64,000 bases of DNA from Bolinopsis microptera (Eukaryota; Ctenophora; Tentaculata; Lobata; Bolinopsidae), in NCBI RefSeq assembly GCF_026151205.1, contig NC_087084.1, positions 9,048,894-9,112,893 of the forward strand, in the 5' to 3' direction. Positions 1 through 64,000 of the stretch are shown here, one piece after another (position 1 is the stretch's first letter; each line of letters starts with the position of its first letter). A program made the translations under genes and the position numbers. The notes beneath the pieces were generated by a model. It saw only the letters and a program-made list of their open reading frames with translations, was not told where the DNA came from and ran no database searches.

Positions 1-2279
1 AGTAAAGCACCTAAAATCTGGGTGAGAAGTAAAAGAAGTGCCCCGCGGAACGCGGGCACCATTTGGCGGTTCAAGTCCAGGACCCCCTCAAAAGTTCGGT
101 CACCGGTCCTAGTTTGTTGGTCAACTGCTATCTCGAAACCAAGTTTCACAAAAAAATCAGAGTGAACCCCCCCTCGGCCTCTGCATATAAAATATTTTGA
201 ATTATGTATGCATAATATAGTCACATCGGTCGTATGGTAATCTCATTATATGCGGAGCCAGTCCACTTAATTGGCGTAAGTTAATATCAAGAGAACTTTG
301 ACCAAGTTCACGAATCGAGACTATTCCGAGAATACCTTGGAGTCTAAGTTAAGCAGCAGATTTTTACAATTTTTGCTATTTCAGCCTTTAATTATCGTAA
401 ACAGCGATGATATCACGATTAGTATGCGACCGGATCGTTAATTTCTAATTTTTTTAATCCGGCAACCCGTGTCCCGTTCAAGTGCGTACCTATCCTCGTA
501 GCCGACAAAGTTAAGGGTGGCTAGTATGATCGATATACCGAAAGAGTGGAAGGGTGTAAGTATTTTCTCTTTCATTATTCTACTCTTACTTGTTACTGAG
601 CATTCTGTTTCTGCATTGTGGAAAGCAACAAAAAACCTTGGACTCGATGTTAAGGATAGAGTAATTCTTGTAATGAGTTTACATTATATGCAATCATTGC
701 TGTTTTATTCGTGAAATATGAAAGTTTGTTGGAAATCATATCAGTGATTTAATCTATAAGTTGCAATTTTGGTCATAAGCGATAAAATGAAGCTTATCAT
801 ATTTTGTGGAGATTTTCAAAGTAAAGGCAGTGAGGCAGTGTTCATGTCTGTTAAAATCATTAAAACACACTGCACTTATGCTATAAGATTTCAGCGATGC
901 ACAACTGGGCCGCTACGAGCTGTGAAGGATTGACATCGTCAATCAAGCTATAAGAGAACTGTTTGAATATAAACAACTAGCCTCGATAAACTGAAATGAA
1001 CACGTCGTTTTAACACCCATACCTAGTCATCAAATGAGTATAAAATATAATAATAAACTTCCTTCAATAATATCCTAATAAACAAACTACGTTGTAAATT
1101 CTATAACTCCCCCAAGTTTCAAACTAATCAATTGAAGCGGACCAGAGTGCAGAGTTGCTGACTATATTACCGCAGTATGATGCTACGTTAGCTGTATACT
1201 TAGGCACACGGACACTTAGAAATTATTGAAAGCTACGACGCGATAGAATAAATTGTTACATATGTTAAATACCATATACATATAGCGTATATAATTATAA
1301 CCATTTTGCACTTAATAATACAGCTTAATGACCAAGCTCAAAGTCCCATGATTACAAAGATAACAATTATAATATAGCCCCACTGGGTTAAGCCGTTGAT
1401 TTATGAGTTTGCAATACAAAAGATACTCAATCTTTCTGTTTCTGTTAAGAACTTCTTTTATCGTCTGTAAAGTGTAAGTTTCTTTCTCTTTCGATTTGCA
1501 AACTAAAACAATGAAGGTTACAAGGAAATATATTCTTGTTAAATTTAGTATTGTGTGTTGTGGGTGATAACCACCCCTTTAGGAAAGCTCCGCCGTACTG
1601 TCCACTCTTTTAGGAACGTTCCACTGTTCTGTCCACCCTTTTAGGAACGTCCCACCGTTCTGTCCACCCCCATGGGACCACTATAACGTCCGAAAATGCA
1701 CCCCTTAGCACTAAGGGGGAACCGGGTGCCGTGATCCACTTGCGTCCGTTTCTGTAGACTAACACAATTAAGAATAAGATTATAGAGTATTAATTGTTTC
1801 ATTAATCTGGGAATCTAATTTATGAGACGCCAGTGCTTATTTCACTAAACGATCTAGTAAGTAATCTGTAAAAGTATTAATAACTACAATGCCCGTGCAG
1901 TCATAGGGAGGCCGAAGGAAGCTAATATTATTCTAGAAGCTATTAAAAAAATAGCTTTGAAAGTTAGTATTTATCGTATCAAAAATATTCGTCACAATTA
2001 ACTGCATGACTGAACTAGCGGGTTTCTCGAAAAAGTCAAGAAAATTTTCCCATTCAGAATGAGCGATGTGATTAAGTTTCTGTCGCTATTTAGAATGCAG
2101 TTAAAATTTGTTTAGAAGGTTTGCACTAATAGTAATATAATTATACCCAATTAATATTATCATCATGAGTGGTGCGAATCCTAATTTTTCAATTTTGTGG
2201 TATCAACAGTTCTAGTTAGTTTTTGCTATGATTTTAAAATTAAAAGGTAAGGTGATGAAGACTGCCAATCTGTTGTACA
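1..2279. other. Intergenic, AT-rich, no supported gene
   Basis: No recognisable gene. An open frame of 65 codons at 517-714 (+) has a hydrophobic N-terminal third but no family match that I know and no clear splice context, so I do not call it. A short threefold tandem repeat of about 37 bp (TTTTAGGAACGTTCCAC type, ending CTGTCCACC) lies near 1575-1670. Confidence 0.5.
1575..1675. repeat. Short tandem repeat, ~37 bp x 3
   Basis: Three successive imperfect copies of a unit reading roughly TTTAGGAACGTTCCACTG then TTCTGTCCACCC. Small minisatellite with no visible function. Confidence 0.6.
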
Positions 2280-2287
2280 ATGTACAT

Positions 2288-2830
2288 ATGAGGGACCACA
2301 TGCAAAACTGGTATATCTGTTTTTGATAGTTTTGAGATAAATGCATTTTACTGATTTAAAGATTCTATATCATGTGTAAAAAACACTTCTAAAAAATGGT
2401 ATATCTGTCTATATACCATTTTTAAAACTGGAATTGTACCAAAACTGGTATATCTCACGATATGCCATTTTTTCTATACTATAAACGATAAAATAATTTA
2501 ACTGAGAATGGTATATCTGAAGATATACCATTTGGGCTGGCTAAAGTCTATAAAATGTGTATAGATATACCGGTTTTATAGAAGATAAGTTTCTTGAAGG
2601 TGGTCTATCTGCAGATATACCATTTTGTTTTCATGATTGTTAAAAGCTAAAATGGTATATTGTAACATATACCAGTTTTGGAAAAATAAAATTTCACTTT
2701 TTTTCAAAAATTTCTTCAAATTTGTTCAAAAAAAGTTCCAAAGATGCACCTTTTCACTCTGAAGACTATGAGCTACCTGCGCAAAATTGGTATATGTTCA
2801 GATATACCAGTTTTGCATGTGGTCCCTCAT
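2288..2830. mobile_element. Non-autonomous DNA transposon (hAT-like) packed with hairpins
   Basis: A 543-bp element with near-perfect terminal inverted repeats of about 32 bp beginning ATGAGGGACCACATGCAAAA. It is flanked by an 8-bp target duplication ATGTACAT at 2280-2287 and 2831-2838, which is itself palindromic. An 8-bp duplication is the size made by hAT transposases. There is no transposase frame. The inside holds at least six separate 25-32 bp hairpins of the form AAATGGTATATCT...AGATATACCATTT. This is a MITE by structure. The superfamily is inferred from the duplication length only. Confidence 0.8.
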
Positions 2831-3327
2831 ATGTACATGTCCATTTTGTCGAGCTACGAAGCAAAATAGACATGTAAAACATACATGTAACAGAGTCGAT
2901 ATATTTTAATGTTGCCATGGGGTGGCAAGTCCCCGTACATCGTGGTCCGGTAGTTTCATTGCGTCCTAATATAATAACGAAAAGATAATTTAAACGCAGA
3001 ATAAAATATTTGCTTCCTCGATTTAAAGGTATTACTATTAACTTTAAGTTAAGGACAATAGACAAATTATTATATCTATAATATGGGGAGCATATTGTGA
3101 ACGCAGCAAAGTTGAGCTCATAATGGCAATATGGGCCCGAGTCAGAGGGCCAATGTTAATAATAATTGTTTAGGCCTCCTAATTTTAACCTGCTAGAACA
3201 GTACAGAGGGTACCCTTAGGCCTAGGGTAGCCACGCGTAAAAGATAATCGGAGCCACGCACAAATTACGGATATTGTGATAAACTTAAACCTAAACGAGC
3301 TGTGTGAACAAACGAATATAAAGGTTA

Positions 3328-3413
3328 CTGGGAGTCGCTCGGCCTGCCATTCCGCTACATCTTCAATCGTTTATAATTATAAACAGAAAAGCTTGAGGTC
3401 CCCAAGTAAATAA
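3328..3413 (+). repeat. Interspersed ~85-bp repeat, copy 1
   Basis: Shares with three other places in the first 9 kb a core reading TTACTGGGCGGCGCTCAGCC, then TGTCATTCCGC, then CATCTT and, about 40 bp later, GGTCCCCAGGTAAATA. This copy is diverged. No terminal repeats or promoter boxes are recognised. Confidence 0.55.
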
Positions 3414-3484
3414 ATGCTAATCATTGAGTTTATGTTTAAGATTTACTATCGAGCTGGTTTAAATATATGAACAAAATTAATTTT

Positions 3485-3575
3485 ACCGGGCGGCGCTCAG
3501 CCTGTCGCTCCAACACATCTTCGACTTCATTGTCTTTATCAACACTAAAGCCTGGGGTCCGCATAATAAGGTAAT
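3485..3575 (+). repeat. Interspersed ~85-bp repeat, copy 2
   Basis: Second copy of the repeat, same orientation as the copy 155 bp upstream, with the GGCGCTCAGCCTGTC box well kept and a degenerate GGGTCC end. Confidence 0.55.
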
Positions 3576-3924
3576 AATAATTACAAAGAACATGTTGAAT
3601 TATGGTCATTAGTGCTCTGCTCTCGCACAGAGAGAAAGTGAAAGTGATCTTATTATCTTGCGGTTTAATGGCGTGGAGCGGCAGAGTGAAACTGAAAGCG
3701 ATCCACAGTGATGATGTTTTGTTAATCATGTTTCAATAGGCACGTTATGCTATGTGCACAATGTACAATATTTTCATCACCAAAGTTTGCTTCAACTAAT
3801 AAGTGATGAAATACTCTCATTATCGGCCAGCAAGCTGTTTCGTTTATGTTCACCTAACAAGATCAGTGGAAAGATAAACAGTATTAGAATACAAAGATGT
3901 AAAACCAAGTTCTTAGTAACCGTG

Positions 3925-3984
3925 AGAGAGTATGACGTCACGTGAGGTAGTATGACGTCACATGAGGGAGTATGACGTCATGTG
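3925..3984. promoter_or_regulatory. Three CRE palindromes at exact 20-bp spacing
   Basis: The perfect cAMP-response element TGACGTCA occurs at 3933-3940, 3953-3960 and 3973-3980 inside a short tandem repeat whose unit reads about AGTATGACGTCACGTGAGGG. CRE is the known site for CREB/ATF bZIP dimers. A function here is inference; the copies may simply reflect a tandem repeat. No gene start is evident nearby. Confidence 0.45.
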
Positions 3985-4499
3985 TACATGAAATATTTCA
4001 AACATAGCTGTCACCCCAAACCAGATCACATGGTTCCTCATGAAGCCATGTGCATTGTGCAAAGTCCACCAGTCATTGGTACTGGTGGTGCTTATCATAC
4101 TGGTGCTATTATACTGGTAGTGCTTATAGTTTTGATATAGACTTATTTATCTTTTCATAATTTTTTTAAGAAAGAGAATTCGTGGTTTGGCTTTGTGTTT
4201 GTTAGTGATTTAAATGATAGTAAATTTGACGTTCATCCTGTGTACCTATGTTAACTAACAGGGGACTGACGGATAGTGAGCAGGAGAAATGGTAATCATT
4301 CATTCACATGAATCACAATTCAGATACCACAATTCAGATACCAAATAAACATTCGTGAGTGAAGCACGTCGATCTAATCATCCTCGTGGGCTTATCTGAA
4401 TAATCACTGAATAATCATTATCATCAGGATTGCAGTGACGCTATTTCGTTTTTGTATCATTTGTATTTTTCACTGCTGCCGTCCTTTTGAATGTTGGAT

Positions 4500-5909
4500 A
4501 ACTACGTACGTTTGGTACGTTTTGGTACGTTTTGGTGAGTTCGGCAGGGCGTACTCAGGACAACTGCATCGAGTGCGTCCTCCTCCAGCTCAGCATTGAG
4601 TTATCGTTTGTCGGAGTGTAGCCCGGAACCGGTGGTGTGTCTGGGTACTGTTCCATAAATCTGCCTAGACCAACTTTGAAACTGTCTAGCAATGTGATAC
4701 TCCGGAGCTCCGATGGGAGCACGTTGAAGAGCTGAGCTGCTCTAACTCTAAAGCTGTTGTCGTAATCTGTTCTTACCGACAACTGTGCGTTTTTGTTCAT
4801 GGCTGGGATCTCTGCCTTAATACCATGCCTTTGATGAGACTTGAACTCGAAGCCCGTATCGTTCGGAGCATGTTCATTAAGAATTTTCCATACATGAATA
4901 ATAGAATAACGCTCTCTCCGCCTCTGAAGGGACATCAACTTAAGCTTCTTCAGCCTGTCCCAGTACTGGAGATCACGGCAGCCAGATATCTTTCTAGTAA
5001 AGGATCTCTGTACAGACTCCAGCTTTTGTATCTCTGTGACTTTTGTAGGGTTCCAGACTGGACAGCAGTACTCTAGCTTGGAGCGAACCATGCTTTTGTA
5101 TAAAGTCAGCATGACTACTTGTGACCGGTCTCTAAAGGCACTCAATGTCCAAGCCGCCATTTTTCTAGCTCCTTGAACTGTCTTCTCAATGTGAGGACCC
5201 CATGACCTACTGCTGCTAACATACACTCCAAGGTCTCTGACAGTTTCCTGTGGTGATATTGCGTGTCCTTTTGGTGTAGTATACTCAACAGTCTCTGGGT
5301 AGAACGGGAGCTCTCTTAGAGCTTTTGATCCATTCAGGGGGTAGTTCACAACCTCAAACTTCTGTTCGTGTAGCTCCATGTTGTTAACACGTGACCACTC
5401 GATGACTATGTTGAGATCATCTTGCAGTAACTCCACGCTACTCATTCCTCGGATAGCCCGAATCAGCTTTGTGTCGTCTGCAAAGCTGAATCCGTTACTA
5501 TAGCTAATGCTGTTCAACAGATCGTTGATGTACAGGATAAATAGGATCGGTCCTAGGACTGTCCCTTGTGGCACCCCACTTACCACTGGCTGGAAGGATG
5601 ATTTGCGACCTTCAACAACGACTGTTTGTTTTCTGTTTAGCAAAAACTCTTTGATCCACCTTAAAGCCTGACCACCAATTCCGTATCGACCAAGCTTGGC
5701 TAGCAGCACTGCATGGTCGACCTTGTCAAAAGCTTTGGCAAAGTCGAGGTAAATCACATCAACTTCTTCATCATTGTTGAGTGATTTATAGATCTGTTCG
5801 ATGTGACTGAGAAGCTGCGTCATGCAACTCCTCTTTTTTCTGAACCCATGCTGGTTCGTATTGATCATCATGTTCTCTTCCAAATGACGAACCAGGTTTT
5901 GTCGGAGAA
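4500..5909 (-). mobile_element. 5'-truncated LINE (non-LTR retrotransposon)
   Basis: A long reverse-transcriptase frame with a short downstream tail of repeated ACCAAAACGT (plus-strand TTGGTACGTT) near 4505-4540, the kind of short repeat tail seen on CR1/L2-like LINEs. Coding similarity stops abruptly near 5909, as expected for 5' truncation during target-primed insertion. I could not identify a target duplication. Confidence 0.75.
4555..5909 (-). CDS. LINE reverse transcriptase, C-terminal part
   Basis: About 450 codons open to the stop at 4555. Reading from the N-terminus: NQHGFRKKRSC, the YLDFAKAFDKVDH block with its catalytic aspartate, GVPQGTVLGPILFILYINDL, the FADDTK active site, then the conserved C-terminal LEYCCPVWNP region. 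The frame continues upstream of the first methionine (5883) as VLRQNLVRHLEE, so that methionine is not a true start. This is a CR1/Jockey-type reverse transcriptase. The endonuclease and first part of the RT are missing. The remaining frame has no stops, suggesting a fairly young insertion. Confidence 0.85.
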
Positions 5910-6069
5910 CAATCTAGAACAATAGCATTAGTCTGTTCTGTGGGAAGGATAAGGGTCTATATTTTGCTTCACATGCTAGTCCTTTTTGGTGGTTACTTTC
6001 TTAAGCAAGTTTAAGGAATGGTCCTGTTGCCGTGGATATTTTTGGCTGATTATCTAGCGGTACCTGTCC

Positions 6070-6165
6070 ACTGGTGGGTATTTACCTGGGGACCTCAGGC
6101 TATCATGTTCATAATAGAGATTAGGCGGAATGACAGGCTGAGCTCGGCCCAGTAAGTGGGTATTC
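6070..6165 (-). repeat. Interspersed ~85-bp repeat, copy 3 (inverted)
   Basis: Reverse-orientation copy of the family: TTTACCTGGGGACC at one end and GGCGGAATGACAGGCTGAGC at the other. Confidence 0.6.
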
Positions 6166-6169
6166 GTTA

Positions 6170-7225
6170 CTGTAAACTATATCCTGCTGAGAAGGAAACC
6201 AGGGTTAACATACAGATCGTAGAACAATACAGTAATAACCTCACCACTGTAAAATTAGCCTGCAGTTCACTCGTGTGAAAGTAGGTCGCCTTATTCGAGG
6301 ACAATCTCTCCTCTATCATAGTAAGGAATATAGACAGGGTTTTGTACAGCCACTGTTCGGACGATTGCTCAGTGTTCGCTATAATATAGTGTCAAACAAG
6401 TTCATTAGTATAAATCAAGGTGCAGATCGTTTGACCTTTTGAATAACCCAAACGCGTTTAGTCTGTACTAAGGAGTTAGTTCCCAGACTACGATTTTGAT
6501 ATAGTCCCACCTACGATCCTTAGCTGCCTGGGATTCAGTACCAGTCTAAGTTTCACAAATGAGTCCAATTCTGTCAGTGGACAGAACTATTTTGTGTACT
6601 TTAATTGTTAACTTTTTAAAAATATATGAGCTTATATTTAATATTTTAAAGTCAATTCAAAAATATTTCACTCTTCGTAACAGTTTGCAAATCCAACTAA
6701 CCGGTCTCCCTTCAAGGTTTGGAATAATGGGTCATACTTTTGTTCACATTTACACACTTTCTCGCATTACTCACAGTCAAACGCTCTGACATGGTTAACC
6801 ACCTTCCTTGTGTTGTTGGTTAACCATTTGAGCGGGATATAAACACCTAAATACTTATTATGTTGTATTTTAGTACTATTTTAGTATTATTTTAGATCTT
6901 AATTTAATGTCATTCGTATATTGTATCCCCACAATCTTTTACTTTTTATTGTTCGTGTTTATCATTGACATTATTATGTCATTCATATACGCTGGTTATG
7001 TGTAACTATAAATTAAATAAATGTTATTAATGAGAAAAGTAAATAATCGTTTACAAAGATATTTCGGTTTTATTAATAAGCAAACTTGATAAGTGCAGCA
7101 GCCGGAAGAAAATACATATAAACTTTGAAATTAACCAGAAAAATGTTTCATGATAATAAAAAATCGAAAATATAACACTAAAAGATGATGTCTATTCTAA
7201 ATATTCTGTTCCTTTCTCGGTCTTC
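6170..7225. other. Intergenic, AT-rich
   Basis: No gene recognised. A 76-codon frame at 6559-6789 (+) is unremarkable. No repeats beyond AT-richness are seen. Confidence 0.4.
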
Positions 7226-9546
7226 TTACATCATATGGAAGAAAACTGCCAAGAGGGGCGCCAAAACAAACGCTAGAGTTGACGCAGAATTGCATTTGTC
7301 GGTGAAGCAGTGGAAACATCTTTTGTCTTTCTTCGCTACTTCAGTACACGGTCCACAACCCTTGTTAGCCACGTTGTAGGTTTTTGCTACCGCTGCACTC
7401 CCGGGTCTGAAATATTGGGCAGTTAAGTTTTTCAATTAATTCAATACTTTTTAGATTAATACTTGATACTTAGTTACCTAAAAAGTGCCAAACTAGATAA
7501 TAGCTAGGAAGGCATTGCTATTCTTTGAAACTCAAAGAACTACCGTTAATTTCGCTAATTATTACTAGCTAGTAACTACTGTTAATTTGGATAGTAAGTG
7601 ATAAGTAAGTGATAAGCAAACAAGTCGATTATTGGTATTTTGGTGTGAATCCTCATTTCCGTACTTGTTGCATGCGATGGCAGTGGCTTTCTCAGCGTGA
7701 CAAATTGTCGCTGTTTTGGATGCCACCAATGCTTCTTTTACCAAGCTGTAGTCGTAACACTCGAACTTTATTGCTTCAGCTGAAGATTGATGGGTGTCGG
7801 TAATATTATTAACGGGTGATACTCGTAAAATATTTGTTCCAAATCCAAAGGACCGTCGACGAGTCCAACTCGGCGCGCGTCCTGGTAGGTTATAAACCTA
7901 CAAGTAATGTAATAGCTAATCTGGATTCTGGGGAGCACAGAATAATGGGCAGGCTAGGAGTTTAATGGATTATTGCTGGAAAAACGTCAGCTGGAAAGAG
8001 GGGACAATGCCCACCACGCAAAGTGGAGGTGGAGTTAGGGCAAACAGTGACACTATCGTTGGCGAGGTGGAGGCAGATATGTGTGCCTTGCAAGAGGTGG
8101 GGATGGATTTTAACATTCGTTCAGCATTAGACACTTAGAGTCCAGGACTTGATAAATTATGATTATAATGAACACTGCAAGGAATAAGTTACTGAGCGGC
8201 GCTCAGCCTGTCATTCCACCGCATCTTTATTCTTCATATGTTTATGAATATTATAGCCAAGGGTCCCCAGGTAAGGAATAATACGAAAGGGAAGCGGGAA
8301 TGGGGAACATCACTAGAGAGGCGCCAAATTATGTTCCAATTAGCAAGCAATGATGGACCTGTTCGTTATTTGTTATTGTTCATTGACCCTCAACAAACAA
8401 ATGTCAGATATGCAAAATTTTATATGTATTTTATGTATCAATGATCATATTGATATAGTTCAAAATTTGATTTATTATGTCTTTATGTCTCCATTGCAAA
8501 TTCATATTTACCTGGAGTTACGTCTACGTTACATCCGGCGTCTGCTGTGGCAACGCATTGGGCACATGTCGCAGTACTGTCAGCAGGGCACTCTCCACAC
8601 CCGTACGCTTGAGCACTCGCACCTACGTAGTACTGCGACCACTGCGACCACTGCCGCGACCACACTGGACTGAGGGAATGGTGGATTTTAAATTGGTGTA
8701 TTAAAGTTAGTAATAGTATGCTGAGTGTAAAACATGGAAAGAGTTGGGTTCGATGTGGGTTTGGTCACCCGTTGAAAGTCACATCAAAGTAGTCAAAATA
8801 TTGTAAGTTCATTTGTTAATGTTAACTTTTTTATTTGAAAATTCAATTAATTATTATATATATAAATCAAGCGTTACATTTCAGCCATGCAAAATTACAA
8901 TGACATATTTTGATATACTAATTGATAATTGGAACTGCAATATAAGTTGCTTAATGTTTGGCCGGATGACAACTAACTAAAAGAGAAAAATAAACTTGAT
9001 TACATAATAATTAATTCGGCTGAACCAACACATAGCAAGAGCCACATTAACGTTGGGGCCGTCAAAACTAATATAGATGTGAGATGTAACTATTCATCAA
9101 TGACTCGAGTGTGTTTAAAACCATCAGAATGGAAGTAGTATTTTTTTTTCTTCCAGTATTCAATTCTGAGATTAAAAATATTTAATTTTACGAAAAAAAG
9201 GAAAAGTTGCAACTCACGATGTACATGCGACAACTCCGTCCTCGCAGTCCTCGGCAGTGGCGCCATCAGCGCCATTACACTTCATGACTTCCGCAGCTGT
9301 GGGTGTTTACTGTTTACGTTGTTTATTCTCAAATTTGTATTGTACTATATATCCTTAAAATCTACTAATCTTATTTAAACGTAACAACAGTCTGTTCGAT
9401 TGCATAACAAAGCAGTTGTATTATCATACGGTGGCACTCGTTAACAGAAAGAAATTAGCCAAGCACACGATGTTCGATCCTCTAAAAAATAAACATTACT
9501 TACAGACAGATGAGAAGACTCCTATCAGGATCACGAAAACCTTCAT
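7226..9546 (-). CDS. Two-domain Ly6/uPAR-like GPI-anchored protein, five exons
   Basis: Exons (minus strand): 9504-9546, 9218-9296, 8512-8670, 7665-7779, 7226-7406; all introns are GT-AG and all phases agree. Exon 1 is a signal peptide (MKVFVILIGVFSSV). Exons 2-3 give one cysteine-rich domain ending GCGECPADSTATCAQC...GCN. Exons 4-5 give a second with the same intron position and phase, ending KGCGPC...CFHCFTDKCN. The CxxC...CN ending is the Ly6/three-finger signature. The chain closes with a small-residue site and a hydrophobic tail (STLAFVLAPLLAVFF), a typical GPI signal. The protein is about 158 residues and would sit on the outer cell surface. The two exon pairs are clearly paralogous. 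An AG lies 5 bases before the ATG (GTCAAAGCAG), a possible (trans-)splice acceptor. The exact ligand or role is unknown. Confidence 0.75.
8190..8282 (+). repeat. Interspersed ~85-bp repeat, copy 4
   Basis: Well-kept copy: CTGAGCGGCGCTCAGCCTGT at the left, GGGTCCCCAGGTAAGGAATA at the right. It sits in the intron between exons 3 and 4 of the Ly6-like gene. Confidence 0.6.
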
Positions 9547-10709
9547 TTTTCTGCTTTGACGATACGCTAAAGTGGGATTGTTTTATCTTATTATTGCTTT
9601 GTTTTACGATATATTAACATATCAATATATATACAACATAACATATTGGTATATTAACATGTCAATATACAACTTAACATATTGATATTTTAACATATCA
9701 AAGTTGTTTAACTTGTTCCTATTGGATTGACCGTGAAACACTTTAATCGAATACAGTTTATTCAAATGATAAATATAAATATAAACAATTAATAAATATA
9801 AACAATTAGTTCTTGTATAACACCCTAACGGAGACCAGGTCACTGTCTGATGTTGTAGCTGATATTGTAGCTGACTTTGCTGAGTAGGTATAAAACAAAC
9901 ATGCCTATTAGGAATAACAGGTTAGTTTATAGTGAACAACACTTCCCCCAAACTTTCCTTTCTTGAGTTCCAACCTGCTTGCAGAGACATAACATTTGTC
10001 TAAAACCCGCTTGCAGAAACTTCGAGTTTGGAAGAATAAACTATAGGTAGTGTGTTGAAGAGACGCCTTCGTGCGCGTCTTTTAAAATCTCAAAACTCGT
10101 TGGTTAGGGCCTGTCGTGATATCATGGATCACTTAGGTTCCACCAGGATCTGGTAGTCCTCATAATTCTGCGTCCTCTATGTATCGTCATCTCGTACAAC
10201 TCTTTAAGAATCTTAGGGATTTGGCATGTGAAAATTTGCAGCCTTCCAGACATTGATTGGGTTAACGAGGTGTCGTACGTCACCTCAAGATCGGGTGACA
10301 GGGGGCTGACCAGGCCAGAACCCAATTGATTGGGTCTGAGGTCTCGTGATTATGAGCCTGAGGTCACGTCATGACTATGACGTCACCAGACCTTGTTCTC
10401 CGTTTCCCGCTCATTGGACCAGGTGAGCTTGCATGCTTGTGAATGTGGGTGTAAGTACAGCTGTACTGTAGTTTATACCTAATTAACCCCTATAGAAACC
10501 GAAAATTTATTTTCTGGCAGAAAGCTAGAAATTTACCAAAATATCGACATTGTTATACATTTATTTTGATGACCATTCCTGACCTAAAATTGCACGAGAA
10601 ATCGATTAAACTTGGTTTCAGGACTCAACAATGCTTCTTTATGCCTTAAAATCCATGTTTTATCGATACAATCAACATTATGATCCCGTTGATTAATTAG
10701 TAACAGGTA
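9547..10709. other. Intergenic, no supported gene
   Basis: AT-rich stretch. Short alternating ATATTAACATATCAATAT repeats at 9610-9710 generate chance open frames. One CRE palindrome (TGACGTCA) occurs near 10,379. No gene is recognised. Confidence 0.4.
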
Positions 10710-10717
10710 CCTAACAA

Positions 10718-11204
10718 GGGGGGGGTCCAAGGGGAACTTTGGGGAGTTTTGGGGAACTTTTTTTTGGGGAACTTCAGGAAACCTGGGGGACTTTCCCAAA
10801 GTTCCCCAAAAATTTATCAATGAAACAAATTATTTTGGGGAATTTTGGGGAACTTTTTTTTGGGGAACTTCAGAAAGTTCCCCAAAATTCCCCAAAGTTC
10901 CCCAAAGTTCCCCAAAAAAATTATAATGCCAAACAAATTATCATGCTGCAAGTATCAACAAGTAAGTTAAGATTATACCTTATAATAACATACATGTTAA
11001 CATTAATGGGTATTAATGTATATTAGAGAAATTTTGAATAATTTTGAATAATTTTGAATAATTTTAAATAATTTTGAATAATTTTGGGGAATTTTGGGGA
11101 ACTTTGGGGAGTTTTGGGGAACTTTTTTTTGGGGAACTTCAGAAATCTTGGGGGACTTTCCCAAAGTTCCCCAAAGTTCCCCTTGGACCCCCCCCCCCCC
11201 CCCC
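10718..11204. mobile_element. Non-autonomous DNA transposon with G/C-tract ends
   Basis: 487 bp bounded by a G run and a C run that belong to inverted ends reading GGGGGTCCAAGGGGAACTTT. An 8-bp duplication CCTAACAA flanks it at 10710-10717 and 11205-11212. Inside, the motif GGGGAACTTT and its complement recur in at least three hairpin blocks (about 10,727-10,815, 10,833-10,918 and 11,088-11,190), separated by AATTTTGAATA repeats near 11,030-11,090. No transposase. The 8-bp duplication suggests hAT. The open frames across it are artefacts of the repeat. Confidence 0.65.
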
Positions 11205-11212
11205 CCTAACAA

Positions 11213-11567
11213 ATACGCAGAAACAACCATCACACCTACATTGCATTCCAAACGGGTCGATTTCGAGTGACCAATAATCGTCGTGATGATACCTGTCACC
11301 AAGATGTAACCCAACTCCAAAAAATGCGCGCGACAATCAACTCCAAAAAATGCGCTGGGGTCTACTGCCTCGTCACACAGTGCTGAAACGTATATTTACA
11401 TATATAAGTAACATAAAAGCCGCGCAATTAGGGAGTTGGGGAATTGAGCCGCGGATTTTTTGGAGTTAATCGCGACCTGGTGAGGGTTAGCCCCTCAGAT
11501 CGACATTATGCCTGCTGGTCTCACCAGTAGGCATTATATATTTAATTTTCAGCACCTGTCGGCTGAT
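11213..11567. other. Intergenic
   Basis: No gene seen. Contains a repeated CAACTCCAAAAAATGCGC phrase near 11,310-11,355 and an inverted relative near 11,450. Confidence 0.35.
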
Positions 11568-11959
11568 TTATACCCAGTAACTTTGCATTAGTGTTTCATA
11601 TTCTTTTTTGTTTGAAAATGAAAAGGCTTTTATCACAGTTAAACTGAATAATTTAAAAATATCAGTTGGAGATAATGTCACTGGTATCATGTCGGAAGTT
11701 TGCTGCTTATCATCAATGACTATCACTGCACGGTGCTGTGTTACATCTGATTCTTTTACACGCTGGACGACAAGACTTGTAAACATGACATCGTTCTCTG
11801 GATTTGCCACACTATAGTAAAGAGTACGGTAGCCATATGATGGAACGTTCGTCCAGTTTCCTTCAATCATGTGTTTCCAGATCATAACCTCGATAGTCAA
11901 ATTGTTTGTGGCAGTCAGGAATGTGGTTAACATGTCTTGATTTCTTTCCACAGCCCAAA
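11568..11959 (-). CDS. Putative terminal exon of an unrecognised gene
   Basis: A 130-codon frame opens right after a good acceptor (TTAATCTCCAG) at 11,960 and ends at a TAA at 11,568. The translation (WAVERNQDMLTTFLTATNNL...SYGYRTLYYSVANPEN...) has spaced N-glycosylation-type sites and beta-strand-like alternation, resembling an extracellular domain. I do not recognise a family. An upstream frame at 12,077-12,295 (-) with cysteines and a hydrophobic run could be the previous exon. Weak call resting on frame length and the acceptor. Confidence 0.3.
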
Positions 11960-12399
11960 CTGGAGATTAAGTGAAGCCGGCTTACTAAATTGAAACCACC
12001 AACTTTCTATAGTTACTTACTTCCGGCTTCTTCTCTTCTTTTTTTCCTGCACAAAATATCGGTTCAGATAGTTGATTTAACCAGTTAATAAAGTTGTTGA
12101 AATATTGAGCATAAAAACGAGAATTTGGCCGTAGTTAAACCACGCACGATCTATTTTCCCTGTACAATGAGGAGGAACTTCGGTGTAATTAATTAACGCA
12201 TGGCTGACGCTTCCTAAACAAATAATTAAAGGGGAGTGGTCTATTGCGAAGAAGCAGACTTTTGTCGTCAACGTAGCCCCCTTTTTCCACTTCATATATC
12301 CAAGGGCCCCCTTTCTTGTGTAAAAGCGACATGAACCCTAAAAGGTGACCAGAAGCGACCCAAAAGCGACCGGAAGCGACCTAAAAGCGACCAAAAAGA

Positions 12400-13105
12400 A
12401 CTGAGGAGGAGGAGGACTAAATATGAGGAGGAGGAGGGGGACTGGGGGAGGACTGAGGAGGGGGACTGGGGGAGGACTGAAGAGGGGGACTGAGGAGGAG
12501 GGGAGGCGGAGGAGGAAGACTGATGAGGAATGATAAGGAGGAGAAGGAGGTGGATGAGGAGGATGAGGAGGACTAAGGAGAAGGAGGAGGAGAAGGAGGA
12601 CTGGTGAAGAGGATTAATGAGGAGGAGGAGGACTGAAGAGGAGGATCAGGAGGTTGACTGAGGAGGAGGACTGACAGGAAGGAGGAGGAGGAGGAAGACT
12701 GAGGAGGAGGAGGAGGTAAAGGACTGAAGAGGAGAAGGAGGAGGAGGAGGAGGACCCATGAGGATTGAGGAGGACCCAGGAGAAGGACTGAGGAGGAGGA
12801 AGAGGAGGAGGAGGACTAAGAAGAACGATGAGGAGGAGGATGATTGAGGACTGAAGAGGAGGAGGATGAAAAGGAGGAGGACTGAGTAGGAGGGGGAGGA
12901 GGAGGAGGGGAGGAGGAGTACTGAGGAGGAGGACTGAGGAGGACTGAGGAGGATGGCTGAGGAGGTTGACTGAGGAGGAGGACTGACAGGAAGGAGGAAG
13001 ACTGAAAAGGAGGAGGAGGTAAAGGACCGAAGAGAAGAAGGAGAAGGAGGACTGGTGAAGAGGATTGATGAGGAGGAGGAGGACTGAGGAGGGGAGGAGG
13101 AAGAG
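12400..13105. repeat. GGA-rich (GAGGAG/GGACTGA) repeat, left arm
   Basis: About 700 bp of purine-only plus strand made of GAGGAGGAG and GGACTGAGGA variants. Open frames across it (proline/serine-rich on the minus strand) are low-complexity artefacts. From about 12,690 onward it belongs to the giant inverted repeat; the matching pyrimidine-rich copy is at about 28,785-29,203. Confidence 0.8.
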
Positions 13106-13114
13106 GCAACCAGA

Positions 13115-13310
13115 ATTGTGGGTCTGGACTCTAGAATAGTGGGTCTGGCAACCAGAATGGTGGGTCTACACTCTGGAATAGTGGGTCTGGCAACCAGAAT
13201 GGCGGGTCTTCGCCGTAGAAGAGTTGGTCTACACTCTGGAATAGTGGGTCTGGCAATCAGAATGGTGGGTCTGCAATCTAGAAGAGGTGGGCAGAGGGAG
13301 ATTCAGGGTA
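13115..13310 (+). repeat. Minisatellite, left arm
   Basis: About eight imperfect copies of a 22-26 bp unit such as GTGGGTCTGGCAACCAGAAT alternating with GTGGGTCTACACTCTGGAAT. The mirror copy is at 28,580-28,775. The open frame across it is a repeat artefact. Confidence 0.8.
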
Positions 13311-13879
13311 GATAGAAACAGTGTAATTGTCGACGTTCGGAGGAGAATATTTTTAACATAGCTTAGAACATTAAATAGAGGAGGAAATGCTTTGAGAATC
13401 CTTTGCAAAGGTAGACAAAGCCAAATTATCAAATAATTGCTTATGAAATTAATAAACTTAAGAATATATAAATTGAATGGCAAACCTCAGTCGATTTCAT
13501 CTTTTAACCAGAATTGAAGCTTGACTTTATGTCTTCAGGATATTCCCCTTTTTTCTGCTTTGAACATTCTTGCCTTCTCCATGATGTTTAAAAGCATGTG
13601 TTTCATATTATAGCTCCATAGCTCCTGATCCCTAAAACCATTTTGATTGAGCAAGACAGTTAAATAAAAATTTCTGGAATCTAAAATTAAAGTATGTCCA
13701 CAGTTAAACATCCAAAAAACAGAATTATACCTAAGTAGGCAGTACGGGACCGAATCCAATAGAACAATAATAATAATAAATTTACGCTTAAGAACACCAC
13801 TATTTAAAGATAAACTTATACTCAGCAGTGTTTAATCTAGTCATCCCAGAAACAATCTTACTATATATAAAGCGAGACG

Positions 13880-13880
13880 A

Positions 13881-13911
<31 letters not shown>

Positions 13912-13915
13912 TTAT
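13880..13915. repeat. TA microsatellite, left arm
   Basis: Run of alternating TA. The matching copy in the right arm at about 27,980-28,010 differs in length, one of the few differences between the arms. Confidence 0.8.
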
Positions 13916-14929
13916 TTATCCGTGCCATTTTACTGACACCACAGCATCAACTTTAACACGACTTTCCGCAAAAACCGTAAAAGATATACAACTGAAACTT
14001 TTTGACTGGGTCAAATGCTTTAATGGCCTTCAAATCAGCATGAAAAAATAAAAAATTGATCAAGAAATAGGAGTTTTAGAGCCCAAAATTTGGACCCCCA
14101 AGTGGTGTCAAAAACGCGAATTAAATAGGTAATAATTATTTAAGTCTCTTGAGTCTTGACACCACTTTAGGGTTAGACGGGTTCCTGCTAGTCATGATAA
14201 AAGTTAGGACTGGTCATGGTATCATATACTTGAAAAGATATCGAGTTCATATTAAAATAAAGAGAGAGACAATTTGAGACAATTTGAATAAGAAATTTAT
14301 AATTTTAATGATAGTACAGTTGTTATTTTAAATACCTTTGTCAAGCTATAAATGCTGTCCAATACATGTTTGCCTTGTTTTACTCTTCATCTCCCTTCTA
14401 ACTCTTCTCGGCATACAAACTCTTCTAATCTGAACGAAATTGTGAAGTGAAAAGCTTCTTACCCAGAAGGTTGTTTTAGCCTCTTTTCAACAGAGTCAAG
14501 TGTGTTTTTTTCACAATTAAAGTGGTTACATTTAAAGTAATGTGTAACAATCTAAGCATGATTTTAGTTACTAAGTGCAGTGGTTCTTACGTACACAGAG
14601 AGACATGTCGAGCAGATAGATTCTCCGATCTCCACAAAATACGAAATCATCAACTATCAAGATTGTTGTTGTAATAAGTACTTGGAATTCAGAACATTCC
14701 CTAGAATAAAAAAGGTTTTGATGAAAAGTTACATTGTTTGATCACAATTACTATAATAGGTTACAATTGCTAACATTAGGCATTACAAACTAGTCAGTCA
14801 ATTCAATATTATTTAAATCAAGTTTAGCTAAAGAAAGCCCAAAAAGGGTTCCCTTTAATTCAGTACAGCTGTAATGCAATGTAAATCATACACATTCATG
14901 CTACATGAAGACTGAAGAGGTCTCCTCCT

Positions 14930-15450
14930 AGTCGTTGGAGTGGCCTGCATCACACACGTCCCTTGTACGGCTTAACAGTGCTAACTGTCGTACTGCATCT
15001 CGACTGATGTTTTAAACAACTGTTAAGTTAGCAGCATCCTCGAGTACACAGGCCATCCAGGCTTTTTGGGGTCTCCCTCTCGATCGCTTTACATAGTTAG
15101 GTTTCACTCCAGTAAAAAATTTGGTAACCTAGTCTCTGGCATTCTTACAGCGTGTCCATACCACCGTAGTCTAGCAGAACTGATGAAGTGTCAATAGACA
15201 TTAAGCCAGTACGCCATAAAACCAATTTATCATAAGATTCTTCTCAGGGATTATGATGATAGTACCGTTCCCACTAATGTTGGCACCCAGATAGACAGAT
15301 TTCCCTCCACTGTAAGCTCAATAGTGTCTCTTTCGGTGTAGGGTCACTGGGACCCACATTTACTGACAACCATATACTGTGTTTTTTCGGTGTTGATCTT
15401 CAATCCATACATACATTACATGGTAAGGTCTCCTCCTAGTCGTTGGAGTG
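14930..15450 (-). mobile_element. LINE 3'-end fragment, decayed (left arm)
   Basis: Reverse-strand remnant that begins with the same terminal phrase as the neighbouring fragment (plus-strand GTCTCCTCCTAGTCGTTGGA, GTGGCCTGCATCAC) and runs through a diverged version of its C-terminal coding region (box for arginine-rich RRQ/RDVCDAGHSND ending). Heavily mutated. Confidence 0.55.
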
Positions 15451-16310
15451 GCCTGCATCACATACATCGCGTTGGCGGCGTAACATATGTCTCCGCTGTA
15501 CTCGGTTGGTAGCCAAAGCTTCTGTTGTGTTGTTGTCGATGTTTTCAACACCTGTAAACTTAGCAGCATCTTCGAGTACGCAGGTCTTCCAATTCTTTCG
15601 GGGTCTGCCCTTTGACCTCTTTCCATGATTTGGCTTCCAGTTCAACAGAAACCTCGGTAGTCTAGAGTCTGGCATTCTAACTAGATGTTCATACCAACAT
15701 AGCCTGGCAGCACTGATGAAAGTCTCAACTGACTTGATGCCAGCCCTCCTAAGAACTTCTTCATTGGTCACATGAAAGAACCATTTTTTTTTTTTTTTAA
15801 TCAAGACACTTATTTTACTTCGGAGTATTCCAACAGCCACATTGTTACACAAGTGCAACCAGCCAATTACAGGAAGCCGAAGGATTTGTTTTTAGCCATT
15901 TAATCCTAAGGATACTTCTCAAGGAGGTCTGATGGAAAACCTCGAAGCGTTTCATCTGCTTTTTGGTGGTGTTCCAGACTTCAGCTCCATACAACAAGAT
16001 GGTGAGTTCAGCAGCCCTGGCCCTATAGATCCTAATCTTGGTTGGAGTCTTTATAGTTCTGCTATTCTAAATGTTCCAGAGCTGATGAAAGGCGCCATTA
16101 GCCTTCTGGATACGGACATTCAGGTCTCTGTCGATTGTCCCATCCCCACTGATAGTTGCACCCAGGTAGACAAAGTTGCTAACCTGCTCAACGGGTTCAC
16201 CCTCAACCGACAGCTCTTCAACCCAGCACAATTAGAACAGCATGGTCAGTGTTCATAACAACTTTTTCCTCTACTGTAAACCAGGCTAATCAAATACTAA
16301 ATGAAACTAC
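15432..16310 (-). mobile_element. LINE C-terminal/3'-end fragment (left arm)
   Basis: On the minus strand, pieces of a LINE reverse-transcriptase C-terminus: FVYLGATISGDGTIDRDLNV, then LLYGAEVWNTTKKQMKRFEV, then after a poly-A-like tract NEEVLRRAGIKSVETFISAA, RMPDSRLPRFLL, ending RRQRDVCDAGHSND. This is the well-known end of an endonuclease-RT LINE. An in-frame stop (NI*NSRT) and a shift at the A-run show it is dead. Its mirror copy is 20,890-21,702. Confidence 0.75.
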
Positions 16311-16319
16311 AAATCAGAT

Positions 16320-17296
16320 TGGTTTGGTAAGAAGTGTGAGGATCTATGCAATGCTATAGCAGGGATAGCAAGGAAACTATGTGTCAGGAATCTGGATCCA
16401 ACGATGTTGACCTCATTGACAGCATGTCGACTTGTTCCCCTGGATAAAAAGCCTGGCGTCAGGCCTGTTGGCATTGGTGAAGTCTTACGAAGGATAATAG
16501 GGAAGACAGTGATGACCCTCCTACAGAAGGATCTGGTTGGTGCAACTGCTCCTATTCAAGTGTGTGCTGGTCTTCAGGGAGGAGTGGAAGCAGCTGTTCA
16601 TGCTGCGAGGGACTGCTTTGAAGATCCTGAAACTGAAGCCATCATCTTAGTGGATGCAGAGAATGCATTCAACTTGCTGAACCGAGAGGCAGCTCTTAAC
16701 AACATGTATATTGTATGTCCGGAAGTTGCTACCTACATTATGAACACCTACAGAATGCCTGCTAGACTGTTTATTGCAGGAGAAGATGAACATCTTTTTA
16801 GTGAAGAAGGGACAACACAAGGTGATCCACCTGCTATGGGATTTTATGCATGTGGTACAATACCATTGATTGATGCAGGAAACATTGAGAGAAAAGTGAC
16901 TCAGATCTGGTATGCTGATGACTCTGCTGCTGGGGGAAAACTGGAAGAAATGAGGAAATGGTGGGATAACCTCTGCATTAAAGGACCACTTTTTGGTTAT
17001 AACCCTAAATCTTCCAAGACATGGGTGATAGTCAAGCCTGAGCACGAAGAGAAGGCAAGAAACTTGTTCCCAGATGTCAATGTGACAAGTATTGGTCGAC
17101 GATATCTGGGCAGCTTTATCGGAACTGATGAAGGAAAAGGGGCTTTCATCGAGGAAAAAGTTCAAGAATGGTGTCGTGATCTTAAACAATTAAGTGATAT
17201 AGCATCAAGAGAACCTCAAATAGCATACAGTGCATACATGTATGGGCTTAGTAAAAGATGGAACTATGTGTGCAGAACTACCCCAGGAGTTGCAGA
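16320..17296 (+). CDS. Retroelement reverse transcriptase, first part
   Basis: The frame is open from the insertion edge (KSDWFGKKCEDLCNAIAGIA upstream of the first methionine at 16,404). Visible RT blocks: RLVPLDKKPGVRPVGIGEVL, ILVDAENAFNLLN (catalytic aspartate), EGTTQGDPPAMGFYA, the WYADDSAAGGK active site and RRYLGSFIG. This matches a family common in cnidarian and other invertebrate genomes, which pairs this RT with a C-terminal zinc/nuclease-like region. The frame runs into the nested transposon after CRTTPGVAD. Confidence 0.8.
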
Positions 17297-18157
17297 TAGT
17301 AGAGGCTCTTACGGGCATTGTCTGCTCGATACGTTAGGGACCCCAGATACACCTTACTAGACGTATTTTTGACCGTAGAATCGATTGAAAGTGGTTTCAA
17401 GATGATTGGACTGATTGTTCTGGGGTAAAATCGCAAAAAACCGATTTTTGGGCCAAAAATAGGCCAAAAAACCATGTTTTTTGATATTTTGAGCAAGTTA
17501 ATTTTGTTGGCATGTCGGCAAAACTTGCATAAAGATAGCTAAAAGACAGCCGCACAAGATTGTATAAAAATAAAACAAATCCCTCTATTTGTTCTGAGGT
17601 AAAAATCCAAAAAAGTGGTAAAAATTTTGACTTTTTTGCTTTAAGTTTGAATAATTTTTTGCAGTTGTATTAAATCAACCCAAAAATAGTCACATCGTGT
17701 TTGCCTAAATTTTTCCTTTCCGAGAAGTACCCACTTCATATACTTAATCGAAGTTTGAATATTGTCACTCCGCAAGCGTTTTTGCCAAATTTTCGACGCG
17801 CACTACGCGCAAAAGCATTTAGTTGTTATCAATTGGCACCCGCGCGTTCATCATAAATTTCAAACAGCTATAACTCAGCGAGATTATGTCCGTTCTAGCT
17901 CATATTTTCACACTAAATAGAAAATAATGTGATCTTATTGCTGACAAAATATGGATATAATTACTTTATTTGCCTTAGAGTAATAGACTGTCAAAGTTTA
18001 AAACGCGCATTGGTATAGCACGTGACTAATAAGGCCAAATTTATACTTCTTAACATATTATCGATCCTTAGACATCATACTATTGTGTCCAATTAGCGGT
18101 TAGGTCTCTAAACTCGTAGCAGAAAACACGTCTTTTTGCCCGTAAGAGCCTCTACTA
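17297..18157. mobile_element. Non-autonomous DNA transposon nested in the retroelement
   Basis: 861 bp with 21-bp terminal inverted repeats starting TAGTAGAGGCTCTTACGGGC. A 3-bp duplication AGA (17,294-17,296 and 18,158-18,160) flanks it; the ends also allow a 6-bp reading AGATAG. The host RT frame resumes exactly after it (RLTPLEQVTRDEF). No transposase. The superfamily is uncertain. Confidence 0.8.
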
Positions 18158-19298
18158 AGATAGGCTCACTCCTCTGGAACAAGTAACACGCGATGAGTTT
18201 ATCCCAGCTATCTTTAACAGGCTGTTTAGCTGCACTGATGAACTAAGGAACATAATGGCTCTACCACCAAGATATGGAGGATTGGGTATACCAGTTATGA
18301 TGGACATGGCAGACCGAGAGTACAAATTCTCATGTAGAGCCACAAAACCCCTTAAAGAAGCTATTCTGAAGCAGGTAGACAACTACACAGAGGACTGGAG
18401 AGTAAGCAAAGGAGTGAAAACGGAGATAACAACTGAACGAAATCTCTTCTATCGACAAAAACAAGCGGAAATACGCCAGGAGCTCGAGTCAACACCACTG
18501 GCAAAGTTGATGTTCCAACTAGCTGCTGAGAAAGGGGCAAGTGCTTGGTTAACAGCACTACCTTTAAAAGAGTATGGATATCTGATGAACAAACAACAGT
18601 TCTCAGACGCAATAGCACTCAGATAAAACCTAAACTTAAAGGACAGCCCTAAGACATGTACGTGTGGCCAAAAGTACTCAGCAAACCATGCGCTCATCTG
18701 CAAACTCGGTGGATATGTGTCACTGCGGCACAACTCGCTGAGAGACACCTTTGCTGAACTAATGAGAACTGTGAAATGCAAGGATGTGCAGACTGAGCCA
18801 GTTCTTCTTCCAGTTGATGGTCTGAAGTTGCCTAAGGGAACAGTACTTGGAGACCAAGCTACGCTGGACATTTCTGCAAGATCGATTTGGAATGCTTCAG
18901 AGAGGGCATATTTTGATGTAAGGGTATTTCATGCCCCAGCCCCCTCCAATGCAAGCAAATCGATCCCAGCAATGTACCAGTCCCATGAAAATGAGAAAAA
19001 GCGATGTTACAACGCAAGGGTTCTTGAAGTGGAGAAAGGAAGCTTCACACCTTTAGTGTTCTCGACTTCTGGTGGAATGGGTAGTGAGGCTGAAAGACTG
19101 GTAAAAAAGCTGGCCAGTAAGATGGAGTACCACACTGGCCAGAGGTACTCGGATGCTGTAGGTTACATCAGAAAGCGCCTTCGCTTTGAAATCCTAAGAA
19201 CAACAGTGATTTCTCTCCGTGGAGACAGAGGTGCGAGAAAAAACATTGTTAATATAAACAGTCTAGATCTTAACTTGGAGCCACAAGGCCAAGGGTAA
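18158..19298 (+). CDS. Retroelement C-terminal region with zinc and nuclease-like domains
   Basis: Continuation of the RT frame: RLTPLEQVTRDEFIPAIFNR, MALPPRYGGLGIPVMMD, AEKGASAWLTALPLKEYGY, then CTCGQKYSANHALICKLGG (a Cys/His cluster), RHNSLRD, then LDISARSIWNASERAYFDVR with VFHAPAPSN, matching the C-terminal PD-(D/E)XK-like region of this family. One in-frame stop (TAA at 18,624-18,626, where related copies have tyrosine) is the only coding lesion seen apart from the nested transposon. The region 18,627-18,716 remains in the same frame. Confidence 0.7.
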
Positions 19299-20003
19299 TT
19301 TTTGAGTGTTTAGGGAATTTTCTATATTCTTAAAGGTTTGTTTTTATATAGGGTCATTGCTATATTATGTGTATATTGTTTGAATAATTTTATATATTTT
19401 TTTTTTTTTTAAATCAGATCTCTTTCATGGACCAAATGTGTGATTTTGTGGTAAATCATATGAATAAATTATGAAATATCTCAATTCTTGCAAGGATACA
19501 TTTCAGTACACGTATACAGGGGATTGTAAACGATAGCTCCTTACAAAAATTCGTTTTCATTACTGCTTACAAACATATCGAGAACTGGCCGATTTAGTGC
19601 CTTTAAAAAATTTACTGAGCTCAGCAGGACGGATTTGTTAGCAGTCAGGGCCCCTCGATAAAAGGTAATTCTTGGCTAAGATTGCAATACTAGACATGAA
19701 ATTTTAAACCTTTAGGATATTGCTATCAACTTGCAAGCAAAAACTAACAAAATAAACCTCGCAGGTGGATCAAGAAGTTCACAGAATTCTGCAGACGCCC
19801 AAACAATAATAATTCACAAATCTTATATAGCGCTCGATTCCTAGTTTTGAATTTATTTGCAATTGAGGAGCTGCGCATGAAAACAAATTCAACGGAAAGC
19901 TAAAATCCATAAATATGAATTATGCTGTACTTAAAAAATTTACAAGTCATTTAAAAATCTTTTTTATCGCAAAAAATGTAACGAAATTAACAAATAATAT
20001 ATC

Positions 20004-20285
20004 TGTATTTGAGAAACGCAACATTGAACATATTTTAAATTTTTTTAAATTTTAATTTTCGTGCGCGGCTTGCTTTACTTTTAAAATTGCTCGATGATTA
20101 CCTTGGAAGTCATTAAAGTTTAAACTAACAACAACAAATTTTGCTTTTTCAAGAAGTCAACCAAAATCAATTAATAAATATGCAGCCAAAAATTGCAAAA
20201 TATTATGTTAAGGTAAAATAAGCCAAAAATAAAAATTAGTTTAATTTAATAAATTATATTTAGTTGTATTTATTAAATGCAGAAT
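20004..20285. other. Unique spacer at the palindrome centre
   Basis: About 282 bp, strongly AT-rich, with no counterpart in the opposite arm. No gene or known replication motif is recognised. Confidence 0.6.
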
Positions 20286-20889
20286 TATTATTTGTTAATT
20301 TCGTTACATTTTTTGCGATAAAAAAGATTTTTAAATGACTTATAAATTTTTTAAGTACAGCATAATTCATATTTATGGATTTTAGCTTTCCGTTGAATTT
20401 GTTTTCATGCGCGGCTCCTCAATTGCAAATAAATTCAAAACTAGGAATCGAGCGCTATATAAGATTTGTGAATTATTATTGTTTGGGCGTCTGCAGAATT
20501 CTGTGAACTTCTTGATCCACCTGCGAGGTTTATTTTGTTAGTTTTTGCTTGCAAGTTGATAGCAATATCCTAAAGGTTTAAAATTTCATGTCTAGTATTG
20601 CAATCTTAGCCAAGAATTACCTTTTATCGAGGGGCCCTGACTGCTAACAAATCCGTCCTGCTGAGCTCAGTAAATTTTTTAAAGGCACTAAATCGGCCAG
20701 TTCTCGATATGTTTGTAAGCAGTAATGAAAACGAATTTTTGTAAGGAGCTATCGTTTACAATCCCCTGTATACGTGTACTGAAATGTATCCTTGCAAGAA
20801 TTGAGATATTTCATAATTTATTCATATGATTTACCACAAAATCACACATTTGGTCCATGAAAGAGATCTGATTTGTAGTTTCATTTAGT

Positions 20890-21702
20890 ATTTGATTAGC
20901 CTGGTTTACAGTAGAGGAAAAAGTTGTTATGAACACTGACCATGCTGTTTTAATTGTGCTGGGTTGAAGAGCTGTCGGTTGAGGGTGAACCCGTTGAGCA
21001 GGTTAGCAACTTTGTCTACCTGGGTGCAACTATCAGTGGGGATGGGACAATCGACAGAGACCTGAATGTCCGTATCCAGAAGGCTAATGGCGCCTTTCAT
21101 CAGCTCTGGAACATTTAGAATAGCAGAACTATAAAGACTCCATCCAAGATTAGGATCTATAGGGCCAGGGCTGCTGACCTCACCATCTTGTTGTATGGAG
21201 CTGAAGTCTGGAACACCACCAAAAAGCAGATGAAACGCTTCGAGGTTTTCCATCAGACCTCCTTGAGAAGTATCCTTAGGATTAAATGGCTAAAAACAAA
21301 TCCTTCGGCTTCCTGTAATTGGCTGGTTGCACTTGTGTAACAATGTGGCTGTTGGAATACTCCGAAGTAAAATAAGTGTCTTGATTAAAAAAAAAAAAAT
21401 GGTTCTTTCATGTGACCAATGAAGAAGTTCTTAGGAGGGCTGGCATCAAGTCAGTTGAGACTTTCATCAGTGCTGCCAGGCTATGTTGGTATGAACATCT
21501 AGTTAGAATGCCAGACTCTAGACTACCGAGGTTTCTGTTGAACTGGAAGCCAAATCATGGAAAGAGGTCAAAGGGCAGACCCCGAAAGAATTGGAAGACC
21601 TGCGTACTCGAAGATGCTGCTAAGTTTACAGGTGTTGAAAACATCGACAACAACACAACAGAAGCTTTGGCTACCAACCGAGTACAGCGGAGACATATGT
21701 TA
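20890..21702 (+). mobile_element. LINE C-terminal/3'-end fragment (right arm)
   Basis: Mirror copy of the fragment at 15,432-16,310, reading on the plus strand: FVYLGATISG..., LLYGAEVWNTTKK..., NEEVLRRAGIKSVETF, cut off after RVQRRHML by the Penelope-like element. It carries the same NI*NSRT stop as the left copy. Confidence 0.75.
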
Positions 21703-21988
21703 TCTCATTAAACTATATAAAAAAATAAGTATAAAGAATAAGGAAAAGGAACGGGAATGAAGCCAATACCAGAAGTGAAACCCCACCAAAGAATAATTGA
21801 TCCTTAGGTAGACCTGGTGAAATAAAGTAACTGAACTGTAAGTTTAAGAAAAGACGGAAGGAATAAAGGAGAGAGGAAATAATGTTATGTGAACATCATC
21901 AGCAGATGACTTGGCACACCGGTTTCGGGGGTTTAATACCTGTACCGGTTTAATGTGCCAAGACCCCCTAGCAATCACTCGTCAGTGA

Positions 21989-24788
21989 TCACCTGTTCAC
22001 GTTAAATGTGATGTCAAGGATGTCGCTGACATCAAGTATACTGTATTTGTACAGAATACTAGGTCGGTCTTTCAGAAGCTTTCTGAATTTACTCTTCAGG
22101 AGTCTGTCATTATAACATCTTGAAAGAAGTGTCCTATAAAGGGTGTTGGTAGAACACAGAAAAGAATCAAGGTCAGAGATAATGGAAGAGTAACGAAGGA
22201 CCTGACCGTAAAAAACATTATAACCAACAGAAGAGGAAATATTACTGTTAGGAAAGGTGTACATGACCACAGGAAAGTTGAAGTCATCAAGTTTGTTGTA
22301 AAGCTTGGTGGCGACGTGTCCGGAGTTATTCATCGAGATGTTGATGTCGAGATAGTTTACGGACTTATTGTCGTCACCACTCCTCTCCATAAGCAGGTCA
22401 GGTGGATAAATGGACCTGATTAGGTTAGAGAAATGCAAATAGTTCATGGTGTTGAGGTCGTCGACATATCTGCAGTTTCTTGAGAGGAGCTTAGCGAGAC
22501 CGAACTTCTTTTCTTTGATTAGGCGTGTCATGTAGTTGAATTCACACTTCCCTAGCGAAAGATCAGCGAACTGGCTACTAGAATTCCCTCCCATGGGAAT
22601 GCCTTTCGTTTGTCTTAAAATCTGATCCCCAAAACAAACAAAAGTGTTAAACAGAATAAATGTAATAGCTGTTTTGAGTTTATCAGCAGAAAAACATAAG
22701 TATCCGTTATATTCCTTTTTAGAGAAAAAATTGTTGTTCTTATACAGAGAAACACAAATAAATTTATTCGTATTACTAAAGAGGAGATCTATTAGCTCGA
22801 AAAGCAGTGACTGTACAACCTGAAGGTCTAGATTGGTATACAGAGTGGTAAAGTCGTATACCTGCATATTAAAAATCTCTAGTCTAGGCAGCCTTTCCAG
22901 GAACTGTTTAGAGCTGTTAATGCTCCAGTCGCAGTTAATTCCAGTATTGTTGTAGATAGAGTTGCAGTATTTGGAAAAGTATTCTTTTAAAACTTTTAAA
23001 GCTTTGTTGACTACAACTGATATCTGCTTAGTGGTACATTTACTGGCCCCAGCTATAAATCTAGACTTATAAGGATTCTTGTGAAGTTTAGGAATCCAAA
23101 AGATTCTCGGTAGACAAAGGTTGTCCTCGGAAACACGAATATTAAAGTTATCTTTAATGAAGTTCACATGTTCCTGAATAATATCATCCTCTACAGAGTT
23201 AACCGGATGATAAGTAGAATTGCCACGACACTCTAGAGAAGTGAGATCGTAGCCAAGTTCGTTGAGAAGGGTTAAAAGATAAAACTTCTTGCAGACAAAA
23301 ACATAATTATTTGAAGCTTTATCTACGGAGCAAATAATAAAAGAAGAAGAAAGACTGTCGAGATAAGATTTAACATCATCCCTTTGTAGAATGGAATTGT
23401 AGGGAGTGAAGTTATTAGGGGAGGAGGAGAGGAAGTTAAGGCGATTGGTGAAGATCCGGGAGACCTCATCTTTCCAATCCTGGAATTCCAAACATGAAAG
23501 TCCATGCTTCCTAGCCATACGGGTGGCGAAGTTGGCTGAACACTCGTTGAGGCTCTCCAAGATTTGCTCAGGAGGAACAGACACAGGTTCCCTAAATTTG
23601 GTACCGTAACTCATGATGCCTCTTAAATCCTCGTGCTCAATGAAAGCAAGGTCACCGGTGATGATGTGGCCTCGAGGCTGATAGCAATAAGGGTTACTGG
23701 AACAGGGGCAATCACCTTCCAGGATGGAGGAAATAGTAGTATTATCAAGTGATTTAAGGAATCTATTATAATTAAAAAGCTTACGCCCGACAGGAATATC
23801 GTACTTATAGTAAACTTTTAAGGGAAGGAAAGGCGTAAGGTTTGGAGGGAGAAGAGTCAAGATCCTAGAGTCACGAATGACTGATTCTATTCGGAGTTTA
23901 TCAAATATTTTAGAACAATAGTGAAAAGTGATAAACTCGCTATTAACAGAGGTGATATTAGGAGAAGAAGTGCTGTCTTGGCCAGCAAAAGATTGTATAA
24001 CAAGGAAAATGGCTCCAGATTTGCAGAGGGAATGAGAGCTAAGTTGCTTGAGCTCGCCTTTTTGAAGGCTACTTATATCTTTATAAAAGCTGTATTTGCT
24101 TTCAGACATTTTTCTTTTTAAACTTTCATATTTATTGTCAATCTCTCTTAAAGTGAGAGTCCTTTTGTATATTCTATCTTCATGGCTTTTGTTTTTCTTT
24201 TTTCTGCCATGTCCTCTTTTATATCTTTTTATTTTATTTTTAAAATAAATATCGTTAAAGTTGCTTTTAGAAATATTACCAGAACCTTTTATGTTGTCAT
24301 TGAGACCTAGAGGGTGAGCAGTGCTCAGGAGATTAATCCAAAGAAGTTCCCTGTCAGCTAAGGCCAGACGAGGGTCTTCAGTAGAGGAAGGGTCAATAAA
24401 ATCAGTAATTTGAATGGAGGCGTCATGAAAATTATGACCGGGAGTATTAAAGTGGTCATGGACAAAGGAGGATTTGCCGGCTTTAACCGAAGCACGGTGT
24501 CCATTCATGCGTTCATTAAGGCGCTGTTCTGTGAGCCCAACATATTGAATACCACAAGAACAAGTGAGGAGATAGATAATAGAAGAAGATTTACAAGAAA
24601 AGGATTCAGAGTGAGTTAACATGAAAGAATTATTAGTAACGTAACTGGTGAAAATATTACTTGACCTGAATGGTTTACAGGTGAGACATCTTGACTTATT
24701 ACACGGTGTTATATCAGGGGAAATAATACTGTTGGGATGAATCCAAGTGTTGGATGTGATGTTATATATTTTATTTCCTTTCTTAAGT
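21989..24788 (-). CDS. Penelope-like protein: N-terminal GIY-YIG nuclease plus reverse transcriptase
   Basis: The first methionine of the long frame is at 24,622 (877 codons), but the same frame is open to about 24,788 and includes ITPCNKSRCLTCKPF, the Cys motif that precedes the nuclease in this group, so the true start may be upstream. Order: Cys cluster; GIY-YIG domain (IIYLLTCSCGIQYVGLT, then LNERMNGHR); a lysine-rich linker (KRYKRGHGRKKKNKSHEDR); the long N-domain; RT with FWIPKLHKNPYKSRFIAG, YDFTTLYTNL, GIPMGGNSSSQFADL and the RYVDDLN active site. Canonical Penelope puts GIY-YIG at the C-terminus; the permuted N-terminal arrangement is the described Naiad clade. Confidence 0.8.
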
Positions 24789-25220
24789 CAAGAATTTACA
24801 GGACAAACTTAACAGCCGACTCCAACTGAAAAAGCCCTGGGAACCATCACCAACCAGATGCCTTGGGGCTGCCAAGGTTAAGCGGGCGTTAGGTGACATG
24901 AACTAATGTTCTCCCACTGTCACAGTGCAGCCAAGCAGAGTGCTGTTGTTCCAAGAACACTCTTTATAACCGGATCACACACTGCCGCTGCTTCTCGTAC
25001 CGTAGCTAGGGCGGGCAGCTCACGCCCCTGTTTGGTCTAAGGAACAGAAAACATGAAGAGAAACACTCCTGAAGAACTGTGCAAAAGGGGGTAATAATAT
25101 CATAAAAAGGGCCAACTAGCAAAAACTAAGGACGTAAATCATATAATAACAAGCTATCACTTGGCGCATCCGGCAGGGCGGAGGAACCGCCACACACTTT
25201 CAACAGTGATACAAATTGCA
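24789..25220 (-). other. 5' untranslated region of the Penelope-like element
   Basis: Non-coding 430 bp between the upstream pseudo-LTR and the open frame. Contains GC-richer sequence (GGGGCTGCCAAGGTTAAGCG) unlike the flanks. No internal promoter box is firmly recognised. Confidence 0.45.
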
Positions 25221-25917
25221 ATCTCATTAAACTATATAAAAAAATAAGTATAAAGAATAAGGAAAAGGAACGGGAATGAAGCCAATACCAGAAGTGAAAC
25301 CCCACCAAAGAATAATTGATCCTTAGGTAGACCTGGTGAAATAAAGTAACTGAACTGTAAGTTTAAGAAAAGACGGAAGGAATAAAGGAGAGAGGAAATA
25401 ATGTTATGTGAACATCATCAGCAGATGACTTGGCACACCGGTTTCGGGGGTTTAATACCTGTACCGGTTTAATGTGCCAAGACCCCCTAGCAATCACTCG
25501 TCAGTGATCACCTGTTCACGTTAAATGTGATGTCAAGGATGTCGCTGACATCAAGTATACTGTATTTGTACAGAATACTAGGTCGGTCTTTCAGAAGCTT
25601 TCTGAATTTACTCTTCAGGAGTCTGTCATTATAACATCTTGAAAGAAGTGTCCTATAAAGGGTGTTGGTAGAACACAGAAAAGAATCAAGGTCAGAGATA
25701 ATGGAAGAGTAACGAAGGACCTGACCGTAAAAAACATTATAACCAACAGAAGAGGAAATATTACTGTTAGGAAAGGTGTACATGACCACAGGAAAGTTGA
25801 AGTCATCAAGTTTGTTGATGTTGTATGTGATGCAGGCCACTCCAACGACTAGGAGGAGACCTTACCATGTAATGTATGTATGGATTGAAGATCAACACCG
25901 AAAAAACACAGTATATG

Positions 25918-26512
25918 TAGGTAGTGCGCCATCGACAGTGAGCCGCGTGTGCCGACTGTAGGATGGTTTTTTAGCGCTAATTTCGGCCAGCACAATTTTC
26001 TTCAAACAAATAGATATTGAGTATCCTTCCCGACCTCCAATTGCAACAAAAATTGGTAAGCTTACTTAAAGACTTACAAGGAAAGTGTCCGAAAAATTTA
26101 AAGCATATCCAACCATCAGACATTATGTTACAGCTAAAAGTAGCGTATTTTGCCCCATTTTGATCACTATATCAACTCCGATATCCACCAAATTTTTCGG
26201 ACAGTTGTGAAAGCCCTATTGGAAGGTCGTCGCCAATTTCCAGAATGATCTCATTTAAGGAACTGAAGATAAATCCGAATAATACGACAAAAATGGTCAA
26301 ATTTGGACGAATTTAGTCAAATTACGCGACTTTTACAGCTACTTTTGCTCCAAAAGCCGCGCACCATCAAATATGGCACCTAGGCGAAACTCACTGATCT
26401 TTCCAAAAAGGTATGACAAATTTGGTATTGTGGAAATTCTCACAATCTCTAGAAAACAGTGGTACAAAAATTTTAAAAATCCGAGCAAGTTTATTTTTAT
26501 CGTGCACCTCCT
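25918..26512. mobile_element. Non-autonomous hAT-like transposon in the right palindrome arm
   Basis: 595 bp flanked by the 8-bp duplication AGTATATG (25,910-25,917 and 26,513-26,520). The left palindrome arm (about 15,371) shows the uninterrupted empty site. The ends are imperfect inverted repeats (TAGGTAGTGCGCCAT against AGGAGGTGCACGAT). No coding capacity. Confidence 0.8.
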
Positions 26513-26559
26513 AGTATATGGTTGTCAGTAAATGTGGGTCCCAGTGACCCTACACCGAA

Positions 26560-26975
26560 AGAGACACTATTGAGCTTACAGTGGAGGGAAATCTGTCTAT
26601 CTGGGTGCCAACATTAGTGGGAACGGTACTATCATCATAATCCCTGAGAAGAATCTTATGATAAATTGGTTTTATGGCGTACTGGCTTAATGTCTATTGA
26701 CACTTCATCAGTTCTGCTAGACTACGGTGGTATGGACACGCTGTAAGAATGCCAGAGACTAGGTTACCAAATTTTTTACTGGAGTGAAACCTAACTATGT
26801 AAAGCGATCGAGAGGGAGACCCCAAAAAGCCTGGATGGCCTGTGTACTCGAGGATGCTGCTAACTTAACAGTTGTTTAAAACATCAGTCGAGATGCAGTA
26901 CGACAGTTAGCACTGTTAAGCCGTACAAGGGACGTGTGTGATGCAGGCCACTCCAACGACTAGGAGGAGACCTCT
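26560..26975 (+). mobile_element. LINE 3'-end fragment, decayed (right arm)
   Basis: Mirror of 14,930-15,330; ends with the shared LINE terminal phrase GATGCAGGCCACTCCAACGA then CTAGGAGGAGACC. Confidence 0.55.
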
Positions 26976-27976
26976 TCAGTCTTCATGTAGCATGAATGTG
27001 TATGATTTACATTGCATTACAGCTGTACTGAATTAAAGGGAACCCTTTTTGGGCTTTCTTTAGCTAAACTTGATTTAAATAATATTGAATTGACTGACTA
27101 GTTTGTAATGCCTAATGTTAGCAATTGTAACCTATTATAGTAATTGTGATCAAACAATGTAACTTTTCATCAAAACCTTTTTTATTCTAGGGAATGTTCT
27201 GAATTCCAAGTACTTATTACAACAACAATCTTGATAGTTGATGATTTCGTATTTTGTGGAGATCGGAGAATCTATCTGCTCGACATGTCTCTCTGTGTAC
27301 GTAAGAACCACTGCACTTAGTAACTAAAATCATGCTTAGATTGTTACACATTACTTTAAATGTAACCACTTTAATTGTGAAAAAACACACTTGACTCTGT
27401 TGAAAAGAGGCTAAAACAACCTTCTGGGTAAGAAGCTTTTCACTTCACACTTCTCGTTCAGATTAGAAGAGTTTGTATGCCGAGAAGAGTTAGAAGGGAG
27501 ATGAAGAGTAAAACAAGGCAAACATGTATTGGACAGCATTTATAGCTTGACAAAGGTATTTAAAATAACAACTGTACTATCATTAAAATTATAAATTTCT
27601 TATTCAAATTGTCTCAAATTGTCTCTCTCTTTCATTTTAATATGAACTCGATATCTTTTCAAGTATATGATACCATGACCAGTCCTAACTTTTATCATGA
27701 CTAGCAGGAACCCGTCTAACCCTAAAGTGGTGTCAAGACTCAAGAGACTTAAATAATTATTACCTATTTAATTCGCGTTTTTGACACCACTTGGGGGTCC
27801 AAATTTTGGGCTCTAAAACTCCTATTTCTTGATCAATTTTTTATTTTTTCATGCTGATTTGAAGGCCATTAAAGCATTTGACCCAGTCAAAAAGTTTCAG
27901 TTGTATATCTTTTACGGTTTTTGCGGAAAGTCGTGTTAAAGTTGATGCTGTGGTGTCAGTAAAATGGCACAGATAA

Positions 27977-28012
<36 letters not shown>

Positions 28013-28784
28013 TCTCGCTTTATATATAGTAAGATTGTTTCTGGGATGACTAGATTAAACACTGCTGAGTATAAGTTTATCTTTAAATAGTGGTGTTCTT
28101 AAGCGTAAATTTATTATTATTATTGTTCTATTGGATTCGGTCCCGTACTGCCTACTTAGGTATAATTCTGTTTTTTGGATGTTTAACTGTGGACATACTT
28201 TAATTTTAGATTCCAGAAATTTTTATTTAACTGTCTTGCTCAATCAAAATGGTTTTAGGGATCAGGAGCTATGGAGCTATAATATGAAACACATGCTTTT
28301 AAACATCATGGAGAAGGCAAGAATGTTCAAAGCAGAAAAAAGGGGAATATCCTGAAGACATAAAGTCAAGCTTCAATTCTGGTTAAAAGATGAAATCGAC
28401 TGAGGTTTGCCATTCAATTTATATATTCTTAAGTTTATTAATTTCATAAGCAATTATTTGATAATTTGGCTTTGTCTACCTTTGCAAAGGATTCTCAAAG
28501 CATTTCCTCCTCTATTTAATGTACTAAGCTATGTTAAAAATATTCTCCTCCGAACGTCGACAATTACACTGTTTCTATCTACCCTGAATCTCCCTCTGCC
28601 CACCTCTTCTAGATTGCAGACCCACCATTCTGATTGCCAGACCCACTATTCCAGAGTGTAGACCAACTCTTCTACGGCGAAGACCCGCCATTCTGGTTGC
28701 CAGACCCACTATTCCAGAGTGTAGACCCACCATTCTGGTTGCCAGACCCACTATTCTAGAGTCCAGACCCACAATTCTGGTTGC

Positions 28785-29203
28785 CTCTTCCTCCTCCCCT
28801 CCTCAGTCCTCCTCCTCCTCATCAATCCTCTTCACCAGTCCTCCTTCTCCTTCTTCTCTTCGGTCCTTTACCTCCTCCTCCTTTTCAGTCTTCCTCCTTC
28901 CTGTCAGTCCTCCTCCTCAGTCAACCTCCTCAGCCATCCTCCTCAGTCCTCCTCAGTCCTCCTCCTCAGTACTCCTCCTCCCCTCCTCCTCCTCCCCCTC
29001 CTACTCAGTCCTCCACCTTTTCATCCTCCTCCTCTTCAGTCCTCAATCATCCTCCTCCTCATCGTTCTTCTTAGTCCTCCTCCTCCTCTTCCTCCTCCTC
29101 AGTCCTTCTCCTGGGTCCTCCTCAATCCTCATGGGTCCTCCTCCTCCTCCTCCTTCTCCTCTTCAGTCCTTTACCTCCTCCTCCTCCTCAGTCTTCCTCC
29201 TCC
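28785..29203. repeat. GGA/TCC-rich repeat, right arm
   Basis: Pyrimidine-rich mirror of the left-arm repeat. The palindrome ends inside it near 29,203, after which unique sequence (CCAATTTGGGGTCGAT) begins. Confidence 0.75.
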
Positions 29204-29527
29204 TCCCCCCCTTCCAATTTGGGGTCGATTCTGTACATATTAGAAAATGAACAAAACGCACTAAATTTTAACGTGAAATGCACTCAGCATGGCTCTTTCA
29301 GAAATCAAGCCAGTCCCCTAATAAAATTAATTGGACCAATTAATTAATTAAATAATTAATTAAATCAGTCTTCATAAAATTTTGCGCTACAAGTATTAAC
29401 CAGATACTGGAGCACAAAAAGTATCACTTGTGAACAAGTCGTTTTAGTGGTTAAATCTGAGGATAGTAATTAACAAAAATTCACATGAACGCCTTTTTTG
29501 GGACACGATGCATGACTGTAGTTTTAA

Positions 29528-29605
29528 AACTGTTTGTTGAGCGTGTCGCCATAGCAGGTCATCGATGACCTGCTATGCCCTATGGCGACCGCTTAACAAA
29601 ACAGA
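29528..29605. repeat. Long near-perfect hairpin
   Basis: CTGTTTGTTGAGCGTGTCGC...ATAG pairs with CTATGGCGACCGCTTAACAA...CAG around a perfect 28-bp palindrome CATAGCAGGTCATC/GATGACCTGCTATG. The tandem partner unit B at 32,378 has only a single copy of the left half, so the fold-back arose in unit A. Confidence 0.6.
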
Positions 29606-29949
29606 TTTAAAACTAATAATCATCTAATATTGATCTCAATCCGTTTGCTCACAGCTATACTGATCTCTCGGCAGAGAAACAGTTATTTTCCTAGAACAGT
29701 GATCTGATTATTTTTCTTGGATATAAAAAACTCACAAAAAATGGAGTAAATCAACAATTTTTTACATTTGCTCGGTGATTCTTAACCCAAAACAGACATG
29801 AAAATCATGATCTAAGCGATGTCTTCAATTGATTTTGGATCCCTTTTTCTTTGAACCCTTTTTTATCCTAGGAGTGTGCAACAATACCTAGACAGTAACT
29901 GTAAGTAGATGATTCGTAAGAACTGGCATCATGATCACATTCGTTTTTT

Positions 29950-30050
29950 ATCCAGACACTTATTTTACTTCGTTATTCCAACAGCCACATTGTTACAACA
30001 AGTTCAACCAGGTCCAATACAGGAAGCCGAAGGATTTATTTGGCCAGTGG
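29950..30050 (-). mobile_element. Short LINE fragment
   Basis: About 95 bp closely similar to 15,800-15,898 of the palindrome LINE (CACTTATTTTACTTCG, CAACAGCCACATTGTTACA, AGGAAGCCGAAGGATTT). Isolated remnant. Confidence 0.55.
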
Positions 30051-30189
30051 TATCAAACTTTCCTCGCCCGAGACATGCTGCAATGTGCAGCTCCTCATTT
30101 ACCCTCACAACCGATTCTCGAGTATTCGGGCTGAGGGGGGGGGGGGGGAGGTGGGGGGGGTGGGGGGAGGCGGGGGGGGCTGCATAACC

Positions 30190-30318
30190 ACATCAGGATC
30201 CTTAACTGAACGTCCCAACGACGCTCGCCCCACGACCAGGCAGACAGTGGGATTCGAACTCCGCAACCTCACGATTTTGCAAAGATGGCGTTCTAACCCA
30301 ACTGCGCTAGCTGGCCGT
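30190..30318 (-). mobile_element. tRNA-derived SINE (or tRNA-like remnant)
   Basis: On the minus strand from 30,316 the sequence starts GGCCAGCTAGCGCAGTTGGG (an A box, TAGCGCAGTTGG) and has a perfect B box GTTCGAATCC at 30,250-30,259. Spacing is tRNA-like and the sequence then runs into a non-tRNA body toward a long G/C tract at 30,135-30,180. The stems do not form a clean tRNA, so a SINE head is more likely than a working tRNA gene. Confidence 0.6.
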
Positions 30319-30329
30319 TAAATATGTTA

Positions 30330-31200
30330 CCAATATCAATTTAATTTTTTAATCAGGGGGGGGAAGAACACATTTAAAGAGAAGAATTTCTTTGGTCGGT
30401 TTCTTTTGAATGAAATTACTTCGCGGAATACCTGCGCACTGTGTCTAGAGCGGAGAGGGTTCCTAACACTTTTTTACCTACACTTTTGCCTTTTTTGGTG
30501 TAAGGTGCCGTAAAAAGTGTAGTCGAACAAAGTACACTCTTACACTATTTACACTTTTTGTTATTTTTTAAATTACACTTAACAAATTATCTTATAATAA
30601 TCTTCTTTTTTCCTATAATTATCAATCAGTCTTCACAAAGGTAAGTAATACCATACCTTTGTGACACAAAAAGTCACTTTTTTCACACTTTTTCGGCTAT
30701 TTTTGCACTACACCTCTGCCGTTTTTATAAGTATGGTACAAAAAGTGTAAAGAAATTAAGATTCACAAAAAATCAGGGTAAACCCCCCCTTCTAAAGACG
30801 TTTTATTCTGGCACCCAGGAATATAACCATCAAGGTTTCGGCACTTTTTGCAAAATTATGCACCACTGCCCAAGCAGTTATTTGGTGTTTCCAGATGTGA
30901 AATAAGAGGGTAAAGAATTAAAAGTGCCACGATGCCTAACTATTCTCGAGTTTTCTTTAGTCGGCGGACTCAACGATTCACTGTTAGAATATTGTTTAAG
31001 TTAGCGAGGCAAAGTTATATTAATCTTCGTTTGATCCGCACGCGCTTCCAATTTTTCTACCGTCCACTTCAGTTAAAACTTAAAATCGAAAATATCGAAG
31101 TACACTAATAATCATGCAAGTGAGTTTTCGACATATATGACCTTCTATGCTCATTAAAAACTTGACTAACCAACTATCACTCTATCTACACCGGTTATAG
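30330..31200. other. AT-rich repeat-like stretch in unit A
   Basis: Contains many CACTTTTT/AAAAAGTG phrases between 30,460 and 30,760 that can pair, suggesting a decayed foldback element, and a phrase (TTCACAAAAAATCAGGGTAA then ACCCCCCC) similar to one at 145-172. No gene. Confidence 0.35.
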
Positions 31201-31203
31201 ATC

Positions 31204-31660
31204 ATGAAAGGTGTTTGTGCTGCCTAGCAATTATTGGTGTTGCCCTGGCAATCAGATTGAAAAAGGTTTATTACACGAACGTTAAAGGAGGTACAAATCC
31301 GTGGATTCGCTCTGCTGGTATAGAAAAGTGCAAATCGTAAGTACTTTGCCGCGTGACATTTATGAGAATCTCGATCAATTCAATAGCTTAACTTGTTGAA
31401 TTGTAACTAGAAAAAAAGATCAATGTGAGAATAACTCAAGTATTAGCATTTAAAACTGACGATCACCTCCAGGATACACCGTGACTTATGCTGGCGTAGA
31501 GAGTAGATGGCCACCCGTGCGGATCAAGGTGAATCGGAAGGAAAAGTTGCGAGGAATGTTTTCCCTTGACCTGTGTAACGGAGCGAGCTTCAAATCTACA
31601 TTGCTCTTCCTCTCATCATGGTCTCCGCTTGGCTCCATGTTTAGAGACCTGGTTTGATTC
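31204..31660 (+). pseudogene. Decayed Ly6-like gene, copy in unit A
   Basis: A signal-peptide-like first exon begins ATGAAAG at 31,204 and reads, across two small shifts, like MKVFVLL..AIIGVALAI. A donor GTAAGT follows GTGCAAATC at 31,338. The last exon (about 31,540-31,650) carries the Ly6 end (SCEECF...DLCNGA) and a hydrophobic GPI-like tail (FKSTLLFLSSWSPLGSMF), again only across a shift. No single frame is open, so it is either a pseudogene or poorly assembled sequence. It is paralogous to the copy 2.66 kb downstream and more distantly to the gene at 7.2-9.5 kb. Confidence 0.45.
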
Positions 31661-32597
31661 AAGAGTGGATGGAATGTCGGAGAGGGGAATGTATGTGCCG
31701 GAAAGGGGGAGATGCCTGAATGTCATGGATATTGATATAATAAACATTGATATGTACCAAAGTGAACTAATGAGCTATTTCATTATTTTTAAAGTAATTA
31801 TCAACCAAATATCATCAAAATGACTGTCAATATTTTCGATTCAAGAGATGTTTAATTTCTTATTATTTTTCGTTATTACTAATATAACTTAAATTCAAGT
31901 TTTACTCAGTGTCAAGTTCTTTTATCGTGTTAACGTGAATCAAAATACAGATAATTGAGATAATTACAACAGCTTTCAAATAACTCCGGTCATGATTTGA
32001 AATAGTTGATGGACATGATTAACAATTGCTGCTCCAAGAGCAGACTAGCTCCTTCAAGCTGTTGACATGGAGATGACCTTGAAATTTTGAGTCGATCTGG
32101 TTTCATATAATGAACAAAGACGCACTTGAACGATTCACTCGACAGTGTCTCTTTTCTCAGAAATCAAACCAGTTCCCCCCAAGAATAAAAAAATTAATTG
32201 GTCAAATGAATAGGTTTCTTCATAAAATTTTGCTCCTAAACGTTTTCACACAGAATTCTGGAGCATCATTAGCACATAAGTATAACTGTGAGACAAATCG
32301 TTAGGTTAAGTAAATAACAAAATTCACAATGGAACGCCTTTTATTGGACACGATGCATGACTGTAGTTTAAAAATCTGTTTTGTTGAGCGTGTCCGCCAT
32401 ACAGAGTCATATAATAATGATCTTCTAATCCCGGTTGCTCACAGCAAAATAATCTCTCGGCAGAGAAACAATTATTAGCCCAGAACAGTGAATCTGATTG
32501 TTTCTTAATAAATGGTGGTAATGCACAATTTTGATTCATATGCTCGGTGATTCTCAACCAAAACGTGACCAAGCTGTTTCAATTGAATTTTGGGATC

Positions 32598-32652
32598 ATT
32601 TTTTGGGGGGGGGGGGGGGGGTGGGGGGGGCGTGGGGGGGGGGGGTGGGGGG
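32598..32652. repeat. Long G tract
   Basis: Runs of G interrupted by single T/C over about 55 bp. A similar run is at 33,411-33,428 and another at 30,136-30,180. Frames through them are artefacts, and such runs are potential G-quadruplexes or assembly weak points. Confidence 0.7.
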
Positions 32653-33867
32653 CCAACATATTAAATTAAAATAAAATGTAGGATTTTTTCCCGATTTTTG
32701 ACCCGTGGAATGTAATTCATATACTTTAAATATACTTTATTTATATCCCTATCCTCCATGAGGCCTACTCAAAAAATTTGCCCAAATAATCTTGAAATGC
32801 CAATTATTAATCTATTCCAAAAAGTTCTTGAAAAATAATGAAAAACTGATGGAGTTATTTCAAATTTACTGTAAGTCATTTTGGCTATGTAATTCTGAAA
32901 CCGAGATATTATGTGCAATTCCCAATTTTGTTCCTGGAGGTCTTTTTACTTAGTATCCACTATATTCAACAAACACTGATTATATCTTTCACATAGATTA
33001 GTCTCATTACAAAATAATGGAAATTTTAATCGAATTTGGTCAAAAGCGAATTGGGGCAAAAGCGTATGCCCCAAATAGGGGCAATATTTTTCTAAAGCTC
33101 ATAGCTTCACCCAATTTTTGACCAATAGATGGAAATTCATGAACTAGTCCAAAAACAGTCTTATCTTTGCAAAACTGAGTGAAAAATATAGTTCTCATGA
33201 AATCTTAAACGAAGAATTAGAACTCATCTAATTGTAGGTAGAATTAAAGTATATTTAGAATTGTAGATTTTTTCGATTTTTGACCCGGGATAAACTTATA
33301 ATATACTTTAAAAATATGGTTGGCCCCCCCCCCATTTTTCTTGTACACTTTGTACAGATATGGCGGCGCTCGCCTATCACACTCCGCCATAACTGCATCT
33401 TCCTATATAAAGGGGGGGGGGGGGGGGGCTCATGTTGTATTTGTCCGTTCGCATATGTCCGTTTTTCCAGAAAATGGGTACCCGAACGGACACCGCTCGA
33501 CGCTTTCCAGAATTTTTTTTACGGTCCAACTCAGTTTAAACTTAAATTCGAAAATATCGAGTACTCGAATAATCATGCACGTGATTTTCGACAATAGATT
33601 GACTCTCACGTTCAGCTCATTGTACTCAACTAACCCATTAAATCACTCTTATCACGTCCGGTTATACAGGGTGAGATGAAATAGTGTGTGGAGTGTACAA
33701 TCGCTAATTTTTTTTTATGGAAGGAGACATTTTTTTACAGAAGGAGCAAATTTTGAAAGGTGAATTGCTGTCAGTTCATAAACTTACAAATTTCCATTTC
33801 TTGTCTCCTCCATTTGATTAGAGCCATTACATTCCCACACAGCTATATTCCTCACCCGGTGGATCAT

Positions 33868-34400
33868 GAAAGTGTTTGTGCTTCTCTAAGCATGAGCAGT
33901 TAATGGTCGTAGCCCTGGCAATCATATGTGAATCTGGTTACGAACTCGACTGTACGGTGAAGAGCTAAACATGCCTGGATGCGTGCTCTGCTGGTCAAAA
34001 ATGTGCAAATCGTAAGTCCTTAATAGCAAATAATGATAATATCTCGATCATTTGACTAGAATAAACTCACCCCAACTCATTGGATTGTACTAGAAAAGTT
34101 AGAATCGCGAGCAAAAACAAAAATACTGAACTTTATTACAGTATCCAAATTAAGTACCTTAACTGATCCTATACACATATATCCCTCTAGAATTACTCAC
34201 AATTCCATTAAAACAAAAACAATGATTTTCATGGCGGATTCGTGGTGCTCGAGAAAGATTGTAAGGAGTGTTCTACTGACATGTGAAACGGAGCTAACTA
34301 CAAATCTACTTAGCACTTCCTCTCATCATGGTCTCAGCTTGGCTCATGTTCACGAAGACAGTCTCAAGTCAAAAGAGGCCGAATGTCATAAGGGCCAGTC
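33868..34400 (+). pseudogene. Decayed Ly6-like gene, copy in unit B
   Basis: First exon from ATGAAAGTGTTTGTGCTTCT (33,868) is broken early by small insertions, then reads IICESGYELDCTVKS*TCLD with ACSAGQKCAN up to a donor CAAATC|GTAAGT at 34,011. The last exon near 34,230-34,340 reads GGFVVLEKDCKECSTDMCNG, the CxxC...DxCN Ly6 ending, followed by a broken hydrophobic tail. More cysteines survive here than in unit A. Lesions: early shift(s), one stop in exon 1 and one in the last exon. Confidence 0.45.
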
Positions 34401-34745
34401 AGGCTGAAAGCAATATGAAACTTAAATACCTCTGATCGCAGCGCTTACAGAAAACTAAAAGATATTAAATTCCTAACGGGTTGTGACACTTTCAAATTAG
34501 TAAGTTATTACATATAATTCCCCATTTTGATAGAATGATTGCTAAAGTCAATAATTTTTAGTCCTGTATGATTTACAGAGATGCAAATTTAGTTCAGTAG
34601 ACAGAATTAGATATTTTGCTTATTAGTGTTATTACATAATAACCTATTTCAGTATTAGATTTCCGTGAAAGTTCTATTAATTGTGCTAACGGAAATCACA
34701 TTTGTCAAATAAATTGGCATAATTACAACATTTCAAATAACTCAT

Positions 34746-37022
34746 GTCGACCAAGCTCGACAGCCACTTGGTGGACATGAGACATCCTGTAGCTGTATGT
34801 ACACTGTACAGTATTGAAATTTACCAGGCCTCTCATTAATATTTCATCCGATTAGCCTAGGGCATTCATCTAAATTTGTTACATCAAGCACATAAATAAT
34901 GGTACGAAAAAAATAAAGTCGTAATCTAAAAAAGTCGTAATTTTTATTGAAAAACCACTATCTTTTGTAAGCAATTAATAATCAAAGGCAGTTGGTATTC
35001 ATAATAAATAGGGTATACATGAATACCAAAATCTTCCAACTTTTTTAAAAGTACTACTTGTCACCGAAGACATGCCTTTTTTTTTTTTTTTTTTTTTAAA
35101 GAGAGGCTGGGCCAGTTGGAAAGACATGCCTTGACAAGTGACCAAGTGACTCCAAGCACCAGATGACGACAGGAAAATGGTTCACAAAATGAAGAAAGCA
35201 AGTACCTGCATAGCGTGCATTAGGAAGTGTGTCGGCTCTCCTCTCCCTGGGCATTTCCTACACCCCCCGACTTCTTGTTCTAGATTGTGCAGGTTGGATC
35301 CTAGACTTGAGAAAAACTGTCGTATCGGTCTTTTTTCCTGGAAGAAGCGAAATGTCGAATGGTTCGCGGGAAATTTTCCAACTGGACAACAGCTGATGGA
35401 GGCATACTGTTTGAAGCCAACTAAAGAGGCTTGCAAGGCGTACCAAAACAATATTTTCTCTATTGTTAATTTCAAGATTGTTCTCTGGCCAGCACAAAAC
35501 CATTCCACGACACTTTAAAACTAAGATAATACCTAAAATAAGAATATTTTTGGCTCCAGACCTTCCCGCCGAAGTAGAAAATTCGCGTCCCCTTATATTA
35601 AAAACCATTCTCAGATACTTACTGTGTGTGTAAGTGTTCTAGTTTCGTTACATTTGCCTCGTAGCGGTCGCAGTTCTTATTATAATCGGTGCAAAGCAGC
35701 CTTTCTTTTCAGATATTCATCGAAATTCAACTGGCACGTCTGATTAAAAATCGGGTACACACAAACAGGCAAAATTTTGTTAATGATACCTTAATCCTTG
35801 GATTGAAGCAGATACGAAAGTTGAAAACTAGGATAGAAGGTTCCAAATGCAACGAATACGTGTCTTCAGTTAGTGTCCACTAACGCCTCTCCACAGAACA
35901 GAAAATCAAAATGCAAAACATACATATCAGACCAAATCTTCCAATATCTGCCCCTTTCATCACCGTCAACTTCTCCTTATGATGCAGATAACATCTCCAA
36001 TTGATCTTGTTGTAACAGTGTAGCACAGCTAATCCCACTTCATTTTTCCATGGAGGACTGAAAGCAATTGGGATCACAATTTCCATCAGAATATTTATAA
36101 AAAACGCGCGTGCGCGCACGGATAGTCCTCCAGATATGCTATCAACTTTTTCTTCACCGTGCGGATGCTCAGAAAAAGCAAACAATTCAGCTTCAACTTT
36201 GGCGCGCCGGAAGATGTATTATTTGATCGCGGATACGTCTGCTTAAATAAACGTTGCTAATACAAAAATCAGATCCTGAAGAAACCTACATTGTCCTGTT
36301 GACTTCGTTGTATGGATTCTGAAGAAATCACTGTTCGACTAAATCACCCACTCCAGCACGCAGTCAGGCCATCGGAAGAAGATACGTGATGTTAAGGCTA
36401 ACGGTAGCGATTACATCAGTGGTTAGATCTTTATAGAAAAGCTCAGTTTTCATAATTCCATACATTGTATGCGATGAAGCCAGAATCCTATGTAAAACCA
36501 ACACCAAGTTCAATAACAAGCAAGGCCAAGCTTTAAAAACAGATAATGAAAAGGACAAAATGTAACAATCTAACTACAAGGATCAAAACTGATAACGTAT
36601 TTTTGCTAAAAAACGCCGGTTTCTTATAGCACACAAACCTCCTGATCGTTTAGCTTATACACATTCCCCTTGTTTCTATCATAGCGAATACTTCTTAAAC
36701 GCCGGTCCAGTCAGCACCTTGCTCGCCCCCTCGACCTCATTTCTTTCCTTCTTTTAGACAACTCGTTTTCATTTTCTGTCCACTTTGAGGGAACAGTTAT
36801 GGTGTCCAACGTGGTGTGAGGATAACGTTTTAGTTGTGATGGTGACGTCATGAAATTCAAGAGAAGATTAGGGGATGTCAGCAGTTGTAAATCTGATTAC
36901 ACGCTATCAAATTTTTCATCATTAAACCCAACTATTGGTTGGTTAGGTACGAGGAGCATTCCTAGTTAAATATGAACTTCAAAAACTTCATGAACAATTT
37001 TTTGAGAGATTTGTTCACTGAC
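34746..37022. other. Intergenic or intronic, no firm gene
   Basis: Contains a T tract at 35,075-35,097. A minus-strand frame at 35,182-35,508 (…SISCCPVGKFPANHSTF…, GGCRKCPGRGEPTHFLMHAM) ends just before a plausible donor GTACTTGC at about 35,206 and may be an exon, but I recognise no family. A run of alternating CGCGCG near 36,105-36,120 and a CRE (TGACGTCA) near 36,846 are also present. Confidence 0.3.
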
Positions 37023-37084
37023 CTCTTAGTGCATTCTTTCAATTCTTCTGCAACTTCTGTTCTTTCGAGCGAATCAATCATTGC
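37023..37084 (-). CDS. Possible internal exon, unassigned
   Basis: 62 bp bounded by a good acceptor (CTCGCTTACAG) and donor (GTCAGTG), encoding AMIDSLERTEVAEELKECTK, a charged helical segment. It may be a further exon of the IFT81 gene immediately upstream, but I cannot align it convincingly to known IFT81. Confidence 0.35.
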
Positions 37085-37394
37085 CTGTAAGCGAGGGAAG
37101 CCAAGAAAACGTCATTGAAAAACACATGCATGAAAATAAACCGTTTTTAAGTACCGCTTGTTAAAAGTACGTACATCTCCATATGATTAACAAAGCACAG
37201 ACAAATTTGTAACAACAAATAGAAAAACAGTTGTAGGGGGGGGTGGGGTTACAACAGTTTTAGCACAGTTTGTAGCAACTGTAAGTCAGTAACAGAATAA
37301 ACAGTAACAGTTTAATAAATGTAAGTTACATTGTCCAATTTACTCTGTTTTTCCTGAACATGACTAGTTATTCATCGACCGCATATCAGATTTA

Positions 37395-40300
37395 GACATT
37401 CTCTGCTGGTGCAGCTCCGTTCAGCTCTGATTTGCAGTTCCTGTGCTTTTTTCTAGAAGTTCCTCGAACATCATCCTCTGTCATTGCTGGTTCAAGTACA
37501 CTTATGAGGCGAAATTGTTAATTCACCCTACTTTTTTGTTGGTAAACAACGGTAAATAAGCCATTCAGAAAATGTAGTCTCCCCGAGGTAGGGAAAAAAT
37601 GAGAAAAGCCACGAATGAATTTTAGATGCATAATTACGGTGTATCAACTATACCTGATTGTTGTTGCAGGTTTCTTCTTAAGCAGCGAGCTCTTTAGGCA
37701 GTTCTCCTCACGAGATACTGTGGGACTTGTACTCTTCCTCCACTTCAGCATCAGCTTCTCTCAACGCTCAGGTTCTTATGATGCAGCACGCAAGCGCTAA
37801 GATGAGGCAATGTCACGGGGTGTTGTGATCGTCCACGTGACATGGTAGATGTCACGTGGTGTGATAACGTCACGTGGTATTATGGGGCTCTCTCTCTTGT
37901 CCACCATAACCGTGTTCGTAGCTCTTCGAAGCACAGTAAAATAATGAAGGTTGATATCACATTCAGCAGCCCGATTGGAGCTGAACATGCTTATTGTAAG
38001 CCAGGTGTCAGTGGGGTGAGGAGTATTGATAACTCATCATCCAATACTCCAGGCGGAGTCCACTTGACATAATAATTGACGACACGCCGAGATTGTTGAT
38101 GACGCCATTACTTCAACCCCACAACTTTCCCTTACCTTAAGTTGAGACATAGTCCCTCTGAAACTTGTTCTCCGCAACCTGCACTGCTGTTTCTGGCCGT
38201 GCTTTGGTCCAAAAAGTTTGCCTTCTCTCTGTTCTCTTCGTAGGCTCCGTGCTGCTGCAGCAACTCGTTTATATTAAGCATCGACTCAACCTGACACAAT
38301 AATAAAAATTAGGTCAAGTTTTTATACAGCATGCCGCACAAGTGTAAAGTTGTACCAACCTAATGCAAATTTCATAAAGTTTTTGGGAGCTTATGTTCTG
38401 GTCATTGTAGTGAATATGATGTATAGTGTCGTTCGATGTGGGTTTTAATTAATTAATTTTACTTAATATATTATTACGGGATTACGATAAAAAATACAAT
38501 GGGATATCTAAGCAGCAAAGCAATTATTAGAAGTCCTGGACAATTTAATCTTAAGTTTATTACACACTGTTCATGTTTTCAACACATACGGATAATTTTT
38601 CACAAAAGAAATAATTGAGCAAATTACCCGAATCTACACAAAATAGGCCATGTCAATAAAATCTAGAAATAAACCCACCCTTGCTTTCTTTCTCTCAATA
38701 GTTTTAGTAAGTTGTTCGTTTTCCTGTTCCATCTGCTGTATATCCTTCTTGATATCCGCAGCCGTGTACTGATTACTCTTTAACTTGTCTGTAGCTTTGT
38801 GGACTGTTTTGAACTCTTCCAGTAGTTCGATATACTGGGGGGAACAGTGTTACAGAGATTACATCGTGGTGTGTCAGTGTTCAAACACAATGTAATGTTT
38901 TATAATCGGATATATGAGAATTATGAAGTTGCAACGGTGTCAGCAGATTATCCAAAGAACAAGAGTATTTTTTTCTTCACGCAAATAGCATTACGGGTAG
39001 AAATTTTAAGATGACACCAAAGCAGCAAGTACAATTTGTACACGATGTTTTTTCAACTTAATATCTGTATATAATAATTCTAAATAAACTCACCTCCGTA
39101 TTTATCTTCTCTACTTCATCGTCTTGCAAGATTTCCTCAGGAACCTCTACTTTCACCAAATACCTGGGTTATTCAGTTGATTAATAAGCTAATTTATAAT
39201 TACAAATACTTCAATCCAATTAATAAATTTCCATGATAGGTTTGTTAAATATAAGAATTTGTATGTACTAAATTTCACTAATGGACGATCAAAAAGTTTA
39301 ATTCATATCCATTAAAAATCAAACTATGTGACGAAAACATCGGTCGTTTACTTTAGAATAGTGTCAATAAAGCCGATGATTATAATATTATAATTGTTTG
39401 TGAATCTTACTAAGTAAACAACTGGTAATATTGTATACTTGTGAACATCACAGTTTAAATGTCGTCTACATTTCCCGCTCAGTAATCTATTGAGGAGATT
39501 TACCAAGGTCTACTGCAGACGAAACAATATTCAGAAATCTTAACATTTATTCTGACTATACCCCTACAGAACTTTATAAAATAATACAACACAAAATATA
39601 TGCTAATATAAATAGCAAAGAAAGCTAACCTGCCAAGATAAGCTCTAGTCTTGAGTCCCTCCACGTTTTGTAACACCCAAACTAGAGTCTGATACAACAC
39701 ACTCTTCTCACCCGTAATAATACCCGCCTGAAGGTTAAACGGTTAAATTTCTTTTGAAGTTTAATTTCATTTGAAATTTAAATGTGAAATTTTAATTAGG
39801 ATTTTAATCAAATTTACACAGGAAATTACAGTGGTTGAGTAAGAGAAATCAGAGGAGGAAGAGAATATGATACAAGTGAGGAGGGCAAAGTAGAGATTGA
39901 GTATGCTAAAAGAAAGAGATGAAGGAAGGAAGTGGAGAGGAGAACGAGAAAATAGAAGGAAAAGAAGAGGAGAAAAGAGGAGTTTTTGGCTTTATAATAT
40001 TAACGAACCTGGAACTCCTGAACACTACACTCAGGATTGTACTTCAGAACAGACAAGAACTTCAGCATCCTGTGTGCCATATCTTCTGGGGTTTCTTCTC
40101 TGAGGTCCATCTTGTTCTGCGAGGAAGTTAGTCGTTATAATCAATACGTTGTTTTAAGATTTTCAACATGATTTGGGGTAATATTGAAAGTTGTAGATAA
40201 AATATAAGGCGCTTTTTATTTCCAGAATTGTTTGTGAATCTTACTAAGTAAACAACTGGTAATATTGTATACTTGTGAACATCACAGTTTAAATGTCGTC

Positions 40301-40555
40301 TACATTTCCCGCTCAGTACTCTATTGAGGAGATTTACCAAGGTCTACTGCAGACGAAACTTCAACATTAATGGAAAACATCAGTCTTAGAAATTCAAATA
40401 AAATCCTCACCCTCGAGTCGATATAAGCGAAGACATCGTTCAGCACTTGAAGAAGTTGGAGGGGTTCTAAGTTGTCGAAGCTGATGATATTAAAGGGTTT
40501 GTTTGAATGTTGCCTTACTGAGGATGTCGATGATCGACTTAACTTGCTCGGCCAT
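37395..40555 (-). CDS. IFT81: IFT81, intraflagellar transport protein 81 (partial, frameshifted)
   Basis: IFT81 is an IFT-B core subunit that carries tubulin into cilia. Clear exons: 40,411-40,555 (MAEQVKSIIDILSKATFKQ, then PFNIISFDNLEPLQLLQVLN), 40,009-40,116, 39,630-39,727, 39,094-39,163 and 38,679-38,834, all GT-AG and, for exons 2-5, in agreeing frame. They match the N-terminal calponin-homology-like domain (LKYNP, VLYQTLVWVLQN, RAYLGRYLVKVEVP) and the start of the coiled coil. Later exons 38,136-38,290, about 37,650-37,790 and about 37,395-37,520 are recognisable (AAARSLRREQREGK; VEEEYKSHSIS, ELPKELAA; LEPAMTEDDVR, KAQELQIRAE) only by switching frame several times. Exon 1 also has one extra base (AAACAAACCC). 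It is either decaying or the assembly has single-base errors. The 3' end is not found. The ATG is 4 bases after TTTATCTAG, a splice-acceptor-like site. Confidence 0.75.
39392..39525. repeat. 134-bp direct duplication in IFT81 introns, copy 1
   Basis: Nearly identical to 40,226-40,359 (both begin AATTGTTTGTGAATCTTACT and end TACTGCAGACGAAAC). Copy 1 is in the intron after exon 3, copy 2 in the intron after exon 1. Confidence 0.85.
40226..40359. repeat. 134-bp direct duplication in IFT81 introns, copy 2
   Basis: Partner of 39,392-39,525, about one mismatch apart. No flanking duplication or terminal inverted repeats recognised. Confidence 0.85.
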
Positions 40556-40561
40556 GGTCCT
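40556..40561 (-). promoter_or_regulatory. Splice-acceptor-like site just before IFT81 ATG
   Basis: TTTATCTAG followed by GACC and the ATG. It may accept a spliced leader or close a 5'-UTR intron. Confidence 0.45.
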
Positions 40562-40599
40562 AGATAAAGCTGTTTCATCGTTAAAGAAATGTTATCACA

Positions 40600-41479
40600 G
40601 AAAAGGGCGGGGCAAGGGCTGGCATGGGCATGAGGCTAATCACTTTTCAATCACAAAACTTTGCATGAGTACGACATGGACACCACTTGCAATTTGCATC
40701 ACAAACTTTATATGTTTCACATTTTTATAGTTGCCCATTTAATCGCGAAGGGATGCATGGTTTTCATGTTAACAATGTAAAAATACGAGTTCAATTAAAA
40801 ATAGATCATTCAAATTTAGCAAACGTATAACTGAACTTTAAATTACATCAAGCTTTACACAAAATTAATAATCCATATTTAGGTCGTTCGTAATAGCTAT
40901 TACTGTTCAAACAAAGTATAGCATAATAAGGTCAATAAGAGAAATGAACCACAAACTGAAGCCGCACCGATCAAAACCAACCAACCAAGGGAGGAGCTGA
41001 TAGAGGTCTTTTTAAAACAAGGGCTCTCGCCGTAGATAACATGTTTTTTTAAATGTAAGTAAAATAAACATTCAATAAATAAATCAACATTTTTAACCCT
41101 CTGGCAGCGGTGGATATGATGGGTAGTAGGTAGGCAGATATCAATCTATTTTTTTCGGGGGGGTTTTTAAATTTTAGAACTACCTGAAAATTAACAGAAT
41201 TGTTAAAAACGTTTGATTTGAGGATCGTCATGTTTTAAACCTCCTCCCCCTCTGTAATCAGTTTTACACATAGCTATTGTGTTGAAATTACACTATTACT
41301 AGAGTATTCGTTTAGAAACCCCCTTCCACCCCCTCGGTGATTACGTAATATATGAACAACCCCTAATCAGTGGGCTGGAAGATTATTATTTACATATTAA
41401 TGGAGTTACTTTTCTATCAGTTTTAAATGTGATGTGGGATTGAAGTGCTATGGTAGAGAAGATGACAAGGATAACTTAC
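40600..41479. other. OST4-IFT81 intergenic or intronic stretch
   Basis: Should hold the missing second exon of OST4. I see no clean one: a phrase after TTTGTTTGAACAG at about 40,908 (minus) reads GTAATAGCTATTAC, which only resembles the expected VxxYHY helix end if bases were lost. Confidence 0.3.
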
Positions 41480-41542
41480 CATGGCAAACAAAACGACCCC
41501 AAGAGAGTTACACATCATAGCGAGCTGTAAGTCTGCAACCAT
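41480..41542 (-). CDS. OST4: OST4, oligosaccharyltransferase subunit 4, first exon
   Basis: OST4 is a ~37-residue single-span membrane peptide of the ER oligosaccharyltransferase that adds N-glycans. The exon encodes MVADLQLAMMCNSLGVVLFA plus M, matching the family N-terminus (human [20 protein letters not shown]). It is followed by a perfect donor ATG|GTAAGT, so the remaining ~15 residues are on another exon not found here. A strong acceptor (TTTCATTTTCCAG) lies 12 bases before the ATG. It starts about 210 bp after the RPL9 stop on the same strand. Confidence 0.75.
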
Positions 41543-41773
41543 GACGCTATAATACTGGAAAATGAAAGAGTTTTATTGAGGGACAACATTATCAAAAAAT
41601 TAAATTCAGTGGTTCTGCATAACATTTGGATTTAGGGGAAGAAATCCATTTTGAGCGTAGGTTGATTCACAATTTTTTACGCTCTTGAGCGTTTTCGAGC
41701 AATTTCATATTCAAAAACATCATTCAGTAAAACAATTATTATTTTAGAATAAATAAAAATATCCCAAATTTAG

Positions 41774-42343
41774 TTATTCCTCAGCTAACTCTTGGATAAA
41801 GGTCTTCTCAGAAACATAAACACCGTCCAAAAATTTACGAATGTCCTTGTTTTTGACGGTTGTGGATTGCTGGATGAGGGCTGCTGATCTGCTGACATTT
41901 TCCACATCGTTTCCTTCCACCATAATCTCATCTTTGTTACCGGTGGACTTGCACGTAACTCCGGGGAGGAGATTTACACGTCGCACGAATTTCTCACCCA
42001 AGAAATTGTGCACCTCGACGTGAGTGTTGTCGTTGATAATGTTGATGTTGATGGGGAAATGAGCGTAGACAGATTTCATCTTGTACTTATAGCCCTGTTG
42101 GACACCAATAAACATATTGTTGATGTGAGAGCAGATGGTTCGGACGCAGGCGACTGCTTTCCTGTTGGGGAAATGCACTTTGATGTCGATGGATTTTTTC
42201 AGCAGGATCAGCTCGCATTGTAAATGTTTGAAGCTCTTCTTGAGACTTCCACGGGGGCCGTCAACTGTGACAATTCGCCTGTCAATCTTTACCGAGCAAC
42301 CATCCGGTATCTTGACCGTGTCACCGGCGTGGATCAACTTCAT
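41774..42343 (-). CDS. RPL9: Ribosomal protein L9 (uL6)
   Basis: Large-subunit ribosomal protein of the cytosol, 189 residues (family about 190). Starts MKLIHAGDTVKIPDGCSVKI at 42,343; the open frame extends 33 codons upstream, but those do not match the family and cross an acceptor site. Family landmarks: DGPRGSLKKSF, VRTICSHINNMFIGV, YKYKMKSVYAHFPIN, NFLGEKFVRRV, then SAALIQQSTTVKNKDIRKFL and DGVYVSEK. The coding part has no introns. CACCCAG|CC precedes the ATG. It begins 245 bp after the RPL11 stop on the same strand. The N-terminal half is more divergent than in most animals. Confidence 0.95.
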   Translation of the reverse strand: MKLIHAGDTVKIPDGCSVKIDRRIVTVDGPRGSLKKSFKHLQCELILLKKSIDIKVHFPNRKAVACVRTICSHINNMFIGVQQGYKYKMKSVYAHFPININIINDNTHVEVHNFLGEKFVRRVNLLPGVTCKSTGNKDEIMVEGNDVENVSRSAALIQQSTTVKNKDIRKFLDGVYVSEKTFIQELAEE

Positions 42344-42350
42344 GGCTGGG
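42344..42350 (-). promoter_or_regulatory. Splice-acceptor-like site 2 bases before RPL9 ATG
   Basis: Minus strand CTCTCACCACCCAG then CC then ATG, in a 245-bp intergenic gap too short to hold much else. Best explained as a trans-splice acceptor, alternatively a 5'-UTR intron end. Confidence 0.5.
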
Positions 42351-42588
42351 TGGTGAGAGGTTAGATGAATAAACTTGCCAAATTGTGCGATATCATTCAA
42401 TACAGAATTGTAAGATCCAAAAAAAATCAATTTACATAACACTAAAATTTTTCATTTTCAATGCCAATGATCATCATTGAGATTTGATAAATTGAATGAC
42501 ACCATTAAATTTAATTAAAATTTCATGGTAGACTGACTCAATAAAGCAAAAGAAATTCCAGAATAAATAAAAATCCATTTAAAAATTA

Positions 42589-43119
42589 TTAGGTTTTCTT
42601 GTTCGTTAAGATGCCGTCAAATTTGGTCTGGAACCACTTCTTGGCTTCTTCCTTGCCGACCTTGTGCTTGGTTCCGATCCTGGAGTTCTTGGCGCGTCTG
42701 TATCTAACTCTGTATCCGGGTCTACCCAGAACTACATAAAAGTCCATACCATAGATACCAATGCTGGGATCGTACTTAATTCCCAAGTCGATATGCTCGT
42801 CAATACCGAAGCCGAAGTTACCCTCCTCAGAGAAACATCCCTTCCACAGCTCGTATTCCTTGACTTTGAGGCCACGCTCGAGGATCTCCTCTGCTTTGGC
42901 GCCACGGACGGTGCACCAACATGAGATTTTCTCGTTACGTCTGATACCGAAAGATCTGACAGTGAAGCGAGCTTTGGAGAAGCAAGGCTCCTGACCGGAC
43001 AGCTGTTCCAGGACCTTAGCGGCACGGGTCAGTCTGTCACCAGATTCTCCTACACAGATGTTCAGGCACAGCTTGGTGATGCTGATATCCTTCATGGGGT
43101 TCTTCTTCTCAGCCGCCAT
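42589..43119 (-). CDS. RPL11: Ribosomal protein L11 (uL5)
   Basis: Large-subunit protein that contacts 5S rRNA, 176 residues (family 172-178). Starts [20 protein letters not shown]; landmarks [97 protein letters not shown]. No introns in the coding part. TTTGTTTCAG|TC stands immediately before the ATG. An ATTAAA-type poly(A) signal (plus TTTAAT near 42,509) lies in the gap to RPL9. First gene of the proposed RPL11-RPL9-OST4-IFT81 transcription unit. Confidence 0.97.
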
Positions 43120-43130
43120 GACTGAAACAA
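43120..43130 (-). promoter_or_regulatory. Splice-acceptor-like site 2 bases before RPL11 ATG
   Basis: Minus strand AACTTATTTGTTTCAG|TC then ATG: a pyrimidine tract and CAG of consensus quality. Confidence 0.5.
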
Positions 43131-44076
43131 ATAAGTTAGGAATTTATATTTCCATGGGAATTTAGAGGAGGTTACATTTTGTCAACAAAATGAAAATAAC
43201 AACATGGTGACAATTATAATTTTATAGATTTCCAGGATATAAACTTCATAAGTTTTCTGAGATCCAAAAATAGATCTTAATTGAATTTTTATTGTAGAGG
43301 AACCCGAAAATAGAGAGAATATCACGAAAGAAATTACTGGGACAAAAGTCATTTATAGGATCAAACAAAATAGACATAATATATACATGATTTAAACTGA
43401 AAATTATCAAGAAATTATAGCTCAAAAGTAGAACTCGTAAAATACAAAAATCTAATAATAACTATACACATTCTATCGACTCAATAGGAGACGGGGCAAA
43501 TACAGCTTTAAAATTCACAGTTTTGGCAGAGCTCAAGTTAACATTTAAACATGGCCTGGCATAATACTCAAGGACGGAACAAAATATAATCGGGCTGAAC
43601 TTTCAAATGGGAACTTATAACACTGCACTATTCTAAATAATATAGGTACGGCATGCACTAAATATGGCATTTACAGGTTCAGTACAATGCCCATTTAGCG
43701 TATAAAAGCGTTTATAAAGTCAAACTGAACAAAAAATTTGAAATACTCCATCTGGATATATCACGATCATATATCAATTTCAAGAAATTTACTAGATCTC
43801 AAGCATAAACTAGCTAATATTTTTTTATCCCTGTCAGTTAGTTTTATGTGAAGTGCCGTGAGGCACACGATAAGCTGAATCCACTCTTTCACAAACAAAT
43901 AATTTCATCTATAAATCAGATTCTCTACAGAAGTCACACTCTTCGTATTCTATTTCAACTATCTACAAACATCACTAGTAACACTGTCAATAACCGTGAT
44001 CTCTGCAACCACACAGCATTTTCATCATTAAAGTATCACAAGTTCACACGACTGAAACTCCACTGCAGCATATCCT
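43131..44076. other. Intergenic upstream of RPL11
   Basis: About 950 bp, AT-rich. No gene, no repeat and no recognised core promoter. Confidence 0.45.
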
Positions 44077-44722
44077 CTACATAGAATTAATAGCACGCTC
44101 GTAAATTGCCAGTTCTTTGGCAGCAAATGCTTTCTGTTTATCAGCATCCTTTTCATTCTTGCAGTAGTCATTGATTTTGTCAGTTGTTATTTTACCAAGC
44201 ACTTTTCGGGCACCGTCACGTTTCTCTTCACGGGCCTCATACAGCTGGTACAGTACCTGCAAATGTAGGGTTGGTGAAGCTACTTTAACAACTGAACAGT
44301 TCAAAATTTAGAGGCATTTTATGTTGGCTGCTTAATAAATGCATACTGGCGAAGGAATGATAAGACATGGGCTGGGTTGACCTTATAACAAGTAGAATTT
44401 AAACCCATGTTTTTTAGAGCAAATGGGTAATTCTGATGAAAAATTAAGGCACCACCTTTGGACCAAATTGTACAATTTTCTGGGCCTCTATTCTGAACCT
44501 TGTACCAAGATTTTAGTCTGTAATAGGAGAGCACAATCTTAATTTGATTTACTTTCCTTAATCCGAATTCAGTAGACTTACTTGAGCAACAGTCAAAGTG
44601 TTGAAGAATTGAAGTCCTTTCTCTCCATAGTTCTCAGTTGCAAAATTTCCCAGTTTATCAACAAGCCTGCCCTGATGTGTATCTCCGAGTATGTTGTGAA
44701 GGAAGTTTGACGTTTCGGACAT
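44077..44722 (-). CDS. Small conserved-looking protein of unknown function, two exons
   Basis: Exons 44,582-44,722 and 44,077-44,256 (donor CAA|GTAAGT, acceptor ACATTTGCAG, phase 0) give 106 residues: MSETSNFLHNILGDTHQGRL..., then VLYQLYEAREEKRDGARKVL..., ending YERAINSM. Helical, charged, no signal peptide or membrane span, so probably cytosolic. I do not recognise the family. An acceptor-like CTTCTTAACATCAG lies 9 bases before the ATG, like the downstream ribosomal genes. Clean splice sites and a full frame make it a likely real gene. Confidence 0.65.
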
Positions 44723-44732
44723 TATGAAATTC

Positions 44733-45681
44733 TGATGTTAAGAAGTTCAGTTAGAAAATTTCTTCAGAATTCTCACCAAATACTTAAAATATAGGAAAAT
44801 ACAGAAAGCTTTGCCGTAATTGGGACTTATGTGGCAGCCAGACCTCGACTCATGTGACTTTAAGCTCAGGAGGGACTTACAGCAAGTGGAATGAGAGTAA
44901 TAAATAAATCATCAGCAAGAGTATCACAAAGTTTAGAGTATCTCAGAGTTTCCATTAGAAGTTAGGCAAATTGGTCAACACAGATTCAGTACAGGTAATC
45001 ATTCTATATTATAATTATTAAATCTAAAATAGCTAATAATTTAATAAATTATTAACAGGCCCCTTAACGTGGGCAATAATATACGCTTTCTATAATGGAA
45101 AAGATGGATGTTACCCATTAACGCACAAGTTAAGACACAGTTTGGTTTATCAAACATGTGGGGTCAAGGATAGAAATCAAGTAATACTTATCAATAGTAT
45201 GAACAAAAACGAACTACCAGAAAAAGCGAACTTTAACAATAGTAAAGCATTCCATCATGTAAATCCTAATATTTTTTGGTTTTGCAATAAGTTTATTTGG
45301 GGGAAAAAAATTTAATTTGGCCCACCCAAGGGCCCTTCTTAATTTGGATAGGATTTTTTAAATTATTCTTAAATTTCTTGGCCTCCTATTTCCCTGGGGG
45401 AATCCAAATTTTTCCAAAAATTGACCCCTTTTTAACAATGATGAAGCAATCTTTTATGTNNNNNNNNNNNNNNNNNNNNNNNNNNNNNNNNNNNNNNNNN
45501 NNNNNNNNNNNNNNNNNNNNNNNNNNNNNNNNNNNNNNNNNNNNNNNNNNNNNNNNNNNAAAGAAATATCAGACTCGCTTATGTTAAAGAAATATCAGAC
45601 TTAGCAGTAGGAACTGTAGGGGTAAGACATATTTTCAAAAGCAGTAGTTAGTTAACATAATCGGAGTACAATGAGTCTAAC
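44733..45681. other. Intergenic region around an assembly gap
   Basis: No gene recognised. Sequence from about 45,290 to the gap has many doubled letters (GGGGGAAAAAAATTT, CCCTTTTT) unlike the rest and looks like low-quality consensus. The 3' exons of the large cysteine-rich gene should begin here or in the gap. Confidence 0.5.
45460..45559. other. Assembly gap (100 N)
   Basis: Exactly 100 N, a conventional placeholder size, so the true length is unknown. The 3' end of the large gene is probably affected. Confidence 0.99.
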
Positions 45682-45767
45682 CTCTCATCAACAGCTCGCT
45701 GGCAGTCAAATATGCTATTGCCATCAGACTCCATTCTGTCAGTTTCATCATAGAACACAAACCCAGA
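45682..45767 (-). CDS. Giant gene, last visible exon
   Basis: SGFVFYDETDRMESDGNSIF, DCQRAVDE; ends in phase 2 at GAGAG|GTTAGAC, so more exons follow, probably within or beyond the N gap. Confidence 0.75.
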
Positions 45768-48700
45768 CTGAGATTAAAATCAATACTTTAGTACAGACAA
45801 AATGAAAAAGGTTTACTGCAATTAATTAAACAACTCAAACTAAGAAATTTTCATGAAGATTTTTCAAATTTATGAGATTTCAAGAGGATTAAAAAAAGAA
45901 AGAGTACAATGAAGGGTAGGAAATATTCCGGGTAGTACCTTGCAGCGGCAGGAACCATCACTCATAAGGAAGTATCTGTTAGCTCCCACACACGTGCACA
46001 CTTTAGCACCCTCCTCGCTTTCAGCACTGCTACCACACGGCTTGCACTTGGCTTGTCCCTGAGGTAGTGGATTATCATGGGCTTTTAGATATGATTCAGA
46101 TAGGGTCCTCTTTTTTACTTAAGCGGTAAAAGGTAACCACTTTATCATATAACAATGTTAGAATCGAGTAAGCTGATCGCTCTGTACAAAAAAACAAAAA
46201 ACTTATGAGAAAACTTAAGAAGCTGAAAGAGAACGTACGTCGAAGAAGTTGTAGGTGTTAGGAGAACAACTCTTGCACACATCAGCTCCGACTCCCATGT
46301 CCATATCATTGTAGGTTCCGGCTGGACAGGGTGTAGGCCAGGGGGACTCCAGCTGACAGAACGTTCCCTGAGCACCAGGATATTATGAGGTTAGAATTAT
46401 AGAGGTTAGAATTATGAGGTAAGATCATATAGGTAGGATTGATAGTTTGAGGAATGAATCAAAATTCGACCAAATGGCCGGCCAGTAAAAAACAAATATT
46501 TCTAGTTGAACACTAGAATGGGGCCCTAATTTGGCTTACAAAGACGGAAAAGTAAAATAACCTGGGGACAAGGAACCGGACACTTGCTGCCCTCAGGGCA
46601 GGTATAGGTTCCGTTCCAAACGTCTGGTCCGTTAGTTCCCTCTACACAGTAGTGTCCCTGGGTGAGAGTGAGTTACTAAGAGTTACTAAGAGTTACTAAG
46701 AGTTACTAAGAGGTACTAAGAGTTACTAAGAGTTACTAAGAGTTACATGATAATGTCAGTGTCCCTAGGTAATATATTTAATGAATTAATCGTGTTTATC
46801 TGTATAATTATTTGAATAAAACAATACCTCAGGACAGGATAAGCAGAGAGTTCCGTCCAGGTTACCATAGAGACCAGCATTACATGGTGTACAGAAAGTC
46901 TTCAGATCGGTTCGCAGAGCACCTGTCACACAATCAATTATATTATTATTAGTAATTTGTAATTGATCTGTTATATATTTGTGATAGATTTGTAATCGAT
47001 TAGTAATTGGTTTGTAATTGGTATTTTTGATGGATGATGTTCACCGCTAACATCTCGTAAGTGTTACGATGATTTGCCCCGTCAAGAGGCGACGTTAACG
47101 TTGACGAGAGGAATTAATATAGCAGCCTATCCAAGATCGAGACTCCAGGGTCCAGACTCCAGGGTCCAGACTCCAAGGTCCAGACTCCAGGGTTGGATAG
47201 CGCGGATAACCCAAGTTATGATCATTAGGTAAGGGTTAAAGTTTTCAATCCGAACTCTTTTGAAATTTCACCAATTGGGATCATGAATAGATTTACATGT
47301 CAGTTATAAGTTTACCGCCAATATCCCTTGTTCCCGAATAGTTTTGCAGAAATATCTCAGTAATTTGGTTGTAATTCGTAGTCAATTAACTTGTAATTAT
47401 ACGGAATAATTCCTAAATATTGACTCGATCACGAAGTTGCCAAACTTATCAGGATAAATTTGTACACATCCAATAGTTATAATGCAATAATACGCACTTT
47501 TAACGTAGTATTCAATTTTCAAGAAAACACTTTTACCAATTCCCAAACAATCACCGCGTGTGCTAAAACCATTCACAAACCTCAACGTAACTGAGGTTGA
47601 CCTCAATCAAAACTGGTGTTTACCGTCAACAAAACTGAGTTTTACCCTCAACAAAACTGAGGTGTACCGTCAACAAAACTGAGGTTTACTCTCAGACCCA
47701 ACTTTAAACCCCTCCGCAATACACCTCACTCTGAACAACTCCCCTAGCTTACACAAAGTCAGCTGCTCATAAAATGAGGGTAACGAGCACAGATCCCACA
47801 AACACTTCCTAAAGTAAGGTATGGGATCTACACGTGATACACAGGTGGTGAAGTGGGGCGAGTAGAGGGTCTCTCCACATTTCTTTATAGCTGAACTTCT
47901 GAAGGATTTCACCCCGCAGAGATATGTGTTTTGTGTGGTTGGAAGCGGAGAGGAAGTTAAGTGACATTGGTTTACAGTGCTGTTTTCTTCATATTGAGCT
48001 GTTGTTTTTAAGTGAGTCAGGGAGACCTCTTCAAGAGTTGGAGGTTGGGAGACTTCAAGAGGGGTGAGAGGGTAACCGCACATGCCACATATTCTAGAGT
48101 TGGGGGTGTTAGGGGTGATGAGAGATAGGTGCAGACCCAGAATATCCCACACCAGTGTAATGTTATCTCCTACTGATATCAGCAGGTTATCTCCTTCTTG
48201 TTTCTGGGTGATTGAGGAAGGTCTGGTATTTGAGGTACTTGAGGTATTTGAGGTATTTGAGGTACTTGAGTTTATCGATGTAAGGGATCCTGGTCCTATT
48301 GTTATCTCTGTGTCAAGGTAAAACAGAACAAGAGATATTAAACACAAGGACTTGGAATCATCTGAAATGTACGGGCACCTCTCATAAAACCCATACAACG
48401 TCCACTTGAATCCCCCACAATCCTTAGCCACTGTAGTCCTACAAAACCTAGCTTTACCAGTAGATTCACTCTCATCCCCTGCTGGAAACACATCAGATAT
48501 CCTCCACGATCCAAACAACTGACAAATATCATTATCTTGATACAATATCTCAACCACATTTGACACAATCTCAATACAATCCTGATAGAAGCAGGTGTAG
48601 TTTCCCGCCCATTTCCTCTGAGCACGTGGTACGAGTAATCTGATAGCAGTGAGAGGTTCCCCATCACTTCCGGTTAACACCACTCCGTTCTGATACCAGA

Positions 48701-51700
48701 GTATCTTCTTACCTCTACCCCACCGTCCTGAGATCGTACAGTATAGATCCAGGTGTGTAGATCCGGTTAAGATAGGAGTTTCTGTGAGCAGTGATATAGA
48801 AGAGATCTGTAACTGATTGGTTTCATCGCATGACCACAGAGATTTAGGTGAAATGAGGGAGCCGGTGAGGCAGGAAGCACGGTTTATCTGGCAGAAAGAA
48901 GTGTAGTCCTTACAGTCCGAACCACATATAGATGTGGTTTTGTTCTGTGGTCCACATTTCTCTCCGCACAGCTTCTCAGTGACGTTCAGAAACACAGTGG
49001 TTTGTATCAGAAAGTTACCAGTTCTAGCGAAGCACGTGTAAGGCCCCGTGTCCTGTTCCGTGGCAACACCAAAACTCCTGACTAGAGTCACCGAGGTGTC
49101 ATTAACAGTCACACTACTGCTCTGAAGATCCAGCATCTCAGCTGGTAGATCCTCTTCTGTCTCCAGATACATATCCTCACTAACCCCTCCTTCTCCCTCT
49201 CTCTGAGTATTATGTCTGGTGTAGAGAGCGTTTAGACGCTGGAGCTGTTTGTTGAAGGGAGGGTCGAGGATCGTGAGGGGGATGTAGATCTTGCGGCGGA
49301 TATCTGAGGTACGGATCTTAACACGCCCTGATGGATCCAGCGCTATGTTATCTTCTTCTGATGTTATGGATGAGAGGGGGGAGGTGTCAGGTGTGGTTTG
49401 AATAGGAGATTCTCTTTCTCTTTCACTTTCGTTTTGGTTGTTATCACGTTTAGTTTGTTTCTGAGTTCCCTTGTAAAACCCAGTAATTGGAGGCTCAGCA
49501 GTACCAGTAGCTTTACACTCAATAATCACACTGTCACCAGCCTCAGCGTGGATATACTCAACCAATTCCACTGTAGGCGGGGAGATAGCTGAGCTATCAG
49601 GCAATGAGATAGCTGCAGCACCACTTTCACTTTCACTTTCACTATCTCCGTTACAGCCAGGGATGTTACAGATATGGATAGCGGCGGGTATGATTGTAGC
49701 ACACAGTTTGGAGAGAGCACAAGATCTGCACCAGAACGAGGGTCCGTCGTTAGAGCACCTTACCAGGTTCACGGCTTGTTTAGGGTCTCTGCTTTTGGCA
49801 GTTTCGTTTGAGAAGAAGATGGAATTGTATGTTGTGGATTGATCGGAATTGACGAAAGTATTGTTGTTCGTAGTTTGGTTTGTGTTTCTGGGTGATTGAT
49901 CAAGGTTTTGGGAGTCAGAAGCTGTTTCTTTTTCTCTGCTGTTTGATTTACCAGTCATCTGGTCTATTGCTCGCGTGGAGTTTCTTAGAGTTGAGTTAAG
50001 ATAAGTGGTGTTGCCAGCTGATGTGGAGTTGGTAGGAGTTGTTTTGGATAGGGTTTCTGAAAGAGGCTGATCATATTTGGTGCTCGGTTTGTTGGTTCCG
50101 ACGATCTGACAGTAGCACAGTAGCAAACAAGGAAGCAGTGAATTCATGGCAAATTCGGTGGGAAAATCAGCAAAAACAAGCTTTCAAAATTGGAAATGAA
50201 GTTACGCTTAATTATTGGTTAAGGAAATTGGGTTAGATGTCCAATTACTAAGAAGTAAGAACACATCGTCTGATCGGCCAGGCAGCTAAATTTGTAATCC
50301 ACGACGTTAGAGTTAAACGTAATGGTAATTGTTGTCACTCAATTAACTTACTGAATTGATCAGAGGAGGTCACACTGTTGCGCACATAATTTTTTAGACG
50401 ATATTTCAAGTAAAAGGTCGTATTAGGACGTATTTGACTGTACTAAAGGTAAAATATTGTTTACAATTGTTAAACAAGAAACTCAAATTCAGTCCAAAAT
50501 AACGAATAAAACCTGAGTCAGATGCAGCTTTCCATCCTAGAGGACAAGTGAGACGGTTAACGGAACCCTCGGGACAGTAGTAGGGGTACTCACACTGCTC
50601 TGGTATTGTACACTCCGCAGGACATGAATATCTGAGGGAAAAGTGGAGTTAGTTCTGTTTTGAAATAATGGGGAGAGGTGGTACAATTGTCGTGGGAGGC
50701 GCTTATAAATTAGTAAAATTATAGAATCACTGGCACATGTCAAACATGACAGAAAATTTTGGGGGATGGTTACAGTACCAACGTTTTCTTACTTCGTGAA
50801 AATTGAATACAGAGAAAAATCAGAAAAAGCAAATCTCGGATATTAAGCACAGAATTCTGATACTGGGATTATTCAATAAAGAAAATAGCCTATTTGCATG
50901 GAATTAAGCTTGTCCAGGTTTCACTCGGAACACTCAAATAACCCAGCAAAACACAAAAGAGTGTACTAACCCAGCAGGACAGGCCTCAGGAGTGTTGGTG
51001 CCGTTAGGACAGAAGTAGCCGCTAGGACAAGCCTTGGGAGCTGGTGTACCTGAGGACTCGTTATAATGGCAGTAGTATCCTGCTGGGCACCACTGACCTG
51101 GAGAAGAGGAGGGTATATCAGAAGTAGTCAAACAATATACAGATAATTGTCTAGCTATGAAAATAAATAAACCAATACAGTAAATGTAATGAAACGGTAG
51201 AAATTAAAAAAACCAGGGTGACCTGCAGAGGAGGTTATATTTCTAGGTAAAGTTTTGGAAATGTCGATATTACAGTACTGGAGAGGAGTGGAGGTTATAT
51301 TTTGTATTTCTAGGTATAATAGTCTTGGAAATGTCGAATGTCGATGTTACAGTAAAGCGTCCATACTTGAAAATATAGACAGTTTAAGATTGGGTTTTGA
51401 TGATACTTCTTAACATTATGATAAGCCAAAAGGGTAGCAATTACAAATCTAGATGGTAGAGGTGAAGTACCTGAGATGTGACCCGAGTCTGATTCTCCAT
51501 CACAGAAGCGCCCACGTGAGCAGGCAGCACAGGAATCCGTATCTTTACCACCTGAGTTAGTGTTGTGAGGGAGACAGTCATTATTATCTTAAGTTACTGT
51601 TAGTTTTTAACAGCCCTGTAGAGTGTAGATTCTTGGCAGAATTTGTCATAGTCGGCAGAAAATCTGTTGCAAAACTAAACGCCGCTACGTTTAGCTTAAC

Positions 51701-54700
51701 TTATTTCTCTCCAACTAATCATAAAATGAGAGAATCTACAGGAAGATCTGACACAAAGAAACATTCTACAGACCACAAAGAATCACATATTTTACATACC
51801 GACAAGGTCCCTCATAAATCCGACAGGGCACCTCACTATCTGGTTCATGCCCGGACAGAAATGACCGACTGGACACTCGTGTCCGTCCTTGGTTGGAAGA
51901 GCTAACTCGTTGCAGTAGTAACCTGGAAGTTGAAGTGTTTAACATATTGTAGTGTTTTACATACTGTAGAGTCTAGTAGATTGAGTACAATGAGGGCGAA
52001 AGTAATCAACAAAAATACTGAATAAGCATTAACGCCAAACATGAACATTACAAAATAAAAAGCGACTCCAGAATTTCAATCATCTCCCAGAAAATCCAAA
52101 CAAACTCTCTCTCTTATCTCTTAAAATCTATTATCTCCTCTCTTATATCTTATCCCTTATTATATATCCCTTATTATATATCCCGTATCTCTTATCTCCT
52201 ATCTCCTATATTATCTTATCTCTTATATCTTATCTCTTATATCTTATCTCTTATCTCCTCTCTTATATCTTATCTCTTATCTCCTCTCTTATCTCTTATC
52301 TCTCACCTGGCGGACAAGGCACACAGGCGTCCTGCATGTTAGTCTGCCCCTTCTTATCGTTGTAGTACCCCACCGGGCAGGGTGTGGTATCACTATCTGA
52401 AGGACAGTACGACCCAGCTTCACAGGGGATACCTGTTATGGAACCTTCTGGACATTGCCAGCCTCTAGGGCACGCCTGAGAGGGGGAGTTGGTTGTTAAT
52501 CTTTAAAGATATTGGTATAAAATTCGAGGGGCGGGCTTTTATTTCCACAGTTTTGCAGTTATAGCCTTGATTCTGTTACAAGAACACGTGCCAACTGCCA
52601 ATGTGCCACAAACAATCTGCAGCCTTTATAATGTCACTCAAACTTACCAAACAATCAGTTGGATCATCGCCAGCAAACTTACCACACAATCAGTAGGAGC
52701 AGCTCCACCCGAAATGTTCCTATAAGTATCAACAGGACAAGGAACAGCAGCCTCCGAACCCGCCAGACAGTAGTGACCAGGGGGACAGGGGTAGGCGAGG
52801 TGGTTAGTGGTGTTGTAGGTGATGGTGGAGTAGGACTCGTAACTTCCTGTTACGCAGAGGTAACCTGCCCCGCACTCTCCTGAGGGTGGTGTTACAGGTG
52901 AGGTTAGTGTTACAGGTGAGGTTAATGTTACAGGTGAGGTTAGTGTTACAGGTGAGGTTAGTGATACAGGTGAGGTTAGTGTTACAGGTGAGGTTAGTGT
53001 TACAGGTGAGGTTAGTGTTACAGGTGAGGTGATGTATATTATTATATTATGTAATAAAAACGAGGTGGGGGAGAGAGGTTAGTTGGCTTGGTTTGTGTTT
53101 TGTAACCAAGTTATATTCTTATTGGTACATCATTCAGCCATAAGGAGCTAAAAAGCACTTTAAAAGAAGAAAATCTCACCAGTTATTTGGCCGTTAGTAC
53201 AATATTTGCTGATAGGACAGACTTGACAATCGGAGGGTTTTCTGAGACCTCTTACATCATCTTCAGTGTATGTTCCCCTTTCACACAGTGGAGGTGGGTC
53301 TCCAGTTTCTGGGCGAATGGAGGAAGATTAGAATATTAGGAGGCAATGAAACTAAAGTGGGGAGGCAGTGAAACTATAGTGGGGAGGCAGTGAAACTATA
53401 GTGGGGAGGCAGTGAAACTATAGTGGGGAGGCAAAGAAACTAAAGTGGGGAGGCAATGAAACTATAGTGGGGAGGCAGTGAAACTATAGTGGGGAGGCAG
53501 TGAAACTTAAGTGGGGAGGCAGTGAAACTATAGTGGGGAGGCAATGAAACTATATATATAGTGGGGAGGCAGTGAAACTATAGTGGGGAGGCAGTGAAAC
53601 TATAGTGGGGAGGCAGTGAAACTATAGTGGGAGGCAGTGAAACTATAGTGGGGAGGCAGTGAAACTAAAGTGGGGAGGCAGTGAAACTATAGTGGGGAGG
53701 CAGTGAAACTATAGTGGGAGGCAGTGAAACTATAGTGGGGAGGCAGTGAAACTATAGTGGGGAGGCAGTGAAACTATAGTGGGGAGGCAGTGAAACTATA
53801 GTGGGAGGCAGTGAAACTATAGTGGGGAGGCAGTGAAACTATAGTGGGGAGGCAATGAAACTATAGTGGGGAGGCAGTGAAACTATAGTGGGAGGCAGTG
53901 AAACTATAGTGGGGAGGCAGTGAAACTATAGTGGGGAGGCAATGAAACTATAGTGGGGAGGCAGTGAAACTATAGTGGGGAGGCAATGAAACTATAGTGG
54001 GAGGCAGTGAAACTATAGTGGGGAGGCAGTGAAACTATAGTGGGGAGGCAGTGAAACTATAGTGGGGAAGCAAGGAAACTATTATAGTGGGGAGGCAGTG
54101 AAACTAAAGTGGGGAGGCAGTGAAACTATAGTGGGGAGACAAGGAAACTATTATAGTGGGGAGGCAGTGAAACTATAGTGGGGAGGCAAGGAAACTATTA
54201 TAGTGGGGAGGCAGTGAAACTAAAGTGGGGAGGCAGTGAAACTATAGTGGGGAGGCAATGAAACTATAGTGGGGAGGCAGTGAAACTATAGTGGGGAGGC
54301 AGTGAAACTATAGTGGGGAGGCAGTGAAACTATAGTGGGAGGCAGTGAAACTATAGTGGGGAGGCAGTGAAACTATAGTGGGGAGGCAATGAAACTATAG
54401 TGGGGAGGCAGTGAAACTATAGTGGGGAGGCAATGAAACTATAGTGGGAGGCAGTGAAACTATAGTGGGGAGGCAGTGAAACTATAGTGGGGAGGCAGTG
54501 AAACTATATTTAAAGAAAACTGTTGTTAAAGAAAACACACGCGCAAGTACACGAGGAGATAATAAAACACACGTGCAGATACTATTTACTAACCATGAGG
54601 ACAGTAACTGTGAGGGAGACACTCCAACATATCCACAGCTCCTCTGGGACAATAGTGACTCTCCGTACAGTAGTTACACTGAGCCTGTCCCTCTTGTGGT

Positions 54701-57700
54701 TGGTACATTGAGGCGGGACACGGTTCTGGGGTACCTGTTTTAGGACCGCAACTGCAGGAGGGGTGAGTGTGAGGAATAGTGGCTTCAGAGATTTTATTAA
54801 ATTGGTAAATCTAAGGAAAAGAATTATTAGTGCTAAGGATGGCCTGGCTGATCGCATGCAAAAGACTTATCTAATGAAATGAGTAATTCGTTATTCGTTA
54901 GTTATTATTATTCATTCGTTGTTTTTCATATGGATTTTCTACGTACATGACCAGTGGCGTAACGAAGGGCCCCGGCGCCAAAAGGGGAGGGAGCGACAAC
55001 AGGGCTTACAGGGGGGCGCCAACAGGCAACGTTACGCCACTGCATACATCATGATCATGGTAGAGTTTTAGAAATAAAGCACGAGAAATCAATCAACTTG
55101 AAGAAGCAAAAGTTAGAGTTCACGTTAAATGGTGCATAGTATTCAGTAAAATATTTGAGTCCTGTAGACAAATAGCGGATCAGGAGATTTTATCGCACCG
55201 GAAAAGAACTATTAGTCCTCAAGAGGTCATCAGGAATGGCTCGGAGTCAAGACGACTCAAGAGACGCATACATCGATGTGTGTATCGATGAGAGTGAATT
55301 TTATGCATAAAGGGTGAACTGTACAGTGTACTCTCAAAGGTATTTTCTCGATGAAATGAACGGTTCATTACTCGTTATTTCTTACTCGTTATTTGTTATT
55401 TGATGCATAACGTTTCTGCACACATCATCTCATGGTTCTAGGAATGAGGCAAAAGACAAATATTTGTTAAATATTTGTTGAAACATGCAGAACCAAAAGT
55501 TCGAATTCACGGTTTATGGTGCCTTATAGTTCTCCGTTAGAATATATTATTTACATAAACGAGCTTCTGATACTCCGTTTATTTACATGTGTGACTTGTT
55601 TGATGTTGTTATTAATCTTTATTAAGGAAGACATCTTCTTAAGTATTCCAATTTTAAGCTTTGTTTTGTTTATTATTCGAATTCATCTTGTAGTGCATCT
55701 ATCATTTCCTCTTTCAATTAAGAATTATATTTTATACCTTCCCACAAAATAGTTAAAAGTTTAATCCGTTCTTTACTTCTTATCATTCATTAATCGTAAT
55801 TTACAATCATTTACAGCCATAACAGTTTTTCTTGAAAAAAAAAACCAAAAACAAACTACCAAAGTACCAAGACTTCAGAATGTCAAATTAACGAACCTGT
55901 GGCCCTTTGGGCACTTGAGATGTTCAGGAGAGGAACTCCCCCCAGGACAGTAGAACCCACGTGTACATTCCAGAGAGGGAGTAACAGTACCTGAGTTACA
56001 GTAGTACCCTGCTGTGCAGTCCAGACAGTCCTCAGCTGCTGCCGCTCCTGTTTTGTCGTAGTATGTACCTGAGAGAGAGAGTAGTGGTTAATGAGATGTT
56101 AGAGTGAAATAGTCTAGGGTTTGTGTAAGCAGTGATTAATTGAGATGAATTTAGGGTAATATTGTGTAATATGTAGATAGTGTAATGATTATAATAAGGC
56201 GGTCGTGGGGTCCAGTATGTGACGGTAGTATTTTGGGCATATATTAGTAGACGACAGTTATTGCAGTTTAAGTGCAGAGAGGTCAGTTTAACATATGTTG
56301 GGTCAGTACGAGGTTGAGTTATGGAGTGTTTACAGAATACTAGTGTTACAATGTTGTGGCTATCGACAGGACAGTTTGAGATTCCTGGAAAATAATAGGG
56401 TTAGCCTTTTGAGGATAGCGGAGTGCCAGTTTACCCGATCGAGAGGGGGGTCATTTTGATACCGGGGAGGTTCTGTAGCTAGAACCTGTTAAGGTTAGGT
56501 CGTTTAGTTAGGTAGATGGTTATAGTGGTAAGTATAATATTGGCGGCCGTAGAATAGTGGAGCATTACGTAGTTACTATTATCAGGCTTGGTTGTGGCCG
56601 GGGTCAACAATGGTTGGTCCGACACCAGGGGATGTCTTGACAACACTGGGCTCTGGCAGAGCGAGAGTCAGCAATGGTTGACTCAGATAGGTAAAGCTAA
56701 ATTAAGAGTAAGAGCCCGGGAGAAATAGTCAGCACTGGTTGACTTAGACAGATAAGGCTAGACTAAGAGTAAGAGCCCGGGAGGAATAGTCAGCACTGGT
56801 TGACTTAGACAGATAAAGCTAGACTAAGAATAAGAGCCCGGGAGGAATAGTCAGCAATGGTTGACTCAGATAGGTAAAGCTAGACTAAGAATAAGAGCCC
56901 GGGAGGAATAGTCAGCACTGGTTGACTTAGAACAGATAAGGCTAGACTAAGAGTAAGATGGTGTAAAAACGAAACGGCTATTACACGGCAACCGGCTTGA
57001 CTGGCCTTAACGGGGCGCTCCCTGGTCAAAGGATAGGGCGACTAGAACTAACTGAACCTGAATTAAACAAGGTCTAAAACCTAATAAACTGCTTGTATGC
57101 CGTCGGGATGGGCGTAGTCCAGGCAGGTGATGTCCCCTCCTTCAGTTTTATTTCAGTCTCAAACTCTGTACAACACCCGATATCAAACTCGTTTCTTGAG
57201 AAACACCCTCTATGCTCCCAGATTATCTGCTCAAGACGCTCCCGGTCACTAGCTGTCATCTCTGCTTCAACCTCGCTAAGTCTTAAGCTCTCGAACAGTT
57301 CCCTCTTAGTCCACTGGTCAGTGCAGCTGCTATCCGGTACCCTCTCGCTACCTGTAGCGTCCTGAATTCCGGAAACGTCCCTGTGTATCGCTTCAGCCTC
57401 AGGCTTTATTATCTTAACACCGTGTATCATGTGATGATCCCCTAGCGGTTTTAAATGTCCTATGACAGTGTTTCTAAATATTTGAATGGGCCTGTCGGTG
57501 GCGTTGATGCATTTCACCGGGACAAATTTACCGCGGGAGTGGACTACTGCTGTAGCCATCAAAATGCCTGTACGCTGCAACCCATTTCTACAATGCGGTT
57601 CCATGATGCCCTGATAACTTCCGCCCTTTGCCTGGATTCGGCCTCCTACAAATTGGGCTGTGTTTGGCGGAATCACAGTCACCTTCGCACATCTGATCTT

Positions 57701-60700
57701 GAGCCGATCCTTCACAGTTACGTTAGTAGGCTTCTTTCTGAATCCGATACTATTGCCGTCTTCCAGGGTTAGTTGGCATTTCTTATAGTCTAATACTATC
57801 TTATTGGTCCTGAGAAAATCATCCCCTATAAGAAATTCAGTATCTAATAGGTCTGTAACTATGAAATCATGAGAAAAGTGACCTCCAGCTATTACAATGT
57901 CCATCCGAACATGGCCCTTGATCGGAATCGTGTCCTGAGAAAACGACTTCAGAACCATCTTACAACTACCAACGTTCTCCTCCAACCCAAGCTTTTTTAC
58001 CAGCCCCGTAGAAACAATGCTAACAGCTGACCCACTATCTACGAAAAAGAGGACATCAGCACCTCTGCAAAGGCCTTGAATCAGAATATGTTTCCACGAC
58101 ACTGCATTAACCTGACTACTATCTGGCTCTAATTCTAGAACCTTCCTCCGCGACTGTAATTGGTCAGGTTTGAACCAGCCGCGTACCCGTTTAAATGCTC
58201 ATTCTGGTAGTTCATCTGTTGGTGTTGTTCCGGTACCCTCTCATCCTGGCGTTCAACCCGACTTCCCCAAGTACCAGATCTATTTGACGGACAGTCTCTC
58301 CTGTAATGTCCCACTTGCTGACAACCATAACATACGACAGCTCTCCCTCTTGGAGCTGGAGGTGCAGTGGAGTTTCCCGTCCTATATCCACCTCTTCCTC
58401 TATTGGGAATGCTGGCTGTACCCATCTCTCTACAAACTCGGGCAACATGCCCAGTCTTGTCACACAACTGACACGTGATTCCTGCCCAACAGTTTTCTGA
58501 CACGTGACCCGATTTACCACATTTCTGACAGCCTGTACTTCCCGGTACTGGTTCGCTCCCAACTCCGAACAATGGCATTCCAGAGAACTCCTCCACCGGT
58601 GAAACACTGTCATCTTGCTCCTCCAGAGCCTGTGAGATGTGCTCCTCTTGCACTGCGATCTGTGTCACGTGATCCAGATTTTCATCTTCACTGTCTCCCA
58701 TCTGCAACAGTCTACGTTTTATCGCTGTGTTAGATAAACCAGAAATAAAGGCGGTCCAGCGGCTCCTTCTCGCTCTAGTCTTGACGAGAATATAATCTCT
58801 GCGCTGTCACGTATTCGCTCCGAAAACTGTTCGACTGACTCTCCTGTCTCCTGTTTCATGCGACCAAACTTAGTCCTCATTATCCGGGTGTCAGTCGATG
58901 GGAAAAGCCTAGTCTTAATGGCAGAAATAAATCTCTTAATATCTCTTTTTTCATCCCCAGTAAACTGAAAGTTAGAGATCTTCTTGAACAGAGAATTGTC
59001 CTCCACTAATCCGCTGATTCTGAGATCTAGGTTGTCACATATACCGGAGAGTCTGACATGATGCTCAAAGCGTAGCAGAAAGGTACTAAAATCATCCCCC
59101 TTTCTGTAACGAGGAGCTTTACTCCCGTGGAACTGACGTGGAGCTCTCTCCTGTGGCCAACTCAGCTCTGGTGAGCCCACACTAACTTCAGAGTCGTCAT
59201 GTAACCATTCAGCAGCTTCCTTTTTGACAGCTGGTCTATTGAGTTCAACCTTAGCATTGACCGTCATATTAGTCAACCTTTCTGTGTTCTCAGCCAGGGA
59301 ATTCCCTATTCGTTTCAACTCTTTTTCCATGTCATACAATGCGATTTTCCTCTCACTGATAGGACCTATATCATCTGGTTCCAGTTCATTAAGACTGGCC
59401 TCAGCCCTACTGATTTGTTCTTCCAGATCAGCTCTTTGTTTCTTCAAGCTTGTAATATCCGCCTGCAGCTCTAGTGTACTACCCTGACTTTCCATAATAA
59501 CCACTTATTACGGCCTCCAGATGGTGTAAAAACGAAACGGCTATTACACGGCAACCGGCTTGACTGGCCTTAACGGGGCGCTCCCTGGTCAAAGGATAGG
59601 GCGACTAGAACTAACTGAACCTGTATTAAACAAGGTCTAAAACCTAATAAACTGCTCCCGATAAACGAGGAGTTAAATAAACGCAACTGTATAAAACGAG
59701 CTACGGATGCACCTGTCTGAAACAAGATACAAACCTAATATTTAAACTCCCGGTAAACGAGGCGATGAGGACTCAGCAACTCGCGGTAGTGGCTGCACGT
59801 AGATCTGACAGTGAACTCCGGTGAGCTGCGATGTGGTGACTCAGTCTGTTTAAAAACAAGAAAGGTGGAAGGCTGCCGGAGTTTGTATTTTAAACAAGAC
59901 TTAAATTTAGTGTACTGTACCAAATAAAACGCTCTCGTATAACGGTCGAAAACTTTATAACTCAAAACCCGACGAATGCCCGGTTACATTTACAGAAGTG
60001 TCTATTTCCCAAAATCTCTCCCTTATCTCTAAAAAAAGGGCTCGTAACAATGTGATAAATAAACAAACGGCCGAACGAACTAAAGATAAGAAAGTAAATG
60101 TACGAATATGAAATAGAAACGTGAGATAACATTAAAATAAAAGTGGCAAAAAAAACGATGAATTAAATATTAAAATGTGAAATAAAACCTAAACTGAGGA
60201 CTACAAAACTACACCAAAGAGCCCGGGAGGAATAGTCAGCAATGGTTGACTCAGATAGGTAAAGCTAGATTAAGGGTAGGATTAACGGCAGGAAGTGTGT
60301 TGCGTAATATTTGAGGCAGTATGAATCGGAGTAATTAGGAATTTGTTGCATAGTATTTGAGGCAATATGAGTCTAAGTGACTAAGCGTTGGTTGAGCAAA
60401 TATTCGATTATTCATTGTTCAGTTAAGTACCTTGGGCACCTTTATTATACCCCTTGTTTGCATTCTCACCCTATTCGATAGAGGGTCATGGTTGATACCG
60501 GACTAGTGTAAGGGACCAGGACCAGTTATGGTTGGGGCCTGGTGAGCACGGATGGAACGTGTCGTTAGAGGTTTAGAATCGACAGTGGTTGTTTCAGGGC
60601 ACCTAGATTAGGCACGGTCAAGTCGAGTTGACCGTGCTATCCGTGTTTTATGTTGCATCACTAGATCGCTGGGCGTTTATGGGCGATACGAGTCTGGTTA

Positions 60701-63018
60701 ATTAGGATTTGAAGTAGAGGTTGTCGAATTATTCATTGTGTTGTTTCATAGTTTAATTTTGTTTACCCTTTATTATCACGCTCGTTTCCATTGTCCAAAC
60801 CCTTAATTAAATGCAAATAAACTTCGAACCGGGAAGCAAGTGTCGACTGCTTACATTTGTACAGTTTATACACAGATTTAGTGCTAAAAGTCGTGAATTG
60901 GCAGGATTGCTGGTCACAGAATTGGGTTTGATTTGAAGGTGTAGAGTTAGGTCACAGAATTGCTCACAATGAAAGTTATCTAACATTGCAAACAAAATCT
61001 AAACTAAATCAGTTTTAGAGAAAAAAACATACCAGCAGGACAAGGGTTCTTGATTCCGTCCTCACAGTAGTGACCCGGCGGGCACTTGCCATTACAGGAA
61101 CTGTTGGTGATTTTACAGTCGTACAGAGGATCAGCTACCTGGAAAAACCGAGTGGTGTATTTATATTGTGCGGGAATAAAAATAATATTGTCTCTAATTT
61201 TTAAGAATTTTGATATGGTGTATATTTGATGCTTCTGAACTGCTGCTTTCACTGCCCGTGTGCTAAAAAGCGACAAAACTCTCAAACCAACCAAATTACC
61301 TTAGCGCCTCCCCCACAGTAATGCCCATCTTTACAAGTTTTAACAGACTCCTGCTGGCCAGGCTCGTCACAGTAGTAGCCTTGTTTACAAGGTAAACAGG
61401 AGTCGTCCGTGGCAAGGTTTATCACGTCCGAGTAGGTGCCCACTGGACAGGGGGTCTTGGTTTGTCCTGGAAATTGTTATATATACACTTTGTTATACGT
61501 ATATATTACACTTTGTAATATACACTTAAATAAGTAAATAGGACGCTAAATGATGAGGTGATAAAGGGGAATTGTCACAGTGTTTTTCTCTGATAGGTAG
61601 AATTCTGGTCATGAAAACTAAATTACATGAGGCACCGGGCATGGTCATTAAAAAATAAAACATAAAAATGTAAATAAAAAAACGTAAATTAACACTATGT
61701 TGTTGACTAAAAGAACAAGTAAACCCACAAACCTGAGAGACAATAATACCCGGGAGGACACTCTTTTGCCTCGGACATACCCGGCTTGTCACACTGCCTG
61801 CCTTCCTCGCACGGGAAACAGTCCCATTTTCCTGGGTAAGGTGTTGATGTGTGATTCAGCGACTAATGTTTTTTTAGGAATTGAGGTTATCATATTCAGC
61901 GACTAGCTTATTTAACAGTTAGCTTATTTTCTAAGTAGCTAATTTGGCAGTAACATTATTTAGTAGTATGAAATATGCATATAATCTACTTTTTAGCTGA
62001 CTTAGTAATATAATTACTAAGTGATTACCTCTCATCAAAATCCCATCACCATTGAAATTAAATAATCAAGGAACTAGGAAATTGATATTCAATGAGGAAA
62101 TGTATTATTGTAAAAAATGGTAACAGCAACCCGAAACATACCTTGAGCAGGTTGGTAACTGTTGACAGCACATGGTGTTGGGGTGGTGCTGCCAGCCAGA
62201 CAGTACGAGCCTGCCGGACAGATGTAGCCCCTGACTGTATCAGTAGGGTTGGGAATATCACTACCACTTACACAGATGTAACCCCGCTCACAGTCACTCT
62301 CAACCTGTAACCAAGTAAAGGTGAAGTTTTGAATATGTGAATACGTGTTTAGTCCTAATTGAATTGGTTGATAGGGAAAAGGGAGTTACTGTGTGGTGCA
62401 GGCCATTCCAACGACTAGGAGGAGATTTTTTCAAGTACAGGGAGATAGGGAATCTAGACGCTTTTCTTAAAACATTGATTTTCATATTTATCCACTACAA
62501 AAAGGCTTAGTGAGACGTTAAAAGAATAGCCCGCGAAAGGGAAACTAAACAGACTGGAACTGGGGAGAATTATAAGAAAAAATGGCCAAATTACATCGGC
62601 AGAGGTGGCCCCAAGTTGGTCACAGTACTTCCCAGGACCACACGGAGTACACCCGGTTTCCCCAGTAGCTGCAGTGAGTTCCTCCTCTGTGGAGTATGTT
62701 CCTGAAAGTACAAGCTGTTAATGAGGATATTCATTATGGGAAGGTTCATTACTATCGGGATCTTGTTTCAAAAACTGTGAATTTGTTAGTATGTAATTTG
62801 TTTATTATATAAAAATCCTGACATTATTTTTTGCATCACCTTGTATATAAACCTTCACAAAATAAACTAACCCTTAGGACATTGTTCAGGCTGAACACTT
62901 CCAACCGGACAGTAATGTCCGATGGGGCACTTCCTGTTTCCTGTGTATTTCCCGTTTCCGTCCTGAGTAGCAGTTTTTCCTGGGGAGGCTGTTGTAGCTC
63001 CGCCCGTACAGTAGTGAC
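45682..63018 (-). CDS. Giant CPxGxYC-repeat (GCC2/GCC3, ephrin-receptor-like) extracellular protein, 20 exons seen
   Basis: Twenty exons in a row, each GT-AG, each of 81-197 bp, join with agreeing phase at every junction to give at least 863 residues without a stop. The sequence is a string of short cysteine-rich repeats with the signature C-P-x-G-x-Y-C...C (for example CPAGYYC, CPIGHYC, CPPGYYC) and C-x-x-C-x-x-G-x-Y spacing, known from GCC2/GCC3 (ephrin-receptor-like) domains of secreted and cell-surface proteins, with scattered N-glycosylation sites. Disulfide-rich repeats place it outside the cell. Neither the signal peptide (beyond 63.0 kb) nor the C-terminus (gap side) is seen, so a membrane anchor is unknown. 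Introns hold a nested gene, an LTR element and minisatellites. The exact orthologue is not recognised. Confidence 0.85.
45939..46058 (-). CDS. Giant gene, visible exon 19
   Basis: GQAKCKPCGSSAESEEGAKV, CTCVGANRYFLMSDGSCRCK; a change to a different Cys pattern, suggesting the membrane-proximal or C-terminal module. Confidence 0.8.
46239..46367 (-). CDS. Giant gene, visible exon 18
   Basis: GTFCQLESPWPTPCPAGTYN, DMDMGVGADVCKSCSPNTYN. Confidence 0.8.
46562..46657 (-). CDS. Giant gene, visible exon 17
   Basis: GHYCVEGTNGPDVWNGTYTC, PEGSKCPVPCPQ. Confidence 0.8.
46671..46746. repeat. 11-bp tandem repeat
   Basis: Seven copies of AGTTACTAAG(A/G), just upstream (in transcript terms) of exon 17. 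Confidence 0.9.
46828..46922 (-). CDS. Giant gene, visible exon 16
   Basis: ALRTDLKTFCTPCNAGLYGN, LDGTLCLSCPE; acceptor GACAG. Confidence 0.8.
47140..47195. repeat. Short tandem repeat
   Basis: Four copies of the 14-bp unit AGACTCCAGGGTCC. Confidence 0.8.
47590..47690. repeat. 27-bp repeat at the end of the nested gene
   Basis: Four imperfect copies of GTTTACCGTCAACAAAACTGAG; the last one overlaps the stop codon of the nested gene. Confidence 0.7.
47670..50147 (-). CDS. Secreted Ig-Kazal-Ig-C8 protein, single exon, nested in giant-gene intron
   Basis: 825 residues in one uninterrupted frame. Order: signal peptide (MNSLLPCLLLCYCQIVG, 1-17); Asn/Ser/Thr-rich N-glycosylated stretch (about 20-120); cysteine cluster (about 130-165); Ig domain (about 195-395: DSVIIECKATG ... 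DTGPYTCFA) with a long acidic insert; Kazal motif (CGSDCKDYTSFCQINRASC); second Ig (DLYCTISG...ILWYQNG...AGNYTCFYQ, about 460-545); a conserved-looking ICQLFGSWRISDVFP module; Ser/Thr/Asn linker; C-terminal C8 (von Willebrand type) domain (FTTCVSRVDPIPYFRKCLWD then LCSLP...LCKLGELFRVRC). Likely an extracellular-matrix or protease-inhibiting protein. It lies on the same strand as the host gene, between its visible exons 15 and 16. The stop lies in a small CAACAAAACTGAG repeat. The absence of introns in a multi-domain gene suggests an old retrogene, which is inference. Confidence 0.85.
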   Translation of the reverse strand: MNSLLPCLLLCYCQIVGTNKPSTKYDQPLSETLSKTTPTNSTSAGNTTYLNSTLRNSTRAIDQMTGKSNSREKETASDSQNLDQSPRNTNQTTNNNTFVNSDQSTTYNSIFFSNETAKSRDPKQAVNLVRCSNDGPSFWCRSCALSKLCATIIPAAIHICNIPGCNGDSESESESGAAAISLPDSSAISPPTVELVEYIHAEAGDSVIIECKATGTAEPPITGFYKGTQKQTKRDNNQNESERERESPIQTTPDTSPLSSITSEEDNIALDPSGRVKIRTSDIRRKIYIPLTILDPPFNKQLQRLNALYTRHNTQREGEGGVSEDMYLETEEDLPAEMLDLQSSSVTVNDTSVTLVRSFGVATEQDTGPYTCFARTGNFLIQTTVFLNVTEKLCGEKCGPQNKTTSICGSDCKDYTSFCQINRASCLTGSLISPKSLWSCDETNQLQISSISLLTETPILTGSTHLDLYCTISGRWGRGKKILWYQNGVVLTGSDGEPLTAIRLLVPRAQRKWAGNYTCFYQDCIEIVSNVVEILYQDNDICQLFGSWRISDVFPAGDESESTGKARFCRTTVAKDCGGFKWTLYGFYERCPYISDDSKSLCLISLVLFYLDTEITIGPGSLTSINSSTSNTSNTSSTSNTRPSSITQKQEGDNLLISVGDNITLVWDILGLHLSLITPNTPNSRICGMCGYPLTPLEVSQPPTLEEVSLTHLKTTAQYEENSTVNQCHLTSSPLPTTQNTYLCGVKSFRSSAIKKCGETLYSPHFTTCVSRVDPIPYFRKCLWDLCSLPSFYEQLTLCKLGELFRVRCIAEGFKVGSESKPQFC
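50513..50631 (-). CDS. Giant gene, visible exon 15
   Basis: YSCPAECTIPEQCEYPYYCP, EGSVNRLTCPLGWKAASDS. Its donor (CTCAG|GTTTTATT) is joined in phase to exon 16 across the intron that contains the nested Ig-Kazal-C8 gene. Confidence 0.8.
50971..51097 (-). CDS. Giant gene, visible exon 14
   Basis: QWCPAGYYCHYNESSGTPAP, KACPSGYFCPNGTNTPEACP; textbook CPxGYxC repeats. Confidence 0.85.
51471..51551 (-). CDS. Giant gene, visible exon 13
   Basis: GKDTDSCAACSRGRFCDGES then DSGHIS; shortest exon of the chain. Confidence 0.8.
51800..51922 (-). CDS. Giant gene, visible exon 12
   Basis: YYCNELALPTKDGHECPVGH, FCPGMNQIVRCPVGFMRDLV. Confidence 0.8.
52095..52306. repeat. TATCTCT-type simple repeat
   Basis: Pyrimidine-rich CTCTTATATCTTAT/CTTATCTC variants directly after the exon 11 donor on the minus strand (purine-rich in the transcript). 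Confidence 0.85.
52307..52475 (-). CDS. Giant gene, visible exon 11
   Basis: ACPRGWQCPEGSITGIPCEA, GSYCPSDSDTTPCPVGYYND, CVPCPPG. Confidence 0.8.
52683..52879 (-). CDS. Giant gene, visible exon 10
   Basis: ECGAGYLCVTGSYESYSTIT, CPPGHYCLAGSEAAVPCPVD, ending APTDCV|GTAAGTTTG. A second nearly identical donor region occurs 35 bp further on. Confidence 0.8.
52889..53032. repeat. 18-bp minisatellite in intron
   Basis: About eight copies of GTTACAGGTGAGGTTAGT. Each contains CAGGTGAG, which resembles a splice-site consensus on the plus strand, but the gene is on the minus strand. Confidence 0.9.
53180..53308 (-). CDS. Giant gene, visible exon 9
   Basis: TGDPPPLCERGTYTEDDVRG, CQVCPISKYCTNGQITG. Confidence 0.8.
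53335..54510. repeat. 22-bp minisatellite, ~53 copies, in giant-gene intron
   Basis: About 1.18 kb of GTGGGGAGGCAGTGAAACTA+TA with sporadic variants (AAAGT for TATAGT, GGGAGG for GGGGAGG, GCAATG for GCAGTG). Some variants recur in blocks, showing higher-order duplication. Confidence 0.95.
54594..54751 (-). CDS. Giant gene, visible exon 8
   Basis: CGPKTGTPEPCPASMYQPQE, QCNYCTESHYCPRGAV, LPHSYCPH. Confidence 0.8.
54952..55043. mobile_element. Miniature hAT-like transposon
   Basis: About 92 bp with terminal inverted repeats CAGTGGCGTAACG / CGTTACGCCACTG, a widespread hAT-type end. The GC-rich middle (GGCCCCGGCGCC) contrasts with the flanks. The target duplication is imperfect (TACATGAC / TACATCAT at best). 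Confidence 0.65.
55897..56068 (-). CDS. Giant gene, visible exon 7
   Basis: TYYDKTGAAAAEDCLDCTAG, YYCNSGTVTPSLECTRGFYC, PGGSSSPEHLKCPKGH. Confidence 0.8.
56640..56958. repeat. Minisatellite, ~73-bp unit, left of the LTR element
   Basis: About four to five copies of a unit reading GAGCCCGGGAGGAATAGTCA, GCAATGGTTGACT, CAGATAGGTAAAGCTAGA. The array resumes at 60,217 on the other side of the LTR element, so the element landed inside it. Confidence 0.8.
56959..60216 (-). mobile_element. Ty3/gypsy-like LTR element, incomplete fossil
   Basis: Precise ends TGGTGT...ACACCA and a 4-bp target duplication AAGA (56,955-56,958 and 60,217-60,220) inside a minisatellite. One full LTR of 695 bp at 59,522-60,216; a shorter stretch matching the LTR lies at the other end (56,959-57,093). 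Inner parts on the minus strand: a coiled-coil plus gag-like region (about 58,719-59,504), a region with three CCHC zinc knuckles (about 58,135-58,707), and a retropepsin-like protease with the DSG motif (VLFFVDSGSAVSIV, about 57,500-58,100). Most of pol (RT, RNase H, integrase) is not recognised. It is broken, with at least three breaks. The near-identity of the LTR stretches suggests a recent arrival. Confidence 0.85.
60217..60285. repeat. Minisatellite remainder right of the LTR element
   Basis: One more copy of the 73-bp unit (GAGCCCGGGAGGAATAGTCA...), split from the main array by the LTR element. Confidence 0.8.
61033..61138 (-). CDS. Giant gene, visible exon 6
   Basis: VADPLYDCKITNSSCNGKCP then PGHYCEDGIKNPCPAG. 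The following intron (nearly 5 kb) holds the LTR element and minisatellite. Confidence 0.8.
61300..61466 (-). CDS. Giant gene, visible exon 5
   Basis: QTKTPCPVGTYSDVINLATD, CLPCKQGYYCDEPGQQ, CKDGHYCGGGAK. Confidence 0.8.
61733..61831 (-). CDS. Giant gene, visible exon 4
   Basis: KWDCFPCEEGRQCDKPGMSE then CPPGYYCLSG. Confidence 0.8.
62142..62304 (-). CDS. Giant gene, visible exon 3
   Basis: VESDCERGYICVSGSDIPNP to CPAGSYCLAGSTTPTPCAVN; phase 0 start, one-base end. Confidence 0.8.
62393..62430 (+). mobile_element. LINE terminal remnant in intron
   Basis: Plus-strand GGTGCAGGCCATTCCAACGA then CTAGGAGGAGA matches the last 30 bp of the LINE family in the palindrome, with one mismatch or so. Only the extreme 3' end is present. 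Confidence 0.6.
62595..62701 (-). CDS. Giant gene, visible exon 2
   Basis: TYSTEEELTAATGETGCTPC then GPGKYCDQLGATSAD; donor GAT|GTAATT. Confidence 0.8.
62872..63018 (-). CDS. Giant gene, exon 1 of those visible
   Basis: Encodes HYCTGGATTASPGKTATQDG to CPIGHYCPVGSVQPEQCPKG; enters with two bases of a split codon, so at least one exon lies upstream beyond the region inspected. Confidence 0.8.
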
Positions 63019-64000
63019 CTGAGTGTTGGAGATAAATATAGGAAACCTAGGGTTTAGTGTATGTTAATCTAGCTCTAGTCACGTAGCACGAACGTTGGAG
63101 ATACTTTAACTTACAGTGCTGATCTTAAGGGTTGGTTAATTTGGGTTTATAAATAATTAGCGAGACAACGATTACGTAATTACACCACAGTGTAATTACG
63201 CAGGTTGGAAATTAAACAAGAATGTTGTCAGAATGTTGTTTCTATGAGCATGCAGATGTCAGTGTGTCATCAGTCAAACATAATTTCAGTTGGATCTCGA
63301 AGTCAAAATGAAAATGTTGATGGCCCGTTAGATTTTATTGAGAAATAGGAAGCAACAACCAAGTTACAAAGTATTTGCGATTGAAAATTGTCTGAAACTT
63401 TAATTTTTAGTGTCCTCAGATCAATAAATCAATACAAACAAACAGCTTCAGTCAATAAGTTGTAAATTCAGGGCTACCTCACAATGTCACTAAAGTCTGA
63501 TGTGTATAAATAAATAGTAAACAAATAAATTACTCTTAAATAAAAGGTTTTTTACCACACTAGATAATTGTGTTAACATTTGGGGTCGTTGAATGGAAAT
63601 GTTTTCGATGTAGCAGCATCGATGATGAATTTATATTTTCTCGTTTGAAGATTTTATTTTGGGATTCCCGACCAAATACCTCGATTATATAATTACAGTG
63701 GGGCTAAATCCATAATCAATCGCTTTCCTGAAGCTGCACGAATACGAGTGGAGGTTGAAGTGGTGATTGAATTAAAAAACTCTGCTCGATATAATTCTAG
63801 GGAAATAAACATGCTAATAATAAAGTCCCTAGTCGGGAACAGGTTTATGAAGAATATTGTCTAACTTTTTACACTTATCAAATTTACATAAGGTTAGGCA
63901 ATTTCTCGTGCGGACAACTCCTCAATAAATAATAAAAATTACTCTCACACACTCTTTTTATTGTAAAATCCGGATTGAGTATTGTTTATGAGTATATAAC
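63019..64000. other. Intron or upstream region of the giant gene
   Basis: No further CPxGxYC exon is seen. AT-rich with no recognised repeat. The next upstream exon must lie beyond the window. Confidence 0.5.

What the first reader, a model, noticed from the sequence alone, without database searches (positions are those of the whole stretch)
40411..43130. Candidate spliced-leader operon RPL11-RPL9-OST4-IFT81
Four unrelated housekeeping or ciliary genes lie head to tail on the minus strand. RPL11 and RPL9 are 245 bp apart; RPL9 and OST4 about 230 bp. Each start codon is preceded within 2, 2, 12 and 4 bases by an acceptor-like site (TTTGTTTCAG, CACCACCCAG, CATTTTCCAG, TTTATCTAG). The small upstream gene has the same arrangement (CATCAG, 9 bases). 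Short intergenic gaps plus an acceptor just before every ATG is the classic sign of polycistronic transcription resolved by spliced-leader trans-splicing. Linking OST4 and IFT81 to ribosomal proteins in one unit would be an operon content I do not recall described.
Basis: partly seen in the sequence, partly recalled or inferred. Interest (0 to 1): 0.75.

Follow-up and report, generated by a model that had tools for sequence, protein, structure and literature searches.

The report
Candidate comb-jelly ribosomal-protein operon
In a comb-jelly genome, two ribosomal-protein genes and one or two unrelated genes sit head to tail so closely that they may be made as one long RNA and cut apart by adding a shared leader to each piece; the leader system is really there, but RNA data are still needed to show the shared transcript.

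Summary
RPL11, RPL9, OST4 and IFT81 lie head to tail on the minus strand with gaps of 245, 231 and 493 bp. Three of the four have a good acceptor 2-12 bp before the ATG; IFT81's is chance-level. The genome fits the ctenophore Bolinopsis microptera in size, though not in scaffold number (inferred). I found its spliced leader: 1528 SL+GT places against 0 in the control and 92 SL RNA-type junctions, mostly in tandem arrays. An intronless uS9/RPS16 retrocopy begins with the last 17 bases of the leader, joined at the parental gene's acceptor 10 bp before the ATG, so a ribosomal-protein mRNA was SL trans-spliced here. Two other loci have a similar layout: RPL13-RPL8-PCBP-PRXL2-MRPL30?-RPL7A and MOCS2-RPL13A. 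Among 26 ribosomal-protein loci, 3 pairs lie within 20 kb, all on the same strand; 0.05 pairs expected. Co-transcription is not shown. My searches of the held library listed no ctenophore operon report. RPL11-RPL9-OST4 is the likely core; IFT81's membership is weak.

The parts
44077..44722 (-). Small upstream gene, two exons, ~106 aa, function unknown; possible but doubtful first cistron (957 bp before RPL11)
   Evidence: Read from sequence; no Pfam match above cut-off
43122..43123 (-). Acceptor AG of RPL11 (TTTGTTTCAG), 2 bp before ATG
   Evidence: 3.0% of control ATGs score as well
42589..43119 (-). RPL11 (uL5) CDS, intronless, 176 aa
   Evidence: only Ribosomal_L5_C match at E <= 0.001 in the genome
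42510..42515 (-). ATTAAA, only hexamer of the six-hexamer set scanned in the RPL11-RPL9 gap
42346..42347 (-). Acceptor AG of RPL9 (CACCACCCAG), 2 bp before ATG
   Evidence: 1.4% of control ATGs score as well (11% with the other matrix)
41774..42343 (-). RPL9 (uL6) CDS, intronless, 189 aa
   Evidence: Ribosomal_L6 4.8e-27
41572..41577 (-). AATAAA, only hexamer of the six-hexamer set scanned in the RPL9-OST4 gap; the OST4 acceptor AG lies 15 nt further on
41555..41556 (-). Acceptor AG of OST4 (CATTTTCCAG), 12 bp before ATG
   Evidence: 0.07% of control ATGs score as well
41480..41542 (-). OST4 exon 1 (MVADLQLAMMCNSLGVVLFAM), phase-0 donor GTAAGT at 41479
   Evidence: (Ost4 E 0.00088, below curated cut-off)
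41049..41183 (-). Proposed OST4 exon 2 (VVLKFKNPPEKN...) and stop
   Evidence: exon joining is my reading
40560..40561 (-). Acceptor-like AG of IFT81 (TTTATCTAG), 4 bp before ATG
   Evidence: 26% of control ATGs score as well, so weak
38680..40555 (-). IFT81 5' part (CH-domain exons); frame break in the first exon near 40490

Best explanation
A spliced-leader operon with RPL11-RPL9-OST4 as its core, IFT81 as a possible last cistron, in a ctenophore (inferred: Bolinopsis microptera). One promoter upstream of RPL11 would drive a polycistronic pre-mRNA. At each acceptor just before an ATG, the exon of the SL RNA (encoded in tandem arrays on C3, C5 and elsewhere on C13) is joined in trans while the upstream cistron is cleaved and polyadenylated. 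Each mature mRNA would then start with the ~40-nt leader, almost directly followed by the ATG. Shown here: the genes, gaps and acceptor motifs; SL RNA-type genes with a donor and predicted stem-loops; SL joined to a ribosomal-protein mRNA (uS9) ten bases before its ATG; recurrence of co-directional ribosomal-protein clusters. Inferred: that RPL11, RPL9, OST4 and IFT81 mRNAs carry the SL, and that they share one precursor.
For: SL: AATTTGAGGT occurs 1690 times against 900 for the reversed control; the 34-mer TTTCAACACTACTATATAACAAATAATTTGAGGT has 1528 places (<=3 mismatches) against 0; by eye it resembles the Hormiphora leader. SL RNA-type junctions: 92 places (27-mer, <=2 mismatches) against 0, arrays on C3 (591-bp period), C5 and C13; folds better than shuffles, z -2.4 to -3.2; an Sm-like AUCUUUUGG or AUAUUUUGG before the 3' stem-loop. 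uS9 retrocopy: 17-nt SL suffix joined at the parent's acceptor. Layout: gaps 245, 231, 493 bp; acceptor test P 6e-5 for the four genes; the one AATAAA of the RPL9-OST4 gap ends 15 nt before the OST4 acceptor AG, leaving little room for a separate promoter after RPL9's 3' end if that signal is used. Similar design elsewhere: RPL13-178 bp-RPL8-333-PCBP-501-PRXL2 ... 373-RPL7A and MOCS2-367-RPL13A. Clustering: 3 pairs among 26 loci within 20 kb, all same strand, 0.05 expected, P 2e-5.
Against: No RNA evidence for any of the four genes. No retrocopy of RPL11, RPL9 or OST4 exon 1 was found that could show the leader on them. Acceptor strength does not mark trans sites well: the uS9 site shown by the retrocopy is matched by 18% of control ATGs, the other 15 genes tested combine to only P 0.04 (16 genes, P 0.06), and RPL13 has no AG within 20 bp of its ATG. 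OST4-IFT81 is 493 bp and the IFT81 acceptor is chance-level. Gaps of this size could hold a compact promoter. The 3' ends of these mRNAs are not known, so the AATAAA argument is conditional. The SL RNA structure has no covariation support (0 of 30 pairs changed on both sides), and the minimum-energy folds pair the Sm-like site. I did no search for opposite-strand genes inside the clusters beyond reading the ORF lists.
Confidence: 0.58

Rival explanations
1. Each gene has its own compact promoter in the gap before it; each pre-mRNA starts with a short outron and is SL trans-spliced on its own. The tight co-directional packing reflects co-expression, not one transcript.
For: In Hormiphora the leader is on at least 56% of Iso-Seq reads, and one paper states that operons had not been reported in ctenophores, so trans-splicing without known operons is the documented state. 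Gaps of 178 to about 590 bp could hold promoters.
Against: Ribosomal-protein genes cluster beyond chance, on one strand in each of the 3 pairs found. The only canonical AATAAA of the RPL9-OST4 gap abuts the OST4 acceptor.
Confidence: 0.3
2. No trans-splicing at these genes: ordinary cis-spliced 5'-UTR exons, or unspliced 5' ends with an AG near the ATG by chance.
For: IFT81's site is chance-level, and the 15 other genes tested give only a weak excess (P 0.04).
Against: An uS9 mRNA of this genome carried the SL at an ATG-proximal acceptor. RPL11, RPL9 and OST4 sites score above 97% of control ATGs (RPL9 only above 88%).
Confidence: 0.1
3. A shorter operon, RPL11-RPL9 only or RPL11-RPL9-OST4, with IFT81 independently transcribed from the 493-bp gap.
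For: The third gap exceeds the <250 bp rule used for chaetognath operons; it holds TATAAA and ATTAAA motifs; the IFT81 acceptor is weak.
Against: A verified Hydra operon has an intergenic region of over 400 bp (a 436-bp segment), so 493 bp does not exclude membership.
Confidence: 0.4

Closest known systems
Spliced-leader trans-splicing in ctenophores (Hormiphora, PMC8527503: section 37 and passages read; Derelle et al. 2010 not held)
   Same: Leader of about 40 nt ending AATTTGAG; by eye the leader here is homologous (CTTTCAACACTACTATATAACAAATAATTTGAG against CTTTTCAACACTACTTTAAACAAATTAATTTGAG)
   Different: That section reports leaders on reads and in the genome, and the word operon does not occur in the main text; here SL RNA genes with an intron part, a retrocopied SL-uS9 junction and candidate operons are added
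Hydra RFC140/flp operon (PMC3273482, passages read)
   Same: Head-to-tail genes separated by a few hundred bp and resolved by SL addition
   Different: That one was verified with reporters and has two genes; ours is sequence evidence only, with ribosomal-protein genes
Chaetognath operons (PMC12460157, passages read)
   Same: Genes <250 bp apart, as here for the first two gaps; the longest operon there includes ribosomal-protein genes
   Different: Different phylum with three leaders and RNA support; our third gap is longer
C. elegans SL2 operons (recalled)
   Same: Co-directional housekeeping genes with a downstream acceptor shortly after the upstream poly(A) signal
   Different: I did not identify an operon-specific second leader, nor test for one

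Membership tests
SL-resolved operon | Co-directional adjacent genes | tested here: met
   four of four on the minus strand, plus the small upstream gene
SL-resolved operon | Short intercistronic distance (<250 bp, the chaetognath paper's rule) | tested here: inconclusive
   245 and 231 bp meet it; 493 bp (OST4-IFT81) and 957 bp (small gene-RPL11) do not
SL-resolved operon | The genome encodes an SL RNA | tested here: met
   92 SL RNA-type junctions, 0 in control; donor, predicted stem-loops, Sm-like motif
SL-resolved operon | Trans-splice acceptor before each downstream ATG | tested here: inconclusive
   Good for RPL11, RPL9, OST4; chance-level for IFT81
SL-resolved operon | Leader on the mature mRNAs of these genes | not testable with these tools
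   No RNA data; no retrocopies of RPL11, RPL9 or OST4 exon 1 found. Shown for uS9 only
SL-resolved operon | Polycistronic precursor, no promoter in the gaps | not testable with these tools
   Needs nascent RNA, cap mapping or reporters
Ctenophore spliced-leader RNA | Leader resembling a published ctenophore SL, followed by GT | tested here: met
Ctenophore spliced-leader RNA | Free Sm site flanked by stem-loops with compensatory changes | tested here: inconclusive
   Folding z -2.4 to -3.2, but minimum-energy folds pair the Sm-like site; only 3 near-identical variants and 0 of 30 pairs changed on both sides

The most novel reading that the evidence does not exclude
Probability: 0.5. Interest if true: 0.75.

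Novelty: new member of a known kind. Interest (0 to 1): 0.58.

Why it matters
SL trans-splicing is known in ctenophores, but a 2021 paper states that operons had not been reported there (PMC7986045, passages), and the listings of my searches of the held library show no later report (not every listed paper was opened). Operons in a lineage that may be sister to all other animals bear directly on whether operons followed trans-splicing repeatedly or were present early. The locus gives exact, cheap tests with RNA data that already exist.

Tried and rejected
The Hormiphora leader itself (41 of its 44 bases) has 0 matches within 3 mismatches. A first SL candidate (L021/L022, TTAATTTGAGGT) looked 28/42 identical to the Hormiphora leader by eye, but only 2 places exist within 3 mismatches and by my reading both lie in an open coding frame (FFHHLSDTINLRYF...): rejected. 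The L008 family (5 of the 30 loci) shares a repeat of about 590 bp: rejected. 5S linkage: the SL unit of L094 has no 5S match at E <= 1. SmY was the only Rfam hit overlapping the SL unit, 26 bits against a gathering score of 39, so not claimed. An alignment of SL loci mixed orientations and was discarded. Retrocopies of RPL11/RPL9/OST4 exon 1: none. A matrix from ten CAG acceptors is biased against TAG sites and was replaced by a recalled generic one; both results are reported. One search leaves out one uS12 start (L106) that one search had. For the clustering count I kept one place per locus. Dropped were the three uS9 places on C11, extra eL15/uS15 places on C1, the C9:14.147-Mb uS12 locus, the second eL21 copy, the C209 copy, a C1 eL18 fragment, and further exons of the same genes. 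uS12 counts twice (C8, C9); the intronless C8 copy could itself be a retrocopy. RPL11, RPL9 and RPL13 were not in that count. Not all candidates of those searches were scored (26 of 41 and 23 of 32).
Full report
Genome. The window is C13:9048894-9112893 of a 264.65-Mb assembly in 232 contigs. C1 is 26,206,493 and C11 20,825,282 bases long. This fits the published Bolinopsis microptera values of 265 Mb, largest chromosome 26.2 Mb and N50 20.8 Mb; the same table gives 346 scaffolds, which does not fit the 232 held here (passages of PMC11797021; of PMC10232365). The name is inferred.

Observation. RPL11, RPL9, OST4 and IFT81 are present and head to tail. Gaps are 245, 231 and 493 bp. RPL11 and RPL9 are intronless; OST4 has two exons in my reading, with a Pfam score below the curated cut-off. 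A small gene of unknown function lies 957 bp upstream of RPL11, and a 100-base N run follows at 45460-45559.

Acceptors. Against 9055 control ATGs from 92 fetched loci (L002-L093, some overlapping), the best acceptor within 20 bp is matched by 3.0% (RPL11), 1.4% (RPL9), 0.07% (OST4) and 26% (IFT81); combined P 6e-5. With a matrix from ten cis acceptors the figures are 0.8%, 11%, 1.2% and 48%, combined P 0.002. Fifteen other gene starts, thirteen of them ribosomal proteins, combine to P 0.04; sixteen to P 0.06 with the other matrix. RPL13 has no AG within 20 bp. The uS9 site shown by the retrocopy ranks at 18%, so a weak score does not exclude trans-splicing and a good one does not prove it.

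Spliced leader. Starting from the Hormiphora leader (PMC8527503 section 37), a direct search failed. Its 3' motif AATTTGAG followed by GT is in excess: 1690 against 900 reversed. Three of the 30 loci then fetched (L038, L042, L051) share a leader-like block ending ACTATATAA...ACAAATAATTTGAG; L038 has the full form CTTTCAACACTACTATATAACAAATAATTTGAG, L042 an insertion and L051 a different 5' part. The 34-mer built from it has 1528 places against 0 in the control. In 2 of 30 fetched loci it is followed by GTAAGATTAA and an SL RNA-like body; in 28 of 30 by other bodies. The SL RNA-type junction, searched with its own 27-mer (<=2 mismatches), has 92 places against 0: arrays on C3 (591-bp period), C5 (about 857 bp) and C13, plus a few single copies. 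The three variants fold better than shuffles (z -2.4 to -3.2), with a stable 3' stem-loop preceded by AUCUUUUGG or AUAUUUUGG, a possible Sm site. Against this, the minimum-energy folds pair that site, three variants give no covariation support, and the SmY match of 26 bits is below its gathering score of 39.

Retro-cDNA. On C11 an intronless uS9 copy starts ATAACAAATAATTTGAG|CCGAGAGACGATGGTC; the intron-containing gene on C7 has CTTATTTAG|CCAAGAGACGATGGTC. The exact 17-nt SL suffix ends at the parental acceptor, so an SL-uS9 mRNA was reverse-transcribed (inference from the junction). A second copy has the same 5' end and flank; I count both as one event. The copies lie in a kinase-like gene fragment (by eye).

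Other clusters. Two searches with 26 yeast ribosomal proteins (13 each) gave at least one place for 25 of 26 (eL19 none); I counted 26 loci, uS12 twice. Three pairs lie within 20 kb (uL2-eL8, uL13-uL22, uS11-eL32), all on the same strand; 0.05 expected, P 2e-5. Reading L107 shows RPL13, RPL8, a KH-domain gene that I read as PCBP/hnRNP K-like, a PRXL2/SelU-like gene, an MRPL30-like gene (E 0.075, not established) and RPL7A on one strand in 8.3 kb; gaps by coordinates are 178, 333, 501 and 373 bp, and the PRXL2-MRPL30? gap was not measured. L108 shows an unnamed C-terminus without Pfam match, MOCS2 (MoaE 7.9e-33, frame broken) and RPL13A, gaps about 590 and 367 bp. For comparison, Mnemiopsis has 18,972 genes in 248 Mb in one annotation, about 13 kb per gene, or 26,046 in another.

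Mechanism. The likeliest reading is a polycistronic RNA resolved by SL addition, with a possible RPL9 poly(A) signal AATAAA (41577-41572) just before the OST4 acceptor. This is inference. Individually promoted, individually trans-spliced genes remain the main rival.

Known context. Passages of PMC7986045 say operons had not been reported in ctenophores. Passages of PMC12460157 describe chaetognath operons defined by <250 bp; those of PMC3273482 a verified Hydra operon with an intergenic region of over 400 bp; those of PMC10282587 a leader in a glass sponge. Term searches in the main texts of PMC12221973, PMC10232365, PMC11184263, PMC11797021 and PMC13231562 found no 'operon', 'trans-splic' or 'spliced leader'. 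The listings of searches show no ctenophore operon paper by title or abstract start; not every listed paper was opened, supplements were not read, and most subscription papers are not held.

Verdict. SL trans-splicing in this genome: close to certain. Operon RPL11-RPL9-OST4: more likely than not. IFT81 membership: open.

Noticed in passing
L064-L093: 1528 SL+GT places against 92 SL RNA-type junctions; 28 of 30 fetched copies are leaders joined to other, often repeated bodies with differing 5' flanks. They look like retroelements whose trans-spliced RNAs were copied back with the leader, which may also explain the 718 leader sequences reported in the Hormiphora genome.
   Followed up: partly
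L100, L111 (C11:2210403-2212391): uS9 retrocopy with a partial leader at its 5' end, present twice inside a kinase-like gene fragment.
   Followed up: partly
window 42588-42544 and 41773-41729; L107, L097, L095, L110: TTTATT occurs within 45 nt after the stop codon in 7 of 8 ribosomal-protein genes, 2 of 7 other genes and 3.8% of background windows (470 of 12208; motif chosen after seeing it, and the uS11 and uS12 stretches were shorter); a possible shared 3'-UTR element or variant poly(A) signal.
   Followed up: partly
L107:3620-3622: In-frame TGA in a PRXL2/SelU-like gene (RRPG-TGA-KFCRE), a probable selenocysteine codon.
   Followed up: no
window near 40490; L108 near 820: Frame breaks in IFT81 exon 1 and in MOCS2, probably assembly indels.
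   Followed up: no
C13:12.78-12.95 Mb and 15.242-15.247 Mb: Further SL RNA-type arrays, the first with sequence variants at the leader end and donor; possible second leader types or pseudogenes.
   Followed up: no
window about 40360-40225 and 39525-39390: A nearly identical stretch occurs twice in IFT81 introns, possibly a small mobile element (seen by eye).
   Followed up: no
window 21989-24787: A 932-aa open frame resembling a Penelope-like reverse transcriptase with a GIY-YIG part (by eye).
   Followed up: no
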